Source of the DNA: Sphingomonadaceae bacterium
GTDB taxonomy: Bacteria; Pseudomonadota; Alphaproteobacteria; Sphingomonadales; Sphingomonadaceae
Direction: 5' to 3'
DNA: 64,000 nucleotides
Assembly (NCBI GenBank): GCA_021732525.1
Contig: JAKFUU010000040.1
Span: 62,001-126,000 of the forward strand
This document shows positions 1-64,000 of this stretch, one piece after another. How positions within the stretch are numbered: position 1 is the stretch's first letter; every line of letters begins with the position of its first letter. The notes beneath the pieces were generated by a model. That model did no database searches. It saw nothing but the letters and a program-made list of their open reading frames with translations, and was not told the origin of the DNA. Position numbers and translations under genes: made by a program.

Positions 1-619
1 ATCCGTTGAGCCGCCCATCTGCAACCTGAAACTGATAGGTTTTATGGCATGGCGGCAGCGCCATCTGATCAATCTCTGCAACGTTCCAGCCTTCGATAAT
101 ATGCCGCCGCGATCCGGGGTTGCTCCGAAGGCTGTTCATCACCGCCGCAACCTGATTAATCCCCTGATCCGCGCGCCGATAAAGCCCCTCGCCCACCGCT
201 TCATAGTGCGTCCAATCGGTCCATTGCTTGCCGTAAACCGGGCCGAGATCGCCCCAACGCGCGGCAAACGCCGCATCCGCTAATATCCGCGCTTCAAAAT
301 CCTCCTGAGACATGTCATCACCCGTTTCGACGCGATACCGCGCGAGCGGCCAATCGGTCCATATCCGCACCTTATTGACCAACAAGCTGCGAATATTGGT
401 TTCACCGGTCAAGAACCACAACATCTCGCGCGCCGCGCTTTTCCAAAATACCCGCTTCGTGGTCAGCAACGGGACCGCATCTTCCGCCAGACTAAACCGC
501 ATCTGCGCGCCAAAAAGCGCCTTGGTGCCCACGCCGGTGCGGTCATGCTGAATCGTGCCTTCGGTCCATACCCGCCGCATCAAATCCAGATATTGTTGTT
601 CATAATGTTGATCGCTCAT
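1..619 (-). CDS. thyA: Thymidylate synthase, 5' part (runs off left edge)
   Basis: Methylates dUMP to dTMP using methylene-tetrahydrofolate, in the cytoplasm. The 206 visible residues begin MSDQHYEQQYLDLM and carry the folate/dUMP motif DRTGVGT (about residues 26-32), the LTTKR stretch, and the catalytic cysteine in PPCHKTYQF, which is Cys191. An insertion of about 30 residues (GDDMSQEDFEARI) makes it the longer Lactobacillus casei type rather than the 264-residue E. coli type. The C-terminal third lies outside the window. The ATG at 617-619 is chosen because homologues start a few residues before the conserved YLDLM helix. Identification is secure. Confidence 0.95.
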   Translation of the reverse strand, partial: MSDQHYEQQYLDLMRRVWTEGTIQHDRTGVGTKALFGAQMRFSLAEDAVPLLTTKRVFWKSAAREMLWFLTGETNIRSLLVNKVRIWTDWPLARYRVETGDDMSQEDFEARILADAAFAARWGDLGPVYGKQWTDWTHYEAVGEGLYRRADQGINQVAAVMNSLRSNPGSRRHIIEGWNVAEIDQMALPPCHKTYQFQVADGRLNG

Positions 620-753
620 ACCGCATGGCTAAGCCGCCACTGCGATTCTGGCAACCGGTTGAACCGCTTTATCTCGCTTGAAATCGGCATGTTGCAAAAT
701 TATAACATGTCATGTCAAATATTCGGCAATGTTTCGCCGTTGGTTGAAACAGT

Positions 754-829
754 CGGGAAATAGCTCAGCTTGATAGAGCACTGCTTTCGGAAAACAGGGG
801 CCGGAGGTTCGATCCCCTCTTCCCGGCCA
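754..829 (+). pseudogene. Degenerate tRNA-Pro(CGG)-like sequence
   Basis: The sequence folds roughly as a tRNA. It has a CGGGAAA acceptor strand, a GCTC/GAGC D stem, an anticodon loop TTCGGAA (anticodon CGG, proline), TTCGATC in the T arm and an encoded CCA. Its variable loop and flanks match bacterial tRNA-Pro. It is damaged: the anticodon stem has a C-A mismatch, the T stem has an A-C mismatch, the D loop reads TTGATA so the conserved second G of GG is lost, and the T arm plus acceptor is one base short. It is therefore more likely a tRNA relic than a working tRNA, although a functional divergent tRNA cannot be excluded by eye. Confidence 0.55.
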
Positions 830-861
830 TATTGTTGAATGTAAAATTTGCAAAAAACCAA

Positions 862-877
862 TTAACCATTCCTTGAC
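862..877. promoter_or_regulatory. Near-consensus CtrA-type box
   Basis: TTAA-CCATTCC-TTGAC fits the alphaproteobacterial CtrA consensus TTAA-N7-TTAAC with one mismatch. It lies 22 bp before the ATG of the GGDEF-EAL gene. Such short motifs occur by chance, so this is suggestive only. Confidence 0.35.
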
Positions 878-899
878 CTTGTGCGGCTAATCGAAACGC

Positions 900-3050
900 A
901 TGCATGCACGGATTGTTATCGTCGACGACAGGTCAACAAATTTGCGAATCTACGCGCAATTTGTAGCCATGATGGGTCCAGATTATTCGGCAAAATGTTT
1001 CCATAGCGCCTTGGAAGCGCTCATCTATCTTGAACAGAATCCGGCGGATCTGCTGATCGTCGATTACCGAATGCCCGAAATGAATGGTGCAGATTTTATC
1101 CGCGCCGTCCGTTCAAAATCAAAAGCGTCGCATATCCCCGCAATTATTATTACTTCGCGTCAAGACCGTGAGTGCAGAATTAGCGCGCTTGATGCCGGTG
1201 CCACGGATTTTTTGCAAAGCCCGGTATCGGATTTCGAGTTTCGAGAGCGCGCCGAACTACTGCTGGCCCAACACCGCAAAGAGGGTAGCCTTGCCAGGCA
1301 ATCTGGCAAAAATTTACTAGACACAAGCGCGCTGGAAAATGATCCCATTTTACACTCCCGCACGAAATCTATGTTGGAACAAATTATTGATACAACACCG
1401 ATATTAATCAATGCAACCGATCGCAACGGCAAAATCCTGTTTATAAACAGTTACCAATCTCAATTGTTCGGTCAAGAACCCGATCAATTGGTGGGTAAGG
1501 CAATAAATATCATTATGGATGCCGATTTTGCCGACCGCGAAGCGCGCCGAAATGCGGTTGTATTGGAAACCGGATTGGCAACCGCGGGCTATGAGGAAAA
1601 ATACACCAGCGACGGAATCGGGCTAACCTTTCATTGCACCAAATCCCCATTGAGCAATATTGACGGACAAACAATTGGCGTATTGACGACGGGCGTCGAT
1701 ATTACGGTACGCAAGTTTGCTGAAGAACATCGGACGCATTTGGCCTTGCACGATATGCTTACGGGTTTGCCAAACCGGGCCTTACTGTCGGAGCGGATGC
1801 GGATAACAATTGACGACTGTGTCAAAAACGATAAAATTTCGGCCTTACTGCTGCTGGATTTGGACCGTTTCAAGGTTATCAATGATACACGCGGCCATCA
1901 AGCGGGCGATATGTTGCTCCGCCAGGTTGCCGATAGGATCAGCAATATCATCGGGCCTCGGGATTTTGCCGCACGCATCGGTGGCGATGAGTTTGCGCTT
2001 ATTTTACATGATGTTGCAAACATTTCTGAAATTGATAGCTATTGCATTGATATTCTGTCGCAAATCGGACGTCCTTACTCCGTGGGAGGAATTGAACAGC
2101 TCATCGGTGCCAGTATCGGCGTAACCTTGATCCCAGAAGATAGCACGTCATCGGACGAGTTGCTACGTTTGGCCGATCTCGCCATGTATGAAGCCAAAGC
2201 TAAAGGTCGTAATTGCTATTGCTTCTTTTCACCGCAGCTTAACCAAACAGCTCAATTTAACGCCAGGGTCGAAGTCGAACTTCGCGAAAGCCTTGAGAAT
2301 GAACAATTTTTCTTAGAATATCAACCAATTGTAGACACCGCAACCGGAAATTACGTTGGGCTAGAAGCGCTCATCCGGTGGAATCACCCCCAACGCGGAT
2401 TGCTGTTGCCTGCCGATTTCATGCGTGTTGCCAATGACAGTGGTTTGATTGACCGTATAGGAAGCTGGGTTATCGAAGCGGCATGCCGGCAAATTGCTAC
2501 ATTTGCCAAAGCCAACATCACTATTCCCCATATTGCCGTCAACGTTTCACCAAGGCAATTTGAAAATCAGTATATGAGTGATACTATTTTGGGCAACATT
2601 AAGAAATATAACGTTGCGCCGGGCAAGCTCGCGATCGAAATTACAGAAGAGCTGTTGCTCGATCATAATCAGCATGTTCATGATGAACTAACCAAATTAC
2701 GCGACCATGGCGTGGAGATCTCGATAGATGATTTCGGAACCGGTTATTCGTCACTCCAATATTTGCGCGATCTGCCCGCGACCCGATTGAAGATCGATCG
2801 TACTTTTATATCTCGTATCGAAGAATCCGCAGCGGACCGAGCGATTATTTCGACAATCGCTCATTTGGCGCACGCGCTGGGTATGAAAGTTATCGCCGAA
2901 GGTGTCGAAACCGAAGCCCAATATGCCTTGCTGCGCGCATCGGGCTGCGACGAGGTACAAGGATTTTTGGTTGGCCGGCCGCTCTCGGTCGATCAGTTGG
3001 AACATTTATTTGATCATGGACCCAAGCATTTTGAGATAGGTCTGTTATGA
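900..3050 (+). CDS. Response regulator with PAS, GGDEF and EAL domains
   Basis: A 716-residue cytoplasmic protein predicted to make and/or break cyclic-di-GMP. Residues 1-120 form a REC domain with D9/D10 and phospho-acceptor D55, but the usual Lys of the KP motif is replaced (FLQSP). A PAS domain follows at about 155-275. The GGDEF domain carries an intact GGDEF at 361-365. The inhibitory RxxD site upstream reads GPRD, so its Arg is lost. The EAL domain carries LEAL at 488-491 and DDFGTGYSSL, so phosphodiesterase residues look intact. The stop overlaps the next gene's ATG (ATGA), so the two are co-transcribed and the kinase at 3047 is the obvious phosphodonor. Net catalytic direction cannot be told from sequence. 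Confidence 0.9.
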   Translation: MHARIVIVDDRSTNLRIYAQFVAMMGPDYSAKCFHSALEALIYLEQNPADLLIVDYRMPEMNGADFIRAVRSKSKASHIPAIIITSRQDRECRISALDAGATDFLQSPVSDFEFRERAELLLAQHRKEGSLARQSGKNLLDTSALENDPILHSRTKSMLEQIIDTTPILINATDRNGKILFINSYQSQLFGQEPDQLVGKAINIIMDADFADREARRNAVVLETGLATAGYEEKYTSDGIGLTFHCTKSPLSNIDGQTIGVLTTGVDITVRKFAEEHRTHLALHDMLTGLPNRALLSERMRITIDDCVKNDKISALLLLDLDRFKVINDTRGHQAGDMLLRQVADRISNIIGPRDFAARIGGDEFALILHDVANISEIDSYCIDILSQIGRPYSVGGIEQLIGASIGVTLIPEDSTSSDELLRLADLAMYEAKAKGRNCYCFFSPQLNQTAQFNARVEVELRESLENEQFFLEYQPIVDTATGNYVGLEALIRWNHPQRGLLLPADFMRVANDSGLIDRIGSWVIEAACRQIATFAKANITIPHIAVNVSPRQFENQYMSDTILGNIKKYNVAPGKLAIEITEELLLDHNQHVHDELTKLRDHGVEISIDDFGTGYSSLQYLRDLPATRLKIDRTFISRIEESAADRAIISTIAHLAHALGMKVIAEGVETEAQYALLRASGCDEVQGFLVGRPLSVDQLEHLFDHGPKHFEIGLL

Positions 3051-5584
3051 TTGAGAAAATCAAATCTTGGATAGCAACGCGAACGGCTGAACAAGAAATG
3101 CAGCTCAACCGGCTGATAATCGGAAGCGTGGCTGCGACCGCTGCAGCGATTTCCCAGTATAATATGGGCATCACTCAAGCCCTATTGCTTTATTTGGCCT
3201 GGAATGCCGTGCTGTTCATCCTGCAACGCGCCGAAATCTTTAATCCAAAAGTGCGTTGGTTTTTCGGCATCATCCTCGATGTATGGGTTAGCATGGTGGT
3301 CATGCTAATCGATCCAGAACTGATGTCTTGGATCTATCTATTGGTTTTGTGGATGATATTAAGCAATGGTTTTCATTATGGAACCCGGTTCCTCGCTATC
3401 GCATCGTTAATGTCGGCGTTGGGTTTTGCCACTATTGTCGCATCCACCGCATATTGGAATCAAAATCTCCTTCTGGGATGTGGCCTGACCGCCGGGTTGA
3501 TTATGATTCCGGGTTATTGTTCGTCGCTGATCCATAAGCTGTTGCAGGCCAAGGAGCAGGCTGCCTTGGCGAGCCGTGCAAAAAGTTATTTTTTGGCTAG
3601 TGTAAGCCACGAATTGCGCACCCCCTTGAATGCAATTTTAGGCTATGGCAATCACCTAAAGCAGATGAACTTAACAAAAAAACAACATGATATGGTCGAA
3701 GCATCGGTGATGGCCGGCGACCATTTGTTAAAGTTGATCGAACAGTTGATCCAAGTTGCAAAAGCAGAATCAAACACCGTCATGGCCACGGACAGCATTT
3801 TTCGCCCTACGGATATCCTAATTGAAGTCCGCGACATTATGGCCATTCGTGCGCAGGAAAAAGGGTTGACACTTAAGCTACATGGAGCCGCTTTGGCGGA
3901 CATGGAAGTCGAAGGTCCACAAGATATTGTCCGGAATATCTTATTAAACCTAATGGGAAATGCGATCAAGTTTACCGAAAATGGCAGTATATCGGTGCAA
4001 TGCACTATCATTCGTCGACAAGACAGAGACCATCTCGTCTTAACGGTCAGCGACACCGGCATCGGCATTGCCGACAACGCGCTCGAAAAAATCTTCAAGC
4101 CGTTTCAACAGGCCGATGAAACGGTTATGAACCGGTTCGGCGGAACGGGGCTTGGTCTTGCCATTTGCCAACAATTGGCAGACCAAGCCAAAGGAGAAAT
4201 TAACGTTATCAGCCGTGTCGGTTTCGGGAGCGCATTCAACGTGATGATTCCCGTCACAATGCCTGCGCCGCAAGTTAGAGTGGAGGATGCTGCGCCGCAA
4301 ACAACCCGAATTATTTCCTTAGGTCGATTGCAACAGCAGCTTTTGGCAAGCGCTCAATCCGGCGGCGATTATGTTGTTCGCCACGTTGATTGCACATCGA
4401 TCCTTGAGCTTCAGATTGCGGTTAACACCCATGATATAGAGCAATATCAAATTGCGCTCATAGATCAAGATTTGGCAGCAAAGCTAGAAGTTGATGATCC
4501 GATTTGGGATCAATTTGCAGAGGCTGGAGTAGCGGCCATTTTAGTGGGTAACGCCGGACTTTTCGATATTGAGGATATTGCCTTAAGGGCTTGCTTTGCG
4601 TCGGTTGTCTCGCCCTCATCCGACTTTCAAGAAATACGGAGCGCCCTTCGCATTGGTCGTTCTTTCATCAAACATACCAGTTTTTCAGAAGCACAAGAAC
4701 CGCAAGCCGCCTTACCGCTTAACCCATATCGCATTTTGGTTGCAGATGATAATCGAACGAACAGGAATGTTTTGGCCGCAATCCTTGAGGCCGCTGGCCA
4801 CCAGGTTACAATGGTCGCCGATGGTGACGAAGCCATCGAAGCTTTGCAAGCGGGCGGTGTCGATATCCTTCTACTCGATGTGAATATGCCGCGTCTCAAT
4901 GGTATTGAAACCAGTATTATGTGGCGAAAAATGGAAGGAGATTCATCACATCTGCCGATTATCGGCGTAACGGCGGATACCACGAATGAAACCGAAGCAA
5001 ACTGTCTTGCCGCTGGCATGAACATGCGGATAACCAAACCCGTTGACGCCAAATTGCTGCTTAATGTTATCGCGGAATATTGCGCCGATAAATCAAGTCC
5101 GCAAGCAGTTGTGCAAAAATTACATCCGGTAAGTTCAACAATTGTCGCTGAACATAATGATGCTAATCCTTCTCCAACACTCGACCAAGCTCAGATCGAT
5201 TATCTGCTATCCATCGGCGATCTGGAATTTTTCGGCGATATGATCGATAGTTTCAGAGAGGATATCGACGAAACAATGTCATCCATGCGTGTCGCCGTCA
5301 CAAATCAGGATGCCGAGCAGTTTCGTTTCTGTGCCCATGCGTTTAAAAGTTCGTCGAATAATATCGGGGCTGTATCTTTGACGGAAATCGCCAGCCAACT
5401 GGAAAATATCACCGACAGCGATTTCCAATCGAAGGGTTCGCGTTATCTTGCAAAAATCGAAACCGAAATCGTACAAATTCATCAAGCGCTTGACCAGGAA
5501 CGTGCGAAACTTGGGCTAGTAGAAGATACCGCTAAACCGATCTTCGTTGATATTGCCAATCATGCCGCAAGCAATGCCGCATAA
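3047..5584 (+). CDS. Hybrid sensor histidine kinase (membrane domain, HisKA, HATPase, REC, Hpt), RpfC-like
   Basis: An 845-residue membrane kinase. The first 170 residues hold about five hydrophobic helices and a short NGFHYGTRFL stretch, a layout like the sensor part of RpfC, which detects diffusible fatty-acid signal in Xanthomonas. A HisKA H-box follows (SVSHELRTPLN, H188), then the HATPase N, G1 (DTGIGI) and G2 (GTGLGLAIC) boxes. Next come a weak REC-like segment (about 415-540), a proper REC with D611 (LLLDVNMP), and a C-terminal Hpt with H764 (CAHAFKSS). The His-Asp-His-Asp relay could end on the REC of the overlapping upstream gene. The ligand is unknown; RpfC similarity is by architecture, not by a search. 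Confidence 0.88.
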   Translation: MIEKIKSWIATRTAEQEMQLNRLIIGSVAATAAAISQYNMGITQALLLYLAWNAVLFILQRAEIFNPKVRWFFGIILDVWVSMVVMLIDPELMSWIYLLVLWMILSNGFHYGTRFLAIASLMSALGFATIVASTAYWNQNLLLGCGLTAGLIMIPGYCSSLIHKLLQAKEQAALASRAKSYFLASVSHELRTPLNAILGYGNHLKQMNLTKKQHDMVEASVMAGDHLLKLIEQLIQVAKAESNTVMATDSIFRPTDILIEVRDIMAIRAQEKGLTLKLHGAALADMEVEGPQDIVRNILLNLMGNAIKFTENGSISVQCTIIRRQDRDHLVLTVSDTGIGIADNALEKIFKPFQQADETVMNRFGGTGLGLAICQQLADQAKGEINVISRVGFGSAFNVMIPVTMPAPQVRVEDAAPQTTRIISLGRLQQQLLASAQSGGDYVVRHVDCTSILELQIAVNTHDIEQYQIALIDQDLAAKLEVDDPIWDQFAEAGVAAILVGNAGLFDIEDIALRACFASVVSPSSDFQEIRSALRIGRSFIKHTSFSEAQEPQAALPLNPYRILVADDNRTNRNVLAAILEAAGHQVTMVADGDEAIEALQAGGVDILLLDVNMPRLNGIETSIMWRKMEGDSSHLPIIGVTADTTNETEANCLAAGMNMRITKPVDAKLLLNVIAEYCADKSSPQAVVQKLHPVSSTIVAEHNDANPSPTLDQAQIDYLLSIGDLEFFGDMIDSFREDIDETMSSMRVAVTNQDAEQFRFCAHAFKSSSNNIGAVSLTEIASQLENITDSDFQSKGSRYLAKIETEIVQIHQALDQERAKLGLVEDTAKPIFVDIANHAASNAA

Positions 5585-5704
5585 CCAAAAACCTTCAATT
5601 GAAAACCATTGTGGGCCATTCCCTGCTATATTGTTGGATACACCCGTTGCTAACCTGCGCGGATCTCTCCCTTGCCATCACGCTACTGCAGGTAACCCTA
5701 GCCT

Positions 5705-5890
5705 ATGATTCAGTATGATCCATCACCGCCAAAAGGGCAGCAACCAACGGCCTCCGGCATTAAGTCGCAAGTTATGGGCTGGTATAATCGGTCAAATCCT
5801 GAAGAACGGATTGCACCGCAATGGCCGCTCGATCTTTTGTGGGGGCTGTTATCGCTGATCATACCGATGGCCGTCGCCCTGAGCCAGTAA
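5705..5890 (+). CDS. Small predicted membrane protein, unknown function
   Basis: A 61-residue frame beginning MIQYDPSPPKGQQ. The N-terminal half is hydrophilic and rich in Pro, Gln and Lys. The C-terminal end holds one hydrophobic helix (LLWGLLSLIIPMAVALSQ) reaching the last residue, so it would be a tail-anchored or small membrane protein. No family is recognised. It sits between the kinase and the CHASE2 gene on the same strand. No strong Shine-Dalgarno precedes it, so its reality rests mainly on the clean membrane helix and its place in an otherwise co-directional cluster. Confidence 0.45.
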   Translation: MIQYDPSPPKGQQPTASGIKSQVMGWYNRSNPEERIAPQWPLDLLWGLLSLIIPMAVALSQ

Positions 5891-5933
5891 GCGGCATCAA
5901 CATCGAAAAAGCTAAGTTATTCTAATATAATGG

Positions 5934-5949
5934 TTAATTAAAAGTTTAC
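5934..5949. promoter_or_regulatory. Near-consensus CtrA-type box
   Basis: TTAA-TTAAAAG-TTTAC matches TTAA-N7-TTAAC with one mismatch and lies 34 bp before the ATG of the CHASE2 gene. A similar box precedes the GGDEF-EAL gene at 862-877. Weak evidence alone. Confidence 0.33.
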
Positions 5950-5983
5950 CAAATTTTCATTGTTCAGGCGTTACGAGAATATT

Positions 5984-8266
5984 ATGGCTCTTAATCTCGA
6001 CAAGAAAAAAATTCGCCGTAAAATTGCGCTATTTGCAGCCATCTGCGGACTGCTTGGTGCGATCGGCATTTTTGAGCCGCTGTCGCTCGCGTTATCCGTA
6101 TTGCAATCAAAGGCCATGGTAAAGCCGGTGTCGGGCGATATTGTGGTTGTTGGAATCGACTCGCCATCGATTGAGAAAATCGGTCGTTGGCCATGGCCGC
6201 GCGATAAACAGGCCGAACTGATCAAAAGCATCGACAGCTATGGCCCCAAGGCGATCTATATAGATATCGGCTATCAAGGCACAACGTCACCATCCGCAGA
6301 TCGCGCCTTGCGCGAAGCGCTTACCACGACAAAGGCAAAGACCAAGATCGTTGCACTTGCCGCATTGGAAAATAACGGAACTGTTAAATCTCTATATTCG
6401 CATAGCACCGCTGTGGGCTCGATTAAGTCGGTTTCGGTTTATGTACCCTTTCAACTTGGTCACATATGGGAAATACCGACCACCGTCTCGACGCCGCGCG
6501 GATTAATTCCTTCTATGGCAGCCGATATAGCCGGTTGGAAAGGAACAGCCACAGAAAATTTTAAATTAGATTTTGGCTATAACGTCGGCAGTATCCCCAC
6601 TTTTTCTGCCAGAGACATTTTTGAACATACGGTAAACCCTGGCGAGCTTAAGGGTAAAACCGTAATTTTGGGGGCAACGGATAAGACCCAGAATGATGTC
6701 CATTTAATGCCGGGAAATGGCAAGCAACCGGGGGCGTATTTTCAAGTATTGGGTGCCGAAACGTTGAAAAATGGAATTCCATTGGAATGGGGCTGGATGC
6801 CATTCTTCCTATTTGCATTGCTGATCTGCGCCGCGCAGCTGACCCGTTTCGGGTTGAGATATAGCAAGCCAATATGCTGGGCTGGATTAATCACCATTTT
6901 GGGCGTCAGCAGCGGGATGGCCATATGGCATGTCGGCAACGATCCTTTCCCCGCCATGACATTGATTGGAATTACGGGAATTTTTATCGCGCGGCAAAAG
7001 ACTGCCCTGCGGCGATCACAAAGAAATGAAGAAACCGGATTTTCGGATATGACCGGATATATGGTTGAAGAAGTGGTTTCCAACGCGCTGTTCATCGCCG
7101 CTACTATTCATCGGCCAGAGGCTCGCCGGGGTTATATTTTGGACAGCGATGATTTGAATATTATCCGCGCGGTTGGGCAGCGGCTATCATCGGTGCTTGA
7201 TGAACGCCAATTGACGCATAACAATAATATGCAATTTGTTTGGGAAATGCCCTCCATCGCAACCAGCACGCTGGCCGCGCATATGGAAGGGCTGCGTCAA
7301 CTTTTTGTCGAACCGCTTAACATCGATGGCCGAAAAATCGATGTCGATATTTTCTTTGGCGTTGACCGGGATGTGAACAGCAATGTCAAACTGCGTGCCG
7401 AGCGCGCGCTATCGGCCTCGGCCGAGGCAAGGGACAATCAAACAACCTTTAAAATTACGACAACCAGCGCATATGGCGCGCATCTTGAATCGAAATTTGC
7501 CGAAGAATTCGCCGCCGCTGTTCCCAACGGCGATATTCAAATTCTGTTCCGGGCGCATCATAATTTGGGCAATAATCTTATTCGATCGGCCGAGGCGACA
7601 ATCGGTTGGGTGCATCCCGCTTACGGCCAAATCTCGCCCGCCCGCCTTTTTGGCCTGGCGCGCCAAACCGGCAATTTATACAATGTTTCGCTCTTTCTAT
7701 GCCAGCAGGCGGCGCATTTTTCCGCCCGCCTCGCCAAAATATCACCGGGATTTACCCTTGCGGCAAAAATTTCCGTCGATATTCTGTTGGATCCCAATTT
7801 TAAGCCAGCCATGCTTTCGATTGCCGCCGCGGAGCAATGCCGGCCAAGCGATATTATTTTCGATATCGTCGACATCCATGCATTTGTCGCGGATGATGCC
7901 GCGCGTTTGGCCATCCGCAATTTGCAGGTAGCTGGTTTTCGCGTCGGCATTGGAAATTTTGGAATAACCAGTTCGGATATTGATCTGCTCCGCTTGTTTG
8001 AGCCGGATGAAATTTTTCTGGCGGCAAGCTTTTCCGCCGAGCTGCTGGGCTCTACCAGCAATCAGATTTTCGCCGAAGGTGCGCTGCGAATCGCACAGGC
8101 CAGCGACATTATTTCGACAGCAGATGACGTAGAGGACCGCGCAGTTCTTGCGCAGCTGCGTCGTCGCGGCTGCGACCGCTGCAAAGGCAAAGCGCTATCC
8201 ATGCCAATGAATTTCCTAGATTTTGTTGACATGCATTTTGAGGAAAATAATAAAATGCTTGGTTAA
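5984..8266 (+). CDS. CHASE2 membrane protein with degenerate GGDEF and EAL domains
   Basis: A 760-residue protein. An N-terminal helix is followed by an extracytoplasmic CHASE2 sensor domain (about 30-255, with the family's VVVVGIDSPSIEKIGRWPWPR stretch shortened here to its core IDSPSIEKIG...WPWPR). Three membrane helices follow at about 269-338. The cytoplasmic part aligns in pattern with GGDEF and EAL domains but has lost the catalytic motifs. The GGDEF position reads QFVWEMPS, the EAL motif reads EATIGW (E537), the VNLS and LEITE sites read ISVDIL and FDIVD, and DDFGTG reads GIGNFG. It probably binds a ligand or partner rather than turning over c-di-GMP. An ATG at 5984 is preferred over an upstream in-frame TTG at 5960. 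Confidence 0.82.
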   Translation: MALNLDKKKIRRKIALFAAICGLLGAIGIFEPLSLALSVLQSKAMVKPVSGDIVVVGIDSPSIEKIGRWPWPRDKQAELIKSIDSYGPKAIYIDIGYQGTTSPSADRALREALTTTKAKTKIVALAALENNGTVKSLYSHSTAVGSIKSVSVYVPFQLGHIWEIPTTVSTPRGLIPSMAADIAGWKGTATENFKLDFGYNVGSIPTFSARDIFEHTVNPGELKGKTVILGATDKTQNDVHLMPGNGKQPGAYFQVLGAETLKNGIPLEWGWMPFFLFALLICAAQLTRFGLRYSKPICWAGLITILGVSSGMAIWHVGNDPFPAMTLIGITGIFIARQKTALRRSQRNEETGFSDMTGYMVEEVVSNALFIAATIHRPEARRGYILDSDDLNIIRAVGQRLSSVLDERQLTHNNNMQFVWEMPSIATSTLAAHMEGLRQLFVEPLNIDGRKIDVDIFFGVDRDVNSNVKLRAERALSASAEARDNQTTFKITTTSAYGAHLESKFAEEFAAAVPNGDIQILFRAHHNLGNNLIRSAEATIGWVHPAYGQISPARLFGLARQTGNLYNVSLFLCQQAAHFSARLAKISPGFTLAAKISVDILLDPNFKPAMLSIAAAEQCRPSDIIFDIVDIHAFVADDAARLAIRNLQVAGFRVGIGNFGITSSDIDLLRLFEPDEIFLAASFSAELLGSTSNQIFAEGALRIAQASDIISTADDVEDRAVLAQLRRRGCDRCKGKALSMPMNFLDFVDMHFEENNKMLG

Positions 8267-8276
8267 TAAAGAGTTG

Positions 8277-8304
8277 TTGAACATAGTTAATTTTCTGTTA
8301 CAAT
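8277..8304 (+). promoter_or_regulatory. Sigma70-type promoter of the 33-residue peptide gene
   Basis: TTGAAC and TACAAT are separated by 16 bp, just after the CHASE2 stop codon. The predicted transcription start near 8311 leaves a leader of about 38 nt before the peptide ATG. Confidence 0.6.
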
Positions 8305-8348
8305 TATGAACGGGTCATATTTGGCCATATTTGTGATGGAGAAACGAC

Positions 8349-8450
8349 ATGAAAGCTTTTGAAAAAGCAAAGCAGGTCGAAGGCCAAACCGAAGGTTTCT
8401 GGACTTGGCTACTTGGACGTGCGGGCGGAAGCACCGGCGTCAACGGCTAA
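8349..8450 (+). CDS. 33-residue peptide, unknown function
   Basis: ATG at 8349 follows a strong Shine-Dalgarno (GGAG, 8338-8341, 7 nt spacing). It encodes 33 residues starting MKAFEKAKQVEGQ, with an aromatic centre (EGFWTWLLGRAGG) and a Gly-rich end (STGVNG). The N-terminal part is a short charged amphipathic stretch, and there is no signal peptide or cysteine. A promoter and a perfect intrinsic terminator flank it, so it forms its own short transcript. No modification enzyme lies next to it, so a modified peptide is not supported. It may be a signalling or regulatory small protein acting with the neighbouring CHASE2 and kinase genes; that is inference. Confidence 0.65.
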   Translation: MKAFEKAKQVEGQTEGFWTWLLGRAGGSTGVNG

Positions 8451-8470
8451 GCTACCTGCTTATTAATTGT

Positions 8471-8499
8471 AAAAAGGGGAGCATTTTGCTCCCCTTTTT
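8471..8499 (+). terminator. Intrinsic terminator after the peptide gene
   Basis: AAAAAGGGGAGC and GCTCCCCTTTTT form a 12-bp stem around an ATTTT loop and end in a T-run. The A-tract and T-tract are symmetric, so it could also stop the convergent TIR gene transcript. Confidence 0.9.
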
Positions 8500-8535
8500 C
8501 GTTTGCGTAAAACCTTTGCTCAAATGACGGCATTG

Positions 8536-8584
8536 CCAATCAACCGGGCCAATCAACCGGGCCAATCAACCGGGCCAATCAACC
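8536..8584. repeat. Tandem 13-bp repeat, 3.8 copies
   Basis: Three perfect copies of CCAATCAACCGGG (8536-8574) plus ten bases of a fourth. The array overlaps the stop codon of the TIR gene on the minus strand, so its last codons lie inside the partial copy. It is a short simple array, not a CRISPR. Confidence 0.9.
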
Positions 8585-10522
8585 ATTCGGCACCGAAAAC
8601 CCAATCGATCGCAGCAAGGCGCGATAACGCGGTTCATTCCTTAACGGAGCAAGCTGCGGATCATTCCGCGCGAGAACGAGCCCTGAATCGCCAATTTTCC
8701 GCGCCTTTTCAAGCGCAGCCAACGCAGCCGCGCGGTCACCCCACTGCGCCAATATCTGCGCCTGTTGGTAAAGGCTGCTATCACCAACATCCTTGCGAAT
8801 ATTTTCCAAGGCGGCGGCGGCCTCGTTTTTGTTGCCGAGCTTATGCGCGACCATCGCGACCCCTTTAAGACGCAAAAGCTCCCATGGGTCGCGCTGATAA
8901 AAGGAAAGCGCCTTGTGATATTGCCCGCGCCCATAATGAATATCGCCAATATCGGCATTCACGCTGTTCATTTTAGGGTTCATTTTAAATGCCTTATTGA
9001 GATCAGCAAGTGCCGCATCAAAATTCCCCATAATATAATATAAGCGCCCTTTGGTTCGAAAAGCTATTGGGTTCAAGAGATCGAGTTTTGCCGCGGCATT
9101 GATCGCTTTTTCGGCCACTTCAAAATTTCCAATGCGGGCCATATAGGTCGCAAAATTCTGGAGAATATCGGCGCTACCCGATCCATATTTATAGGATTTT
9201 TGATAGGGATCATATGCCGCCTTTGCATCCAAACGGCCATTGAACAGCACATAGCCCAGCGCGGCATGTCCCGCGGCGAGATCAGGTGCCAAATCGGTCG
9301 CTTTTTTTGCCGCCGCGATCGCCTCTGCGTAAATGACGTCAAGCTCGCGCGCTTTTGCGTAAGCATTGGCGATCGTCGTTAAAGTTCGCGCGCGTGCCGC
9401 CCAAGCAGCGGCATATTGCGGATCGGCTTCCACAGCGCCATCAAATTGCGCCAAGGCCGCCCTATCACTATTTTCATCGACCGCGAGATCATACAAAGCA
9501 GTGCCGCGCAAATAAGCTTCATAAGCCGTTCGGTTTTTGGTGGCTCCGGGGCGAACCAGACCCATCGCGGCGGAGGTGTGAATTGACAAAGCCTTGGCAA
9601 CCGCCTTTGCAATATCGGTTTGAAGCGCAAATATATCGGTCGTTGAGCGAACAAAACCACCAGACCAGCTATCCAACCCCATTTTTCCATCCACCAATTG
9701 AACAGTAACCCGGATCGCGTCATTCACCCTGCGCACACTACCGCGCAGAAGAAATTGCACCTTTAATTTTGAGGCAATAGTTTTGTCATTATAATCAGTA
9801 TCATTAAATTGCTCAGAGGATGCTTTGGCAACAATCTGAAGGTGCTTGATGGTTGCCAACGTATTTCGCAGCTCCTCCGACAATCCGTCTGAAAAATAGT
9901 CCTGTGATTTGTCGTCGCCCATATTTTTGAACGGAAGGATAGCCAGCTTACCCAGCACTTCCGATCCGCCAAACCAATCCATATTCCAAGCAACCAACCC
10001 GGTCGCAGCAGCGGTAGCAACCGCACCGCCAGTTAAGAGCAACCGGCGATCAATTTTTGCCCTCGCCGGGGTAAAGTGATAATTTTCCGAGATCGGCACG
10101 TCATGAAGCCCGCGGACCGCATCCAACAGCTTCATCATGGCGGGCGATGCAGGCCGGGAATAGCTACGTGAGATGTCAATGACTTGAAACTGCCGAAAAC
10201 CCAGCGGCGGCTCAGTTCCATCAATAGACAGCGGCACCAAGCAATGACGATCGCGGCCCCGTGTTGCTTCGTCATGAACCCAATGCGATTGGACCGAATT
10301 TTTCGACCATAAGACGACAACCGCCTTTGCATTTTCCAACATGTCATCGGTGGTGTCCGCAAATTTTTCGCCGCCAGCAAGCAGCCCATCCCACCAAACC
10401 GAAAAACCGGCCTTTTCCAAAGCGTCGATGATTGGAATCGCAATTTTTTGGTCCGCGCGGGAATAGCTCACAAAAATACTGCGACGTATTTTTGAAAAGC
10501 GGACATCAGCGTCGCGAGCCAT
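8579..10522 (-). CDS. TIR-domain membrane protein with TolB_N-like and TPR regions
   Basis: A 647-residue protein. The N-terminal TIR-like domain (12-140) has the IFVSYSRAD strand, WWD at 43-45 and SVQSHWVHDEA. Here E85 is in the position of the catalytic Glu of NADase TIR domains. A single membrane helix (161-180) follows, then a TolB N-terminal/FlgO-like domain (about 190-310, ILPFKNMGDDKSQDYFSDGL), then TPR-like helical repeats to the end. Proteins of this build are often labelled adenylate-cyclase-like, but no cyclase domain is seen. It is transcribed away from the SLOG gene at 10773, sharing a 250-bp control region. It could be a signalling NADase or a scaffold; enzymatic activity is inferred only from the Glu. 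Confidence 0.8.
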   Translation of the reverse strand: MARDADVRFSKIRRSIFVSYSRADQKIAIPIIDALEKAGFSVWWDGLLAGGEKFADTTDDMLENAKAVVVLWSKNSVQSHWVHDEATRGRDRHCLVPLSIDGTEPPLGFRQFQVIDISRSYSRPASPAMMKLLDAVRGLHDVPISENYHFTPARAKIDRRLLLTGGAVATAAATGLVAWNMDWFGGSEVLGKLAILPFKNMGDDKSQDYFSDGLSEELRNTLATIKHLQIVAKASSEQFNDTDYNDKTIASKLKVQFLLRGSVRRVNDAIRVTVQLVDGKMGLDSWSGGFVRSTTDIFALQTDIAKAVAKALSIHTSAAMGLVRPGATKNRTAYEAYLRGTALYDLAVDENSDRAALAQFDGAVEADPQYAAAWAARARTLTTIANAYAKARELDVIYAEAIAAAKKATDLAPDLAAGHAALGYVLFNGRLDAKAAYDPYQKSYKYGSGSADILQNFATYMARIGNFEVAEKAINAAAKLDLLNPIAFRTKGRLYYIMGNFDAALADLNKAFKMNPKMNSVNADIGDIHYGRGQYHKALSFYQRDPWELLRLKGVAMVAHKLGNKNEAAAALENIRKDVGDSSLYQQAQILAQWGDRAAALAALEKARKIGDSGLVLARNDPQLAPLRNEPRYRALLRSIGFSVPNG

Positions 10523-10772
10523 TGGCGATTAATCCCCCTAACTTCCGTGGCGCGACCCATGCATATCCTATGCCAATAGCCGGCTTGTAACAAGTCCTTT
10601 GTTATTTCCGGCACGCCCAGAGTCTTCCCGGTTCAGGTTGAACCAGAAAGACGCTAAAAATTATTTGCCTGTTGTGATTTCTTAATCGTAACGCGCCCGC
10701 ATCTTACTCATAATCACCCTAAGCATCAACGGAAAAGCTTGCTGGAATAGCAATTTACGCTACGATGGCTTC

Positions 10773-12746
10773 ATGACTATTGAAGCACAAATGTCGGATT
10801 CATGGGATTTGTGCTCCGCCTGGCTAAGGATTGGAATAACCGGGCACCGTGACGGCAATCTCTCATTTGCTGCTAATCAAAGCGCAATTTTGGACAATCT
10901 TACAGCCTTTTTTAAGCATGTTGACGCGGCAACGATGGGTGAGCAATTTTGCCGGAAAAGGTTAATTTCGCCCTTCGCGCAAGGCGCAGATTTAATGGCG
11001 ATCGAATGTGCATTGGCGCTCAAATGGGATGTCGCAGCACCCATACCTTTTGGGTTTGAACTCAACAAGGCGATCAATGGCCATTGTGAATCCAGCGCCG
11101 ATATATTGGCAATTTTAAACGGGCTTGAACCCGCCGATCCCAAAGCGCGAGCCAGCGCGGCTCACTTCAGTAACATCGCCAAAGATGTCCGCCTTTTTGA
11201 ACTTGCCGAACAAGATGATAATCTGCGCCAGCTTTACATTGAAACGTTGCGGCATCCCGAAAATCAGCCAGCCGCCCAAAAATTTGCAACAATAACGTCC
11301 GAACGCGCCAGGACAGCAGCCCAGATCATGATTGAACAGTCGGATATCATCGTCGCAATTTGGGATGGAACGACGTTGGGCTCGCTTGGCGGAACGCATC
11401 ATACGATTGCGACAGCCCTCCATATGGGGGTTCCCGTGCTGTGGATTGACGCAAGGACGCCAAGCCTGCGCTTCCTGCTGACCAAGCCAGAGCAGCTGGT
11501 AACCCTGCATAATTTAGGGGATGCAGTGAATCATGACCAGGTTGAAAAGTTTATCAACGATACCGTCTGCGCAATAATTGGCGGGAATGAAGCAAAAATA
11601 ACAGCGCTACATAGTGAAAAATGGCCAGTAAGAAGCAAACGCCGTTTTCATGCCTACCGTCGTGTCGAAGCAATTTTTAGCGGCAACCTGAAACGGACAT
11701 TCAGCAACATTCGCCAGCATTATGAAAGGCCAAATGCCATTGCCAGCGGTTCCGCAGCGGCATTAATGGGTTCAGCCCGCAATATTTTGGGCCCAAATAG
11801 CATTTATCTTAACCAGTTGGAAAACCATATATTGAAGCCGTTTGCTTGGGCAGACGGCTTATCTTCCTTTCTTTCCGATGCCTATCGCGGCGGCATGATG
11901 ACCAATTTCTTGCTGTCGGCGATGGCCATTATTGTCGGCGCGGCCTATCTTCCCTTGGGCAATTCTTCTCTCAAATGGCCATTTGCATTTGCCGAATTTC
12001 TGCTGCTAATGTCGATCTTGTTGATAACGACGGTCGGCAGGCGTCGCGACTGGCATGGGCGATGGTTTCAAACCCGCAGAGTCGCTGAATATCTTCGCCA
12101 TGCGCCCATATTGATGCTTACGGGCGTAGCGCGTCCGGCTGGACAATGGCCAAGAAGCAAAGATACAGAATGGCCAGAAGGTTATTGTCGGCGATTGATT
12201 TCCACATTGGGCTTGCCCCCGGTGACCGTCAATCAGGATTATCTCCGACATATGCTGGTCGATGTTATCGCACCGCATACCGTCAAACAACGCCAATATC
12301 ATGAAAAAAAAGCAGCACAATTAAGCATAGTGCATCACAATCTGGATAAAGCATCCGAAATGTCATTTATTTTGGCAGTAATATCGGTCGCGACATATTT
12401 GGCAATCGTGGTTGGTGAGCAACTCGATTTTTTACCTCATTCGGTTAGCTACTCATCCTCGAAAATTTTTACCTTCTTGGGCATAGCATTCCCGGCTATT
12501 GGCGGTGCCTTTGCTGGCATTCGCTATTTTGGGGATTTTGAACGATTTGCCGCGATCTCCGAAATAACCGCAGAAAGACTGTCTGGTCTTGAACAACGGA
12601 TCGAATTACTATTATCGGCCCCATCGGGCAGTATACGCTATATGAACGTTACCGAAATTGTTCATTCCATCGACGATGTTATTGTGAGTGAAATTGAAAA
12701 TTGGCAAGCCGTGTTTGCCGGAAAACAAATAGCTGTTCCTGTTTAG
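10773..12746 (+). CDS. SLOG-like nucleotide-sensor domain protein with four membrane helices
   Basis: A 657-residue protein with no certain family name. The N-terminal third shows a Rossmann-type pattern of SLOG/DprA-like domains: RIGITGHRDG near residue 20, SPFAQGADLMAIE near 65-75, and DIIVAIWDG...LGGTHH near 190-208. The C-terminal half has two pairs of membrane helices (about 378-397, 405-425, 532-548 and 564-585) with a soluble stretch between, resembling SLATT-type effector membrane domains known to accompany SLOG and SMODS sensors. Domain names rest on pattern reading. Its place opposite a TIR gene recalls Thoeris-like immunity, where SLOG domains bind a TIR-made cyclic ADP-ribose. A role in membrane disruption on ligand binding is inference. 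Confidence 0.7.
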   Translation: MTIEAQMSDSWDLCSAWLRIGITGHRDGNLSFAANQSAILDNLTAFFKHVDAATMGEQFCRKRLISPFAQGADLMAIECALALKWDVAAPIPFGFELNKAINGHCESSADILAILNGLEPADPKARASAAHFSNIAKDVRLFELAEQDDNLRQLYIETLRHPENQPAAQKFATITSERARTAAQIMIEQSDIIVAIWDGTTLGSLGGTHHTIATALHMGVPVLWIDARTPSLRFLLTKPEQLVTLHNLGDAVNHDQVEKFINDTVCAIIGGNEAKITALHSEKWPVRSKRRFHAYRRVEAIFSGNLKRTFSNIRQHYERPNAIASGSAAALMGSARNILGPNSIYLNQLENHILKPFAWADGLSSFLSDAYRGGMMTNFLLSAMAIIVGAAYLPLGNSSLKWPFAFAEFLLLMSILLITTVGRRRDWHGRWFQTRRVAEYLRHAPILMLTGVARPAGQWPRSKDTEWPEGYCRRLISTLGLPPVTVNQDYLRHMLVDVIAPHTVKQRQYHEKKAAQLSIVHHNLDKASEMSFILAVISVATYLAIVVGEQLDFLPHSVSYSSSKIFTFLGIAFPAIGGAFAGIRYFGDFERFAAISEITAERLSGLEQRIELLLSAPSGSIRYMNVTEIVHSIDDVIVSEIENWQAVFAGKQIAVPV

Positions 12747-12747
12747 A

Positions 12748-12792
12748 GCATCGCGCGAAAAAGCGGGTGCCGGTTTTTCGCATAAAGCGATG
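12748..12792. repeat. REP-like intergenic palindrome
   Basis: A nested inverted repeat: outer arms CATCGC (12749-12754) and GCGATG (12787-12792), inner arms GCGAAAAA (12755-12762) and TTTTTCGC (12774-12781). It starts right after the SLOG gene stop. Sequences of this kind recur between genes in alphaproteobacterial genomes; only one copy lies in the window. Confidence 0.65.
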
Positions 12793-12915
12793 AGACAACA
12801 AAGTGATAGAAGCGGGCAGTATGATTCCTATTTCACGCTGCCTGCTCTCGCCCTCTCGCTGATCCATTTTATACTATATAGATCTTGTTACGGTACGCCA
12901 GTTAGCTGCTTGAAC

Positions 12916-13326
12916 TTAAATTATTCTTTCTAAATGATCGATGAATGGTCGGTCAGCGGGCGGCATGGCGCGGCGGCGCATATCGCTAAGCGTGACCCAC
13001 TCCATTTCCAAGCTTTCTATGGCACGCGGCTGCCCCTGCCATTCCCGGCCCATATAGAGCAATAACAGCAGATATTTGTCATCCAATGCTTCGCTGGCAA
13101 AGGTGACAGGCATTAATTTTTTGGGGTCAACATGGATTCCCAACTCTTCTTTCAATTCGCGGATGAGCGCTGAAACTGGCGATTCGCCGGCTTCAACCTT
13201 GCCGCCGGGAAATTCCCAAAGACCGGCCATCGCCTTCCCTTTTGGGCGTTTTTGTATCAATATTTCATTGGCTTGGTTCACTAAGGCAGCAGCGACAACA
13301 AATAGCATTGTCGGATTTTTTTCCAT
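12916..13326 (-). CDS. mutT: Nudix (deoxy)nucleoside triphosphate pyrophosphohydrolase, MutT family
   Basis: A 136-residue enzyme expected to hydrolyse oxidised dGTP (8-oxo-dGTP) and so prevent mutation. The complete Nudix box is visible (GGKVEAGE...RELKEELGI, about residues 42-64). Around it are the family's QKRPKGKAMAGLWEFPGG start and a C-terminal PPADRPFIDHL, typical of MutT. Length fits the family (about 130). A second ATG six codons in is an alternative start. It is transcribed away from the Flp pilin genes and is not in an obvious operon. Confidence 0.88.
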   Translation of the reverse strand: MEKNPTMLFVVAAALVNQANEILIQKRPKGKAMAGLWEFPGGKVEAGESPVSALIRELKEELGIHVDPKKLMPVTFASEALDDKYLLLLLYMGREWQGQPRAIESLEMEWVTLSDMRRRAMPPADRPFIDHLERII

Positions 13327-13409
13327 TTTCTTATCCCGCGGTAGGTTTTTGTTAACGCTTCTGTGGAAAAACTATCTCGTTCGCAACCAATTATGGGATG
13401 AAGCCCAAA

Positions 13410-13595
13410 ATGTTAAAAACACTTCGCAGCATATTATCCTGTCAAGAGGGTGCGACAGCAGTGGAATATGGCTTGATTGCGGGACTGATCGTTGTCGTGT
13501 TGATCGCGGCGCTTTCCAATGTTGCATTCAATACCGCTGATATGTGGAACGGCGTGGAAAATGACGTAATTTCCGCATCCGAAGCGGTTTCTTAA
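13410..13595 (+). CDS. Flp/Fap-type pilin subunit 1
   Basis: A 61-residue type IVb prepilin. The short leader ends in the prepilin site EGATAVEYGLIAGL, where processing after Gly would leave a mature pilin with Glu at +5 and Tyr at +6, as in Flp pilins. A hydrophobic helix follows, then a polar tail (NTADMWNGVENDVIS). A start at 13410 gives a leader of the same size as the next pilin; an in-frame ATG at 13398 is possible. It would be exported and assembled by a Tad system, whose genes are not in this window. The second pilin lies 95 bp downstream. Confidence 0.85.
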   Translation: MLKTLRSILSCQEGATAVEYGLIAGLIVVVLIAALSNVAFNTADMWNGVENDVISASEAVS

Positions 13596-13689
13596 CCTTT
13601 TGGTAGGTATTGGTGAGGTAGTTATAATTGATCGGATATCATGAACAAATATTCGGTGGGTGAATAAGATGTTGAACTGGAGACTAAAG

Positions 13690-13857
13690 ATGAAATTATT
13701 TTCGAAAATCATGAAGAATGAAGAAGGCGCAACCGCAATCGAGTATGGTTTGATCGCCGCTCTTATCGCAGTTGCTGCAATCGTTGCTATGGGCGCTTTG
13801 GGCGACAATTTGGCAAACACCTTCAACGACGTTAACAACTCGCTCGCAGCACGTTAA
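13690..13857 (+). CDS. Flp/Fap-type pilin subunit 2
   Basis: A 55-residue type IVb prepilin with the cleavage and assembly motif EEGATAIEYGLIAALI and a short tail (NTFNDVNNSLAAR). The ATG at 13690 is preceded by GGAG at 13679-13682, which decides the start over an upstream in-frame ATG at 13660. It is a paralogue of the pilin just upstream, and the tail is closer to that of a major Flp subunit. A strong terminator follows. Assembly would need the Tad secretion ATPase, prepilin peptidase and secretin encoded elsewhere. Confidence 0.9.
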   Translation: MKLFSKIMKNEEGATAIEYGLIAALIAVAAIVAMGALGDNLANTFNDVNNSLAAR

Positions 13858-13897
13858 TCGTTGACTGATTAGGGAATGCGCTGCGGCGTATTCATCG

Positions 13898-13932
13898 AAA
13901 AAAGGGCGGTGGCCGATGGTCACCGCCTTTTT
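13898..13932 (+). terminator. Intrinsic terminator after the Flp pilins
   Basis: GGCGGTG (13905-13911) pairs with CACCGCC (13921-13927), extended by A/T pairs and followed by a T-run. Confidence 0.85.
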
Positions 13933-13994
13933 CTATGGCGATTGAAATTGCTATCGTCAAAAAAAACGGCGCCAACTTTTTGGCCCATAATAAG

Positions 13995-15488
13995 TTAGTA
14001 AGTGACAATCTTCACTTTTTGGCCAGGGCGCAAAACCGCATTGCTGGTCAAACCGTTCAGCGCACGGAACCGATCCTCTTGCAAGCTGCCATAAGCCATT
14101 CGCGACGTTAGCGTTGCGATGGTATCTTTAGCGCCAACGGTTACAATGCGGAGCTTCCTGGGTTTGACCGCAGCTGCCTCATTTGCCGATAACCGCCGCA
14201 CGCTTTGATACATCGCGTCAAACGGCCGCGCGGATGACGGTGTCAGAGCGGCAAAATGGAACGCCTGATTCTTCGAAAATTCATAGGCAAAAACGGTCAA
14301 TATATTGGGCGCGCCATTTTGTGTAGGAACCGATGCAGTCGCGAAAAATACCGGTAGGCCATTCACATTCGTCTCCCCGATCGGGCCATATGTGATCGGC
14401 CGGTCTCCGCCAATCGATTTGAAAGCGGCGGCTATATAGGCCTGCCGATCGCCCGAATAAGCTTCCGTTGTAAACAGCGCTTGGCCGCCAGCGCCATTGA
14501 TCGTGACCGCGCGCGCGCCATTTTGCATGCCGAAACCTGTTGGTGCGGTAAATTTGAGCCGCAAATCGGGGTGCAGAAAATCTTGATTTTCGATAACACC
14601 TTGCTTGGGATCGTCCCCATATAACATATTGTCGATCGCGGCAAAATGGCTGTCTTGTTTCCGCAGGCTACTGACGGGATAGGGTTTGGCATTATTTGCC
14701 GCGCGAACAACCCGCTTGGCCGGATCAGGATGAGTGCTCGCCCATTCGGGGACAGACCTTGTGGCGCTACCGGCCGCGCGGGCATCAATGCCGGTCTGCA
14801 TCGCCAAAGACGATAGCATATCGGAAAGCGCCGACGGATCATAGCCCGCTTTGCTAAGATAGCGGATGCCCAAATCATCGGCTTCTTCTTCCTGCGCGCG
14901 CGAATATCTTAGCGTGAACAGCTGTGCAACCGTTCCCGAATAACGCTGCAGCCCGCCACCAAGCAAGCCAGCAATTCCGCCATTGCCGCCAATGGCCGCG
15001 CCCAGCACGCTGCCCAAAATGCCCGCTATCTGCGCCCGGCCCGCGCTACGCTGCCGCTTTTCGCTATGCCGCGCGGCGACATGGCCGACCTCATGCCCCA
15101 AAACGCCCGCCATTTCCGCTTCGCTGTTGCATACCGCCGCAAGCTGCCGCGTGATGTAGATATAGCCGCCGGGGATCGCAAAGGCGTTATTCACCGGCGA
15201 ATTTAGAAAGCTGACGGTAAAATCGCTCTGCGCGTTGCCAAGCCCCGATTGCACCGCGATATTCTTACCCACGCCAACGACATAGGCCGTTTGCGGACTT
15301 TGATAATTGCCGCCAAATTCGCTAAGAATTTCGGGATGGACCTTAGCGCCCAGCTCCTTTTCCTTGGCGGTAATCGCCTGCGGCTCCGACGGCGCTTTCT
15401 TTTTCTGCGCGCCGGCATGATTCACCGCAACATTGGATGTAATGAGCAAAACTACGCTCAGCGGCCAAACACTCTTTCCGATTGCCAT
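13995..15488 (-). CDS. Periplasmic M48-family zinc metalloprotease with C-terminal LysM-like region
   Basis: A 497-residue secreted protease of the BepA/YfgC kind, likely acting on misassembled outer-membrane proteins. A signal peptide spans about residues 1-27 (SVVLLITSNVAVNHAGAQ). The zinc motif is HEVGH (H132, E133, H136), with the third ligand in SRAQEEEADDLG near 202. The exposed substrate-strand motif NSPVNNAFAIPGGYIYI precedes it. The last about 50 residues (VTVGAKDTIATLTSRMAY...LRPGQKVKIV) look like a LysM-type module. No neighbour shares its strand closely: the AHH gene ends 181 bp upstream. Confidence 0.85.
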   Translation of the reverse strand: MAIGKSVWPLSVVLLITSNVAVNHAGAQKKKAPSEPQAITAKEKELGAKVHPEILSEFGGNYQSPQTAYVVGVGKNIAVQSGLGNAQSDFTVSFLNSPVNNAFAIPGGYIYITRQLAAVCNSEAEMAGVLGHEVGHVAARHSEKRQRSAGRAQIAGILGSVLGAAIGGNGGIAGLLGGGLQRYSGTVAQLFTLRYSRAQEEEADDLGIRYLSKAGYDPSALSDMLSSLAMQTGIDARAAGSATRSVPEWASTHPDPAKRVVRAANNAKPYPVSSLRKQDSHFAAIDNMLYGDDPKQGVIENQDFLHPDLRLKFTAPTGFGMQNGARAVTINGAGGQALFTTEAYSGDRQAYIAAAFKSIGGDRPITYGPIGETNVNGLPVFFATASVPTQNGAPNILTVFAYEFSKNQAFHFAALTPSSARPFDAMYQSVRRLSANEAAAVKPRKLRIVTVGAKDTIATLTSRMAYGSLQEDRFRALNGLTSNAVLRPGQKVKIVTY

Positions 15489-15669
15489 TTTCGTCTCCCT
15501 CCTCCGATTCGCCAGTCATATAGCATATTTGATCGAAGCGATCGTCAAGTCCAGGCAAGAACCTGAATTGGCAGCTTTTTACAAATACCACCGGTGGCAT
15601 TTATTCTATGATCCTGGGCCAGAAATTTGCTCAAGATGCTATAAAAACGGAGCCATGAACCATCGCCGA

Positions 15670-16185
15670 TCATGCAGGTTCGGTGGCGCTCCATAGCCTC
15701 TCTAAATCGTCATCTATGCAGCGAAAGTCTATCTTGCGGGCCAAAGGGTCCCGGCGGTTCAAAATGAAGCCCCGTGAGTTGCTGGATAAGCCGCGATGTA
15801 AAGACCGCTGCAACTTTCGCAACAATCGATGCTGTTTGGATATATCCAAGATTTCAACCGCTTTGCTTCGGAATATTTTGGCCACCCGTTGCTCCACAAT
15901 ACCGTTATATTGCGGATGCGGCCCGCGGTGGAGAGGCCTGCCCGAAGCAAGAGCAGTATTTTCCGTGCAGGGTAGGAATATGCCGTTTGAAGAAAAGTCG
16001 CGCAGATCAAACCCCGTATACCGCCGCACACCGTCAAAATATTCGCAAAAATTCCTGTTTGAAGAAACCGATACCGGAATCAAATGATGCCGTTGATAAT
16101 CAGCCTTGCTGTCATTTTGTCGAAATCCGGCTCTGCCGCTCATAACTCGATCCTGAAGTTGAGCAAGCAGCATATTTGAAGTCAT
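15670..16185 (-). CDS. AHH/HNH-superfamily nuclease-like protein
   Basis: A 171-residue protein. Residues about 30-120 carry the pattern of AHH-type nucleases of the HNH/EndoVII fold: YQRHHLIPVSV (the His-His core), then FDLRDFSSNGIFLP and RPLHRGPHPQYN. The C-terminal part is basic and of no known type. It lacks a signal peptide or a toxin delivery domain, so delivery is unknown. It starts 14 nt after the DUF4261-like gene, so the two are probably co-transcribed. Either a nuclease toxin paired with an immunity protein or a housekeeping nuclease is possible; catalytic activity is inferred from the HH motif only. Confidence 0.65.
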   Translation of the reverse strand: MTSNMLLAQLQDRVMSGRAGFRQNDSKADYQRHHLIPVSVSSNRNFCEYFDGVRRYTGFDLRDFSSNGIFLPCTENTALASGRPLHRGPHPQYNGIVEQRVAKIFRSKAVEILDISKQHRLLRKLQRSLHRGLSSNSRGFILNRRDPLARKIDFRCIDDDLERLWSATEPA

Positions 16186-16199
16186 AATTTTGCGAGATT

Positions 16200-16928
16200 T
16201 TACTCCTCCTTTTTGGATGAAATAAGAACACCAAGCTCTCGATTGCTTTGTGACGGGGACAGTATGATCCGCTCAAACTCGGTCAAACCTTCAATTTCCA
16301 TGGCGGTTTCTATTGCCCCGTTAACGGCAATATCATGGGCGATTCGAACGGCACGTCGCATCAATTCGGTTGCCGAGAGATCGCCCGGCTCAACCTGCAA
16401 TTCTTGCCCGGAGAACCAGGACAATCCATGACTTACAAGGTGGTTCGAACCCGTAATAGAAAAATCAACCAGCGCCAAAACCGGAAATGGCCCCCCGGCC
16501 CGATATTGACCGACCGTTTCTGAAAAATACGAAAAACCTGACACAATATTGGCCGGTTTCCAAAGCACCGCCGCCGCATCCAACATTGTACCCAGCCGTT
16601 CCGATAGTTCCAAAAGATGCGCCACCACCACCGGTGACATCCGCCCGGCACCCACATGATCGCCAAAATTTATGGCCAATATGGAAATCACTTTACCCCA
16701 ATCCGGATTCCAAAATATCGTCTTAAAATCACGCCAATCTGTTTGAACGCTCGTTATATGACATTGAAAGGCCACACCGCTGTAACGTAGGTCAAACGAA
16801 CCATTATTGATCGTTTCAACATTCAAGCCAGAGATAAGCTCTACATTTTGAAGCCATGTGGGCAAGCCCGCGCAAACATCCTTCTGGCTTTGCCGCAGCA
16901 GAAGCAATAATGGCGGGGCATCGATCAA
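16200..16928 (-). CDS. DUF4261-like protein, unknown function
   Basis: A 242-residue soluble protein with no membrane helix. The C-terminal half (SHGLSWFSGQELQVEPGDLS...RRAVRIAHDIAVNG) resembles DUF4261, and the middle (GTMLDAAAVLWKPANIV) also fits. The function is unknown. No ATG lies near the start: an in-frame TAA upstream leaves TTG at 16926-16928 as the first possible start codon, so the protein either starts at TTG or is 5'-trimmed. The AHH nuclease-like gene follows after 14 nt. A partner role such as immunity or regulation is possible but not shown. Confidence 0.55.
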   Translation of the reverse strand: MIDAPPLLLLLRQSQKDVCAGLPTWLQNVELISGLNVETINNGSFDLRYSGVAFQCHITSVQTDWRDFKTIFWNPDWGKVISILAINFGDHVGAGRMSPVVVAHLLELSERLGTMLDAAAVLWKPANIVSGFSYFSETVGQYRAGGPFPVLALVDFSITGSNHLVSHGLSWFSGQELQVEPGDLSATELMRRAVRIAHDIAVNGAIETAMEIEGLTEFERIILSPSQSNRELGVLISSKKEE

Positions 16929-17040
16929 AAAACGTTACTTTCCGATAGGTTACAAAGCAGTTCGTTATTTGTTCTAATTTAGAATAGACCAAGCTGCAAT
17001 AGCATCACGCGGCAAACGACCGGCACTGCTCCAAAATGGA

Positions 17041-18945
17041 TTAGATTTCGACCTGACTGCCCAATTCGACCACGCGATTTGTCGGCAGTTTGAAAAACTC
17101 CATCGCATTGGCGGCGTTACGGAGCATCCAGGCAAATATTTTTTCCCGCCAGATCATCATTCCCGGCAATTTTGACGCGATCAGCGTTTGGCGCGATAAG
17201 AAGAAGCTGGTTTGCATCATATTAAATTTAGGCCCGCATACATTCACATTTTCCAGCGCTTTGGGGATATCGGTTTCATCCAAGAAACCATAATTTAACC
17301 GTAGCCGGTAAAATCCCATCCCCATATCTTTGCACTCGATCCGCTCTGCCACATCGACATAGGGAACATCCTGAATAATCACGGTCAAAATCAGCACGCG
17401 TTCATGCAGGATTTTGTTATGCTTGATATTATGCAGCAAAGCCGATGGCACCCCGTTGGCCGATGATGCCATAAAAATCGATGTCCCCGTCACCCGGTGC
17501 GCACTGTTCGCTGCAGATTTGATGAATATTTCCATCGGCATCGTGCTCTCCGCCATCCGGTCGCGCATCAATTGCCGCCCTTTTGACCAGGTTGTAAGCA
17601 ATGTAAATATCACCAGACCAATGACCAAAGGCACCCAGCCTCCCGATGGCACCTTCAAAAGATTTGCGCTCAAATAAGCGAAATCGACAATGAAAAATAC
17701 CGCGAGCACCGGCAATGCCTTCCATTTCTGCCATTTCCACAATGTCAGCAGCACGACCGAGATCAGGCAGGTGTCAATGAACATAGCGCCGGTAACCGCA
17801 ATACCATAGGCCGCCGCCAGATTGCTCGACGATTGGAAGAACAATACCAGCAACAGCACCATTACCGCCAGCCCCCAATTGATCGCGGGGATGTAAATCT
17901 GACCGGCGGCGCTTTCGCTGGTGTGCAAAATACGCAGACGCGGCATGAAGCCCAATTGAATTGCTTGCTGCGTAAGCGAAAAAGCCCCTGAAATAACCGC
18001 CTGACTGGCAATGATGGCGGCCAGTATCGTCAGAAAAATCACCGGCGTGCGGACCATATCGGGCACCATGAGGAAAAAGGGATCACGGATCGCCGCCTGC
18101 GCCTCATCAGGTGACATCGACAGGATCATCGCCCCCTGCCCCATATAATTGAGCATCAAGGCGGGCAAAACAAACACCAACCAGCTATAGGCAATCGGTT
18201 TGCGCCCAAAATGCCCCATATCGGCATAAAGCGCCTCCGCTCCGGTCACCGCCAGCACCACGGTGCCCATCGCGACAAAGGCGCGAAAACCGTCAATGTA
18301 AAAGAAATTTAACGCATTCAAAGGATTGATAACATCCAATATGATCAACGGCATTTTGGTCAAATGGATCAAGCCCAAAATGGCGAGCGCGCCGAAATAA
18401 GTGAGCATGATCGGGCCAAACCATGCGCCTACTTTTGCCGTGCCGCGCGATTGTATTGCAAAAAGCACCGCGATAATGCCAACCGAAATGGGCACAATCC
18501 AACCGCCAAATCGCGGATCGACATATTTCAACCCTTCCGCCGCGCCCAGAATCGACATGGCCGGGGTAATCATGGCGTCACCATAAAATAACGCGGTGGC
18601 AAATACGCCCAGCATCACAATGGGTGCGGTCCAGGCGGCCCCCGCCGTCTTGCGGCTGATCAGCGCCAACAAGGCCAGGCTGCCGCCCTCGCCCTTGTTA
18701 TCGGCTTTCATGATGGTGAAGACATATTTGAAGGTCACAACAATCATCATCGACCAAAAAACCAAGCTGAGCACGCCGTGAATATGCACCGGATCGGGAA
18801 CGATCGGGTGATGGCCGGCAAATGTCTCGCGAAAAGCATAGATCGGGCTGGTCCCAATATCGCCAAACACCACACCAATAGCGCCAACGGCCAAGGTTGC
18901 GATTGATGCTTTTTTCCCGCCATGTGCCGAATGCGATGTTGTCAT
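17041..18945 (-). CDS. kup: KUP-family potassium uptake permease
   Basis: A 634-residue inner-membrane K+ symporter. The N-terminal signature [20 protein letters not shown] is present (about 21-40), followed by about twelve hydrophobic helices to about residue 450 and a soluble C-terminal domain. The conserved [11 protein letters not shown] and [18 protein letters not shown] stretches are also seen. Length matches the family (about 620-630). It stands alone: 112 bp separate it from the DUF4261-like gene and 123 bp from ccmI, which lies upstream on the same strand. No riboswitch was recognised in front of it. Confidence 0.95.
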
Positions 18946-19068
18946 TATTCAACCCCTTACTATGGATCGTTCAAATTTCTCTGCAAATTGGCCGCGCAAC
19001 CGCCTACCACCGATTTTCGGAAAGGACAATGTTGCTTGCAAACCAATAAATCACTATATTACAATATA

Positions 19069-19728
19069 TTAAATACCATCACTATCATTTTGATCTTCAA
19101 GCCTTGCGGCAGAAAGCAGGCTTTTTACACCGTAAACCTGCGACTCCAACCGCTCTTTCCACCGCGCTTGTTTGGGCGCTTTGTCGATCAACCCTTGCCA
19201 TAATCGCAATGTTTCATCGGGCCTGCCGTCAAACAAACGCACCAGCCCCGTAAAATAGTCAGGCGCGGGATGCTGCGGATTTAACGCGCGTGTTTTATCG
19301 AATGCAAATTTGGCCGGCGGCGACATTTTTCCGTCACTAGCCAGCATCAATTGCAAAGCGAGCCCAGCCCAAAGATCCGCCTCGCCGGGATTTTTGCGAA
19401 TGCCCGATTTGATATAGGCAGCGGCCAGCCGGTAATCCCCGCTGCGCGACAAAGCATCCGCCGCGATCAAATAAGGCCGCGCGGCGCTAAAGCTCCGGTC
19501 CATTTCTGAGCGGGTCAATATCAATGCTGCCGCAGTCTTGCCATTGGCCGCGACCGGCTGCGCGGGCGCGCCGGCCAAATTCGGCATTCCCTGCACCGCA
19601 TAACCCGCCAGTCCAAGAATAATTGCAGCGGCGGCAATTTCCCAAATCTTGCGCGGCAATTTGCCAAGCCCGATCACCGCGATCAGCAAGATCGCCGCGA
19701 ACAACAGGATAATGGTCCACACCATCAT
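19069..19728 (-). CDS. ccmI: Cytochrome c biogenesis TPR protein CcmI-like
   Basis: A 219-residue membrane-anchored protein with two N-terminal hydrophobic helices (VWTIILLFAAILLIAVIGL and IAAAAIILGLAGYAV), then a periplasmic TPR region (IAADALSRSGDYRLAAAYIKSG, LWAGLALQL...NPQHPAPDYF). This region would bind apocytochrome c before heme ligation. Its start ATG overlaps the ccmH stop (CGATGATGG), and it closes the ccmCDEFGHI run. The longer in-frame upstream extension lies inside ccmH and is rejected. The sequence is divergent; the name rests on position plus architecture. Confidence 0.8.
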   Translation of the reverse strand: MMVWTIILLFAAILLIAVIGLGKLPRKIWEIAAAAIILGLAGYAVQGMPNLAGAPAQPVAANGKTAAALILTRSEMDRSFSAARPYLIAADALSRSGDYRLAAAYIKSGIRKNPGEADLWAGLALQLMLASDGKMSPPAKFAFDKTRALNPQHPAPDYFTGLVRLFDGRPDETLRLWQGLIDKAPKQARWKERLESQVYGVKSLLSAARLEDQNDSDGI

Positions 19729-20147
19729 CGCGGTTTCCCGGCGAACAGCCCGCGCGCCATGCCAATCCCGGCGAGCAGCAAGATGATGGGCACCAGCCAC
19801 AGGATCAATCCCGCGCCGCGCGCCGGGGGTTCAAAGCTGATATATTCGCCGTAGCGCGTAACCAGCCATTTTTCGATTACCGCCGGGCTTTCGCCGGCTT
19901 TGATCCGCCGCCGCACCTCGCTACGCATCGCGCCGGCAATGGGCGCGTCGCTATCGGCAATCGATTGACCCTGACATTGAATACAGCGTAGCCGTTTCAT
20001 GAGATCGGTTGCGGCGGCCTCTTGCTGCGGATCATCAAGCTGCATATGGGCCAAGGATGCATCGGTGCCACTGCCCTGCGCCGCCGCAATTTCAACCGTC
20101 GCCGATCCGGCCATCATCATCAGGATCAGCGCAAACAGCCGCATCAC
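19725..20147 (-). CDS. ccmH: Cytochrome c maturation thiol oxidoreductase CcmH
   Basis: A 140-residue periplasmic protein with a signal peptide (1-23), the thiol motif LRCIQCQGQSIADSDAP (C55 and C58) and a C-terminal membrane helix (LILWLVPIILLLAGIGMARG). It reduces apocytochrome c or resolves the CcmG-linked disulfide before heme attachment. Length fits the short alphaproteobacterial CcmH. It overlaps ccmG upstream (4 nt) and ccmI downstream, so translation is coupled. Confidence 0.95.
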   Translation of the reverse strand: MMRLFALILMMMAGSATVEIAAAQGSGTDASLAHMQLDDPQQEAAATDLMKRLRCIQCQGQSIADSDAPIAGAMRSEVRRRIKAGESPAVIEKWLVTRYGEYISFEPPARGAGLILWLVPIILLLAGIGMARGLFAGKPR

Positions 20148-20671
20148 CGCGCCGCCCGCAGCTTTTGGAGCAGCATCGGCACATGTTCGGCGCGAATATC
20201 GCCGATATGCTGGTGCAATATCGTGCCATCCCCTGCGATAACATAGGTTTCGGGAACCCCCGATGATCCCATCAACAATTGCACGCGCAGGTCCGTATCC
20301 GATCCGATCTGTGTAAACGGGTTTCCATATTGCCGCAGGAAGGCGGCAACGTCATCGGGCCGATCCCGCAACGCCACACCGTGAATTTCGGCCCCCGCGC
20401 GCGCCAGTGCCTCCAGATGCGGCGCCTCCTGCTGACATGGCGCGCACCAGCTACCAAAGAAATTCAGCAACCGGGGTTTGCCATCGGTAAAATCTTGGGC
20501 GGAAAGCCCCGGCATGCCCTCAGTTGCCGCAGGTAGCTGAAAATCGGGTAATTTCTGCCCAATCATCTGCGAGCGGACAAAACCGTCGCCGGGCACCGAT
20601 AGCCGATAAAGCGATAGCCCCGCGGCAAAGGCAAATAACGCGAGCGGCAGCCATAATTTCCATCGTTTCAT
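20144..20671 (-). CDS. ccmG: Periplasmic thioredoxin CcmG/DsbE
   Basis: A 175-residue membrane-tethered thioredoxin. An N-terminal helix (LWLPLALFAFAAGLSLYRL) leads to a thioredoxin fold with WCAPCQ as active site and the cis-Pro stretch GVPETYVI. It keeps the cytochrome c CXXCH cysteines reduced for heme ligation. It overlaps ccmF upstream and ccmH downstream by 4 nt each. Confidence 0.95.
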   Translation of the reverse strand: MKRWKLWLPLALFAFAAGLSLYRLSVPGDGFVRSQMIGQKLPDFQLPAATEGMPGLSAQDFTDGKPRLLNFFGSWCAPCQQEAPHLEALARAGAEIHGVALRDRPDDVAAFLRQYGNPFTQIGSDTDLRVQLLMGSSGVPETYVIAGDGTILHQHIGDIRAEHVPMLLQKLRAAR

Positions 20672-22620
20672 GCCGCAAATCTTTCATCAACCGGACCAGG
20701 CCGCCGAAATTTTACCCCTCGAAGCATCCGCCCCAATAAGGCGAGCGCGCCGCCCAGTGCAATGATGACCCCGCCGAGCCAAATGAAAGTAACCCAAGGC
20801 TTCCACCATAACCGCACCTGCCAAGGCTTTATGCTGCCCTCGCCCGCAGGCGCAATCACCGCATAAAGCTGACCATCCCAGCGGGTTAACAAGGCGGCCT
20901 CGGTCGTTTGCGTTTCGGGAGAGACAAAATTTCGCGATTGCGGCCGCATCTCGCTCACATCATTCCCCCGGCCAGCAATCATCTGCCCCTCCAGCGCCGT
21001 CCAATTTTCACCCACCACCGGCTCGACATTATTCAGCTTAACCCGCCACCCGGCGATGCGTTCGACATCCCCCACATCCATCGCGGCGAGCCGTTCGCTC
21101 GAATAGCCGGCTTCGCTGGCCATTCCTGCCGCCGCAATCGCCAGGCCAAAATGCGCGGTTACCATCCCCCAAATCGTCAACGGCGTTCGCGTTAGCTTGC
21201 GCCCGAACAGCGGCAGAAAGGCGCCAACGGCAAGCCCGCTCGAAAGCCCTAACGTGATGATTACAAAAACACCCGCGTCCGGTTTGATCACAGCCGCAAT
21301 AACCATCCCCGAAATCGCCGCGACAATCGGCAGCAGCAATAACCGCTGCAGCCCGATCCCATCATCCTTTCGCCAGCGGAGCATCGGCCCGAATATCAGC
21401 AACAGCATCATCAGCAATGCAATCGGCACCGCGGCTTTGTTGAAATAGGGCGGTCCGACGGAAATTTTATCCCCCAACGCTTCGGCCAAAATCGGATATA
21501 ATGTCCCGATTAGGACGATCCCCAAGATCGTGCTCAGCAATATATTATTGCCGACAATTGCGCCTTCGCGGCTGAACAAGCGAAAGGTCTTTCCTTGCGT
21601 CACGCTGGCGATGCGCAGCGCAAAAAGCAGAAACGAACCGCCGACGTAAATCAGCAATAGGGCAAGGATAAATGCGCCCCGGCCAGGGTCAACGGCAAAG
21701 GCATGCACGCTCGTCAATATGCCCGACCGCACCAGAAACGTGCCCGCCATCGACATGGCAAAAGCAATCAAAGCCAGCATCACCGTCCACGCCCGCAGCG
21801 CGTCGCGAACCGCCAAAACGCCAACCGAATGGAGCAGCGCGGTGGCCGCCAGCCAGGGCATGAGCGAGGCATTTTCAACCGGATCCCAAAACCAATATCC
21901 GCCCCAGCCCAGCTCATAATAAGCCCAATAGCTGCCCGCCGTAATCCCCAATGTCAGGAAAATCCAGGCAAGCAACACCCATGGCCGCATCGCGCGGGCA
22001 AAGGCCGGGCCGATTTTTCCGGTCAACAATGCCGCAACGGCGAATGAAAAGGCCACCGAAAGCCCGACATAGCCAAAATATAGAGTGGGCGGATGAAAAG
22101 CCAGGCCAATATCCTGCAACAATGGATTCAACCCCGCGCCGGCTTGCGGCACTGGAAACAACCGCGCAAATGGATTGGACGTAAATAGCAAAAATGCGAA
22201 AAAGCCGAGCGCCAACACCGCCTGAACCGTCAATGTCGCGCGCAAGGTTTCACGGTCCAACCGTTTTTCAAACAGCGCGATAGCGGCCCCCGATATCGCC
22301 AAAATCGTGACCCATAGCAACATCGATCCTTCATGATTGCCCCATGTTCCCGCCAATTTGAAGATCATCGGCTTGTCCAGATGGCTGTTATTGGCCACCA
22401 ACAGCACCGACAGATCGGTGACCAGGAACAGATAGATCAGCGAGGCAAATGCGGCGGCACACAGCGCGCCCTGCGCCGCCGCCGCCGGTATGACAAGATC
22501 GGCGAGAATACCTCCCTTGCCATTTTCCCCCGCCGTTAACGCCGCCAGACCGCTCACCATCTGCAGCAAAGCCATCGACGCGGCAAGCCACAGGGCGGCA
22601 AGGCCAAATTCAGCCATCAC
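20668..22620 (-). CDS. ccmF: Cytochrome c heme lyase subunit CcmF
   Basis: A 650-residue polytopic membrane protein. It has the heme-handling tryptophan-rich motif GGYWFWDPVENASLMPWL and the GNHEGSMLLW and HPPTLYFGYVG segments typical of CcmF. It transfers heme from CcmE to apocytochrome c. Length matches the family. It overlaps ccmE and ccmG by 4 nt on each side. Confidence 0.97.
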   Translation of the reverse strand: MMAEFGLAALWLAASMALLQMVSGLAALTAGENGKGGILADLVIPAAAAQGALCAAAFASLIYLFLVTDLSVLLVANNSHLDKPMIFKLAGTWGNHEGSMLLWVTILAISGAAIALFEKRLDRETLRATLTVQAVLALGFFAFLLFTSNPFARLFPVPQAGAGLNPLLQDIGLAFHPPTLYFGYVGLSVAFSFAVAALLTGKIGPAFARAMRPWVLLAWIFLTLGITAGSYWAYYELGWGGYWFWDPVENASLMPWLAATALLHSVGVLAVRDALRAWTVMLALIAFAMSMAGTFLVRSGILTSVHAFAVDPGRGAFILALLLIYVGGSFLLFALRIASVTQGKTFRLFSREGAIVGNNILLSTILGIVLIGTLYPILAEALGDKISVGPPYFNKAAVPIALLMMLLLIFGPMLRWRKDDGIGLQRLLLLPIVAAISGMVIAAVIKPDAGVFVIITLGLSSGLAVGAFLPLFGRKLTRTPLTIWGMVTAHFGLAIAAAGMASEAGYSSERLAAMDVGDVERIAGWRVKLNNVEPVVGENWTALEGQMIAGRGNDVSEMRPQSRNFVSPETQTTEAALLTRWDGQLYAVIAPAGEGSIKPWQVRLWWKPWVTFIWLGGVIIALGGALALLGRMLRGVKFRRPGPVDERFAA

Positions 22621-23072
22621 CGGACAAGGCTGTCCTTGCTTTGCTGGCCCGTTTTCATGTCAATGTCGGCCAATTCGCGGGGCACATAATTTTCGTCATG
22701 TTTGGCCAGCAAGCTGTCGGCGATAAATATACCGTTCGCTGCCAATCGGCCGTCGGCGACAACGCCCGATCCTTCGACAAATAAATCGGGCGTAATCCCG
22801 GTGTAACGCACATTCAGCGATGCATCCCGGTCCTGCACCACAAAACGGATCGAAACGCCGTCTGCACCGCGCGTGATCGATCCGGGCTGCACCAGTCCGC
22901 CGATCCTTATTGCCTTGCCGGGGGCTGGTTTATCCCTCGCCAATGATGAAGGCGTGTAAAAATAGGATACCTCTTCACGCAGCGCCGACGCGGCTATCAA
23001 ACCCGCAGCCAGCAAAGCCGACGCGGCAAGGACGGCAAGCAACAGCCGCTGATGTTTTGCCTTTACCGCCAC
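22617..23072 (-). CDS. ccmE: Heme chaperone CcmE
   Basis: A 151-residue periplasmic protein anchored by one N-terminal helix (LLAVLAASALLAAGLIAASAL). The heme-binding motif LAKHDENYVP holds H125 and Y129, which bind heme covalently before passing it to CcmF. The start is GTG at 23072, three bases after the ccmD stop. Confidence 0.95.
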   Translation of the reverse strand: MAVKAKHQRLLLAVLAASALLAAGLIAASALREEVSYFYTPSSLARDKPAPGKAIRIGGLVQPGSITRGADGVSIRFVVQDRDASLNVRYTGITPDLFVEGSGVVADGRLAANGIFIADSLLAKHDENYVPRELADIDMKTGQQSKDSLVR

Positions 23073-23075
23073 CGA

Positions 23076-23207
23076 TTATCCATCACCGCGCAAATCATCG
23101 GCCAGCGCTTCGGAACGGCGCATGGCGATATAGCTCGACAATATCAGCCAGAAGACGCCCAGCAAAGCCACCCCAAATGCCGCCAGAATGAAATATTGGT
23201 GGCTCAT
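23076..23207 (-). CDS. ccmD: Heme exporter accessory protein CcmD
   Basis: A 43-residue protein too short for many gene callers. It begins MSHQYFILAAFGVALLGVFW and has one membrane helix, then a charged tail (MRRSEALADDLRGDG). It sits exactly between ccmC (1-nt gap) and ccmE (3-nt gap), the usual place of ccmD, which stabilises CcmE interaction with the CcmABC complex. Confidence 0.9.
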   Translation of the reverse strand: MSHQYFILAAFGVALLGVFWLILSSYIAMRRSEALADDLRGDG

Positions 23208-23208
23208 A

Positions 23209-23925
23209 TCATCGTTCCGCCATCCGCCGCATCCGCGCGTCAATCTTGATCTCTGCCAGCGCCGCGCGCATCCGCATCAGCACCACCGCACCGAAAATAA
23301 GGCTGAAACCGATAACCGAACCGAACAAAGGCCAAAGATAGGCAGGGTCAATACTCGATCCGCTCAGCGTGATACTCGCTTTTTGATGCTGGCTTTCCCA
23401 CCAGACAACCGAACGGTTGATAATCGGAATATTCACCGCGCCCATCACGCCGAAAATTGCCGCTACTCGGCTGACGCTACCTTTTTCGCTGCTGGCATTG
23501 GCCAGCGCTATATAACCCAGATACAGAAAAAACAGCACCAGCATCGATGTCAACCGCCCGTCCCACACCCACCATGTGCCCCATGTCGGACGTCCCCATA
23601 TCGATCCGGTGGCAAGGCAAATTCCCGCAAATACCGCGCCGGGAATCGCCGCCGCCCGCGCCGCGATACCCGCGAGCGGATGCCGCCACACAAGCTGAAT
23701 AATACTGGCGAGCGCGATAACGATCCAGCCCCCCATTCCGAGCCAAGCCGCCGGAACATGGACGAAGATGATTTTGACCGTTTCACCCATCAATCGTTCG
23801 GCAGGTGTGGCAAACAGACCCCATAGGCACGCCGACAGCGCAAGGATCAGCCCCGGCCAGAATAAAGCCGGGGTCAACGGCTTTGCGAGCCGCAAAAAAC
23901 GAGCAGGATTGGCGAAACGATGCAT
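23209..23925 (-). CDS. ccmC: Heme exporter/transferase CcmC
   Basis: A 238-residue inner-membrane protein that loads heme onto CcmE. Six helices are visible, with the family WWD motif WGTWWVWDGRLTSM and the heme-ligand loops GGWIV and WEFQ-type WWESQHQKAS. The start MHRFANPARFLR at 23925 avoids running into the preceding dehydrogenase gene; a longer in-frame start at 23979 would overlap it. The ABC transporter genes ccmA and ccmB are not adjacent here. Confidence 0.93.
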   Translation of the reverse strand: MHRFANPARFLRLAKPLTPALFWPGLILALSACLWGLFATPAERLMGETVKIIFVHVPAAWLGMGGWIVIALASIIQLVWRHPLAGIAARAAAIPGAVFAGICLATGSIWGRPTWGTWWVWDGRLTSMLVLFFLYLGYIALANASSEKGSVSRVAAIFGVMGAVNIPIINRSVVWWESQHQKASITLSGSSIDPAYLWPLFGSVIGFSLIFGAVVLMRMRAALAEIKIDARMRRMAER

Positions 23926-23965
23926 CGAAAAAGGGTTACGCGCTTGGCCGCAAAGCATCAATAGC

Positions 23966-25018
23966 TTATCGGCGGCCAATCAAATGTTGCGCCATCCGGT
24001 CGGCCACCGCCGCCGCCGGAATCTTATCGGCTTTGCTTTCATCCCAAATGGCGGTGAGCCGCTGCGGAATAATATCGATCCGCTTGTTTACTTCATCGAC
24101 CGGCATATCGCCCAAATATTCCAAACCAACATTGATGATCCCGCCTGCATTTATCACATAATCAGGGGCATAGGTGATGCCGCGATCAAACAGGCGCTGG
24201 GCATCATCGGGCGTCGCCACTTGATTGTTCGCACCGCCGGCCACAATCGCAACATTAAGCGCGGCGATCGTATCCTTGTTCAATATAGCGCCGAGCGCAT
24301 TGGGGCTTAAAATATCGGCTTCAACCGACATTATTTCATGCAGCCCCGCCGTCGCCGCGCCGGTTTCCGCCGCCACCGCTTGCAGTTTATCATCATCAAT
24401 ATCGGCGAGCGTGAGCCGCGCACCGTCGGCAGCCAGCAAACGGGCAACCCCGCCGCCCACACTGCCAATCCCTTGAATGGCAACGTGGATGCCGGCCATG
24501 CTATCCGCGCCCAAACGGTAGCGCGCGGCGGCCTTTATACCCAGATACACGCCGCGCGCGGTAAACGGCCCCGGATCGCCGCCCGCAACATTTTTATCGG
24601 CAACCGGCAGGCCAGCGACATGGCGGGTCTCCTTGGAAATTTCGGTCATGTCGGCATCGCTCATACCGACATCTTCGGCGGTGACATACCGCCCGTTCAG
24701 CGATTCGATTGCCCTGCCAAAGGCATGCAGCATTTCGGGCGTTTTGGTTTTACCGCTATCGGCCAGCACCACCGCTTTCCCGCCGCCCAGCGGCAGGCCG
24801 GCCATGGCATTTTTATAACTCATCCCGCGCGACAGGCGCAGGGCATCGGTAACGGCGGCGGCGTCGTCGGCATAGCGCCAAAAGCGTGTTCCGCCCGCTG
24901 CGGGACCAAGATGGGACGAATGCACCGCAATAACCGCGCGCAGGCCGGTTTTTTCGTCGGCGAATAAATGCACCGATTCATGCGCGTCAAAATCGGGGGA
25001 GTTCCAAATGGCTGTCAT
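23966..25018 (-). CDS. Leucine/branched-chain amino acid dehydrogenase (Glu/Leu/Phe/Val dehydrogenase family)
   Basis: A 350-residue NAD-dependent enzyme that deaminates a branched-chain or aromatic amino acid to its keto acid. The catalytic domain carries GPAAGGTRFW, KNAMAGLPLGGGKAVV and TAEDVGMS; the NAD fold carries VAIQGIGSVGGGVARLLA. Length matches leucine dehydrogenase (about 350-360) rather than glutamate dehydrogenase. The substrate is not certain. A triple Lrp-like operator lies 33-60 bp upstream (25051-25078), so amino-acid-responsive control is likely. The ccm run follows on the same strand after 40 bp. Confidence 0.9.
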   Translation of the reverse strand: MTAIWNSPDFDAHESVHLFADEKTGLRAVIAVHSSHLGPAAGGTRFWRYADDAAAVTDALRLSRGMSYKNAMAGLPLGGGKAVVLADSGKTKTPEMLHAFGRAIESLNGRYVTAEDVGMSDADMTEISKETRHVAGLPVADKNVAGGDPGPFTARGVYLGIKAAARYRLGADSMAGIHVAIQGIGSVGGGVARLLAADGARLTLADIDDDKLQAVAAETGAATAGLHEIMSVEADILSPNALGAILNKDTIAALNVAIVAGGANNQVATPDDAQRLFDRGITYAPDYVINAGGIINVGLEYLGDMPVDEVNKRIDIIPQRLTAIWDESKADKIPAAAVADRMAQHLIGRR

Positions 25019-25050
25019 GGCGGCGTTACGGCTTTCTGTCTCGAAATCTA

Positions 25051-25078
25051 ATTACGAAGATGCGTAATAATATTACGC
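25051..25078. promoter_or_regulatory. Lrp/AsnC-type operator of the amino-acid dehydrogenase
   Basis: Three alternating half-sites: ATTACG (25051-25056), CGTAAT (25063-25068) and ATTACG (25072-25077). They make two overlapping palindromes, one with a 6-bp and one with a 3-bp spacer (GCGTAAT-AAT-ATTACGC). Location and shape suit an Lrp-family regulator. Confidence 0.65.
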
Positions 25079-25130
25079 AAAGCCTTTGTCACCCACACAG
25101 TTGCCCAACCGGGCACCTGTCATTGAAAAG

Positions 25131-25207
25131 TGGGGCGACCGACGGGACTCGAACCCGCAACTTCCGGCATCACAAGCCGGTGCTCTAACCATTGAACTAC
25201 GATCGCC
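25131..25207 (-). tRNA. tRNA-His (GTG)
   Basis: A 77-nt cloverleaf on the minus strand with the extra 5' G(-1) opposite C73, an acceptor stem GCGATCG/CGGTCGC, a D arm GTTCAATGGTTAGAGC, anticodon loop CTTGTGATG region (anticodon GTG), a TTCGAGT loop and encoded CCA. Histidine identity is given by both anticodon and G(-1). Confidence 0.97.
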
Positions 25208-25335
25208 GCAAGCCTGCAAAGGACAAGGCGTCCCTTATGGCAATTTCCGGCAATGGGTCAAGAGTGGCTGACCTAACCTTGCCATTTGTTACCAACAGGC
25301 AGGTTATATCGACCACTTCTTCAACTTTGCCAAAC

Positions 25336-25563
25336 TTACTTCTTCAGGCTTAAACCGCCAAAACGCTTGTTAAACTGCGCAACTCGGCCGCCTGCATCGA
25401 GCAGACGCTGATTACCGCCGGTCCAAGCAGGGTGTGACGTTGGATCAATTTCAAGCGCCAAAGTGTCGCCCTCTTTGCCCCAAGTTGAGCGGGTTTCATA
25501 CACGGTGCCGTCGGTCATTTGCACCTTGATCATGTGATAATCCGGATGGATATCGGCTTTCAT
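25336..25563 (-). CDS. rpmE: 50S ribosomal protein L31
   Basis: A 75-residue ribosomal protein starting [16 protein letters not shown], with [19 protein letters not shown] and a FNKRFG end, which is typical. It contains no cysteine, so it is the zinc-independent form. ATG at 25563 follows GGAGCAG; a longer in-frame start is rejected because L31 begins at this Met. It closes the long operon after fabZ. Confidence 0.95.
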
Positions 25564-25658
25564 AATATCTGCTCCAATGTTGAAACTGGTTTCCGACCAG
25601 AATCTATGGGGAATCGGGAGCGCCGCAATTAACGGCGGTATTGGCAAATAGCAATAGC

Positions 25659-26135
25659 TCAGTTGGCAGCGGCGGGCGGGTCGGCGACCATCGCCATGAA
25701 ATCCGCCTGCGACACCACCTTGTCACCAACCATGGCTTTACCCGAAAAACGGCAAGCCCGCGCGCTTTTCTGCGTAAATTCTACTTCGAGATACAGCAAG
25801 CACCCCGGTTCAACCGGCGCGCGAAATTTGGCATTATCGATCGACATAAAATAAACCAATTTTCCAGAACCCGCGAGCCCCAGGCTTTCCATCGCCAATA
25901 TTCCCGCCGCCTGCGCCAGCGCCTCAATCTGCAAGACGCCGGGCATGATCGGGCGCCCAGGAAAATGGCCCTGAAAATAGCCTTCATTTATCGAAACGGC
26001 CTTCACCGCGCGAATACGCTCATCCAAAATAAGTTCTTCGACCCGGTCCACCAGCAACATCGGATAACGGTGCGGCAACACCTTCATCACCCGGGTCACA
26101 TCATAATTGGCAAAGGGCGTCGCGCCGCTCTCCAT
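25659..26135 (-). CDS. fabZ: 3-hydroxyacyl-ACP dehydratase FabZ
   Basis: A 158-residue hotdog-fold enzyme that dehydrates 3-hydroxyacyl-ACP in fatty acid synthesis. The active-site His is in [11 protein letters not shown] and the Glu is in [11 protein letters not shown], with [11 protein letters not shown] between them. The start MESGATPF at 26135 is chosen because it gives normal family length; a longer in-frame start would run inside skp. It begins 17 nt after the skp stop. Confidence 0.95.
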
Positions 26136-26152
26136 TCCAGATACTGCGCCGG

Positions 26153-26854
26153 TTACCGCGTTTGCGGCTGCGCTGCGGGTTGCCCCGTCGCGGGCTGCGC
26201 GGCGGCCTGCTGCGCCGCTTGTTGACGCGCGCTGGCGACCAGCAATTGCTGAATTTGCTGATGAATAGCAGCGGTTTGACGCGAAGGCTGCCAATTTGCC
26301 GGCGGCGTTGTGGCGACCACCGGAATAACCTTATCAATTTCCTCGGTAATTGCATTGGTAACATCGGCTGCGGCGGGCGCCCACACCAGCGAATCGGGGG
26401 TGACGATCAAATTTATTTTCTTGGCGGCAACAACCTTTTCCTGAGCCGCGTTATATTGCTCCGAGATATTTTGAATCACAAAATGTTGCGCGATAACAAT
26501 CGGTTCGCGCAAAGTGTTAATTTCATTCTGCTTGGCAACAAGCGATGTCCACGCCGGGCTTTTGGCGTCTTGCGCGATCTTCAATTCGGCATCGGTCAAT
26601 TGATTGTCTTTATTTGCATCCAATTGTTTTTGAATGGTCTGCAATTCAGCCGACTTCCCGTCAATCTGCTTGATATAGCTGTCATAAGTTACTTGGATCT
26701 GTTGATATCCAGCACCCAGAGCCTTTGCCCGTGCAATCGCTATGGTCGGATCGGCGGTGGCGATACCGGCAACCTGCGCCGAAGCGTTTCCACCAGCGAT
26801 GAAAGCGGTGACCAATGCCGAGGAGACGAAAATAGTTTTGATCGAATATTTCAT
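26153..26854 (-). CDS. skp: Periplasmic chaperone Skp/OmpH family, with EF-hand-like loop
   Basis: A 233-residue periplasmic protein. A signal peptide is clear (1-27, ending NASAQ), followed by long helical, Gln- and Lys-rich coiled-coil stretches as in Skp, which shields outer-membrane proteins. Residues 79-90 read [12 protein letters not shown], matching the 12-residue EF-hand calcium loop at positions 1, 3, 5, 8 and 12. A Gln/Ala/Pro-rich tail ends the protein. Its ATG overlaps the bamA stop by one base (TAATG), so translation is coupled with BamA, its functional partner. Confidence 0.85.
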
Positions 26855-29511
26855 TAGAATTGTGTTCCTACGTTAAAAGTTATTAATTTGGTATCGTCGC
26901 CAGGCTGTTTTAACAGCGCACGGGCGATGTCGATACGAAATGGTCCAAAGGGCGAGCGCCAGTTTACGCCAAAACCAACCGAGAGCCGGGGGCTAATGCT
27001 ATCCCCAAAAAAGCGTTCGGTAAATTGCAGCGCGGGAGTGCGGGTTCCGTTCAAAGAATCGGTTGAAAGCGAGGGGTTAATTGTCCCGTCCGGGTTTACC
27101 ACGTAAAATAGCGGCTGACCGCCCGCCACTGCGGGTGACGTGTCGGTTGCAGGCAGCGCAACGCTCAATTGCGGAACATCGATATTCAGTCGCGGCGTGA
27201 CGACATTAAAAACCGCACCAACATCTAAAAAGATCGACGGGCGAAGTCCCAATTCTTTTGCGCCCGCGCCCAGCGGAATCTCCAATTCTGCGCGGCCCAG
27301 ATAATAAGCCCGGCCGCCAATGGCATCATCCTGAATCCGGTCGCGTTCCAAAATCAGATTATTAATCACAGCGCCATTTTCAACGGTGGGCGCACCATAA
27401 AACACCCGCTGCACCCGCGGACCAACCCCGCGAATGTCGAAACCGCGAATTTGCGGTTCGCCCAGTAAGAAACGATCGGTCAAGCGAACGTCATCGACAC
27501 CGTCGGCTTCGGACCCGCGATTCTGCAATGGCACAATATAACCGCCTTCCCCCGATACCGAAAAGATAAAGCCGCTGTTTGCCACCCGCCAGAATTTGTT
27601 GGCATTCAAGACGGTCCGCAAATAGCGCACGCTGCCGCCGACCCCGGCAAAATCCTGACTTAAGCTAACGCTATGCCCGCGTGTTGGTCGAATCCGGCTA
27701 TCGCGCGTGTCATAGAGCAAAGTATATCCCACAGAAGATGTCGTGCGCTTTCCGATCGCATCGCAAAGGAAGCGGCCCGCCAATAACGGATCACATTCCA
27801 GACCATTTCCCAAATCGGAGAAAAACTGTGTCTCATCCAAGGTAACATCATCAAAATTAAAGCTATAACGCGCTTGAAAAAACAAAAACTCATTCACGGG
27901 CACCCCGGCGCGCACTTGAAAACCAGTGGTAACCTGTTCAAATGTTGTATTGCGTTCGCTACCGATGAAGTTAAAACTATTCAAATCGCGCCGGAAAATG
28001 TCCCCGGACAGCGAGATCGACCGGTCAAACAAATAGGGCTCAGTAAAGCCGATCTCCGCCGATTTTGAAAAGCGTGACCAAGAAACGCTGGTCCGCAATT
28101 CCTGTCCCTTACCGCGGAAATTGGCCTGTCTTATTGATCCTTGGAAGATAAAATTCTCGATACTCGAAAAACCCGCCGACAGCGAAAGCTCGCCATTCGG
28201 TTTTTCCTCAATATTGGTGGTCAAAACAATTCGGTCAGAGCCACTACCCTGGCTTTGCTCAATCTCTAAATCTTCCTGAAAATAGCCGAGCGATTTGATC
28301 CGGTCCGACGATCGCCGCACTTGAAAGCTGTTGAAGGCATCGCCTTCGTTCAAACGAAACTCACGCCGGATCACTTTATCTTGTGTCAGAGTGTTGCCGT
28401 TGACATCGATACGTTCCACAAAAACGCGCGGTGTTTCCGCGACGCTGAAGGTGATCGACATCGTTAGATTTTCTTTATTCCGGTTATATTGTGGATTGAC
28501 CTCAGCAAAGGCATATCCGAACAAACCCGCGGTTTCGGAAAGGCTTTCAACGGTATCTTCCACCTTTTTGCCGTCAAACCAATCGCCGCTTTTAACCGCC
28601 AAACGCCCTTCAAAGGCTTCGGCTTTGAAATCGCGAATTTGGCTATCAATTTTGACCTCGCCTAATTTATAGCGCTGTCCTTCTTCCACCACATAGGTGA
28701 TGATGAAATCTTCTTTATCCGGGGTCAACTCCGCAACCGCAGAGACGACACGAAAATCCGCATAACCGTTTGCCAGATAAAATTGACGCAATTTTTGCTG
28801 GTCAAAGGCCAGCCGGTCGGGATCATAGCTGGTGCCCGAGCTGAAAAAGCTGGTTAACCGCGCTTGTTTGGTCAGCATTTCGCCGCGCAATTTGCCGTCG
28901 GAAAATTTCTCATTGCCGATAATGTTGATCTGGCGAACCTTCGATTTTGGCCCTTCGGTAATTTCAAACACCACATCGACGCGGTTTTGATCAAGCTGAA
29001 CCAGCTTTGGCTCGACCAAGGCAGCAAAACGCCCTTGCCGCTTATATAATTCGATAATCCGGGCAACATCGGCGCGAACCTTTGATCGCGAAAAAATCTG
29101 CCGCGGTGCCAGTTTGATTTCCGGGCTGATTTTGTCGTTCTTAATCCGCTTATTGCCTTCCAGGACGATACGATTGACGACGGGGTTCTCTTTCACCTGT
29201 ATCGCCACCGCGCCGCTTGTATTAATAATGCTGACATCGGCAAACAGTTCGGTTGCGTAAAGATCCTTCAATGCCTGGTCGGCGCTTGCTTGTGTCCAAA
29301 CCTGACCCGGACGCAGGCGCACATAGGAACGCACCGTGTCGCCTTCCAATCGCTGCGTGCCCAAAACCGTTATCGATTGAATCACATCACTTTGGCCGGT
29401 CGGTGCGGCCGGTATCAGCGCTTCTTGACCAAAAGCCGGTACAGCAAATAATCCCATTAATGCCGTCGACGCCAATAACGACCAAGCTCGCGTTTTACGT
29501 GTCATTTTCAT
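26854..29511 (-). CDS. bamA: Outer-membrane assembly factor BamA
   Basis: An 885-residue outer-membrane protein. A signal peptide is followed by five POTRA domains (about 50-430; e.g. ITVLGTQRLEGDTVRSYV and IDVNGNTLTQDKVIRREFRLNEGD) and a 16-strand barrel with the RGF loop motif (IRGFDIRGVGPR). The last residue is Phe in FNVGTQF, the usual Bam signal of barrels. It inserts beta-barrel proteins. The start MKMTRKTRAWSLL at 29511 heads the signal peptide; further in-frame codons upstream are not needed. Confidence 0.95.
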   Translation of the reverse strand: MKMTRKTRAWSLLASTALMGLFAVPAFGQEALIPAAPTGQSDVIQSITVLGTQRLEGDTVRSYVRLRPGQVWTQASADQALKDLYATELFADVSIINTSGAVAIQVKENPVVNRIVLEGNKRIKNDKISPEIKLAPRQIFSRSKVRADVARIIELYKRQGRFAALVEPKLVQLDQNRVDVVFEITEGPKSKVRQINIIGNEKFSDGKLRGEMLTKQARLTSFFSSGTSYDPDRLAFDQQKLRQFYLANGYADFRVVSAVAELTPDKEDFIITYVVEEGQRYKLGEVKIDSQIRDFKAEAFEGRLAVKSGDWFDGKKVEDTVESLSETAGLFGYAFAEVNPQYNRNKENLTMSITFSVAETPRVFVERIDVNGNTLTQDKVIRREFRLNEGDAFNSFQVRRSSDRIKSLGYFQEDLEIEQSQGSGSDRIVLTTNIEEKPNGELSLSAGFSSIENFIFQGSIRQANFRGKGQELRTSVSWSRFSKSAEIGFTEPYLFDRSISLSGDIFRRDLNSFNFIGSERNTTFEQVTTGFQVRAGVPVNEFLFFQARYSFNFDDVTLDETQFFSDLGNGLECDPLLAGRFLCDAIGKRTTSSVGYTLLYDTRDSRIRPTRGHSVSLSQDFAGVGGSVRYLRTVLNANKFWRVANSGFIFSVSGEGGYIVPLQNRGSEADGVDDVRLTDRFLLGEPQIRGFDIRGVGPRVQRVFYGAPTVENGAVINNLILERDRIQDDAIGGRAYYLGRAELEIPLGAGAKELGLRPSIFLDVGAVFNVVTPRLNIDVPQLSVALPATDTSPAVAGGQPLFYVVNPDGTINPSLSTDSLNGTRTPALQFTERFFGDSISPRLSVGFGVNWRSPFGPFRIDIARALLKQPGDDTKLITFNVGTQF

Positions 29512-29632
29512 CCGATCTACTTTTCCGGCCCCCACCGGTGGATATTATTTGAAGGCGATATCAAAGGGCAAACGCCTGAGCCCGAACCCCCTGCCCGATC
29601 ATAAGCCTTCAATCAAGTTACAATGCTATTTA

Positions 29633-30751
29633 TCAGCGACCAAACAGGCCGATCGATGCCAAATCATTAAATGTCACCATCAACATAAATCCAATCAACA
29701 TCACAAAACCGCCGCGAAACGCCCATTCCTGCACGATTGGCGTCGCGGGCCTGCGCCGCACCGCCTCCACGGCATACAGCAGCAGGTGCCCGCCATCGAG
29801 CATAGGGATTGGCAGCAGGTTCATGAACCCTAAGTTAATCGAGATCATCGCGGCCAACCAAACAAAGGCGGCGAAGCCCAACGTGAAATATTCGCCCGCC
29901 ACTTTGGCGATTTTTATCGGACCGCCCAATTCCTTCACCGATCGTTTGCCCGAAATAATTTGACCCAACGTGGTGACGGTCAGCCGAACAATATTATAGG
30001 TTTCTTTGGTCGCCAACCAGGGAGCCGCCAGCGGGCTTACGTCCCGTGTTTCGACGGCATTCGACCGCAAACCAAGCAAACCGCGGCGATATTCATTGCC
30101 GAAACGGTCGCGTTCGACCAGTTCATCCAGCTTAATTGACTTTTCAATTTCACGGCCATTTTGCATCAATCGGAGCGTGACCGTTGCGTTGGCGTAAATC
30201 GAAACTTCGGTCGCCAATTGCTGAAAACTGTCGACCCGCTGACCGTTGATGCTCAATATCCGGTCGCCAACCTTGATACCCGCCTTTTCCGCTGCGCTGT
30301 CCTTCTCGACCAACGAAGCGACGGGCGCGCTGACCGATTGCCCGTAAACAACCAAAAATCCGGACAGCAGGATGATCGCAAACAGAAAATTGATCGCCGG
30401 CCCGGCAAAAACAATCAACGCACGCTGCCACAGCGGTTTTGACTGGAACGTTTGATTGCGTTGTTCGGCAGGCAAATTGAGCCATTCTTCGCTGGGCTGA
30501 CTTGCCGGATTCATATCGCCGGCAAATTGCACATATCCGCCCAGCGGCAGCGCACCCACGCGCCATAATGTCCCCCGCTTGTCCACCCAGCCCCAAAGCT
30601 GCGGCCCGAAACCGATCGAAAATTTCTCCGCCTTTACGCCAAACCAGCGGCCCACCCCATAATGGCCCAATTCATGGATGATGACCAAGCCGCCAATCAA
30701 GATCACAAAAGCAAGCAGCGTGATGAAAATATTCGGGCTTTCAAGCGGCAT
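29633..30751 (-). CDS. rseP: Site-2 intramembrane zinc protease RseP
   Basis: A 372-residue membrane protease that cuts anti-sigma factors and leftover signal peptides. The first helix contains HELGH (the HExxH zinc site), one PDZ domain is seen near residues 130-210 (GDRILSINGQRV), and the third zinc ligand lies in NLLPIPMLDGGHLL. Length is short for RseP (450 in E. coli), consistent with only one PDZ. It overlaps dxr by 11 nt. Confidence 0.92.
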   Translation of the reverse strand: MPLESPNIFITLLAFVILIGGLVIIHELGHYGVGRWFGVKAEKFSIGFGPQLWGWVDKRGTLWRVGALPLGGYVQFAGDMNPASQPSEEWLNLPAEQRNQTFQSKPLWQRALIVFAGPAINFLFAIILLSGFLVVYGQSVSAPVASLVEKDSAAEKAGIKVGDRILSINGQRVDSFQQLATEVSIYANATVTLRLMQNGREIEKSIKLDELVERDRFGNEYRRGLLGLRSNAVETRDVSPLAAPWLATKETYNIVRLTVTTLGQIISGKRSVKELGGPIKIAKVAGEYFTLGFAAFVWLAAMISINLGFMNLLPIPMLDGGHLLLYAVEAVRRRPATPIVQEWAFRGGFVMLIGFMLMVTFNDLASIGLFGR

Positions 30752-31913
30752 TCATTAAATCCTCTATCTTTGCCGATGCATGGCTGCGCGCGGCTGCATC
30801 AATGCTGAACAGCATGTCTAAACTGTGAAATGCATTGGGAGAATAGCCCTCAATGGTTCGCGAAACCACATTGGCTATATCCAAAAATCCGATCCGTCCG
30901 TCCAGAAACGCGGCCACCGCAACCTCATTGGCGGCATTTAATATCGCCGGAACGCTGCCCCCCGCCGCCGCCGCATCGCGTGCCAATTTTAGCGCCGGGA
31001 ACCGCCTGATATCGGGCTCTTCAAAAGTAAGACTGCCGATTGCCGCCAAATCCAGCGGCTGACAATTGGTGACCATCCGGTCGGGCCAGGCCAGCGTGCT
31101 GGCGATCGGGATACGCATATCGGGCGATCCAAGCTGCGCCAAAGTGGACCGGTCGGCATATTCCACCATCGAATGGATCACCGATTGTGGATGAACCAAA
31201 ATATCGATCTTATCGAGGCCGACGGGAAACAGATGATACGCCTCAATCAGCTCCAGCCCCTTATTCATCATCGTGGCGCTGTCGACGCTGATTTTTGCGC
31301 CCATCGACCAATTGGGATGCGCCACGGCCTGCGCCGGGGTGACGCTGCGCATATCATCCAGGCTGAAACAGCGAAATGGCCCGCCGCTGGCGGTGAGGGT
31401 TATTTTGCGGATTTGTTCAATCTTTCCCCCCGCTAGACATTGGAAAATCGCATTATGCTCCGAATCAACGGGCAACAGTACAGCGCCCGACCGGGCGATC
31501 GCCTCCGTCATCAATTCCCCTGCCGAAACCAACGCCTCCTTATTGGCCAGCGCCACGGTCTTGCCCTGTTCAATGGCCGCCAAAGTGGGTTTCAGCCCGG
31601 CACAGCCGACAATCGCCGCCATCGTCCAATCCGCGCCCATCGCCGCCGCTGCGATGAGCGCCGCCTCGCCCGATGCCGCCGCTATGCCCGTTCCCGCCAA
31701 AGCATCGCGCAACGCAGGATAGGCCGCATCGTCCGCAACCACGGCAATCTCCGCATCAAACTCCATCGCCAGCTTGGCCAGATCGGCGGCATTGCCATTC
31801 GCCGTCAACGCGATGATCCGGTAAGCATCGCGGTGCTGACGTATGAGATCTAGCGTGGAGAGGCCGACTGAACCGGTTGCGCCGAAAATGGAGATGGTGC
31901 GAGGAACGTTCAT
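30741..31913 (-). CDS. dxr: 1-deoxy-D-xylulose-5-phosphate reductoisomerase
   Basis: A 390-residue enzyme converting DXP to MEP in isoprenoid synthesis. NADPH fold GATGSVGLSTLDL starts the protein; ALANKEALVSAG, the metal/substrate site PVDSEHNAIFQ, and KISVDSATMMNKGLE are present. Length matches. Overlap with rseP (11 nt) and cdsA (4 nt) shows an operon. Confidence 0.97.
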   Translation of the reverse strand: MNVPRTISIFGATGSVGLSTLDLIRQHRDAYRIIALTANGNAADLAKLAMEFDAEIAVVADDAAYPALRDALAGTGIAAASGEAALIAAAAMGADWTMAAIVGCAGLKPTLAAIEQGKTVALANKEALVSAGELMTEAIARSGAVLLPVDSEHNAIFQCLAGGKIEQIRKITLTASGGPFRCFSLDDMRSVTPAQAVAHPNWSMGAKISVDSATMMNKGLELIEAYHLFPVGLDKIDILVHPQSVIHSMVEYADRSTLAQLGSPDMRIPIASTLAWPDRMVTNCQPLDLAAIGSLTFEEPDIRRFPALKLARDAAAAGGSVPAILNAANEVAVAAFLDGRIGFLDIANVVSRTIEGYSPNAFHSLDMLFSIDAAARSHASAKIEDLMNAA

Positions 31914-32605
31914 GCTAGACTACGCCAAAGGTAAGCCGCCGTTCCATATACAAACAGGACTGATAGCAGTCCGTCCATACGGTCCAATAGCCCTCCATGT
32001 CCTGGAATCAAGGTTCCGGAATCTTTCACTCCCGCTCGTCGCTTCATCCAGCTCTCTAGAAAGTCGCCCGCTTGCGCACAAACCGCCAAGATTGCACCAA
32101 CAACGATGAAAATACCCATAAGTGCTACTTGATAGCTGTCATCCAAAACTATCCACTCTGTGGAAATTGCGGAAATGATTGCCGCCAATACCATACCTCC
32201 GATCAAGCCAGACCATGTTTTCGATGGACTAATTCGAGGTGCAATTTTCGGCCCCCCAACGGTGCGGCCAGCAAAATAGGCCCCTACATCTGTTGCGATT
32301 ACGACGGCAACGGGATAAATTGCTATAGCAAGATATTGATCTCTAAGTCTGAGTAATGTCCAAACTGCTATACCAATATATATGAGGCCTGCAGCAATCC
32401 ATAAAGAACGCTGGATTGCAGACTGTGCAAACAAGAACACCAGCTTGGCCCATTCTCCGATTAAACCCGCTGCTAACAAAAGAACAAACAATTTGAATGT
32501 CCAGCCCCCGATCCAGATTACAACTCCGGATACGAGCATCATTGCAATTCCCGATGCAGTGCGCACACCAAGGTCGGATTTAGGCTTCGTTGATCCTTCC
32601 GTCAC
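31910..32605 (-). CDS. cdsA: Phosphatidate cytidylyltransferase (CDP-diacylglycerol synthase)
   Basis: A 231-residue polytopic membrane enzyme making CDP-diacylglycerol. The signature SWMKRRAGVKDSGTLIPGHG and then GLLDRMDGL is intact near the C terminus, preceded by SPSKTWSG. It is somewhat shorter than E. coli CdsA (285). It overlaps dxr by 4 nt, but 187 bp with two repeats separate it from uppS. Codon choice looks more A/T-rich than in dxr and uppS on reading by eye, which may point to gene replacement. Confidence 0.93.
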   Translation of the reverse strand: MTEGSTKPKSDLGVRTASGIAMMLVSGVVIWIGGWTFKLFVLLLAAGLIGEWAKLVFLFAQSAIQRSLWIAAGLIYIGIAVWTLLRLRDQYLAIAIYPVAVVIATDVGAYFAGRTVGGPKIAPRISPSKTWSGLIGGMVLAAIISAISTEWIVLDDSYQVALMGIFIVVGAILAVCAQAGDFLESWMKRRAGVKDSGTLIPGHGGLLDRMDGLLSVLFVYGTAAYLWRSLA

Positions 32606-32625
32606 AAAACCAATCCTAACACACC

Positions 32626-32762
32626 GTCACCCTGAACTCGTTTCAGGGTCCATCGGGCGGTTTGATCCGATGTTTTTGAAACAACGCGATGGCGACGAAG
32701 GTTAATTCCAACGGAACCGGAGTAGAACTGCGAAATAGACCCTGAAACGAGTTTAGGGTGAC
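32626..32762. repeat. Pair of inverted palindromic repeats
   Basis: Copy 1 (32626-32652) reads GTCACCCTGAACTCG then TTTCAGGGTCCA; copy 2 (32738-32762) is its near reverse complement (GACCCTGAAACGAGTTTAGGGTGAC). Each copy is itself an imperfect palindrome (ACCCTGAA/TTTCAGGGT). They flank an 85-bp spacer in the gap between uppS and cdsA. Confidence 0.85.
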
Positions 32763-32792
32763 GTATGGATAGTATAGGATCCGTATCAAAAC

Positions 32793-33530
32793 TCATCGGC
32801 CACCATAGCGGCGTTCGCGGCCCGCAAAATCGTCCAACGCCTTGCCAAATTCATCCTTGCCAAAATCCGGCCATAACGTGTCGGTGAACCAAAATTCGGC
32901 ATAGGCCGCTTGCCACAACAAAAAATTCGACAGGCGCTGTTCGCCCGAAGTACGAATGACAAGATCAAGCGGCGGCATGCCAGCGGTATCAAGATTCGCC
33001 GCAATGCTGGCTTCGGTGATCGCGCCGCCCGCCGCCGCCGCATTCGCCGCGCGCACCAGTTCATCCTGCGATCCGTAATTCAGTGCCACCGCCAAAATTG
33101 TGCCCTTGTTGCCCGATGTGCGCGCCAACGCATCCTCGATCATTTCTACGATATCAGGCGCGAGTGCTTTATAATTACCGAGTATTTTTAAACAAACATC
33201 ATTCGATTCAAATTCCGCAATGTCCGATTGGATATATTGGCGCAGCAAACCCATCAGGTCGCTGACCTCATCTTCCGGCCGTTTCCAATTTTCCGATGAG
33301 AAAGCATATAGCGACAAAGCCTTCAATCCAAAATCACCCGCCGCCCGCACGATATTGCGCACTGCTTCCACGCCGCGCTTATGCCCCATTGCACGCGGCA
33401 ACATCCGTTTTTTGGCCCAGCGGCCATTGCCGTCCATAATAATCGCCACATGGCGCGGCATATGACCTTCCCCCGGAACCACTGGTTCCCCGGTAATCAC
33501 ATCATCTAAAGAGGCCGGATCGCCGATCAC
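32793..33530 (-). CDS. uppS: Undecaprenyl diphosphate synthase
   Basis: A 245-residue cis-prenyltransferase making the C55 lipid carrier for peptidoglycan. The catalytic P-loop [13 protein letters not shown] (Asp at about residue 33), FSSENWKRP, and [20 protein letters not shown] are present. The N-terminal 25 residues before it are an extension. Its start overlaps the frr stop by 4 nt. Confidence 0.96.
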
Positions 33531-34084
33531 TGCGAGAGAATTTCCTTCTCTTTCGCCGCCGCCGCATCGTCGATCGTCTTGATCGTTTCATCGGTCAGCT
33601 TTTGCACCTCGGTTTCCAGGCGCTTGCGATCATCTTCGCCAATTTCTTTTTTATTCTCGTCGGTCTTCAGCATATCCATGCCGTCGCGGCGGACATTACG
33701 CACCGCAACGCGCGCCTTTTCGGCATATTGGCTAACCAGCTTGGCCAGATCCTTGCGCCGCTCCTCGGTCAAATCGGGGATCGGCAGGCGCAACGTTTGG
33801 CCGTCGGTAATCGGGTTTAACCCAAGCCCGGCATTGCGAATGGCCTTTTCAACCGGCGTGACATTGGAACGATCCCACACTTGCACCGACAACATCCGCG
33901 GTTCGGGCGCGCTGACGGTGGCGACTTGGCCCAGCGGCATGTTGGAGCCATATACCTCCACCACCACGGGGTCGAGCAGCGTAACATTGGCACGCCCGGT
34001 GCGCAAACTGCTCAGATCGCCGCGAAACGAATCAATCGCGCCGCTCATCCGGCGGTCCAGATCGGATTTATTATAAGATGGCAT
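33527..34084 (-). CDS. frr: Ribosome recycling factor
   Basis: A 185-residue protein that splits the ribosome after termination with EF-G. The [20 protein letters not shown] stretch shortened as RTGRA...[23 protein letters not shown] and the C-terminal helix ([18 protein letters not shown]) fit the family, and length matches (185). It follows pyrH by 32 bp. Confidence 0.97.
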
Positions 34085-34116
34085 GGTTAACTCTCCCCCG
34101 AATTACATATATTGGG

Positions 34117-34842
34117 TTATTCGCCCTGGTTAGAAACTGTCGTAGAAACCCCGTCTCCGCGCAAGACTTTCGCAAGATTTCCCTGCTCGCGGATCGTGAA
34201 AACCACAATCGGGATATCATTATCGCGGCATAGCGCCACCGCGCTGGCATCCATGACCTTTAAATTATCTCGCAGCACCCGGTCAAAGGACAGATGATTG
34301 TAACGCACTGCATTTGCATCCTTTTTTGGATCGGCATTGTATACCCCGTCGACGCTTGTCCCCTTTAACAGCGCGTCGCATTTCATCTCCGCCGCGCGCA
34401 ATGCCGCGCCGCTATCGGTGGTGAAATAAGGTGCGCCTACCCCGGCAGCGAATATCACGACGCGCCCTTTTTCCAAATGACGTTCGGCGCGCCGGCGAAT
34501 CACCGGTTCGCACACCTTGTCCATCTCAATGGCCGATTGCACGCGCGTCGGCACGCCAATCTGTTCCAGCGCATTCTGCATCGCCAGTGCATTCATGATG
34601 GTGGCGAGCATGCCCATATAATCCGCCTGCGCCCGGTCCATACCCTTGGCTGCGCCTGCCATACCGCGAAAAATATTACCGCCGCCGATAACCAGGCAAA
34701 TTTCAAGGCCGGTTTCCTTGGCCGCTTTCACTTCGCCGGCCATGCGCGCAACGGTTTGCGGGTCGATGCCAAAGGCTTGCTCGCCCATCAATGCCTCGCC
34801 CGATAATTTTAACAATATCCGTTTATAGGCTGGCTTGCTCAT
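34117..34842 (-). CDS. pyrH: Uridylate kinase
   Basis: A 241-residue enzyme phosphorylating UMP to UDP. The conserved [12 protein letters not shown] start, [10 protein letters not shown] and [12 protein letters not shown] are visible. The start MSKPAYKR at 34842 follows a purine-rich AGGGAATA; a longer in-frame start at 34929 is not used because the extra 29 residues have no family counterpart. Confidence 0.97.
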
Positions 34843-34968
34843 TATTCCCTGACCCTCCGACTGCGAATATGACAATGGCGCACAGCTATAGGAGCCATGC
34901 GCCATATCGCCAAGGGGCCATATCACCAACAGAATAGCAGCAGATTTCCCGCCGCTTTTTCCGTTTAT

Positions 34969-35892
34969 TTATCCGGCAACCGCGGCGGCCACCTCTGCGG
35001 CAAAATCGCCCACTTCTTTTTCGATTCCTTCGCCAAGCTGAAAGCGCACATAATCGGTAAGCTTAATCGCTTTTCCCGCCGCCTTGCCAGCATTGGCAAC
35101 GACATCGGCAATCGTTGTTTTGTTATCCATCACGAACATTTGCGAAAGCAACGCATTCTCTTTGGCAAATTTCTTCACCGCGCCGTCCACCATCTTTTCG
35201 ACAATATCGGTAGGCTTGCCCGATTCGGCGGCTTTTTCGCGGGCAATGGCCGCTTCGCGTTCCAATGTCTCTTGGTCCAGGCCGGTCGCATCCAGCGCCA
35301 GCGGGAAAGCCGCCGCAATATGCATCGCCAGCTGTTTGCCCAGCATATCCAGCGCGCCCGCATCCGCCTCGCTTTCCAACGCAACCAAAACGCCGATACC
35401 GCCCATTCCCGGTGCCGCAACATTATGCACATAAGCAACCACCCGGCCGCTGTTCACCGAAAGCGATCTTGCCCGGCGGATCAGCTGATTCTCGCCGATC
35501 GTCGCAATATTGCTGGTCAACTTTTCTTGGACCGTTTCGCCGTTGGCATATTCCGCCGCAAGGATGGGATCGACATCATTGGCCGCCATTTCCAATGCGA
35601 TGCCGGTCACTTTACCGACAAATTCCTGAAATTGTGCATTTTTGGCGACAAAATCGGTTTGGCTGTTGACTTCAACCGCAGTGCCCTTTGTGCCCGAAAC
35701 GGCAACCCCCACCAAACCTTCGGCGGCGGTGCGGCTCGATTTTTTGGCCGCCGTCGCAAGGCCTTTGGCGCGCAGCAGATCAATGGCCGCTTCAATGTCA
35801 CCGTCAGTTTCGGATAAAGCCTTTTTGGCATCCATCATACCCGCGCCCGAACGATCGCGCAGTTCTTTTACAGCAGCAGCAGTTACAGCCAT
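34969..35892 (-). CDS. tsf: Translation elongation factor Ts
   Basis: A 307-residue nucleotide exchange factor for EF-Tu. The N-terminal UBA-like domain has the invariant [16 protein letters not shown]; the core contains [13 protein letters not shown] and MHIAAAFP. Length fits the family. It lies 106 bp after rpsB. Confidence 0.97.
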
Positions 35893-35998
35893 GAAACAGT
35901 CCTTTTAATATCCTGTGGCGGCATCGGCGCGGCCCGGATTTTCCTGTCCCGCGCTCTAGCCGTCAAAAATGTCACTTCCGCGTCAAAATTAACGCAAT

Positions 35999-36865
35999 TT
36001 AGGCCGCGTCACCCCCAGCGTTAACACTCTCTAATGTCGTAATTTCTTCGGCCACAGCCATAATGGCGTCATCGGCCACGGGCGCTGCGACCGCTTCGAT
36101 CAGCACGGCCTCTTCGGTCAACGCAGGCTCAGCCGCCGGCTCAATTTCGGCGCCCAAATCGACGCCGGATTGAACCTTGGCTTTCACATTGCCGCGCGTC
36201 GCCGCTTCGGCAATCGCCTCACAATAAAGCCGGATGGCGCGCGCCGCGTCATCATTGGCGGGCACTGGAAAAGCGATGCCACTGGGGTCCACATTCGAAT
36301 CGAGAATGGCAATGACGGGAATACCCAGAACATTGGCTTCCTTAATAGCGAGCTCTTCCTTATTGGCGTCAATCACAAACATCACGTCGGGAATACCGCC
36401 CATATCGCGGATGCCGCCGAGCGACATTTCGAGCTTATCGCGCTCGCGGGTCATCTGCAGCGTTTCTTTCTTGGTGAAGCCCGTGGCGTCACCCGAAAGC
36501 TGTTCTTCCAGCGTTTTCAGCTTTTTGATCGAATTGGAAATGGTTTTCCAATTGGTCAACATGCCGCCAAGCCAGCGGTGGTTCACGAAATGCTGGCCCG
36601 ATGCATGCGCCGCATCCGCGATGGGCTGCTGCGCCTGCCGTTTGGTGCCAACGAACAATACTTTACCGCCCGATGCGGCCGTTTGGGCGACAAAATCAAG
36701 CGCGCGGGCAAACAAGGGCACCGTTTGCGACAAATCCAGAATATGAATGCCATTGCGCGAACCGAAAATATACGGTTTCATCCGCGGGTTCCAACGGTGG
36801 GTTTGGTGGCCGAAATGCGATCCGGCTTCGAGCAGTTGCTGCATGGTAACGACAGGTGCCGCCAT
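35999..36865 (-). CDS. rpsB: 30S ribosomal protein S2
   Basis: A 288-residue ribosomal protein. [44 protein letters not shown] and [10 protein letters not shown] match S2. An Ala/Glu-rich C-terminal tail of about 45 residues ([20 protein letters not shown]) extends beyond the bacterial core, as often in alphaproteobacteria. It heads the operon with tsf, pyrH, frr and the lipid/envelope genes. Confidence 0.97.
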
Positions 36866-36872
36866 GGTATTT

Positions 36873-36898
36873 TCCTTTCCGGTTGATCCTCTGGAAAG
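36873..36898 (-). promoter_or_regulatory. Possible leader hairpin over the rpsB Shine-Dalgarno
   Basis: On the minus strand CTTTCC (36893-36898) can pair with GGAAAG (36875-36880) around a 12-nt loop. The pairing covers most of the AAAGGA Shine-Dalgarno 8-10 nt before the ATG. S2 autoregulates its operon in enterobacteria, so a leader switch is plausible, but 6 bp is weak. Confidence 0.3.
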
Positions 36899-37162
36899 CT
36901 AGAACGTCGCCCCGTCTTCGTCGGGGGTCGGCACCGGTATGTATGCTTCCCATGTGGTTTGAGCCGCGGCCATTATCGCGCTGGTTTTATGTCGTCAAGC
37001 ATGAATCGGCATGGCCACTGATTTAAGCGATTCGTATTAGGCCGCAAAAAAATGCTTGACATGAAAGAACAAATAGCGAACATTGTGATCGATTCTGGGA
37101 TAACCCATATTTTTCCGCAGTTGGGGAAATATGGTTCCCAAAGATTTGAAAGGAATATTTTG

Positions 37163-37444
37163 ATGGCAATGCTTGCTGCTCTATTGTTCATCGTCGCTCT
37201 TGCGGCATCTTTGCTAAGCATTTTTGGCGGTATTGCGCAGAATATGCCGCGGATACGCGCCGTAATCGAGCATCGGGATAACAACCAACGACCGGCACGC
37301 ATGATCATCGCAATGCCACCGCGATATTCGGATTATACGCCCGTAATACCAATTCGGCAGTATCATCGGCCTGTAATGGGGTTGAAGGCACCGTCTTTTC
37401 AAAAAGCGGCACTATCTGTTCCGCACCACCAAATGGCCGCTTAA
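37163..37444 (+). CDS. Small membrane protein, unknown function
   Basis: A 93-residue frame with start ATG at 37163, preceded by AAAGGA (37149-37154). One N-terminal hydrophobic helix (MLAALLFIVALAASLLSIFG) is followed by a basic, Pro- and Arg-rich tail. No family is recognised. It is divergent from rpsB and convergent with HU. An in-frame ATG at 37052 would add an unhelpful extension. The helix and Shine-Dalgarno support it moderately. Confidence 0.5.
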   Translation: MAMLAALLFIVALAASLLSIFGGIAQNMPRIRAVIEHRDNNQRPARMIIAMPPRYSDYTPVIPIRQYHRPVMGLKAPSFQKAALSVPHHQMAA

Positions 37445-37504
37445 TTTTTGCGTTAAAGCAAGTTGCAGTGAATACGAATCGTCGTTGCGAGGAGCGCCAC
37501 AAGC

Positions 37505-37533
37505 AAAAAAGGCCGCCCTTATCGGACAGCCTT
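37505..37533 (-). terminator. Intrinsic terminator of the HU gene
   Basis: On the minus strand AAGGCTGTCC pairs with the following AGGGCGGCCTT (about 10 bp with two G-T pairs) and ends in six T. It lies about 105 bp after the hup stop. Confidence 0.65.
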
Positions 37534-37637
37534 TCTGGAAATTCACAATAGCGGGAAAAACCCTTAAAATATAATATTAGACTCTGTTTTCCGCGATTTC
37601 CGAGCCGTTCGGTGTTTCCACCTCACTCGAAATCGCT

Positions 37638-37910
37638 CTAGTTTACGGCATCCTTAAGCGCCTTACCGGCTTTAAACTTGGGTTGTTTTGATGCTTTTAT
37701 CGTCATCGGCTCACCGGTACGCGGGTTACGGCCGGTCGATGCCTTACGGTGCGCAACCGCAAAGGTTCCAAAACCGACGAGACGAACGTCACCACCGGAT
37801 TTCAATGCACCGGTGATTGCGTCAAATGTGGCTTCAACGGCTTTTGCCGTATCGGCTTTCGTAAGACCGCTTGCTTCAGCTACAGCATTTACGAGATCTT
37901 GCTTATTCAT
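37638..37910 (-). CDS. hupB: DNA-binding protein HU
   Basis: A 90-residue nucleoid protein. MNKQDLVNAVAEASGL begins it, FGTFAVAHRKASTGRNPRTG forms the DNA-contact arm, and FKAGKALKDAV ends it, all as in HU-beta. Acts as a dimer compacting and bending DNA. It has its own promoter (37972-37999) and terminator and is not in an operon with lon. The symbol is by similarity; alpha or beta subtype is not certain. Confidence 0.93.
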   Translation of the reverse strand: MNKQDLVNAVAEASGLTKADTAKAVEATFDAITGALKSGGDVRLVGFGTFAVAHRKASTGRNPRTGEPMTIKASKQPKFKAGKALKDAVN

Positions 37911-38226
37911 TGTGGGTACCCCCTCTTAGAGATTGTTTTATATTGATGAATCGCGGCCAAGCCGGTGAGCGATAATGGCTAGAATTGCACTCGTGTCAAA
38001 GGAAAAACCCGGCAAAACCGCCGATTTCTGGGGAAAAATGCACATTTCATCTCAATTTTGGACCGAATATCGCCCATTTTGTCAGTTGGCACCGATGATT
38101 GTGATCAAATCTGTTTTTCATTCTCCCTTTATTTGATAGGCAATATGTGGGCTTGAACGCAAAAATTACGCTTCATCCAACCATCAAATAATCGAAAAAT
38201 ACTTAAGCTCATTTGCCTCCAATGAT
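37911..38226. other. 316-bp intergenic region between HU and lon
   Basis: Holds the HU promoter near 37972-37999. No further gene, tRNA or clear terminator for lon was seen in it. Confidence 0.6.
37972..37999 (-). promoter_or_regulatory. Sigma70-type promoter of HU
   Basis: On the minus strand TTGACA (37994-37999) and CATTAT (37972-37977) are separated by 16 bp, leaving a leader of about 55 nt before the HU ATG. Confidence 0.55.
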
Positions 38227-40626
38227 TCAATGAGTCACCGCATTACCCGCTTCACTGCTATGACCCGCCGGTAACAGCGCCGCCAATTCATCGGCTTCGC
38301 TCCACTCGACCGGACAAAGCGGCTCGGTCAAAGCGCGTGCCAAAACTTGGTCGACATGACTGACTGGAATTATTTCCAGGCCTTGCTTGATATTGTCCGG
38401 AATTTCGATCAAATCTTTTTCATTCTCTTGCGGGATCAAAACGACCTTAATTCCGCCGCGTAAGGCCGCCAATAACTTCTCCTTCAATCCACCAATCGGC
38501 AAGACCCGGCCCCGCAAAGTAACCTCTCCGGTCATTGCGACTTCGCGGTTCACCGATATTCCAGTCAGGGTTGAAACAATCGCAGTCACCATACCGATGC
38601 CCGCGGACGGTCCATCCTTGGGCACCGCGCCCTCGGGCAAATGAATATGAATGTCTTTGCGCGCGAACAGGCTTGGTTTGATACCATAGCTGGGCGCCCG
38701 TGCCTTCACATAGGATAGCGCGGCTTGCACCGATTCCCCCATCACTTCGCCAAGCTTTCCCGTCGTGCGAATTTGGCCCTTGCCCGGAACCGTCACGGCT
38801 TCAATGGTTAGAAGTTCGCCGCCAACCTGCGTCCAAGCCAGCCCGGTAACCGCGCCGATCTGATTTTCCTCTTCGCTAACGCCATGGGTGAATTTTCGAA
38901 CGCCCGAAAATTCGGCCAGATTTTCCGGCGTAACGGTAACGCTACGAACCTTACCCTCCAATATCCGGCGCAGCGATTTGCGCGCGATTTTGGCAATTTC
39001 GCGCTCCAATGTCCGCACGCCGGCTTCGCGCGTATAATAGCGGATAAGATCGCGCAAAGCGTCACCGGTAAGCGAAAATTCCTCCATGCGCAATCCATGC
39101 GCCTCGATCTGTTTGTCTAGCAAATGCCGCTTGGCGATCTCCAGCTTTTCATCTTCGCTATAGCCTTCGAGCCGGATGATCTCCATCCGGTCGAGCAACG
39201 CCTGCGGCAAATTCATGCTGTTCGCGGTTGTGACGAACATGACATCGGACAGATCAAGATCTACTTCGAGATAATGATCGTTAAATTTGTTATTTTGTTC
39301 CGGATCAAGCACCTCCAGCAAGGCAGAGGCCGGATCGCCGCGAAAATCCTGACCAATCTTGTCAATCTCGTCGAGCAGGATCAACGGATTCATCGTACCT
39401 GCTTTTTTCAAATTACTGGCAATTTTGCCCGGCATAGAGCCGATATAGGTGCGGCGATGACCGCGAATTTCGGCCTCGTCGCGCATCCCGCCCAGCGATT
39501 GGCGAATAAATTCGCGTCCGCAGGCTTTGGCGATTGAGCGGCCAAGCGAGGTTTTCCCCACGCCAGGAGGGCCGACCAGGCACAATATCGGCCCTTTCAA
39601 CTTATTGGTCCGCGCTTGCACACCCAGATACTCCACGATCCGATCCTTCACCTTCTCCAAAGCAAAATGGTCGGCATCAAGCACCTCCTGCGCCTTTGCG
39701 ATATCGCGTTTGAGCTTCGACTTTTTGCCCCAAGGAACGCCGAGCAAAGCATCTAAATAATTGCGAATAACCGTTGCTTCGGCGGACATAGGCGCCATCG
39801 AACGCAGCTTTTTCAATTCGGCCTGCGCCTTGTTTTTTGCCTCTTTACTAAGCTTAATTGTGTCGATTTTCGTTTGCAATTCGGCCAGCTCATCCCCGCT
39901 CTCGCCGTCGTCATTGCCCAGCTCGCGTTGAATCGCTTTCATTTGTTCGTTAAGATAATATTCGCGCTGGGTTTTTTCCATCTGCCGTTTCACCCGGCCG
40001 CGAATCTTTTTTTCGACCTGCAAAACGCCAAGCTCGCCCTCCATAAAGGCGAAGGCCATTTCCAAACGGCGCAATGGGTTTTTCTCGGTCAACAGAGACT
40101 GTTTATCGGACACTTTCAGACTGATGCTACCTGCGACCGCATCTGCCAAAGCCGACGCCGAAGTGATTTCGCCCAATTGTACCGATGTTTCTGCCGGCAT
40201 TTTCTTGTTGAGTTTCGAATAATTTTCAAACTGTTCAACGATCGAGCGCATAAGTGCGGCGGCTTCCGGCCCCTCAATTTGCGGCTCTTCCATGATCGCA
40301 ACCGATGCTTCGACATAATCATTGTCTAGCGTTGTCAACTTTGCCAGCTGAGCCCTTTTTTGCCCTTCAACCAGCACGCGAACCGTGCCATCGGGCAATT
40401 TGAGCATTTGCATGATCGTCGCGGTAACGCCAATATCATAGAGATCATCTTGTTCAGGGTCATCTTCCGCAGGGTCAAGCTGCGCCACCAAAAAAATCTC
40501 TTTGTCCGCCGCCATCGCTTTTTCGAGCGCAACCACCGATTTATCCCGCCCAACAAACAAAGGCACGATCATGCCAGGGAAAACAACAATATCGCGCAGC
40601 GGCAATAACGGAAAATTCTGTTCCAT
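38227..40626 (-). CDS. lon: ATP-dependent protease Lon
   Basis: A 799-residue cytoplasmic AAA+ serine protease. The N-terminal LON substrate domain (PLLPLRDIVVFPGMIVPLFVGR), Walker A GPPGVGKTSLG, Walker B LILLDEIDKI, and the Ser-Lys proteolytic pair in PKDGPSAGIGM and RGRVLPIGGLKEK are in order. Length fits. It degrades misfolded and regulatory proteins. A heat-shock-type promoter is present upstream (40698-40724). Confidence 0.97.
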   Translation of the reverse strand: MEQNFPLLPLRDIVVFPGMIVPLFVGRDKSVVALEKAMAADKEIFLVAQLDPAEDDPEQDDLYDIGVTATIMQMLKLPDGTVRVLVEGQKRAQLAKLTTLDNDYVEASVAIMEEPQIEGPEAAALMRSIVEQFENYSKLNKKMPAETSVQLGEITSASALADAVAGSISLKVSDKQSLLTEKNPLRRLEMAFAFMEGELGVLQVEKKIRGRVKRQMEKTQREYYLNEQMKAIQRELGNDDGESGDELAELQTKIDTIKLSKEAKNKAQAELKKLRSMAPMSAEATVIRNYLDALLGVPWGKKSKLKRDIAKAQEVLDADHFALEKVKDRIVEYLGVQARTNKLKGPILCLVGPPGVGKTSLGRSIAKACGREFIRQSLGGMRDEAEIRGHRRTYIGSMPGKIASNLKKAGTMNPLILLDEIDKIGQDFRGDPASALLEVLDPEQNNKFNDHYLEVDLDLSDVMFVTTANSMNLPQALLDRMEIIRLEGYSEDEKLEIAKRHLLDKQIEAHGLRMEEFSLTGDALRDLIRYYTREAGVRTLEREIAKIARKSLRRILEGKVRSVTVTPENLAEFSGVRKFTHGVSEEENQIGAVTGLAWTQVGGELLTIEAVTVPGKGQIRTTGKLGEVMGESVQAALSYVKARAPSYGIKPSLFARKDIHIHLPEGAVPKDGPSAGIGMVTAIVSTLTGISVNREVAMTGEVTLRGRVLPIGGLKEKLLAALRGGIKVVLIPQENEKDLIEIPDNIKQGLEIIPVSHVDQVLARALTEPLCPVEWSEADELAALLPAGHSSEAGNAVTH

Positions 40627-40697
40627 AAAAACTCCTGTTGGCGGCGGCGGTCAAATGCCGCAGCGGGCCGTGAGCGCAAACGCCTATCAATCCGTCA

Positions 40698-40724
40698 ATA
40701 TGTGGCTATTGCGTTGGCTTTCAA
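40698..40724 (-). promoter_or_regulatory. Sigma32 (RpoH)-type promoter of lon
   Basis: On the minus strand TTGAAA (40719-40724) and CCACATAT (40698-40705) are 13 bp apart, close to the heat-shock consensus CTTGAAA-N11-15-CCCCATNT. It lies about 70 bp before the lon ATG. Confidence 0.65.
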
Positions 40725-40766
40725 TGCCAAAGCGGCTCGATATCCCAATTAGTTGGGGAAAAATGA

Positions 40767-41102
40767 TCAAAAAGGCAGTTTGAAACCCGCCGGTAGAGGC
40801 AGGCCGCTGGTCATCTTGCCCATTTCCGCATTGCTGGCCGCATCCGCTTTTTCGCGCGCATCGTTAAATGCCGCCACGATCAGGTCTTCTAGCATCTGTT
40901 TATCCGACGGCACGATCAAGCTATCATCCAATGCGATCCCCATGATCCTGCCCTTTGCCGACGCGCGCACCTTTACCAGGCCGCCGCCCGATTGCCCCTC
41001 CACCTCTATAGTATCCAGTTTGCTTTGCGCTTCTTCCATTTGTTTTTGGATATTTTGCGCTGCGTCCTGCGCTGCCTTTATCATTTCTTCCATGCTTTTC
41101 AT
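40767..41102 (-). CDS. ybaB: YbaB/EbfC nucleoid-associated protein
   Basis: A 111-residue protein. MKSMEEMIKAAQDAAQNIQKQ is the family's helical start, and EGQSGGGLVKVRASAKG is the core strand. It binds DNA as a dimer. Its start overlaps the dnaX stop by 4 nt, the common dnaX-ybaB pair; recR, often third, is not next. Confidence 0.92.
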   Translation of the reverse strand: MKSMEEMIKAAQDAAQNIQKQMEEAQSKLDTIEVEGQSGGGLVKVRASAKGRIMGIALDDSLIVPSDKQMLEDLIVAAFNDAREKADAASNAEMGKMTSGLPLPAGFKLPF

Positions 41103-42832
41103 GCGTTAGCGCTCCGTTTATCGTCTATTTGCAGCTCTGCTTCGGGAAAGGCCGCGAAGGCCGCCTTAACCAGCGGCGATTCCATGATCGCCCGTTTGTT
41201 CGTATCATCCTTTGCCTGCTCCACTTCGCTAAGCGTCGGCGCCGCATCACCGCCACTGCGCTCCTCCAATTGCCATTTTTCGCCGGTCACTTTATGCAAG
41301 GCGTCGCGTAATTCCTGCTCAAAACCGGGCAAAGTCTGGGCGGATAGCTGATAGACAAGACGGGGCGGCGCATATTCCACCAGCCGCATCACATCGCGCA
41401 AGGTCGCCTCCAAATTGACAAAATGAGCGCCGCCGAGCGCATCAATCAACGCCGAAAAATCGTGCGGAATGCGGCTCATTTCTTCTGCCGCCTGTGCCTG
41501 CGGTATCGTCGCAGAAGCGCCCGGTTGATGCGGCGTTGCTGCATTCGGCGCAGCATCCACCGTGCCAGCCCGTTCGATCAACCGCGCCAGATCGCCGGGA
41601 TCGGGCATGTTCGCCCCATGCGCAACGCGCAGCAAGGCCATATCGCTGGCTTCCAATGGCATCGCCGCCCGTGCAACCTCGTCATGCCCTTTCAGCAGCA
41701 ATTGCCAAAGCCGGTGCAGCGCCGGAAAAGAAAGCCGGTCGCCAAAATCATCGACAATTTGCTGGGCAGATGCGCCGAGCGCGGGATCGTGCGGCGCGCC
41801 GATTTTTGATAAGGTCAGCCGGTGGGTTTCCGATAGCAGGCCCGATAGCATCGCCAACGGCTCCACGCCCAGCCGATATTGAGACCGCGCTTCGGCCAGC
41901 ATCGCCGGCGCATCGCCCGTCAAAAGCAAGCCAAACAAGCGCCGGACCGCGCCGCGATCGGCAAGCCCCAGCATATCGCGCACTTGCTGCGCGGTAACCG
42001 TGCCGTCGCCGTCCAAATCGGCATGGGAAATCGCTTGATCCAGAATCGATTGCCCATCGCGCGCCGAACCCTCGGCGGCCTGCGCGATTAAAGTCAACGC
42101 CTCATCCTCCGCCTGAACGCCCTCCTTATCGCAAATCATGCGGAAATTTTCAGCAAGCAATTGCGGCGTAATTCGTTTCAAATCGAATCGCTGACACCGC
42201 GACAGGACGGTGATCGGCACCTTATTGACTTCGGTGGTGGCAAATAGAAATTTCACATGCGGCGGCGGTTCTTCCAGCGTTTTCAACAGCGCATTAAAGG
42301 CGTTTTTCGACAGCATGTGGACTTCATCGATGATATATATCTTGTAACGCGCCGATACGGCGGAATAACGCACCGCATCGATAATCTCGCGCACGTCATC
42401 GACGCCCGTATTGCTCGCCGCGTCCATTTCGATAACGTCGATATGACGCCCATCGGCAATGGCGATGCACGGCTCACAAACACCGCAAGGCGAAATTGTC
42501 GGGCCGCCCTGCCCATCAACTCCGATGCAATTGAGCGCTTTTGCAATCAACCGCGCGGTTGATGTTTTGCCAACACCGCGCACACCCGTCATCAAGAAAG
42601 CATGCGCCAGCCGGTCGCGCTTAATCGCATTGCCCAGCGTTTGGACCATGGCATCTTGCCCGATAAGCTCGGCAAAGGTTTGCGGCCGGTATTTGCGCGC
42701 CAAAACGCGGTAAGCGCCATCCGGCACCTTGGCGGGCGCGGGCTTTGGCGCATCGGCCAAGCCAAGGCCCAATGCGTCATCGGGCATGTCTGGATCACGC
42801 GCGGGCGGAGAAGGTTGGTTAGAATCACTCAT
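41099..42832 (-). CDS. dnaX: DNA polymerase III subunit gamma/tau
   Basis: A 577-residue clamp-loader ATPase. Walker A GVRGVGKTSTARLIAKAL, a four-Cys zinc site (C..PCGVCEPC), Walker B-type IIDEVHMLS, the sensor SRCQRFDL and C-terminal tau-like domains are present. An N-terminal 45-residue extension precedes the usual YRVLARKYRPQTF start, as in other alphaproteobacteria. SRP RNA lies just upstream. Confidence 0.96.
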   Translation of the reverse strand: MSDSNQPSPPARDPDMPDDALGLGLADAPKPAPAKVPDGAYRVLARKYRPQTFAELIGQDAMVQTLGNAIKRDRLAHAFLMTGVRGVGKTSTARLIAKALNCIGVDGQGGPTISPCGVCEPCIAIADGRHIDVIEMDAASNTGVDDVREIIDAVRYSAVSARYKIYIIDEVHMLSKNAFNALLKTLEEPPPHVKFLFATTEVNKVPITVLSRCQRFDLKRITPQLLAENFRMICDKEGVQAEDEALTLIAQAAEGSARDGQSILDQAISHADLDGDGTVTAQQVRDMLGLADRGAVRRLFGLLLTGDAPAMLAEARSQYRLGVEPLAMLSGLLSETHRLTLSKIGAPHDPALGASAQQIVDDFGDRLSFPALHRLWQLLLKGHDEVARAAMPLEASDMALLRVAHGANMPDPGDLARLIERAGTVDAAPNAATPHQPGASATIPQAQAAEEMSRIPHDFSALIDALGGAHFVNLEATLRDVMRLVEYAPPRLVYQLSAQTLPGFEQELRDALHKVTGEKWQLEERSGGDAAPTLSEVEQAKDDTNKRAIMESPLVKAAFAAFPEAELQIDDKRSANA

Positions 42833-42950
42833 ATATGAAATTATGATAGAAGGATATCCGCCGATTGTCGAAGGCGGCGCGCCGTAATTAGCGTAATAAT
42901 TCAGGAAACCTAGCTTTAGGCGCCGTTAACCCGCAGCCGGGCTGCTAAAT

Positions 42951-43040
42951 AGGAGCCGGACGACCCGCAGCGAATACGTTGTGGCTGCTTCCGTCAGGAT
43001 CTGACCAGATTGGCGCCTGCCACGTCCATCCGACTCCCGG
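42951..43040 (-). ncRNA. ffs: Signal recognition particle RNA, small type
   Basis: A hairpin of about 90 nt, edges approximate. The conserved helix 8 core reads CTGGTCAGATCC, then tetraloop TGAC (the URRC class instead of GGAA), then GGAAGCAGCC. Outer strands GGGAGTCGGATGGAC and GTCGTCCGGCTCCT pair over about 13 bp. Position next to dnaX is usual in alphaproteobacteria. Possible promoter: TTGCAT (43070-43075) and TATGCA (43045-43050) 19 bp apart. The RNA binds Ffh and guides membrane-protein translation. Confidence 0.88.
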
Positions 43041-43114
43041 TGATGCATATGGCGATGGCTTCAGAAAAATGCAAGCCCAGCGGCGGTGCAGCCCGCTGGA
43101 CACCTCCATTAACC

Positions 43115-43205
43115 GTCATTGCGAAGCCGCATCGCAGCTGAAGCAATCCAGAGAGTATCGGAACTGCGTCATTTCCTGGATTGCCGCGCTTCGCTCGCAA
43201 TGACA
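43115..43205. repeat. Intergenic inverted repeat
   Basis: GTCATTGCGA...GAAGCAATCCAG (43115-43151) is mirrored by CTGGATTGC...TCGCAATGAC (43177-43205), with the arms inverted around a 25-bp centre. It could fold as one hairpin at RNA level. Lies between SRP RNA and the PilZ gene. Confidence 0.8.
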
Positions 43206-43332
43206 GATTAGGGTTAATAGAGGTGCCCAGCTCCCCAAAAAAATGAAGGTTAATATTCATTTGAGGATAAGTTAAAACTTGGATTTTACCGTGATTGATT
43301 AGACGGAATTTTCCAAATATGGAGATTGTCCA

Positions 43333-43722
43333 ATGACCCTAACCAATCAATCGATAAATCGGATGGCTCAATCCGGCACCGAGCTACAAGCAGCGCCGCT
43401 TTTGAACTATGCCGAAGCGGCATTGGAAGATCGATCGGCACCGCGCATAAAATTGCGCATTCCGGCGATGCTCCGGCCGTCGGGGTTCAAGGGATTTAGC
43501 GTGATCGTAAAAGATCTGTCGCTATCCGGATTTGCGGCCGAAGCACTCACCGGCATGAAAGCGGGCACGCGGGTTTTTATTACCATGCCCGGCCTATCCG
43601 CGCTGGAGGCCGAAATTGCGTGGAATGACGGCACGATGATCGGCTGTTCCTTCCAAAATCTGCTCAATCAAGCCGTTCTTAGTTCGATCCTGTGCCGTTA
43701 TTCAGAGGTTGAAGGCATGTAA
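43333..43722 (+). CDS. PilZ domain protein, predicted c-di-GMP receptor
   Basis: A 129-residue soluble protein. The two c-di-GMP-binding motifs of PilZ are visible: RxxxR as RSAPR (about 34-38) and DxSxxG as DLSLSGF (about 62-68). The rest is beta-barrel-like. An N-terminal 30-residue polar segment precedes it. GGAG at 43320-43323 supports the start. It is a possible receptor for the c-di-GMP enzymes at 0.9-8.3 kb, but distance in the window is no proof of a link. Confidence 0.88.
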   Translation: MTLTNQSINRMAQSGTELQAAPLLNYAEAALEDRSAPRIKLRIPAMLRPSGFKGFSVIVKDLSLSGFAAEALTGMKAGTRVFITMPGLSALEAEIAWNDGTMIGCSFQNLLNQAVLSSILCRYSEVEGM

Positions 43723-43744
43723 AGCGCGGGGAGGAATGCCCCAC

Positions 43745-44941
43745 TCACCGCGTTTTCGCTTCCGCATCCACAGCAGCTTGGACCGAGCGATAAAACTCCT
43801 CTCGTTGCCGGCCCACGCCGTCCGGGTCTGTTGCTTTGGGCCAGTTGCTGTTGGATGCGATAACCAATTTGCGTTTCGGATCGATGAATATCCCCTGCCC
43901 GAATATCCCCTGCGCCGCAAAAGCACCGTCATCATAGGTCCACCATTGATAGCCATAACCCTTGCCGGCAATACCAATATCGGCTTGTTTGCTGGTCGCC
44001 GGCGCAAGCCAATCCGCCGGTAATAGGGGTTTGCCGTCCACCATCGCCCCGCCCCGGACAAATTCACCAAAGCGCGCGAAATCGCGCGTCGAGGCTTGAA
44101 TACAACATCCGCTAATCTCATGACCGGTCGCTCCCAAAAGCCAGCTCGCATCTTGTTCCATGCCATAGGGTGCCCAGATTTTTTCGGATAGATATTGCGA
44201 TAGGGTCTTGCCCACCGCGCTGCTGACGAGGACGCCGATCAAATTTGTCTCGCCGGTTTTATAAACCCATTTGGTTCCGGCGGGTGCCTCGCGTGGCAGC
44301 TTGCGCATATAGCTTACGGTGACATCGACGCCTTTTTCCGCCTTATGTTCGTTAAAGCGTGCAACATCGCTATTTTTATCCTCATAATCCTCGTTCCAGC
44401 GCACACCTGATGTCATTGTCAGCAATTGTTTGATCGAGACATCATCATAAGCCGAACCTTTAAGATCGGGGATATAGGCCGAAACCTTGTCATCGATGCT
44501 TTTGATATGGCCATCCTTGATTGCCGCGCCGACCAACGTCGAGGTAAAAGACTTGGCCACCGAAAAACTGGTCCATTTGCCCTGCGCATTGAAATCAAGC
44601 CCGTATTTTTCCAGCCGGATTTTACCGTCCTGCACAATCACCAGCCCCGCCGTTCGCTGCGCCTTCATATAAGCATCAACATTGGTCGCTATTTTCAGCG
44701 GCGCGCCGGTTGGCAAGGCGTGAACATTATCGCCCGCATCGATGATATTGACCTTGGCCAGCGCCGGAAGCTTATCAAGGGCGCGAAAAGCGGCATCGCG
44801 CTGCGGAATGCTCCAAAATAGCACGTTACGATCCGTCGGCAGATGAGCAATGAGAGCGCGTGTGTCTTTGTCGGCGGAAAAGTAAGTAATGCCAAGCACC
44901 GCTGCGATCAAAGCGATGAAACCCAATATCCATTTCCACAT
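43745..44941 (-). CDS. Serine hydrolase of the beta-lactamase/penicillin-binding (class C-like) family
   Basis: A 398-residue membrane-anchored periplasmic enzyme. One N-terminal helix (MWKWILGFIALIAAVLGI), then SVAK (Ser127, Lys130) as the SxxK nucleophile motif and WVYKTGETNLIG in place of the second motif. The third KTG-like motif is not clear. This family includes esterases and D-aminopeptidases, so a lactam role is not assumed. ATG at 44941 with GGGGAGG upstream is preferred over the upstream in-frame ATG at 44956. Confidence 0.85.
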   Translation of the reverse strand: MWKWILGFIALIAAVLGITYFSADKDTRALIAHLPTDRNVLFWSIPQRDAAFRALDKLPALAKVNIIDAGDNVHALPTGAPLKIATNVDAYMKAQRTAGLVIVQDGKIRLEKYGLDFNAQGKWTSFSVAKSFTSTLVGAAIKDGHIKSIDDKVSAYIPDLKGSAYDDVSIKQLLTMTSGVRWNEDYEDKNSDVARFNEHKAEKGVDVTVSYMRKLPREAPAGTKWVYKTGETNLIGVLVSSAVGKTLSQYLSEKIWAPYGMEQDASWLLGATGHEISGCCIQASTRDFARFGEFVRGGAMVDGKPLLPADWLAPATSKQADIGIAGKGYGYQWWTYDDGAFAAQGIFGQGIFIDPKRKLVIASNSNWPKATDPDGVGRQREEFYRSVQAAVDAEAKTR

Positions 44942-44980
44942 GCCATTCCTCCCCATCCTACGCGCTATTTTTCGCCAAAG

Positions 44981-46264
44981 TCATATGTTTTTTAACAAAG
45001 TCACTTGGGTCACATTAATGCCGCCGCCGCGAAATCCGCCCTCACAATACATCAAATAGAAGCGCCATAAATCAATAAATTTCTGGTCAAATTTTGCGGG
45101 CAGATGGCCATCCTTCACGATCGTTTCAAAATTCGCGCGCCAACGGCGCAGCGTTTCAGCATAATGCAGCCCGAAATCCTGCTGATCCTGCCATATTAAC
45201 CCGCGCGCTTCGGCAAGGGCGCGAAAACGGCTTTCCGAAAGCAGCATCCCGCCGGGAAAAATATACCGCTGAATAAAATCGACATTTTTTGCGTATAGTT
45301 CGAATATGTCATCTTCGATACGGATATATTGGATCGCGGCGCGGCCGCCCGCTTTCAAATTTCGATCGATGCAATCAAGGTACGATGGCCAATATTCCTG
45401 CCCCACCGCTTCGACCATTTCCACGCTGACGATGGCGTCATAGGCTCCGTCAACGTCGCGGTAATCGGTGATTGTTACCGCCGTTTTTTTGCCAAAAGGC
45501 GCCAACCGCTGGTCCGCATAAGCCTTTTGCTCCTGCGACAGCGTGATGCCATGATAGTCAATTTTATGCCGCTGCACGGCAAGCTCAGCCAACCCGCCCC
45601 AGCCGCAGCCAATTTCCAGCAAGCTTTCGCCGTCTTTCAAATTGAGCCGTTCCAACATGCGTGCATTTTTCCGATGCTGCGCGGCGGCCAATTCGTCACC
45701 GCCCATCGCCGCCTCATCAAACAGTGCGCTGGAATAAGTCATGGTTTCATCGAGCCAGGCGGCGTAAAAATCATTGCCCAGATCATAGTGAAATTCAATA
45801 TTGCGCCGCGCGCCGGCGCGGCTGTTGCGGCGAAGCCGGTGCAGCATGCGGCCCGCCCACCGCATGAATGGCGATGGCCGCGCGGCATTGCCCAAGCTTA
45901 CCCGGTTTAGCACAAACAGGCTGAATATCTGCACCGGATCGGGGCTTTCCCATTCGCCCTTTACCCAGCCTTCATATAGGCCAACCGACCCGCTCCATCC
46001 GATCCGCGCCAATGCCCGCCAATGCCGGATATGTATCGCCGCTTGCGGGCCATCTGCGCGGCCACCGAGGATCCGAAAACTGCCGCCGGGCAGATGCACT
46101 TCAATCTGCCCCACCCGCAAACCCGCATCCATACGGTCGAGCAATTTATGCAATCGCCGCATCATGATCGACGATAAAAAGCCGCCATTACCTCGCGAGC
46201 CCAAGCTCCGATCGGTGAAATGACGGCTTTTATCTGTGCCGGTATCTATGCCTGGCGCGTTCAT
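44981..46264 (-). CDS. Cyclopropane-fatty-acyl-phospholipid synthase family SAM methyltransferase
   Basis: A 427-residue enzyme. After a basic 60-residue N-terminal lipid-binding part, the SAM-binding LLEIGCGWGGLAELA and the later EMVEAVGQEYWPSYL and YIFPGG stretches identify a Cfa-type methyltransferase that modifies unsaturated phospholipid acyl chains. Whether it makes cyclopropane rings or another methylation cannot be told. It starts 39 nt before the downstream serine hydrolase on the same strand. Confidence 0.88.
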   Translation of the reverse strand: MNAPGIDTGTDKSRHFTDRSLGSRGNGGFLSSIMMRRLHKLLDRMDAGLRVGQIEVHLPGGSFRILGGRADGPQAAIHIRHWRALARIGWSGSVGLYEGWVKGEWESPDPVQIFSLFVLNRVSLGNAARPSPFMRWAGRMLHRLRRNSRAGARRNIEFHYDLGNDFYAAWLDETMTYSSALFDEAAMGGDELAAAQHRKNARMLERLNLKDGESLLEIGCGWGGLAELAVQRHKIDYHGITLSQEQKAYADQRLAPFGKKTAVTITDYRDVDGAYDAIVSVEMVEAVGQEYWPSYLDCIDRNLKAGGRAAIQYIRIEDDIFELYAKNVDFIQRYIFPGGMLLSESRFRALAEARGLIWQDQQDFGLHYAETLRRWRANFETIVKDGHLPAKFDQKFIDLWRFYLMYCEGGFRGGGINVTQVTLLKNI

Positions 46265-46333
46265 GCGGCAAGCCTATGCCGCAGCATTTTTGGTGATGCA
46301 ATCGCTGTCACCATTACCGCTGCAAAACATATG

Positions 46334-46744
46334 CTATTTTTTAAGCGAATCTCGAATCTCGGTCAGCAAATCAACTTCGCTTGGACCGGCGGCGGCGGGC
46401 GGCATCATCTTATTCACCTGACGCACGATCAGAAAAATTACGAAAGCCATAATTAAAAAGTTAATAATCGCCGTCACTAGGCTGCCCCAGCCTAGAAATG
46501 CCACCCCGGATGCCTTAACTGCGGCCAGTGTGGATACGTCTTTGCCTGCTGGATCGCCCAGCAGAATAAATTTGTTAGTGAAATCGGTGCCGCCGGTAAC
46601 CGCACCAATCAGCGGCATCAAAATATCCTCGGTTAACGATGTGATGATCTTGCCAAAACCCGCACCTATAATCACACCCACGGCCAGCCCCATGACGTTG
46701 CCTTGGTTGATAAATGCCTTAAACTCTTCGCGCATACTCATCAT
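46334..46744 (-). CDS. mscL: Large-conductance mechanosensitive channel
   Basis: A 136-residue inner-membrane channel that opens on osmotic downshock. MREEFKAFINQGNVMGLAVGVIIGAGFG is the N-terminal helix and pore helix TM1, with a periplasmic loop, TM2 (INFLIMAFVIFLIVRQVNKM) and a C-terminal helix (LLTEIRDSLKK). Length matches MscL. GGGAG precedes the first of several ATGs. Confidence 0.96.
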   Translation of the reverse strand: MMSMREEFKAFINQGNVMGLAVGVIIGAGFGKIITSLTEDILMPLIGAVTGGTDFTNKFILLGDPAGKDVSTLAAVKASGVAFLGWGSLVTAIINFLIMAFVIFLIVRQVNKMMPPAAAGPSEVDLLTEIRDSLKK

Positions 46745-46892
46745 TAATCTCCCGTTTTTGATGAACTAACCCGTTAACCATGAAGCTTATTTTTATTTTT
46801 GTCGAGCGATAGATTGAACCGCCGCGCAATGTGCCCTACATAGACAACACACAGCCGGTCACTAGGCTGGATTTTATGCAAGGACTCCAATT

Positions 46893-47480
46893 ATGCGACA
46901 TAAATTTGCAAAGTTTTTCCTGGTTTCGGTTGCGGCGCTTTCGGTTGCTGGCTGCGGCATCAACAGCGTGCCCACCGCGGAAGAAAATGCAAAAGCCAAA
47001 TGGGCCGATGTCGAAAGCTCTTACCAACGCCGCGCCGATTTGATCCCTAATCTGGTGGCAACGGTGAAGGCCGGCGCGGCTTCCGAAGCGCAGATTTTAA
47101 CGCAGGTTACCGACGCACGTTCGCGCGCGACATCGATCAACATCACCACCGATGATCTGTCCGATCCCGAAACTTTCCGCAAATTCGAAGAAGGCCAGAA
47201 TCAGCTGACGCAGGCGCTGGGGCAATTGCGCACCGTGGTGGAAAATTATCCGACATTGCAAAGCCAGCAAGGCTTCAAGGATTTGAACATCGAACTGGCC
47301 GGCACCGAAAACCGGATCAGCACCGCGCGCGGGCGGTATAACGAAGCGGTCCAGCAATATAACACCACGATCCGCACCTTCCCCGATATTATCGGCGCAA
47401 AAGTGATCCATGGCGCCAAGCCGATGACCCCGTTCCGCGCGGTCGCCGGATCCGAAAAAGCGCCCACGGTGAATTTCTGA
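46893..47480 (+). CDS. lemA: LemA family lipoprotein
   Basis: A 195-residue lipoprotein. The lipobox SVAGC places acylation at C21. The LemA core follows (KWADVESSYQRRADLIPNLV, ENRISTARGRYNEAVQQYN, FPDIIG). It starts a three-gene run with two TPM-domain proteins (29-bp gap, then 1 bp). LemA-TPM pairs are common and are proposed to act in membrane protein quality or respiratory-complex maintenance; function here is not established. Confidence 0.93.
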   Translation: MRHKFAKFFLVSVAALSVAGCGINSVPTAEENAKAKWADVESSYQRRADLIPNLVATVKAGAASEAQILTQVTDARSRATSINITTDDLSDPETFRKFEEGQNQLTQALGQLRTVVENYPTLQSQQGFKDLNIELAGTENRISTARGRYNEAVQQYNTTIRTFPDIIGAKVIHGAKPMTPFRAVAGSEKAPTVNF

Positions 47481-47508
47481 ACCGGGCGGAGGGCGGACAT
47501 CCCGGCCG

Positions 47509-48354
47509 ATGAACAGGCATATTTTCACTGCCATCGCGCTGCTGTTGCTAAGTTGGGGGCAAATGGCTGGCGCTGCCTTGCCCGCCCGGCCCGAAGGCCC
47601 GGTTTATGATGGCGCGGCCATTATCAGCGACGAAACCGAAAGCGCCATTGCTGCCAAGCTGCGCGCGCTGAGCCAGGAAACCGGCAAAAGCGTCATCGTC
47701 GCCACCGTGCCCTCGCTGGACGGCGCCGAAATCGAAGAATATGCCGTCGAGCTGTTCGAAACATGGGGCATCGGCGACAAGGAAAAGGACGAAGGCGCGC
47801 TGATATTGGTCGCACCCAATCAGCGGCGCGCGCGCATTGAGGTCGGTTTGGGATCGGAAGCGGTTCTGCCCGACGCCTTGGCCGGGCGGATTATCGAGCA
47901 GCAGATGCTGCCCCGGTTTAAGGCCGGCGATTTTAGCGGCGGGATCGCCGCGGCCAGCGACGCGGTAACCGAACAATTGCGGCGCGAGCCAACCGATGCG
48001 GCGGCGGTTGCAGCCGCGGCGGAGCGCGCAGCAAAGGCCGGCGGGCGCAATGACCGCGGCGGCGGGGCCGGGCTGCTGATCTTCTGGCTTTTTGTGCTGT
48101 TTTTCGTCGTTTTGCCAATCATTCGTGCCTCGATGCGTAGCGGCCGCAAATATCACGGCAAGCGCCGCGACAAGGACAATGACGATGACGATGACGATGA
48201 TCATTGGGGCGGACCCGTCATCATCTGGGGCGGCGGTGGCTCCTCATGGGGTGGATCGTCCGGCTCGTCTTGGGGCGGCGGTGGCGGTGGCGGTGGATTT
48301 GGCGGCTTTGGCGGCGGCATGTCCGGCGGCGGCGGCGCATCGGGGGGATGGTGA
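47509..48354 (+). CDS. TPM-domain protein with membrane helix and Gly-rich tail
   Basis: A 281-residue protein. A signal peptide (1-24) precedes a TPM (TLP18.3/Psb32/MOLO-1) domain (YDGAAIISDETESAI, GIGDKEKDEGALIL, IEVGLGSEAVLPDA), then a membrane helix (LLIFWLFVLFFVVLPIIRAS, about 185-205), an Asp-rich stretch and a Gly/Ser-rich tail that ends in repeats of WGG and GGGFGG. Found directly after lemA, its typical partner. Confidence 0.88.
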   Translation: MNRHIFTAIALLLLSWGQMAGAALPARPEGPVYDGAAIISDETESAIAAKLRALSQETGKSVIVATVPSLDGAEIEEYAVELFETWGIGDKEKDEGALILVAPNQRRARIEVGLGSEAVLPDALAGRIIEQQMLPRFKAGDFSGGIAAASDAVTEQLRREPTDAAAVAAAAERAAKAGGRNDRGGGAGLLIFWLFVLFFVVLPIIRASMRSGRKYHGKRRDKDNDDDDDDDHWGGPVIIWGGGGSSWGGSSGSSWGGGGGGGGFGGFGGGMSGGGGASGGW

Positions 48355-48355
48355 C

Positions 48356-49054
48356 GTGAGACTTGCACCAGCAAATAATGGCAAAGCCATGGATACCGAA
48401 GATCATCTTTTGGTCAGCAAAGCGGTCGCCCAAGCCGAAAGCGGCACCGATGGGGAAATTGTCACCATCGTATCGCAGCTATCGGACGATTATCGCGAAA
48501 CGGCTTACGTAGGGGCCGGCATCGCCGCCATCGTTACCTTGGCAACATTCGTGCTATTTCCGGGATTTTATACGTCATTATTCAACCGGGTCAGCGGCGC
48601 GTGGAACCACCAATTTTCGGTCGGCGAATATGCATTATTCGCGGGCAGCGCGGCCATTTTTACCGGGATAGCCATATGGCTATTGCTCCACTGGCCGGCT
48701 TTACGGCTTTTGCTCACCTTGCCGCATGTTAAAAAGGCGGCGGTGCATGGGCGCGCCATCGACCTATTCCGCGTTGGCACCGAACGGCGAACGATGGGAC
48801 GCACCGGAATTTTAATCTATTTGTCGATGCAAGAACATCGCGCCGAAATAGTCGCCGATGCGGCGATAACCGCAAAAGTATCGGGCGAAGTTTGGGGCGA
48901 AGCTATGCTGGCCCTGGTCGCGCATCTGCGCGCTGGAAAAGCGGGCGCGGGCATGGCCGAGGCGGTTCGGCAGGTGGGGATAGTGATGACCGAACATTTC
49001 CCCAAAAGCCACGATGACCATAACGAACTGCCCGACAGGTTGATTGAATTGTGA
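48356..49054 (+). CDS. Second TPM-domain membrane protein
   Basis: A 232-residue protein with a shorter TPM-like N-terminal region (HLLVSKAVAQAESGTDGEIVTIVS), two membrane helices (VGAGIAAIVTLATFVLFPGF and YALFAGSAAIFTGIAIWLLL) and a C-terminal TPM-like domain ending before DDHNELPDRLIEL. A GTG start at 48356, just after the previous TGA with GGGGGGA ahead, is preferred; ATG at 48389 is the alternative. Its stop overlaps the Nudix start (GTGA). Confidence 0.8.
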   Translation: MRLAPANNGKAMDTEDHLLVSKAVAQAESGTDGEIVTIVSQLSDDYRETAYVGAGIAAIVTLATFVLFPGFYTSLFNRVSGAWNHQFSVGEYALFAGSAAIFTGIAIWLLLHWPALRLLLTLPHVKKAAVHGRAIDLFRVGTERRTMGRTGILIYLSMQEHRAEIVADAAITAKVSGEVWGEAMLALVAHLRAGKAGAGMAEAVRQVGIVMTEHFPKSHDDHNELPDRLIEL

Positions 49055-49605
49055 GCGCACCGCGTCCGCCGGGCGATCACCATGATCAGGATAAACCTGT
49101 GGAAATCATGTGGGAAGGCCGCTTCGTCACCGCCAAACGGCGCGGCAAATGGGAATATGTTTCGCGCAGCCGCGGGATCAAGGCCGCCGTCATCCTTGCC
49201 ATTGATGAGGGGCATATTCTCCTCGTCGAACAATTTCGCGTGCCGCTGGACGCAAGCTGTATAGAATTGCCCGCTGGCCTGATCGGTGACGACAGCGAAG
49301 GCGAAGATCCGCTCACAGCCGCGGCGCGCGAGCTGGAAGAAGAAACCGGATATCGCGCCCGCCGCCTTGAAAATCTAGGTGAATTTTATTCATCGCCCGG
49401 CATGGTCAGCGAAAGCTTCACCTTGGTGCGCGCGCATGACCTGGTAAAAGTCAGCGATGGCGGCGGCGTTGACGGCGAAAATATCACCGTCCACCGCGTG
49501 CCCATGGATCAGTTATCCGCCTTCCTCAAAGTCAAACGCGAAGGCGGCTGCGCGCTTGATGTGCGCTTGCTGATGCTGCCCGGAGTTATCGATTTCAATG
49601 AGTGA
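49051..49605 (+). CDS. Nudix hydrolase, ADP-ribose pyrophosphatase-like
   Basis: A 184-residue enzyme. The Nudix box is in the form GLIGDDSEGEDPLTAAARELEEETGYRAR. The beta-strand before it (ILLVEQFRVPLDASCIELPAG) matches the ADP-ribose pyrophosphatase branch (NudF-like), so ADP-ribose to AMP and ribose-5-phosphate is likely. Starts with GTG overlapping the TPM stop; its end overlaps the GNAT gene start by 8 nt. Confidence 0.85.
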   Translation: MSAPRPPGDHHDQDKPVEIMWEGRFVTAKRRGKWEYVSRSRGIKAAVILAIDEGHILLVEQFRVPLDASCIELPAGLIGDDSEGEDPLTAAARELEEETGYRARRLENLGEFYSSPGMVSESFTLVRAHDLVKVSDGGGVDGENITVHRVPMDQLSAFLKVKREGGCALDVRLLMLPGVIDFNE

Positions 49606-50104
49606 CCTACTGCCTACGCTGCGGATCGTCGAATTTCATGACGGATTGGCGAAAAAATTTCATGACATAAATGCGCAGTGGATCGAATCGATGTTCGTTA
49701 TGGAGCCAACCGATCGCCAAACGCTCGAAAATCCGCGTGAAATGATCATAGACCGCGATGGCATAATATTATTTGTCGAAGCCGCTGATCTTGGTATCGT
49801 CGGAACCGTCGCCTTAATGAAGACCGGCGAAGGTGTTTACGAACTGACAAAAATGGGAGTTCTGGAAAGCGCGCGCGGACGCAAAGCAGGCGAGTTCCTT
49901 CTGGCGGCCTGCATTCGCCGTGCAAGAACCATGAATTTAACGAGGCTCTATCTGCTAACGAACAAAATTTGTGCGGCTGCCATCCATTTATATGAAAAAG
50001 CCGGTTTCCGGCATGACACTGAAATTATGGAGCAATATGGAAAGAAATATGAACGCTGTGATGTTGCGATGTCATTTCCGCTTCAACGAAAATTATCGGC
50101 GTAA
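49598..50104 (+). CDS. GNAT-family N-acetyltransferase
   Basis: A 168-residue acyl-CoA-dependent acetyltransferase. The CoA-binding loop region reads GVLESARGRKAGEFLLAACIRRA, and LYLLTNKICAAAIHLYEKAGF is motif B. The acceptor is unknown. Translation is coupled to the Nudix gene by an 8-nt overlap. Its 3' end overlaps the 3' end of the convergent NDUFS4-like gene by 22 nt. Confidence 0.87.
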   Translation: MSDLLPTLRIVEFHDGLAKKFHDINAQWIESMFVMEPTDRQTLENPREMIIDRDGIILFVEAADLGIVGTVALMKTGEGVYELTKMGVLESARGRKAGEFLLAACIRRARTMNLTRLYLLTNKICAAAIHLYEKAGFRHDTEIMEQYGKKYERCDVAMSFPLQRKLSA

Positions 50105-50361
50105 GCTTGTAGCTTTAATTTCCTTGCCGGCGTCTCCGCAACCGCGCAGTCAATGCCGTTTTTGGCTGCATAAGCCTGAGCCGTATCCAGCGTCGGGAAA
50201 TTTAGTTTCACCTGAACCTGCGTATCACCCGAACCCGCCCAGCCCATCAACGGATCGGCCTTGCGCGCTTCGGACGCGACGAATTCCAATATCCACTGAT
50301 CGGTGCGCGCCCGGCCCGATTGCATGGCATTTTTGGCCTGTTGATAAATTCTGGCGGACAT
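50083..50361 (-). CDS. NDUFS4-like NADH dehydrogenase (complex I) accessory subunit
   Basis: A 92-residue protein of the ETC complex I conserved family. MSARIYQQAKNAMQSGRART, WILEF and DPLMGWAGSGDTQVQVKLNF are characteristic, and found mainly in alphaproteobacteria and mitochondria. It would sit on the peripheral arm of complex I. The start at 50361 gives the normal family length; longer in-frame starts upstream are rejected. Confidence 0.88.
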   Translation of the reverse strand: MSARIYQQAKNAMQSGRARTDQWILEFVASEARKADPLMGWAGSGDTQVQVKLNFPTLDTAQAYAAKNGIDCAVAETPARKLKLQAYADNFR

Positions 50362-50430
50362 TGATCTAACCTTTGGAACCGATCGATCCGCATTGCCGGG
50401 GCCGGCGAGATTCGTCAAGCGGCAAGCCGC

Positions 50431-52884
50431 CTATGCCCGCGCCTGCGCTTTCTTTGTCTTTAGGCTGGCGGCGGCCTCCCACGGGGCATCGGGCCAATGA
50501 TGCTTGGGATAACGCCCGCGCATTTCCTTGGCGACATCGCGCCAACTGCCGCGCCAGAAAGCAGGCAAATCGCGCGTGGTTTGGATGGGCCGTCCGGCGG
50601 GTGAGGTTAGGCTGAGCACCAACGGGACCGCGTCCGCGCCGACAAGAGGATGCATATCCAGTCCGAACAGGGCCTGCACACGCAATTCCACTGTCGGTCC
50701 TGCAGCGGCCGAATAATCGATGTCGTGCGCGGTTTTGGCCGGGCTGATAAAACGCGGCGGCGCGATTTTTGCCACTTGCTGTTGGCCGTCCCAACCGAGC
50801 CTGTTTTCAAGCGCCGTAAGCAATGCCTGCGCCGATATCTCGCGCAGCCGCCGTGCATCGCCCATATTGGGGGCCAGCCAACCCTCCAGCGACGCCAGCA
50901 GCGCCATATCCGAAATGGCCGCATTCCCGGCAAAGGCCGCGCGTTGGCGCAGCGCCGCGGCGGCGGCAGGCCAGGGCAATATATCCAAGCCAAATTCGGC
51001 CACAGCGCCGCATAGAGCCGCAGCCACATCCGCCGCCGCAATATCGACCTGCCTGCTTTCCGCCAGTTTAATCGCCCCCAGCTTACGGATCAATTTTGCC
51101 TCTACGCGGTCATTCTCGCGGTCATATTGCAGCGATGAAACACTGTCGATCCGGTCGGTGAACAATCTTTCCACTTCGGATGGATCAAGCATAGCAGCGG
51201 ACAATATCCGCGCGCCCGATGCTGCACCCTGCATATCCGCTACCGCCAGCCACTGCGCGGTGGCAAGCGGCGAACCCGGCTCCAGCCGCAATCCGCGCCC
51301 CATGACGCTCAGCCAATTTTCACCCTTCGCATCGCGCCGCTTGGCCACCCGGTCCGGAAAAGCCAGCGCGATGAGCGCGCCGGCGGAAAATGCGGTGCCC
51401 GGCGTCTCGCCCCGGCCCTGCGGCGGATCTTGCACCGCCATATCCGCTAGCCGCCGCGCCAGCCGCCGCGCCGCATCCGCCCGGCCGCCGCGCTCCTTCT
51501 CAAACCGCTCCAACCGAAGCTCCAGATCATCGCCCGGCCCGCCCAGCCCGCGTTCCTGCATCAACAGCGCAAGCATCGCGGCGCGGCCCGCCTGCCCCTG
51601 CTGCGCCGCTTTCAACAGCATATGCGCGAGCGGCGGCGGCAGGGGCAATCGTGCCACAGACCTGCCATGCGGCGTTATAGCACCGTCGCGGTCAATAGCT
51701 TTGAGCGTGATCAGCGACCCGCGCGCCTGTTCCAATGCGGCGGGCGGCGGCGCATCCAGCCAGCGCAAATTTGCCGGATCACGCTCCCCCCACAAAGCAC
51801 AATCGAGCATCAACGCCGCCAAATCGCTCTCCAATATCTCGGGCGGATCAAACGGCGGCAGGCCGCCATTCCCGGCCTCCTCCCACATTCGGTATGCAAA
51901 ACCGGGCGCTTGCCGTGCCGCACGTCCGGCGCGCTGTGTTGCCGCCGACAGGCTGGCGCGTTCGGTGACCAGCCGGGTCACACCCGCCGCTTTGTCATAA
52001 CGCGCGCGGCGCGCCAGCCCGCTGTCGATTACGACGCGCACGCCGTCGATGGTCACGCTGGTTTCGGCGATATTCGTCGCCAATATCACCTTGCGTTTGC
52101 TATCCGGATCGGGGCGCAAAGCCGCATGCTGTATGGCAGGGTCAAGGCCGCCGTGCAGCCGGTGCAGCGCGATATCTACGCCGCTACCCGCCAAAAGATC
52201 AAAGCAGCGATCAATCTCGCGCGTTCCAGGCAGGAAAACCAAAATATCCCCATCTTGATCGCGCAGCGCCATACGGACGGCACGCGCGATATCCTCCCCG
52301 ATGGGAATTTCGGCGCGGCGGCCGATATAGCTTAACGTTAACGGGTGGCTTTTGCCCTCGCTTTGGATGACAGGTGCGCCCCCCATCAGCGCCGAAAAAC
52401 GATCGCCATCCAGCGTCGCCGACATGGCCAGCAAACGCAGGTCGAGACGAAATGCCGCCTGCGCCTCCAATGCCAGTGCCAGGCCAAAATCGCTATCGAG
52501 GCTGCGTTCATGCACCTCGTCAAACAGCACGGCGGACACGCCGGTCAATTCGGGATCGTCGATGATCCGGCCACGAAATATCCCCTCAGTCATCACCAGC
52601 AGGCGGGTGTGCCGCGATAATTTGCTGTCCATGCGCGTGGTGTAGCCAATTGTTCCGCCAACCGCCTCACCCGCCAAAAACGCGATCCGCTCCGCCGCCA
52701 TCCGCGCCGCCATCCGCCGCGGGCTCAGCAGCAATATCTGGCCGCTACACCAATCTTGCTGCAACAGCGCCAGTGCCACGATCGTCGTTTTTCCTGCGCC
52801 CGGCGGCGCGATCAGCACGGCGTTGGGGGTTTTCGAAAGCCCGGCCAGCAGCTCCGCCAGAACCGCTTCGACCGGGTAGGCCAT
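50431..52884 (-). CDS. hrpB: ATP-dependent helicase HrpB
   Basis: An 817-residue DEAH-type helicase. Walker A APPGAGKTTIVALAL, the DEVH box as LFDEVHERSLDSD, SATLDGDRF, QRAGRAAR and the long C-terminal HrpB domain (MDPSEVERLF-type, RYPKHHWPDAPWEA) are present in order. Length matches HrpB (about 810). Its biological role is not well defined in the family. It starts 6 nt after the ispB stop on the same strand, suggesting co-transcription. Confidence 0.95.
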   Translation of the reverse strand: MAYPVEAVLAELLAGLSKTPNAVLIAPPGAGKTTIVALALLQQDWCSGQILLLSPRRMAARMAAERIAFLAGEAVGGTIGYTTRMDSKLSRHTRLLVMTEGIFRGRIIDDPELTGVSAVLFDEVHERSLDSDFGLALALEAQAAFRLDLRLLAMSATLDGDRFSALMGGAPVIQSEGKSHPLTLSYIGRRAEIPIGEDIARAVRMALRDQDGDILVFLPGTREIDRCFDLLAGSGVDIALHRLHGGLDPAIQHAALRPDPDSKRKVILATNIAETSVTIDGVRVVIDSGLARRARYDKAAGVTRLVTERASLSAATQRAGRAARQAPGFAYRMWEEAGNGGLPPFDPPEILESDLAALMLDCALWGERDPANLRWLDAPPPAALEQARGSLITLKAIDRDGAITPHGRSVARLPLPPPLAHMLLKAAQQGQAGRAAMLALLMQERGLGGPGDDLELRLERFEKERGGRADAARRLARRLADMAVQDPPQGRGETPGTAFSAGALIALAFPDRVAKRRDAKGENWLSVMGRGLRLEPGSPLATAQWLAVADMQGAASGARILSAAMLDPSEVERLFTDRIDSVSSLQYDRENDRVEAKLIRKLGAIKLAESRQVDIAAADVAAALCGAVAEFGLDILPWPAAAAALRQRAAFAGNAAISDMALLASLEGWLAPNMGDARRLREISAQALLTALENRLGWDGQQQVAKIAPPRFISPAKTAHDIDYSAAAGPTVELRVQALFGLDMHPLVGADAVPLVLSLTSPAGRPIQTTRDLPAFWRGSWRDVAKEMRGRYPKHHWPDAPWEAAASLKTKKAQARA

Positions 52885-52890
52885 TATCGC

Positions 52891-53901
52891 TTAATAAGCC
52901 CTGGCGATGGCAAATTCGACCGTTTCGGTTAACGCGGCTTTGGCATCGCTCGCCGGAAAATGACCAATGGCGTCTATCGCCCGCTGGCCATAATGGCGCG
53001 CGCGTTCGATGGTGTCGTCAACCGTATGATATTTTTGCAGCAATCCCTTGGCCTGCTCCAAATCGTCCGGCCCATTGCGATTACCCAGCATCGCTTGCCG
53101 CCAAAAAGCTTTTTCTGCCTCATCGCTGCGGCTATGCGCCAAAATCACCGGCAAAGTCATTTTGCCTTCGCGAAAATCATCGCCGCTTTCCTTGCCCATC
53201 GTCGCCCCGTCGGAGGTATAATCGATGGCATCATCGACCAGTTGGAACGCGATGCCCAAATTGCGGCCATAGCTGTCGAGCGCATTTTCGTCGGCTTCGC
53301 GTTCCGCCACGACGGCGGCAATTTTGCAGGCCGCGGCGAATAAAGCCGCCGTCTTTGCGCCGATAATATCCAGATACCGTTCTTCGCTGGTTTCGATCCG
53401 CCGCTGCGCCGTCAATTGATGGACTTCACCCTCGGCAATCACCGCCGATGCGTGGGACAGGATTTTCAGCACCTTGAGCGAACCATCCTCCACCATCAAT
53501 TCGAAGGACCGGCTAAATAGAAAATCACCCACCAGCACCGCCGCCGGATTGCCAAAAATCAAGTTAGCTGCCGTTTTGCCGCGGCGCATATCACTGCCGT
53601 CGACGACATCGTCATGCAGCAAGGTTGCGGTATGGATAAACTCCACCGCCGCGGCCAATTTGTGATGCCGATCACCAAGATAGCCAAGCAGTTTGGCGCA
53701 AGCGAGCGTCAACATGGGGCGCATCCGTTTTCCACCGCCGGCGATCAAATGCCCGGCCAATTCGGGAATCAAGGGGATTTCGGACTGCATTCGGTCCAAT
53801 ATGACCGCATTAACCCGGTTCATGTCGCTGGCCACCAACGACAATATCGGGTCCAAAGATGGCGGCCGCCGACCGGCGATGTTATGGATTGTCGCTGACA
53901 T
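52891..53901 (-). CDS. ispB: Polyprenyl (octaprenyl/solanesyl-type) diphosphate synthase
   Basis: A 336-residue trans-prenyltransferase making the quinone side chain. The first Asp-rich motif DDVVD is in LLHDDVVDGSDMRRGK, and the second is DDAID (QLVDDAIDYT); AGGGKRMRPML is the substrate-binding entry. The start MSATIHNIAG at 53901 is preferred over one six codons upstream. Chain length cannot be read from sequence. Confidence 0.9.
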   Translation of the reverse strand: MSATIHNIAGRRPPSLDPILSLVASDMNRVNAVILDRMQSEIPLIPELAGHLIAGGGKRMRPMLTLACAKLLGYLGDRHHKLAAAVEFIHTATLLHDDVVDGSDMRRGKTAANLIFGNPAAVLVGDFLFSRSFELMVEDGSLKVLKILSHASAVIAEGEVHQLTAQRRIETSEERYLDIIGAKTAALFAAACKIAAVVAEREADENALDSYGRNLGIAFQLVDDAIDYTSDGATMGKESGDDFREGKMTLPVILAHSRSDEAEKAFWRQAMLGNRNGPDDLEQAKGLLQKYHTVDDTIERARHYGQRAIDAIGHFPASDAKAALTETVEFAIARAY

Positions 53902-53994
53902 ACACCGCCCTACTGGCAAGCCGCCCGGACGAAGGCAAGTGCAAAAACGGCAAATTGGCTTGTTATGCGCGGCGCTTCACGGCAAAAGAAAATT

Positions 53995-54282
53995 ATGACG
54001 AATAATGAAATTTTGAACCGCTACCGCGACAGTATCGATAATATCGATGCGGCGATTGTATTTATGCTGGCCGAACGGTTCAAAATTACGCAAGCCGTGG
54101 GCGAATATAAGGCGGCGGTCCGCCTGCCCCCCGCCGATCTGGCGCGCGAAGAAAAACAAATTTCGCGGCTGCGGCAATTGGCGCACGATGCCAAGCTAGA
54201 CCCCGATTTTACCGAAAAATTCCTGCGTTTCATTATTGAAGAAGTGATCCGGCATCACCAGCAAATTCAACAGGATAAATAA
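53995..54282 (+). CDS. Chorismate mutase (AroQ class)
   Basis: A 95-residue all-helical enzyme converting chorismate to prephenate for Phe and Tyr synthesis. IDNIDAAIVFMLAERFKITQAVGEYK and REEKQISRLRQLA hold the conserved Arg and Lys active-site positions. Length fits the stand-alone AroQ. The start at 53995 matches the family; an upstream in-frame start at 53965 is not used. It is divergent from ispB. Confidence 0.9.
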   Translation: MTNNEILNRYRDSIDNIDAAIVFMLAERFKITQAVGEYKAAVRLPPADLAREEKQISRLRQLAHDAKLDPDFTEKFLRFIIEEVIRHHQQIQQDK

Positions 54283-54326
54283 GATCACCAGCGCCGCGCC
54301 AGAGCGATTTGCGATAAATCTGTATC

Positions 54327-54454
54327 AATCCTCCCCGGTCCGGGGAGTGGCGGCGAAGCCGGCGGAGGGGGCCCAACTTCCCCGCCTGCATTGCCCTTTA
54401 CCCAGCCTTGGACCCCTCCGCCCTGCGGGCACCTCCCCATTCCGGGGAGGATTG
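54327..54454. repeat. Long intergenic inverted repeat
   Basis: AATCCTCCCCGGTCCGGGGAG at the left end (54327) is mirrored by TCCGGGGAGGATT near 54441-54453. Inner arms GGCGGAGGGG/CCCCTCCG also pair. It spans about 128 bp between chorismate mutase and the histidine kinase and could fold into one long hairpin. Repeats of this type are frequent between genes in sphingomonads, though only one copy is in this window. Confidence 0.85.
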
Positions 54455-54498
54455 GAGCGTTCCACATTTAACGCAAAATGCTCTAATCGTATCACGCG

Positions 54499-55893
54499 CT
54501 AAATCGCCTTTGGAAGCGCCAATCGGACCAGTAAACCGCCCAAATCCTCGCTTTCCTCCAACATAACCGAACCTTCATAAATTTCGGCAACATCGCGCAC
54601 AATGGCAAGGCCAAGACCGGTTCCCGGCTTCCCTGTATCCAGCCGCGCGCCGCGATCAAAGATTCTGATCCGTTCTTTTTCAGGAATGCCTTGGCCATCG
54701 TCTTCCACCAGCATTTCGACATAGTCGCCAGTATCCTGAACGGTTACAAACACACTGCCGCCGCCATATTTGGCTGCATTTTCGATCAGGTTACCCAGCA
54801 TTTCGTCCAGATCCTGGCGCTCAACCCTGGCGGCTATGGCCTTATCCCCATCCATATCCAAGCGGACATGGGCATAAAGGCGGCTCACCGCGCGTTCCAC
54901 CGATTCGAGGCTATCCCACACATTCGCCCGGCTATGCGCATGGCCGCGCCGGCCCACGGCGCGCGCGCGGGCGAGGTGATGGTCAACCTGCCGCCGCATG
55001 GTGGTGGCTTCGCGGATCACCGCATCGGCCAAATCAGGAGCGCGGGCCGTGGCGCTATTCATAATCACCGTCAGCGGCGTTTTGAGCGCATGGGCCAAAT
55101 TTCCTGCATGCCGCCGCGCCTCTTCGGCTTGTTTTTCATTATGATCGAGCAGGTCGTTCAATTCGGTAACCATCGGCATCACTTCGTCGGGCAGCGGCCG
55201 GGTTACGCGGCTTTTCTGACCGCTGCGCATCTCCGCGATGGATTCGCGAACCGCCCGAAGCGGCCAAAGGCCGTAGAATGTCTGCAACCCCACCAGCACG
55301 ATCAAACCCAGCGCCAACAGCAAAAAACTGGATACCAAAACCGACCGCAATTCCCGAATTTGCGCGTTTAGGCTTTCCCGGTCTTGTGCGACCACAAAGG
55401 TCCATTGCCGATCCGAATCGGGCAATATGATCGATCGTTCGGCGATGCGCAGCGGTTCGCCCGCAAATTCGTCGCTATTACGAAAATGAACCGAATCATC
55501 GGTGTGGCGCGCATCAAATTTTAACTCGCGGTCCCACAGCGACCGCGAAGGCAACACAGACACGCCGGATGCATTGACCTGCCAATATAGCCCGCTATTG
55601 GGTTCCAAAAAACGCTGATCGCCCAGCGCCCGGTTAAACCGCACCTCGCCCAGCGTATCAATTTCCGCCGATGCAATCATCGCGGTGAGTACATATTCAA
55701 GCTGATTATCAAAATTTTCCTCAACCGAATTGGACAGGACCCGGTCCAGTGCAATCCCGCCGCCAATCAGCAACACCATGATCCACAGCGCGGCAATGCC
55801 AATCATCCGGCGGCTGAGCGAACCTGTCCCGCTCAATGCCGGCATTTCGGCCTTCGATTGCTGATCGGCTAACGGCAGTGCAGGCTCATCCAT
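54499..55893 (-). CDS. Sensor histidine kinase, PhoQ-type layout
   Basis: A 464-residue membrane kinase. Two helices (about 29-50 and 186-208) bracket a 135-residue periplasmic domain. A cytoplasmic HisKA with NLAHALKTPLTVIMN (H268), then HATPase N box (LIENAAKYG), G1 (DDGQGIPE) and G2 (GTGLGLAIV) are intact. A linker between helix and His is HAMP-like. It starts 14 nt after the response regulator stop, the usual two-component operon. The signal is unknown; divalent cations are suggested by resemblance to PhoQ only. Confidence 0.9.
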   Translation of the reverse strand: MDEPALPLADQQSKAEMPALSGTGSLSRRMIGIAALWIMVLLIGGGIALDRVLSNSVEENFDNQLEYVLTAMIASAEIDTLGEVRFNRALGDQRFLEPNSGLYWQVNASGVSVLPSRSLWDRELKFDARHTDDSVHFRNSDEFAGEPLRIAERSIILPDSDRQWTFVVAQDRESLNAQIRELRSVLVSSFLLLALGLIVLVGLQTFYGLWPLRAVRESIAEMRSGQKSRVTRPLPDEVMPMVTELNDLLDHNEKQAEEARRHAGNLAHALKTPLTVIMNSATARAPDLADAVIREATTMRRQVDHHLARARAVGRRGHAHSRANVWDSLESVERAVSRLYAHVRLDMDGDKAIAARVERQDLDEMLGNLIENAAKYGGGSVFVTVQDTGDYVEMLVEDDGQGIPEKERIRIFDRGARLDTGKPGTGLGLAIVRDVAEIYEGSVMLEESEDLGGLLVRLALPKAI

Positions 55894-55907
55894 GGCAGCG
55901 GGCTGAT

Positions 55908-56573
55908 TCAGCTTGCCGGCTCCTCCAGGCTGTATCCAAGCCCGCGGATGGTGGAAATAACATCTTGGCCCAATTTTTTGCGGATGCGGGTGACGAAGAC
56001 TTCTATCGTGTTCGAATCTCGATCAAAATCTTGATCATAAATATGCTCGATCAATTCGGTGCGCGAAACAACTTTACCCTTATGATGCATCAAATAAGAC
56101 AAGAGCTTATATTCCTGCGCCGTCATCTTTACCGGATCACCGTTCAGTGTGACCCGGCCTGACCGTGTGTCGAGCCGCACCGCACCCGCCGTCAATTCCG
56201 AGCTGGCATTGCCCGACGCCCGGCGGATCAGCGCGCGCAGCCGGGCAATCAACTCCTCGGTTTGAAATGGTTTCGCCAGATAATCATCGGCGCCGGCATC
56301 CAGCCCGGCAACTTTGTCGGACCAGCTATCGCGGGCGGTGAGCACCAGCACGGGAAATTTCCGCTTTTCCTTGCGCCATTTATCCAGCACGGTCAGCCCG
56401 TCCATTTCGGGAAGGCCAAGATCCAAGATCACCGCATCATAATCTTCGGTTAACCCCATAAAATGGCCATCCTCACCATCGGTAGACAAATCAATCGCAT
56501 AGCCAGCAGCTTCCAAAGTCGATTTAAGCTGACGGCCCAATGTCGGTTCATCTTCAACGATCAATATCCGCAT
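55908..56573 (-). CDS. OmpR/PhoB-family response regulator
   Basis: A 221-residue regulator. The REC domain has EDEP, the phospho-acceptor D51 (AVILDLGLPEMDG) and the KP Lys (DDYLAKPF). The C-terminal winged helix shows MTAQEYKLLSYLMHHKGKVVSRTELIEHIY and RDSNTIEVFVTRIRKKLG. The start MRILIVEDEP at 56573 is the family's usual one. Pairs with the kinase downstream; a PepSY gene lies just upstream. Confidence 0.95.
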   Translation of the reverse strand: MRILIVEDEPTLGRQLKSTLEAAGYAIDLSTDGEDGHFMGLTEDYDAVILDLGLPEMDGLTVLDKWRKEKRKFPVLVLTARDSWSDKVAGLDAGADDYLAKPFQTEELIARLRALIRRASGNASSELTAGAVRLDTRSGRVTLNGDPVKMTAQEYKLLSYLMHHKGKVVSRTELIEHIYDQDFDRDSNTIEVFVTRIRKKLGQDVISTIRGLGYSLEEPAS

Positions 56574-56704
56574 ATAACCCCCTCGTTTCTGGCCCTTCAT
56601 CGGCCATTTATGGAATCTTACCTATTTGGATTAGAGATAGCAGATAAGACCGGCGTGGAAAAACAGCAATTTAGGCCTGTGGTCTCGCCATGCTGGTCGC
56701 CCGT

Positions 56705-57001
56705 TTACCGTTGACGGATAATCTTACCGGTTCGCGCATCCACGTCGACAAAGCGGACCCGGCCTTTATCGATAAATTTCAACCGGTAAACCTGCGCCGT
56801 GGAATCATATTCCGGCCCCAAATACTGCATCCCGGCCATCCGCGGCAGCACCGATATTTCAATTTGGCGCAGCGACATCACCTTGCCATTTTGCACATCT
56901 TCGCGCGCGCCGCCCTGATCATCGCGGCGGGCGTTTCCGGCCGCTGGAACGGCAACCATCAAACAAGCAGATAGCAATATTGGGAATAATTTGATTATCA
57001 T
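56705..57001 (-). CDS. PepSY-domain periplasmic protein
   Basis: A 98-residue secreted protein. A signal peptide (MIIKLFPILLSACLMVAVPAAGNA) precedes one PepSY domain (VMSLRQIEISVLPRMAGMQY...RLKFIDKGRVRFVDVDARTGKII). Genes of this type often precede a PhoPQ-like two-component system in alphaproteobacteria, as here; a modulatory role is inferred. The upstream in-frame ATG at 57085 would put 28 residues before the signal peptide and is rejected. Confidence 0.85.
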   Translation of the reverse strand: MIIKLFPILLSACLMVAVPAAGNARRDDQGGAREDVQNGKVMSLRQIEISVLPRMAGMQYLGPEYDSTAQVYRLKFIDKGRVRFVDVDARTGKIIRQR

Positions 57002-57119
57002 GACAATCGAACTAACGCTTTCGTTTTGAACCCAAACTGAATGATCGATTAGAATTTTGGTAAGAATTCTATTATTGTGTAACATCGATCGAGCTGCAAA
57101 TGTCAGCTCTATTACCCTC

Positions 57120-57890
57120 TTATTTTACCATCTGAAATGAAATGGCCAGCGTTACAGCGATTTCAATCTCCCCGCCCTCAAGCGGAGTCTGAGAGATGGT
57201 CCGTGCTGCATCAACCGCTTCCTCCGCTACCCCAAAAGCAGCGCTAGACCGTTGTGCGCTCTGCTCAACCCTTTCGGCAACACGCACAACAACGACGCCG
57301 TCAAAACCTGCTTTTTTGGCATGATAGCGCGCAGTTTCATACGCGCTAGCCCATGCCCTGTCCCGCGCCGATGCTTCGGCAATGCTGGAATTGTCCAACT
57401 TGAAACTGGGGCCGTTAAACTCGGTTGCGCCGCTAACGGTCAATGCATCGAGCAAATCGCCCAACCGCGTCATGTCGCGTAATTTGGCGTTGACCCTGTT
57501 TGATACCCGATAACCCTTAAATCGCTGTTTACCATTGGCGAGATAGCCATAATCGCGACCCAGAGATATGGCGCTTGTCTGAATATCCTTGGCATCGATA
57601 CCAGCGGCCTTTAACTGCGCGACCACCGCCGCCATTTTTTCCGCATTTTTGGCAATGGCATCCTTGGCCTTCGCGGCGCTGGTTTCAACGCCGGTTGAAA
57701 AGCTCGCGGCATCCGGCGCAGACAGGACGCTTGCCGAAACGGTCAAATCAATCGCCGGATTGGCCCGGTCTATTTTCAATTCGCTGGTTTGCAGTGTAAT
57801 CGATTCCGATCGCTGCGCCATTGCGCCTGTAGGGATGGTAGATAGACAGGCAAGGATCGCCCAATGATACATACCGCGACTCCTAGCCAT
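57120..57890 (-). CDS. SIMPL-domain (DUF541) periplasmic protein
   Basis: A 256-residue secreted protein. After a signal peptide (ending TGAMAQ) the SIMPL domain runs to the end, with AAKAKDAIAKNAEKMAAVVAQLKAAGIDAKDIQTS and YRVSNRVNAKLRD...GDLLDALTVSGATEFNGP. Its function is unknown, though family members are linked to stress. The third ATG in a row follows AGGAG with the best spacing. No partner is adjacent. Confidence 0.85.
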   Translation of the reverse strand: MARSRGMYHWAILACLSTIPTGAMAQRSESITLQTSELKIDRANPAIDLTVSASVLSAPDAASFSTGVETSAAKAKDAIAKNAEKMAAVVAQLKAAGIDAKDIQTSAISLGRDYGYLANGKQRFKGYRVSNRVNAKLRDMTRLGDLLDALTVSGATEFNGPSFKLDNSSIAEASARDRAWASAYETARYHAKKAGFDGVVVVRVAERVEQSAQRSSAAFGVAEEAVDAARTISQTPLEGGEIEIAVTLAISFQMVK

Positions 57891-57931
57891 CATCATCTCC
57901 TAATTGTTTACCCATGCTAAGTTTGAGCGCA

Positions 57932-58789
57932 TTAGATAGCCGTATTATGGGCAAATTCTATATAAATTTCTCGCAAGCGCATCGTCACCGGCCCCGGTGC
58001 GCCATCGCCAATCGGCCGCCCGTTAATTTTAACGACCGGCAGAACAAAAGCCGATGCCGCGGAGACGAAGGCCTCTTTGGCTTGTTCGGCTTCGGCCACG
58101 GAGAAAGCACGTTCTTCAATCCGCAGCGATGCATCCGCCGCCAGTGACAGCGTCGCGGCACGGGTAATGCCGTGCAATATCTCCCGGTTCAGCGGATGGG
58201 TGGTCAGGACATTGTCCTGCGTAATGATATGCGCGTTTTGCGAAGTTCCCTCACGCACCATGCCGCCGCGTATCAGCCAGGCATCGTCCGCACCCAGCGC
58301 CTTTGCCTCCATCTTCATCATCGACGCGTAAAGCAGCTGCGTTGTTTTGATGTCCGCGCGGCCCCAGCGCAAATCGGGCAAAGTAACCACCGATATGCCT
58401 TTGTCTGCACCGGCCGTGTGGACCAGTGGCATCGCTTGGGTGAAGGCGAAAACGGTTGCCGGCGTATCGCCCGGTGGCCACAGGAAACTGCGATCACCGG
58501 GGTTGCCGCGGGTGATCTGCAAATAAATCAGACCCTCGCTCAAGCCATTGTCGGTGATCAATCGGCGCATCAACTTCAACCATTGATCGCTGGGCCGATC
58601 ACAACCAATCGACAAGGCGGCCAGTGATTTTTGCAAACGCGCCATATGGCCGTCAAAATCAATCAGCTTGCCGTCCAATACCGACACCACCTCGTAAACC
58701 GCATCGGCGAACAAAAAACCGCGATCGAAAACCGATATTTTCGCTTCGCTTTCGCGGATGAAATGGCCGTTGAGATAGACGATACGCAT
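57932..58789 (-). CDS. dat: D-amino acid aminotransferase-like PLP enzyme (class IV)
   Basis: A 285-residue PLP aminotransferase. MRIVYLNGHFIRESEAKISVFDRGFLFADAVYEV is the class IV start; the catalytic Lys lies in ADIKTTQLLYASMMKMEAKALGADDAWLI. It is related to BCAT and aminodeoxychorismate lyase. D-amino acid use is suggested by the DRGFLFADAVYEV type start but is not certain. The start at 58789 fits family length; an upstream in-frame start is rejected. Confidence 0.8.
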   Translation of the reverse strand: MRIVYLNGHFIRESEAKISVFDRGFLFADAVYEVVSVLDGKLIDFDGHMARLQKSLAALSIGCDRPSDQWLKLMRRLITDNGLSEGLIYLQITRGNPGDRSFLWPPGDTPATVFAFTQAMPLVHTAGADKGISVVTLPDLRWGRADIKTTQLLYASMMKMEAKALGADDAWLIRGGMVREGTSQNAHIITQDNVLTTHPLNREILHGITRAATLSLAADASLRIEERAFSVAEAEQAKEAFVSAASAFVLPVVKINGRPIGDGAPGPVTMRLREIYIEFAHNTAI

Positions 58790-58885
58790 CGCCGCGACAT
58801 ATCCGCTTACGCCGCTTCGTGAAAGCGAAAATCCGCGCTCTTGCACCCTTGCGCTCTATCTCGCTTGCGCCTAACGCGCCGGATT

Positions 58886-60694
58886 ATGTCTCAACCTCCG
58901 ATCTTATCTTATGAAAATTTGGGCCTGCAACAAGGCGGCGGCTGGCTATTTCAAAATCTTGATCTGCATATCGGGCCGCGCGACCGCTTGGCGCTGATCG
59001 GCCGCAATGGCGCGGGCAAAACCACGTTGATGCGCCTGATCGCAGGTCAGATTGAGGCTGACAAAGGCAAGCGCACCGCCGCGCCCGGCACCAATATCAT
59101 TATGCTCGATCAAGATCCCGATGTGGCCGCGCATGCGACTTTGTTTGATTTTGCGATGTTTGATTTTACGATGACCGGCGATAACGCCCCGCCGCGCCAT
59201 GAGATTGAGGCGATCGCCGATCAGCTGGGCGTTGACCTGTCGCGCCCGTCCGCCACCGCCAGCGGCGGGGAACGGCGGCGAGCAGCCATTTGCCGCGCCC
59301 TCGCCAGCGATCCCGATCTGCTGCTGCTTGATGAGCCGACCAACCATTTGGATATACAGGCGATCGAATGGCTGGAGGAATGGCTAGGCCGTTATCGCGG
59401 CGCTTTCATGGTGATCAGCCACGATCGGCGGTTTTTAACGCGGCTGACGCGGCAAACTTATTGGATGGACCGCGGCCTGCTGCGTCGCAGCGAAATTGGC
59501 TTTGGCGGTTATGAAGCCTGGACCGAGCAAGTTTATGCCGAAGATGCGCGGAATGCCGCGCGGCTTGATGCCAAGCTGAAAATTGAGGAACATTGGAAAG
59601 AACGCGGCGTCACCGCGCGGCGCAAGCGCAACCAGGGCCGTCTTTCCAAGCTGATCGAAATGCGGGCGCAGCGCGCGGCGATGGAAGGGCCGCAAGGCAC
59701 CGCGAAACTCGCCGCATCGACCGACGGCAGCAAAAGCAAAACCGTCATCCATGCCGATAATATCACCAAGTCTTTTGGCGAGCGCAAAATTATCGACGGC
59801 TTCACCTTGCGGATTCAGCGCGGCGACCGGATCGGCATTGTCGGTGCAAATGGCACGGGCAAAAGCACGCTAATCCGCATGCTCACCGGCGAAACCCCGC
59901 CCGATAGCGGCAAAATAACGCTATCGCCAACATTGACCGGCATTGTGATCGATCAGCAGCGCAAATTGCTCAGCCCGGAAAAACGCGTGCGCGATGTGCT
60001 GGCCGAGGGTAGCGACTGGATCGATGTGCGCGGCGTGCGCAAACATGTGCAAGGCTATTTAAAGGAGTTTCTGTTCGATCCTTCGCTGATCGAGGCGCGG
60101 ATTGGCACTTTGTCGGGCGGCGAACAATCGCGGATATTACTGGCCCGCGAATTTGCCAGAGAGGCTAATCTTCTGGTGCTCGACGAACCAACTAACGATC
60201 TCGACCTCGAAACGCTCGACCTGTTGCAAGAGGTGATCGCCGATTATGACGGCACCGTCTTAATTGTCAGCCATGATCGCGATTTCCTTGACCGCACGGT
60301 GAATTTAACCTTGGGCCTTTCGGGATCGGGCAAGGTGGACATTATCGTTGGCGGCTATGCCGATTGGGAGGCGAAACGCGATCGCCCTAAACCAACGACC
60401 GATGCAAAACCCATCAAAAATAACGCAAAAACGTTGCCCGCAAAGTCCATCAAGTCAATAAAGCTGTCCTATAAAGATCAACGCGATTATGATCTGCTGC
60501 CCGCGCAGATCGCGGAAATTGATGCCGCCATTGCCAAAGCGGAAACCGAATTGGCCGATCCAACGCTCTATGGCCGCAACCCTGATCGCTTCGCCAAACT
60601 AACCCAAATGGTCGAAACGGCCCGCGCCGAAAAAGACACCGCCGAAGAACGCTGGCTCGAATTGGCAATACAAATCGAAACATTGACGGTTTAG
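58886..60694 (+). CDS. uup: ABC-F ATPase, Uup-like
   Basis: A 602-residue soluble protein with two ABC ATPase domains: Walker A GRNGAGKTTLM and GANGTGKSTLI; signatures ASGGERRRAAI and LSGGEQSRILL; Walker B LLLLDEPTNHLD and LLVLDEPTNDLD. The linker and a C-terminal domain with Lys-rich and coiled-coil stretches fit the Uup type, which acts on ribosomes or branched DNA. The start MSQPPILSYENLG at 58886 is the family's. Confidence 0.93.
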   Translation: MSQPPILSYENLGLQQGGGWLFQNLDLHIGPRDRLALIGRNGAGKTTLMRLIAGQIEADKGKRTAAPGTNIIMLDQDPDVAAHATLFDFAMFDFTMTGDNAPPRHEIEAIADQLGVDLSRPSATASGGERRRAAICRALASDPDLLLLDEPTNHLDIQAIEWLEEWLGRYRGAFMVISHDRRFLTRLTRQTYWMDRGLLRRSEIGFGGYEAWTEQVYAEDARNAARLDAKLKIEEHWKERGVTARRKRNQGRLSKLIEMRAQRAAMEGPQGTAKLAASTDGSKSKTVIHADNITKSFGERKIIDGFTLRIQRGDRIGIVGANGTGKSTLIRMLTGETPPDSGKITLSPTLTGIVIDQQRKLLSPEKRVRDVLAEGSDWIDVRGVRKHVQGYLKEFLFDPSLIEARIGTLSGGEQSRILLAREFAREANLLVLDEPTNDLDLETLDLLQEVIADYDGTVLIVSHDRDFLDRTVNLTLGLSGSGKVDIIVGGYADWEAKRDRPKPTTDAKPIKNNAKTLPAKSIKSIKLSYKDQRDYDLLPAQIAEIDAAIAKAETELADPTLYGRNPDRFAKLTQMVETARAEKDTAEERWLELAIQIETLTV

Positions 60695-60699
60695 CAGAT

Positions 60700-61212
60700 C
60701 TAACCAATTCGGTAATAATCCGCCAAACGATTGAGCGCGATGCCCAGCACAAGCTTGCCCGATCGGCACGGCCAACCAAGCGTCTTTTCGGCCATTGAAA
60801 CCCCCTCGCCTGCGCAAATCACCCGCCAAGCAATATCGGCCAAATCGCTGCCTAACATGGCGATTGCCGCATCAAAGCGGTCTTTTGCCGATAGCATTCG
60901 GTCGCTCGCCTCCATTGCCAAGGGCGCACGGCGTTTACCGCGCGAGATCGGGGTATTTTCCCAGCGCATCGTCACGCGCGGCCCCAAGGATGCAGCCTCG
61001 TAGGATTCACGCAATTTTTCGCCCGCCAAATATTGCCGGTCGCTCAAATGGCCGCGCGCAAAGAGCCAAGACAGGGGCGATTCGCCGATATTTACCGTTA
61101 CGCTGCGGGCGGCGCGGCCGGTTTTCGCGTCGCGCATGATGGTTTTTTCCACCAAATGGCGCGGATCTGCGTGCAATGTGGCGGGGGCTATTCGGGCTTT
61201 GGCGCGCGGCAT
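60700..61212 (-). CDS. DUF6456-like protein
   Basis: A 170-residue protein of the alphaproteobacterial DUF6456 kind. GESPLSWLFARGHLSDRQYLAGEKLRESYE and LGWPCRSGKLVLGIALNRLADYY are its conserved ends, the last being helix-turn-helix-like. Function is unknown. ATG at 61212 is preceded by GGAGAAAATT, better than an in-frame ATG at 61242. It is convergent with uup (5-nt gap) and divergent from the XRE regulator. Confidence 0.75.
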   Translation of the reverse strand: MPRAKARIAPATLHADPRHLVEKTIMRDAKTGRAARSVTVNIGESPLSWLFARGHLSDRQYLAGEKLRESYEAASLGPRVTMRWENTPISRGKRRAPLAMEASDRMLSAKDRFDAAIAMLGSDLADIAWRVICAGEGVSMAEKTLGWPCRSGKLVLGIALNRLADYYRIG

Positions 61213-61306
61213 AATTTTCTCCGATAATTTGTTGCGATTCATCCCTTGCCATTTTCGCCATATTGTAGGAAAGAAAAAACCTATTTGGTTTTTAGGAGAT
61301 GAAATT

Positions 61307-61870
61307 ATGCTCAGCCGTATCCGCGATGTCCGCCGCGCCAAGGGCCTGACTTTGGCGGATGTTGCGGAGCGATGCTCGCCGCCCACCACCGCACAAACGG
61401 TGGGGCGCCTTGAAACCGGCACCCGCACCTTGTCGCTCGATTGGCTCAACCGGATTGCGCGCGCGCTGGATGTGGATAGCAGCGAGCTGGTGATATTGCC
61501 CGATCAAGCCGCACTACCCGTTACCGCGCTGCTGGGTTCCGATGGCGCGCAGGCCCCCACGCAAGAAGAGCAGATATTGGTCCCTTCCATCGGCGGAGAC
61601 ATGATCGGCCTGCGCGTGACCAGCAGCATCGGCGAATATCGGCGCGGCGATGAAATATGGCTCGAAAAGCTGGTGCCGGAACAATTTGGCGAAGCGCTTA
61701 ATCTCGATATATTGGTGCCGCGCCCGGCGGGCCGTTTCTTATTCGCACGGTTGCTCGGCCGCGAAGATGGCAAGCTGCATCTTCTGCCATTGGAGGCCGG
61801 CGCGCGGCAACAAGTGGTGAGCGATCCCGTCTGGATCGGCAAAGCCGTCCGCTTGATGCGCCGATTGTGA
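61307..61870 (+). CDS. XRE-family transcriptional regulator
   Basis: A 187-residue DNA-binding protein. An N-terminal HTH (LSRIRDVRRAKGLTLADVAERC...TVGRLETGTRTLSLDWLNRIARALDV) is followed by a 110-residue domain (LVPSIGGDMIGLRVTSSIGEYRRGDEIW...) of no known ligand. AGGAG at 61294-61298 supports the ATG at 61307. Its stop overlaps the glycosyltransferase GTG by 4 nt, so the two are co-transcribed. Target genes are unknown. Confidence 0.88.
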   Translation: MLSRIRDVRRAKGLTLADVAERCSPPTTAQTVGRLETGTRTLSLDWLNRIARALDVDSSELVILPDQAALPVTALLGSDGAQAPTQEEQILVPSIGGDMIGLRVTSSIGEYRRGDEIWLEKLVPEQFGEALNLDILVPRPAGRFLFARLLGREDGKLHLLPLEAGARQQVVSDPVWIGKAVRLMRRL

Positions 61871-63045
61871 GCGCCCCAAATTTGCGGGTGCTAACGCTCG
61901 CAACGCTTTTCCCCAACCAAGCGCAGCCCAATTTTGGGATATTCGTGGAGCGGCAAACGGCGGGTCTGGCGGCACGGCCCGGCGTAGATGTTACCATCGT
62001 CAATCCGGTTGGCATCCCGCCTTGGCCATTAAACCGGACAGCCCGCTATGCCAGCGCGCAGAAATTGCCTTTGCATGAGCAATGGCGCGGGTTGAATGTC
62101 TATCGCCCGCGATTCATGCTGATCCCAAAAATAGGCGGATCAATCAACCCGGTGATAATCGCCAATGCGCTACTGCCAGTGATCCGGCGGCTCCATGCCG
62201 AAACGCCATTTGATCTGATCGATGCCGAATTTTTCTATCCCGATGGCCCCGCCGCCATGCGGATCGCGGACGCGCTGGGCTTGCCATTCACGATCAAGGC
62301 GCGCGGCGCGGATATTCATCATTGGGGCAATATAGCCGCCTGCTGCAAGCAGATGTTGGAAGCGGCGAATAAAGCCAGCGGGCTGCTTGCAGTTTCCGCT
62401 GCATTACGGGCCGATATGGCCGCGCTGGGCATGGTGAGCGATAAGATCATAGTCCATTATACCGGCCTGGATCAAGAGCGCTTTGCGCCCCGCGACCGCA
62501 AAGCGGAAAAGGCGAAATTGGGCCTGAGCGGGTCAGTCATGTTATGCGTCGGCGCGTTGATCCCGCGCAAGAATCAGGCTTTGCTGATAGAGGCTTTGCC
62601 GCAGTTATCCGCTGTCACATTGCTGCTGGCGGGGCAAGGCGAGAGCGAGGCCGATTACCGGGCGCTGGCGGAGCGAATAGGCGTGGCGGAGCGCGTGCAT
62701 TTTCTCGGCAATGTGCCGCATGATGATCTACCCGGCCTATTCGCCGCTGCGGATATTATGGCGCTGGTATCGAAAAGTGAGGGTCTTGCCAATGCGTGGG
62801 TCGAAGCGCTGGCTTGCGGCACGCCTGTGATCGCCAGCAATGTGGGCGGCGCGCCCGAACTTATTCGTTCACCCGATGCCGGACGGATAATCGCCGACAA
62901 TATCACCGTTCTGGTGAACGCAGTGCGCGAGCTATTGGAAAATCCCTCGCCGCCGGAGCGCGTAGCGGCGCAGGTCGCGCATTTTTCATGGGCCGCCAAT
63001 GCCGAAGCGCTCGAAGGCTATTTTCGCGGGATAACAGCGCGTTAA
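61867..63045 (+). CDS. GT4-type glycosyltransferase
   Basis: A 392-residue nucleotide-sugar transferase. The N-terminal acceptor domain begins LRVLTLATLFPNQAQPNFG, and the donor domain has VGALIPRKNQALLIEALPQL and the E-x7-E motif in SKSEGLANAWVEALACGTPVIA. Sugar and acceptor are unknown; cell-surface polysaccharide is likely. The GTG start overlaps the XRE regulator stop by 4 nt. Confidence 0.88.
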   Translation: MSAPNLRVLTLATLFPNQAQPNFGIFVERQTAGLAARPGVDVTIVNPVGIPPWPLNRTARYASAQKLPLHEQWRGLNVYRPRFMLIPKIGGSINPVIIANALLPVIRRLHAETPFDLIDAEFFYPDGPAAMRIADALGLPFTIKARGADIHHWGNIAACCKQMLEAANKASGLLAVSAALRADMAALGMVSDKIIVHYTGLDQERFAPRDRKAEKAKLGLSGSVMLCVGALIPRKNQALLIEALPQLSAVTLLLAGQGESEADYRALAERIGVAERVHFLGNVPHDDLPGLFAAADIMALVSKSEGLANAWVEALACGTPVIASNVGGAPELIRSPDAGRIIADNITVLVNAVRELLENPSPPERVAAQVAHFSWAANAEALEGYFRGITAR

Positions 63046-63065
63046 ACTGCGTTAAACGATCCTTG

Positions 63066-64000
63066 CTAAACCTGCGCGCCATAGCCTTCGTTATTGCGAT
63101 CGGTTTTCTCGCCCGCCCCTTCGGCGGGGATGAAGCTGTCCGGCCCAACCTTGAGCCAGATCAATATCGGCGCGGCCATGTAAACCGATGAATAAGTGCC
63201 AACAAAAATCCCGAATGTCATCGCCAACGAAAATCCGAATATCACGCCGGGGCCAAATAACACGAGCACAAATAATGGCGACAAAATCGTCAGGCTGGTC
63301 ATAATCGTGCGCGACAGCGTTTCATTCACCGATAAGTCGAGTAGCGCGCCCATTTCCATCTTGCGATATTTTTTCAGATTTTCGCGGATCCGGTCATACA
63401 CCACAATCGTATCATTCAGCGAATAGCCGATGATCGTGAGCAAAGCCGCGATGGTATTCAAATCAAACTCCATCCCGGTTACCGAAAATAAACCAAGCGT
63501 CAGCAGCACGTCATGCACCAACGCCCAAATCGCCCCGACGCCAAATTGCCATTCAAAACGCAGCCAGATATAGGCGGATACCCCCAATATCGCCGCGATC
63601 AACGCCCATAGGCCTTTGGAAAAAAGCTCGCTGGAAACCTTGCCGGAAACCGAATCCACTCCGTCGATAACCACGCCCTTATAATCGGTCTTTAGCTTGG
63701 CGGTGATCTTGCTCGCCATTTCATTGGCCAATTCGGGTTTCTCATCGGCGCCCGCCGGTAATTTCATTCGGATCGACACCTGATTTTCTTTGCCAAAGCG
63801 TTGGATCGTCGCATCGCCATAACCCAAGCTACTGATTTTACCGCGCAACTCTTCAACCGGCGCTTCGGCGCTTTGGGTGAATGTTACCCGCACCATTTGG
63901 CCGCCGATAAAATCTACGCCATAATTCAGCCCCTTGGTCACAATGAAAAATATCGAAGCGATCATCAACAGGCTGCTGATGGCAAAGGCGATATTGCGCC
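63066..64000 (-). CDS. secF: Protein translocase subunit SecF, 3' part (runs off right edge)
   Basis: About 311 residues are visible; the N terminus lies beyond the window. NIAFAISSLLMIASIFFIVTKGLNYGVDFIGG is the first membrane helix and the VDF-GG motif. The periplasmic P4 domain and five more helices follow (GFSLAMTFGIFVGTYSSVYMA near the end). With SecD it uses proton motive force to help export. The frame stays open to 64000, so the gene starts outside. Confidence 0.95.
   Translation of the reverse strand, partial: RNIAFAISSLLMIASIFFIVTKGLNYGVDFIGGQMVRVTFTQSAEAPVEELRGKISSLGYGDATIQRFGKENQVSIRMKLPAGADEKPELANEMASKITAKLKTDYKGVVIDGVDSVSGKVSSELFSKGLWALIAAILGVSAYIWLRFEWQFGVGAIWALVHDVLLTLGLFSVTGMEFDLNTIAALLTIIGYSLNDTIVVYDRIRENLKKYRKMEMGALLDLSVNETLSRTIMTSLTILSPLFVLVLFGPGVIFGFSLAMTFGIFVGTYSSVYMAAPILIWLKVGPDSFIPAEGAGEKTDRNNEGYGAQV

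Follow-up and report, generated by a model that had tools for sequence, protein, structure and literature searches.

A divergent TIR and SLOG-membrane gene pair

The window, a 64,000-nucleotide stretch of a contig from a Sphingomonadaceae bacterium, contains two genes that diverge from a common 250-bp region (10523..10772). The minus strand carries a gene for a putative TIR receptor (8579..10522; 647 aa) with a TIR domain, one membrane helix, a TolB_N-like domain and TPR repeats, and the plus strand a gene for a SLOG-membrane protein (10773..12746; 657 aa). No sigma-70-like promoter pattern was found in the 250-bp region, where a promoter scan did not rise above shuffles, and one terminator-like pattern was present vs 0.7 expected.

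The TIR domain (residues about 14-140; 10103..10483, minus strand) was identified as a TIR_2 match in a Pfam profile search; the ThsB_TIR model scored 15.8 bits, below its cut-off of 21.2. Glu85 (codon 10268-10270, minus strand), which lies inside this domain, is invariant in all 44 aligned relatives, and sequence alignment to AbTIR suggests that it is the catalytic-type Glu of the ThsB class and sits in the pocket. The TIR protein with an intact Glu that the original prediction described is real. Its remaining parts (membrane anchor, TolB_N-like domain and TPRs) were found again by profiles and hydropathy: a predicted membrane helix (residues about 161-183; 9974..10042, minus strand) follows R159-R160, and the TolB_N and TPR half comes after it (residues about 189-640; 8603..9958, minus strand).

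Structure prediction adds to that earlier reading a CadC-like fold for the second half, whose best match is the CadC periplasmic sensor. The modelled protein would carry a periplasmic fold of the CadC type after its single membrane helix, although the model is poor around the helix itself (residues 165-187, pLDDT under 50). By the positive-inside rule the N-terminus should lie inside, and the CadC-like half probably faces the periplasm. We found no N-terminal winged-helix DNA-binding domain of the CadC type in this protein; the TIR domain occupies that place. In contrast to CadC-like one-component receptors, the predicted cytoplasmic output is therefore TIR rather than a DNA-binding winged helix.

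A SLOG domain joined to four membrane helices

The SLOG domain (residues about 15-270; 10815..11582, plus strand) carries TGHR, WDG and GGT motifs. A SLOG Rossmann fold is present in the predicted structure, with YpsA as the nearest match and weaker matches to TRPM2 and to the 3'cADPR-bound SLOG domain of ThsA; the domain may bind a nucleotide such as 3'cADPR. TRPM2 is a channel with a SLOG-type N-terminal region that is gated by ADP-ribose. The predicted resemblance to it is remote, with a Z that chance folds reach as well, and no TRP channel core was seen in the SLOG-membrane protein.

Hydropathy and alignment place four membrane helices downstream (11895..12521, plus strand), arranged as two hairpins with a conserved RRxAEYLR region between them. 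This DUF4231/SLATT-like part narrowly passes the Pfam model for DUF4231 (25.4 bits vs a cut-off of 24.7), which matches 17 of 44 relatives at E<=0.001. The NCBIfam model SLATT_1 scored 32.1 bits, below its cut-off of 41, and therefore membership holds, narrowly, on the DUF4231 side only. The list of structure matches (VIA) was filled by the SLOG part and contained no SLATT or DUF4231 structure, which makes it uninformative on that family. Searching PDB sequences with a profile of the SLOG-membrane protein gave nothing convincing (best E 0.023), and searches of Pfam, PADLOC and NCBIfam gave no SIR2 or macro match. The predicted SLOG-like protein with four membrane helices was recovered, and the proposed replacement of SIR2 by a membrane unit stands.

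The SLOG protein might instead be an enzyme, a hydrolase of the LOG/YpsA-like kind acting on the TIR product to remove or edit it. It would then serve as a brake or as a second step, and its membrane part would be no more than an anchor. We consider this improbable. The closest folds are YpsA and DprA, neither of which is known as a typical LOG enzyme, and the LOG-enzyme motif was not seen by eye in our alignment (A1). In addition, alignment of relatives revealed many invariant residues in the membrane part, more than an anchor needs.

Co-occurrence and linkage in relatives

Across 298 genomes of the family, 42 contained both genes, 24 the SLOG-membrane gene only, 5 the TIR gene only and 227 neither (Fisher, 2e-28); the SLOG-membrane gene was found in 42 of the 47 genomes with the TIR gene. 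This count used 52 of 65 TIR rows and excluded 13 weaker ones; with these added, 43 of 49 TIR genomes had the SLOG gene and 6 lacked it. Counts of TIR genes per genome are to be read as "at least", as some may be missed. When counted by genus, both genes occurred in 22 of 96 (SLOG in 34, TIR in 25; 2.8e-10). The SLOG-membrane gene is patchy, being present in 66 of the 298 genomes, and none was found in six listed genomes of the same genus.

For 19 of the 32 core SLOG genes, or 18 of 31 if the window is excluded, the TIR gene is no more than 5 kb away. The original prediction asked whether the genes co-occur and stay divergent; co-occurrence held up, and 9 of the 19 linked pairs are divergent, the rest being convergent (3), TIR-first (6) or SLOG-first (1). 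The family profile picked out a TIR gene in 28 of the 41 named loci whose flanks were complete; the named set comprises the 80 best among at least 407 relatives, and the 39 without full flanks stand outside the 41-locus counts. Distance matrices of the TIR and SLOG proteins correlate over 20 linked pairs (r 0.66), a value that none of 2000 permutations reached. The two genes are adjacent and conserved as a pair in many relatives. Their pairing is not chance, and both proteins are real. None of the three outcomes that the original prediction named as counting against it (no SLOG fold, a Glu outside the pocket, no conserved linkage) was observed, the Glu having been placed by sequence alignment.

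Several SLOG genes without this type of TIR have a different one instead. At L125 and L129 the SLOG gene is adjoined by one in which TIR is combined with TPRs and a weak match to a STAND-type NTPase, at L133 by a TIR-FGE gene (a TIR-TPR gene is also present in this locus), and in genome G159 a TIR-AAA-TPR gene lies elsewhere, away from the SLOG gene. Thirteen core SLOG genomes have no adjacent TIR; of the 12 that we scanned (G748, with two TIRs, was omitted), 11 had a TIR_2 match at E<=7.8e-20, a cut chosen after the data were seen. Six of the 12 already had a known TIR, and five of the other six match at this level. None of 22 genomes without SLOG did so, and 13 of these had weaker TIR_2 matches. 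The exception among the SLOG genomes is G164, whose SLOG has lost both TGHR and WDG, the sole row of 44 in which both are lost.

Protease genes and genomic setting

A recurring trypsin-like protease gene, whose product is probably secreted, is a further addition to the original prediction. Among 27 core SLOG loci (18-kb stretches), 18 contain it, namely 18 of the 19 with the TIR gene and none of the 8 without. Such a distribution would fit a true functional pair of TIR gene and protease to which the SLOG gene is often, but not necessarily, added as a neighbour. Of the 14 loci in which TIR lies away from SLOG, 5 (L076, L078, L085, L086 and L087) do have the protease next to TIR. We think this arrangement unlikely to be the right account, because the other 9 of these 14 loci have no protease in the stretch, L082 and L157 have SLOG and protease with no TIR in the stretch, and in the window, as in its relatives L116 and L118, TIR and SLOG occur with no protease in the stretch. 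The single trypsin match in the window genome is an open frame of 499 aa on contig C6 (1.3e-19) that may be HtrA-like, and C14 has no match there. C14 (caspase-like) matches numbered four in the 41 named full-flank loci, one of them weak (L150, 45 bits).

A defence-island setting was not borne out, and we dropped the idea. Of 79 neighbour proteins from 15 loci, 68 were scanned and two matched PADLOC at 1e-15 (capP and mad2), a count taken with no matched control region that speaks neither for nor against enrichment. Pfam assigned the neighbours to 72 families; the 25 shown are largely metabolic and transport families and include CHAT (2 members), nSTAND1 (1) and a Tle1-like phospholipase (1). 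As to carriage of the pair, no phage record was found, and there was one plasmid record only, whose stretch was without annotated features.

The pair might serve envelope-stress or environmental signalling rather than immunity, the CadC-like half sensing a periplasmic condition and the SLOG protein acting as a regulated channel or ion valve. CadC itself is an acid/lysine sensor, and the predicted CadC-like fold, the lack of an evident island at the 15 loci and an Ion_trans_2 (2TM ion-channel) gene in 12 of the 41 named full-flank loci all point this way. We regard this reading as possible but doubtful, since the patchy presence, rearranging loci and changing TIR partners resemble those of accessory conflict genes. 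In addition, trypsin-like and caspase-like peptidases are described as recurrent in predicted conflict systems (PMC7159879).

Discussion

We consider it reasonably likely that the TIR and SLOG-membrane genes form a two-gene signalling module in which an NAD-derived product of the TIR protein gates the SLOG membrane effector. The TIR protein would be a transmembrane receptor, with its CadC-like half in the periplasm and its TIR domain in the cytoplasm. Upon a trigger, the TIR domain would consume NAD+ and make an ADP-ribose-type nucleotide, to be bound by the SLOG domain of the neighbouring protein. The four-helix membrane part would then open or assemble into a pore, and the cell would be depolarised, leading to growth arrest or abortive death. 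Nucleotide signalling of this kind may serve immunity. In many relatives the trypsin-like protease, probably secreted, would also belong to the module, at times together with a caspase-like one, and its role may be to process either trigger or receptor.

The arrangement follows a Thoeris-like logic but is not Thoeris: a SIR2 or macro effector is absent. As in SIR2-SLOG Thoeris (ThsA/ThsB), a TIR with a putative catalytic-type Glu adjoins a SLOG-fold gene that could bind cyclic ADP-ribose. Unlike in ThsA effectors (SIR2-SLOG or TM-macro), SLOG here is N-terminal and sits on a four-helix membrane protein, and its TIR partner is predicted to be a membrane receptor, one half of which is CadC-like. 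The pocket residues of ThsA are given as R371, K388 and E403 (PMC10022894). TM-macro Thoeris likewise combines a TIR protein with a membrane effector that has a nucleotide-binding domain, and is proposed to work by membrane perturbation (PMC11204291); the sensor here would be SLOG rather than macro, with four helices rather than two. The name Thoeris type III is taken from an NCBIfam model and one unrelated listing, and type IV Thoeris is cited in PMC13373217.

TIR has also been linked to a 2TM SLATT-like membrane protein, a predicted nucleotide-responsive pore (PMC9503650, PMC7159879). Compared with those neighbourhoods as described there, SLOG is here fused to two hairpins, the TIR protein has a membrane helix and a predicted CadC-like part, and the genomes are alphaproteobacterial rather than firmicute phages. 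Among the titles and abstracts searched, none described this TIR and SLOG-membrane pair. The 2015 study of nucleotide-centric systems by Burroughs and colleagues may cover related SLOG/SLATT proteins.

More speculatively, by analogy, the module may belong to a Toll-like pathway in which an extracytoplasmic serine protease (with a caspase-like one in some relatives) feeds into the TIR receptor, whose NAD-derived product would gate a SLOG membrane channel much as ADP-ribose gates TRPM2; the window would then hold a reduced two-gene form. If the proposed module is correct, bacteria would possess a TIR receptor that shares its topology with animal Toll receptors, the sensor lying outside, TIR inside and a single helix between them. 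This receptor would signal to a membrane effector through a small nucleotide, and in many relatives a secreted protease would be the third component. This would extend TIR signalling from cytoplasmic to envelope sensing and offer a testable bacterial parallel to ADP-ribose-gated channels. The pairing of SLOG-membrane proteins with several TIR architectures is a handle for finding further such systems.

The gene pair and its genome

The two divergent ORFs of the original prediction are real: the TIR ORF (8579-10522, - strand) encodes 647 aa and the SLOG-membrane ORF (10773-12746, + strand) encodes 657 aa, with 250 bp between their start codons. They lie in a 3.0-Mb genome of 68 contigs, and the nearest named SLOG relatives (best 80 of at least 407) are Sphingomonadales bins, one named Sphingorhabdus. 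By eye, a tandem repeat of ~14 bp in three to four copies marks the 3' end of the TIR gene (8541-8585), and a possible 33-aa ORF (8349-8450, + strand), with a purine-rich stretch upstream and a hairpin with a T-run downstream, lies between a CHASE2-EAL gene and the TIR gene. Another contig of this genome encodes a second TIR_2 protein of ~500 aa (L053; G000:C11, around 22627-23001; 2.0e-20).

Co-occurrence and linkage of the TIR and SLOG genes

A search of drawn genomes identified a SLOG match in 35 of 196 genomes of the order and a TIR-protein match at 1e-30 in 49 of the 196, many covering the TolB-TPR part only. Across the class, 9 of 385 genomes matched SLOG at 1e-15; two of the nine belong to the same family as the window. 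Using profile searches of 298 genomes of the family, we found SLOG in 66, the TIR family in 47 (at the cut-off kept) and both together in 42 (Fisher 2e-28). Because genomes are related, counting by genus is fairer; SLOG was present in 34 of 96 genera, TIR in 25 and both in 22 (2.8e-10).

The predicted linkage of the two genes is conserved in relatives: of the 32 core SLOG genes, counting that of the window, 19 have the TIR gene within 5 kb, where random placement would give ~0.3% per TIR gene. The divergent, window-like layout occurs in nine linked loci, with 156-704 bp between matches; of the others, three are convergent, six TIR-first and one SLOG-first. Linkage kept through such rearrangements argues for function, not frozen gene order. 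In the distant SLOG group, the TIR gene lies within 1 kb of 5 of 35 matches, and in L047, L073 and L074 SLOG and a more distant TIR are arranged head-to-tail. Among the 41 named loci with full flanks (from the best 80 of at least 407 relatives), the TIR profile detected a TIR gene in 28, two of them more distant (L140 and L171, 377-436 bits); the fetched stretches of the remaining 13 contained no TIR domain, and one of these loci (L165, matched to the G162 contig by length) has its TIR 18 kb away.

Other TIR proteins accompany the SLOG gene

A TIR-TPR gene accompanies the SLOG gene in L126, and TIR proteins with TPRs are encoded downstream of it in L125 and L129, whose stretches are cut on one side; a scan of the L125 protein gave weak STAND/NB-ARC matches, all under cut-off. 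The SLOG gene of L133 is preceded by a TIR-TPR gene and followed by a TIR-FGE gene (FGE 3.4e-45). Genome G159 encodes a TIR-AAA-TPR protein (1176 aa) elsewhere, and G719 a similar-looking one (1205 aa). By eye, the ~1200-aa TIR-AAA-TPR proteins at L195:4381-7911 and L196:4038-7655 contain a stretch reading like a class III nucleotide cyclase; Pfam did not report that of L195.

At a threshold of 7.8e-20, picked after data inspection, 11 of 12 core SLOG genomes lacking an adjacent TIR had a TIR_2 match; six of the 11 were known beforehand from the TIR profile search, and five of the other six genomes were positive. Genomes without SLOG had a TIR_2 match in 13 of 22 cases, none as strong (best 6.3e-16). 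The lone exception, G164, has a SLOG gene (L043:7994-9964) with LISHD and ENG replacing the TGHR and WDG motifs, the sole row of 44 without both. This protein is possibly decaying, and in this one case looks as expected of a receiver whose signal was lost.

Protease and ion channel genes

In 18-kb stretches, 19 of 27 core SLOG loci other than the window have the TIR gene. A trypsin-like S1 protease gene is present in 18 of these (the exception is L065) and in none of the eight stretches that lack the TIR gene; of the eight, L061 and L063 each contain a TIR that is more distant. A strict TIR-protease rule is contradicted by L082 (12 kb) and L157, where protease and SLOG occur without TIR in the stretch, and by 14 loci with TIR away from SLOG, five of which have the protease. 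All six scanned proteases match Trypsin (2.3e-27 or better); 22 of 30 trypsin-like proteins have both exact TAAHC and GDSGGP, and 23 of 30 have a hydrophobic N-terminal stretch. Judging from these sequences, the protease is likely secreted. A caspase C14 gene lies beside the trypsin-like gene, adjoining the TIR gene, at L056:11475-14634, L070:10962-13969 and L087:3185-6270. These C14 proteins carry a sub-threshold DUF4384, and the neighbours are a possible extracytoplasmic protease couple.

Genes for an Ion_trans_2 2TM ion-channel protein occur close to SLOG in 9 of 27 core loci and in 12 of the 41 named full-flank loci (best 80 of at least 407 relatives). Small Ion_trans_2 2TM proteins with a filter-like TTLGIGD motif adjoin the SLOG gene at L034:9937-10407, L042:9968-10438 and L057:10013-10480.

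We found no protease, caspase or ion-channel partner beside the window pair, where the next genes encode CHASE2-EAL and NUDIX proteins. The window's genome has no C14 and a single trypsin match, on another contig. Its close relatives L116, which has a 37-bit hit to the caspase profile, and L118 have no protease in the fetched stretches; this may place the window in a subgroup that has just the two genes.

Distribution and origin

Among the matches listed, hosts of the named loci include Sphingomonadales, Hyphomonadaceae, Caulobacteraceae and Lysobacteraceae. Five gammaproteobacterial rows at two places of the tree suggest transfer, though all but one of them come from metagenome bins. Around the M48 gene we took nine loci of sister genomes in the same genus (one a 2.7-kb contig end); seven keep the NUDIX gene beside it and none contains the TIR-SLOG pair within the fetched stretch. 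The six same-genus genomes listed in the search of the order also gave no SLOG match. The pair is thus either an inserted accessory element or a unit prone to loss. A location in a defence island was not borne out, as none is evident around the pair.

Proposed mechanism

In Thoeris, binding of TIR-made cyclic ADPR to SLOG is established, and SLATT-type membrane proteins are predicted to be nucleotide-responsive pores, according to PMC11204291 and PMC10022894 and to PMC7159879 and PMC9503650, respectively. The window pair shares the signalling logic already known from Thoeris and TIR-SLATT but combines a CadC-type membrane TIR receptor with a SLOG-four-helix effector, an architecture that searches of an open-licence literature library, which covers few subscription papers, did not bring up. 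Beyond the presence and linkage of the domains, we infer every step of the mechanism. The CadC-like half and membrane helix suggest that the TIR protein would respond to a periplasmic trigger, and a secreted protease partner would fit this. TIR is the recurrent partner with a variable sensor part, and the SLOG-membrane protein is constant across loci; this layout is expected if TIR produces a diffusible signal that the SLOG-membrane protein would read.
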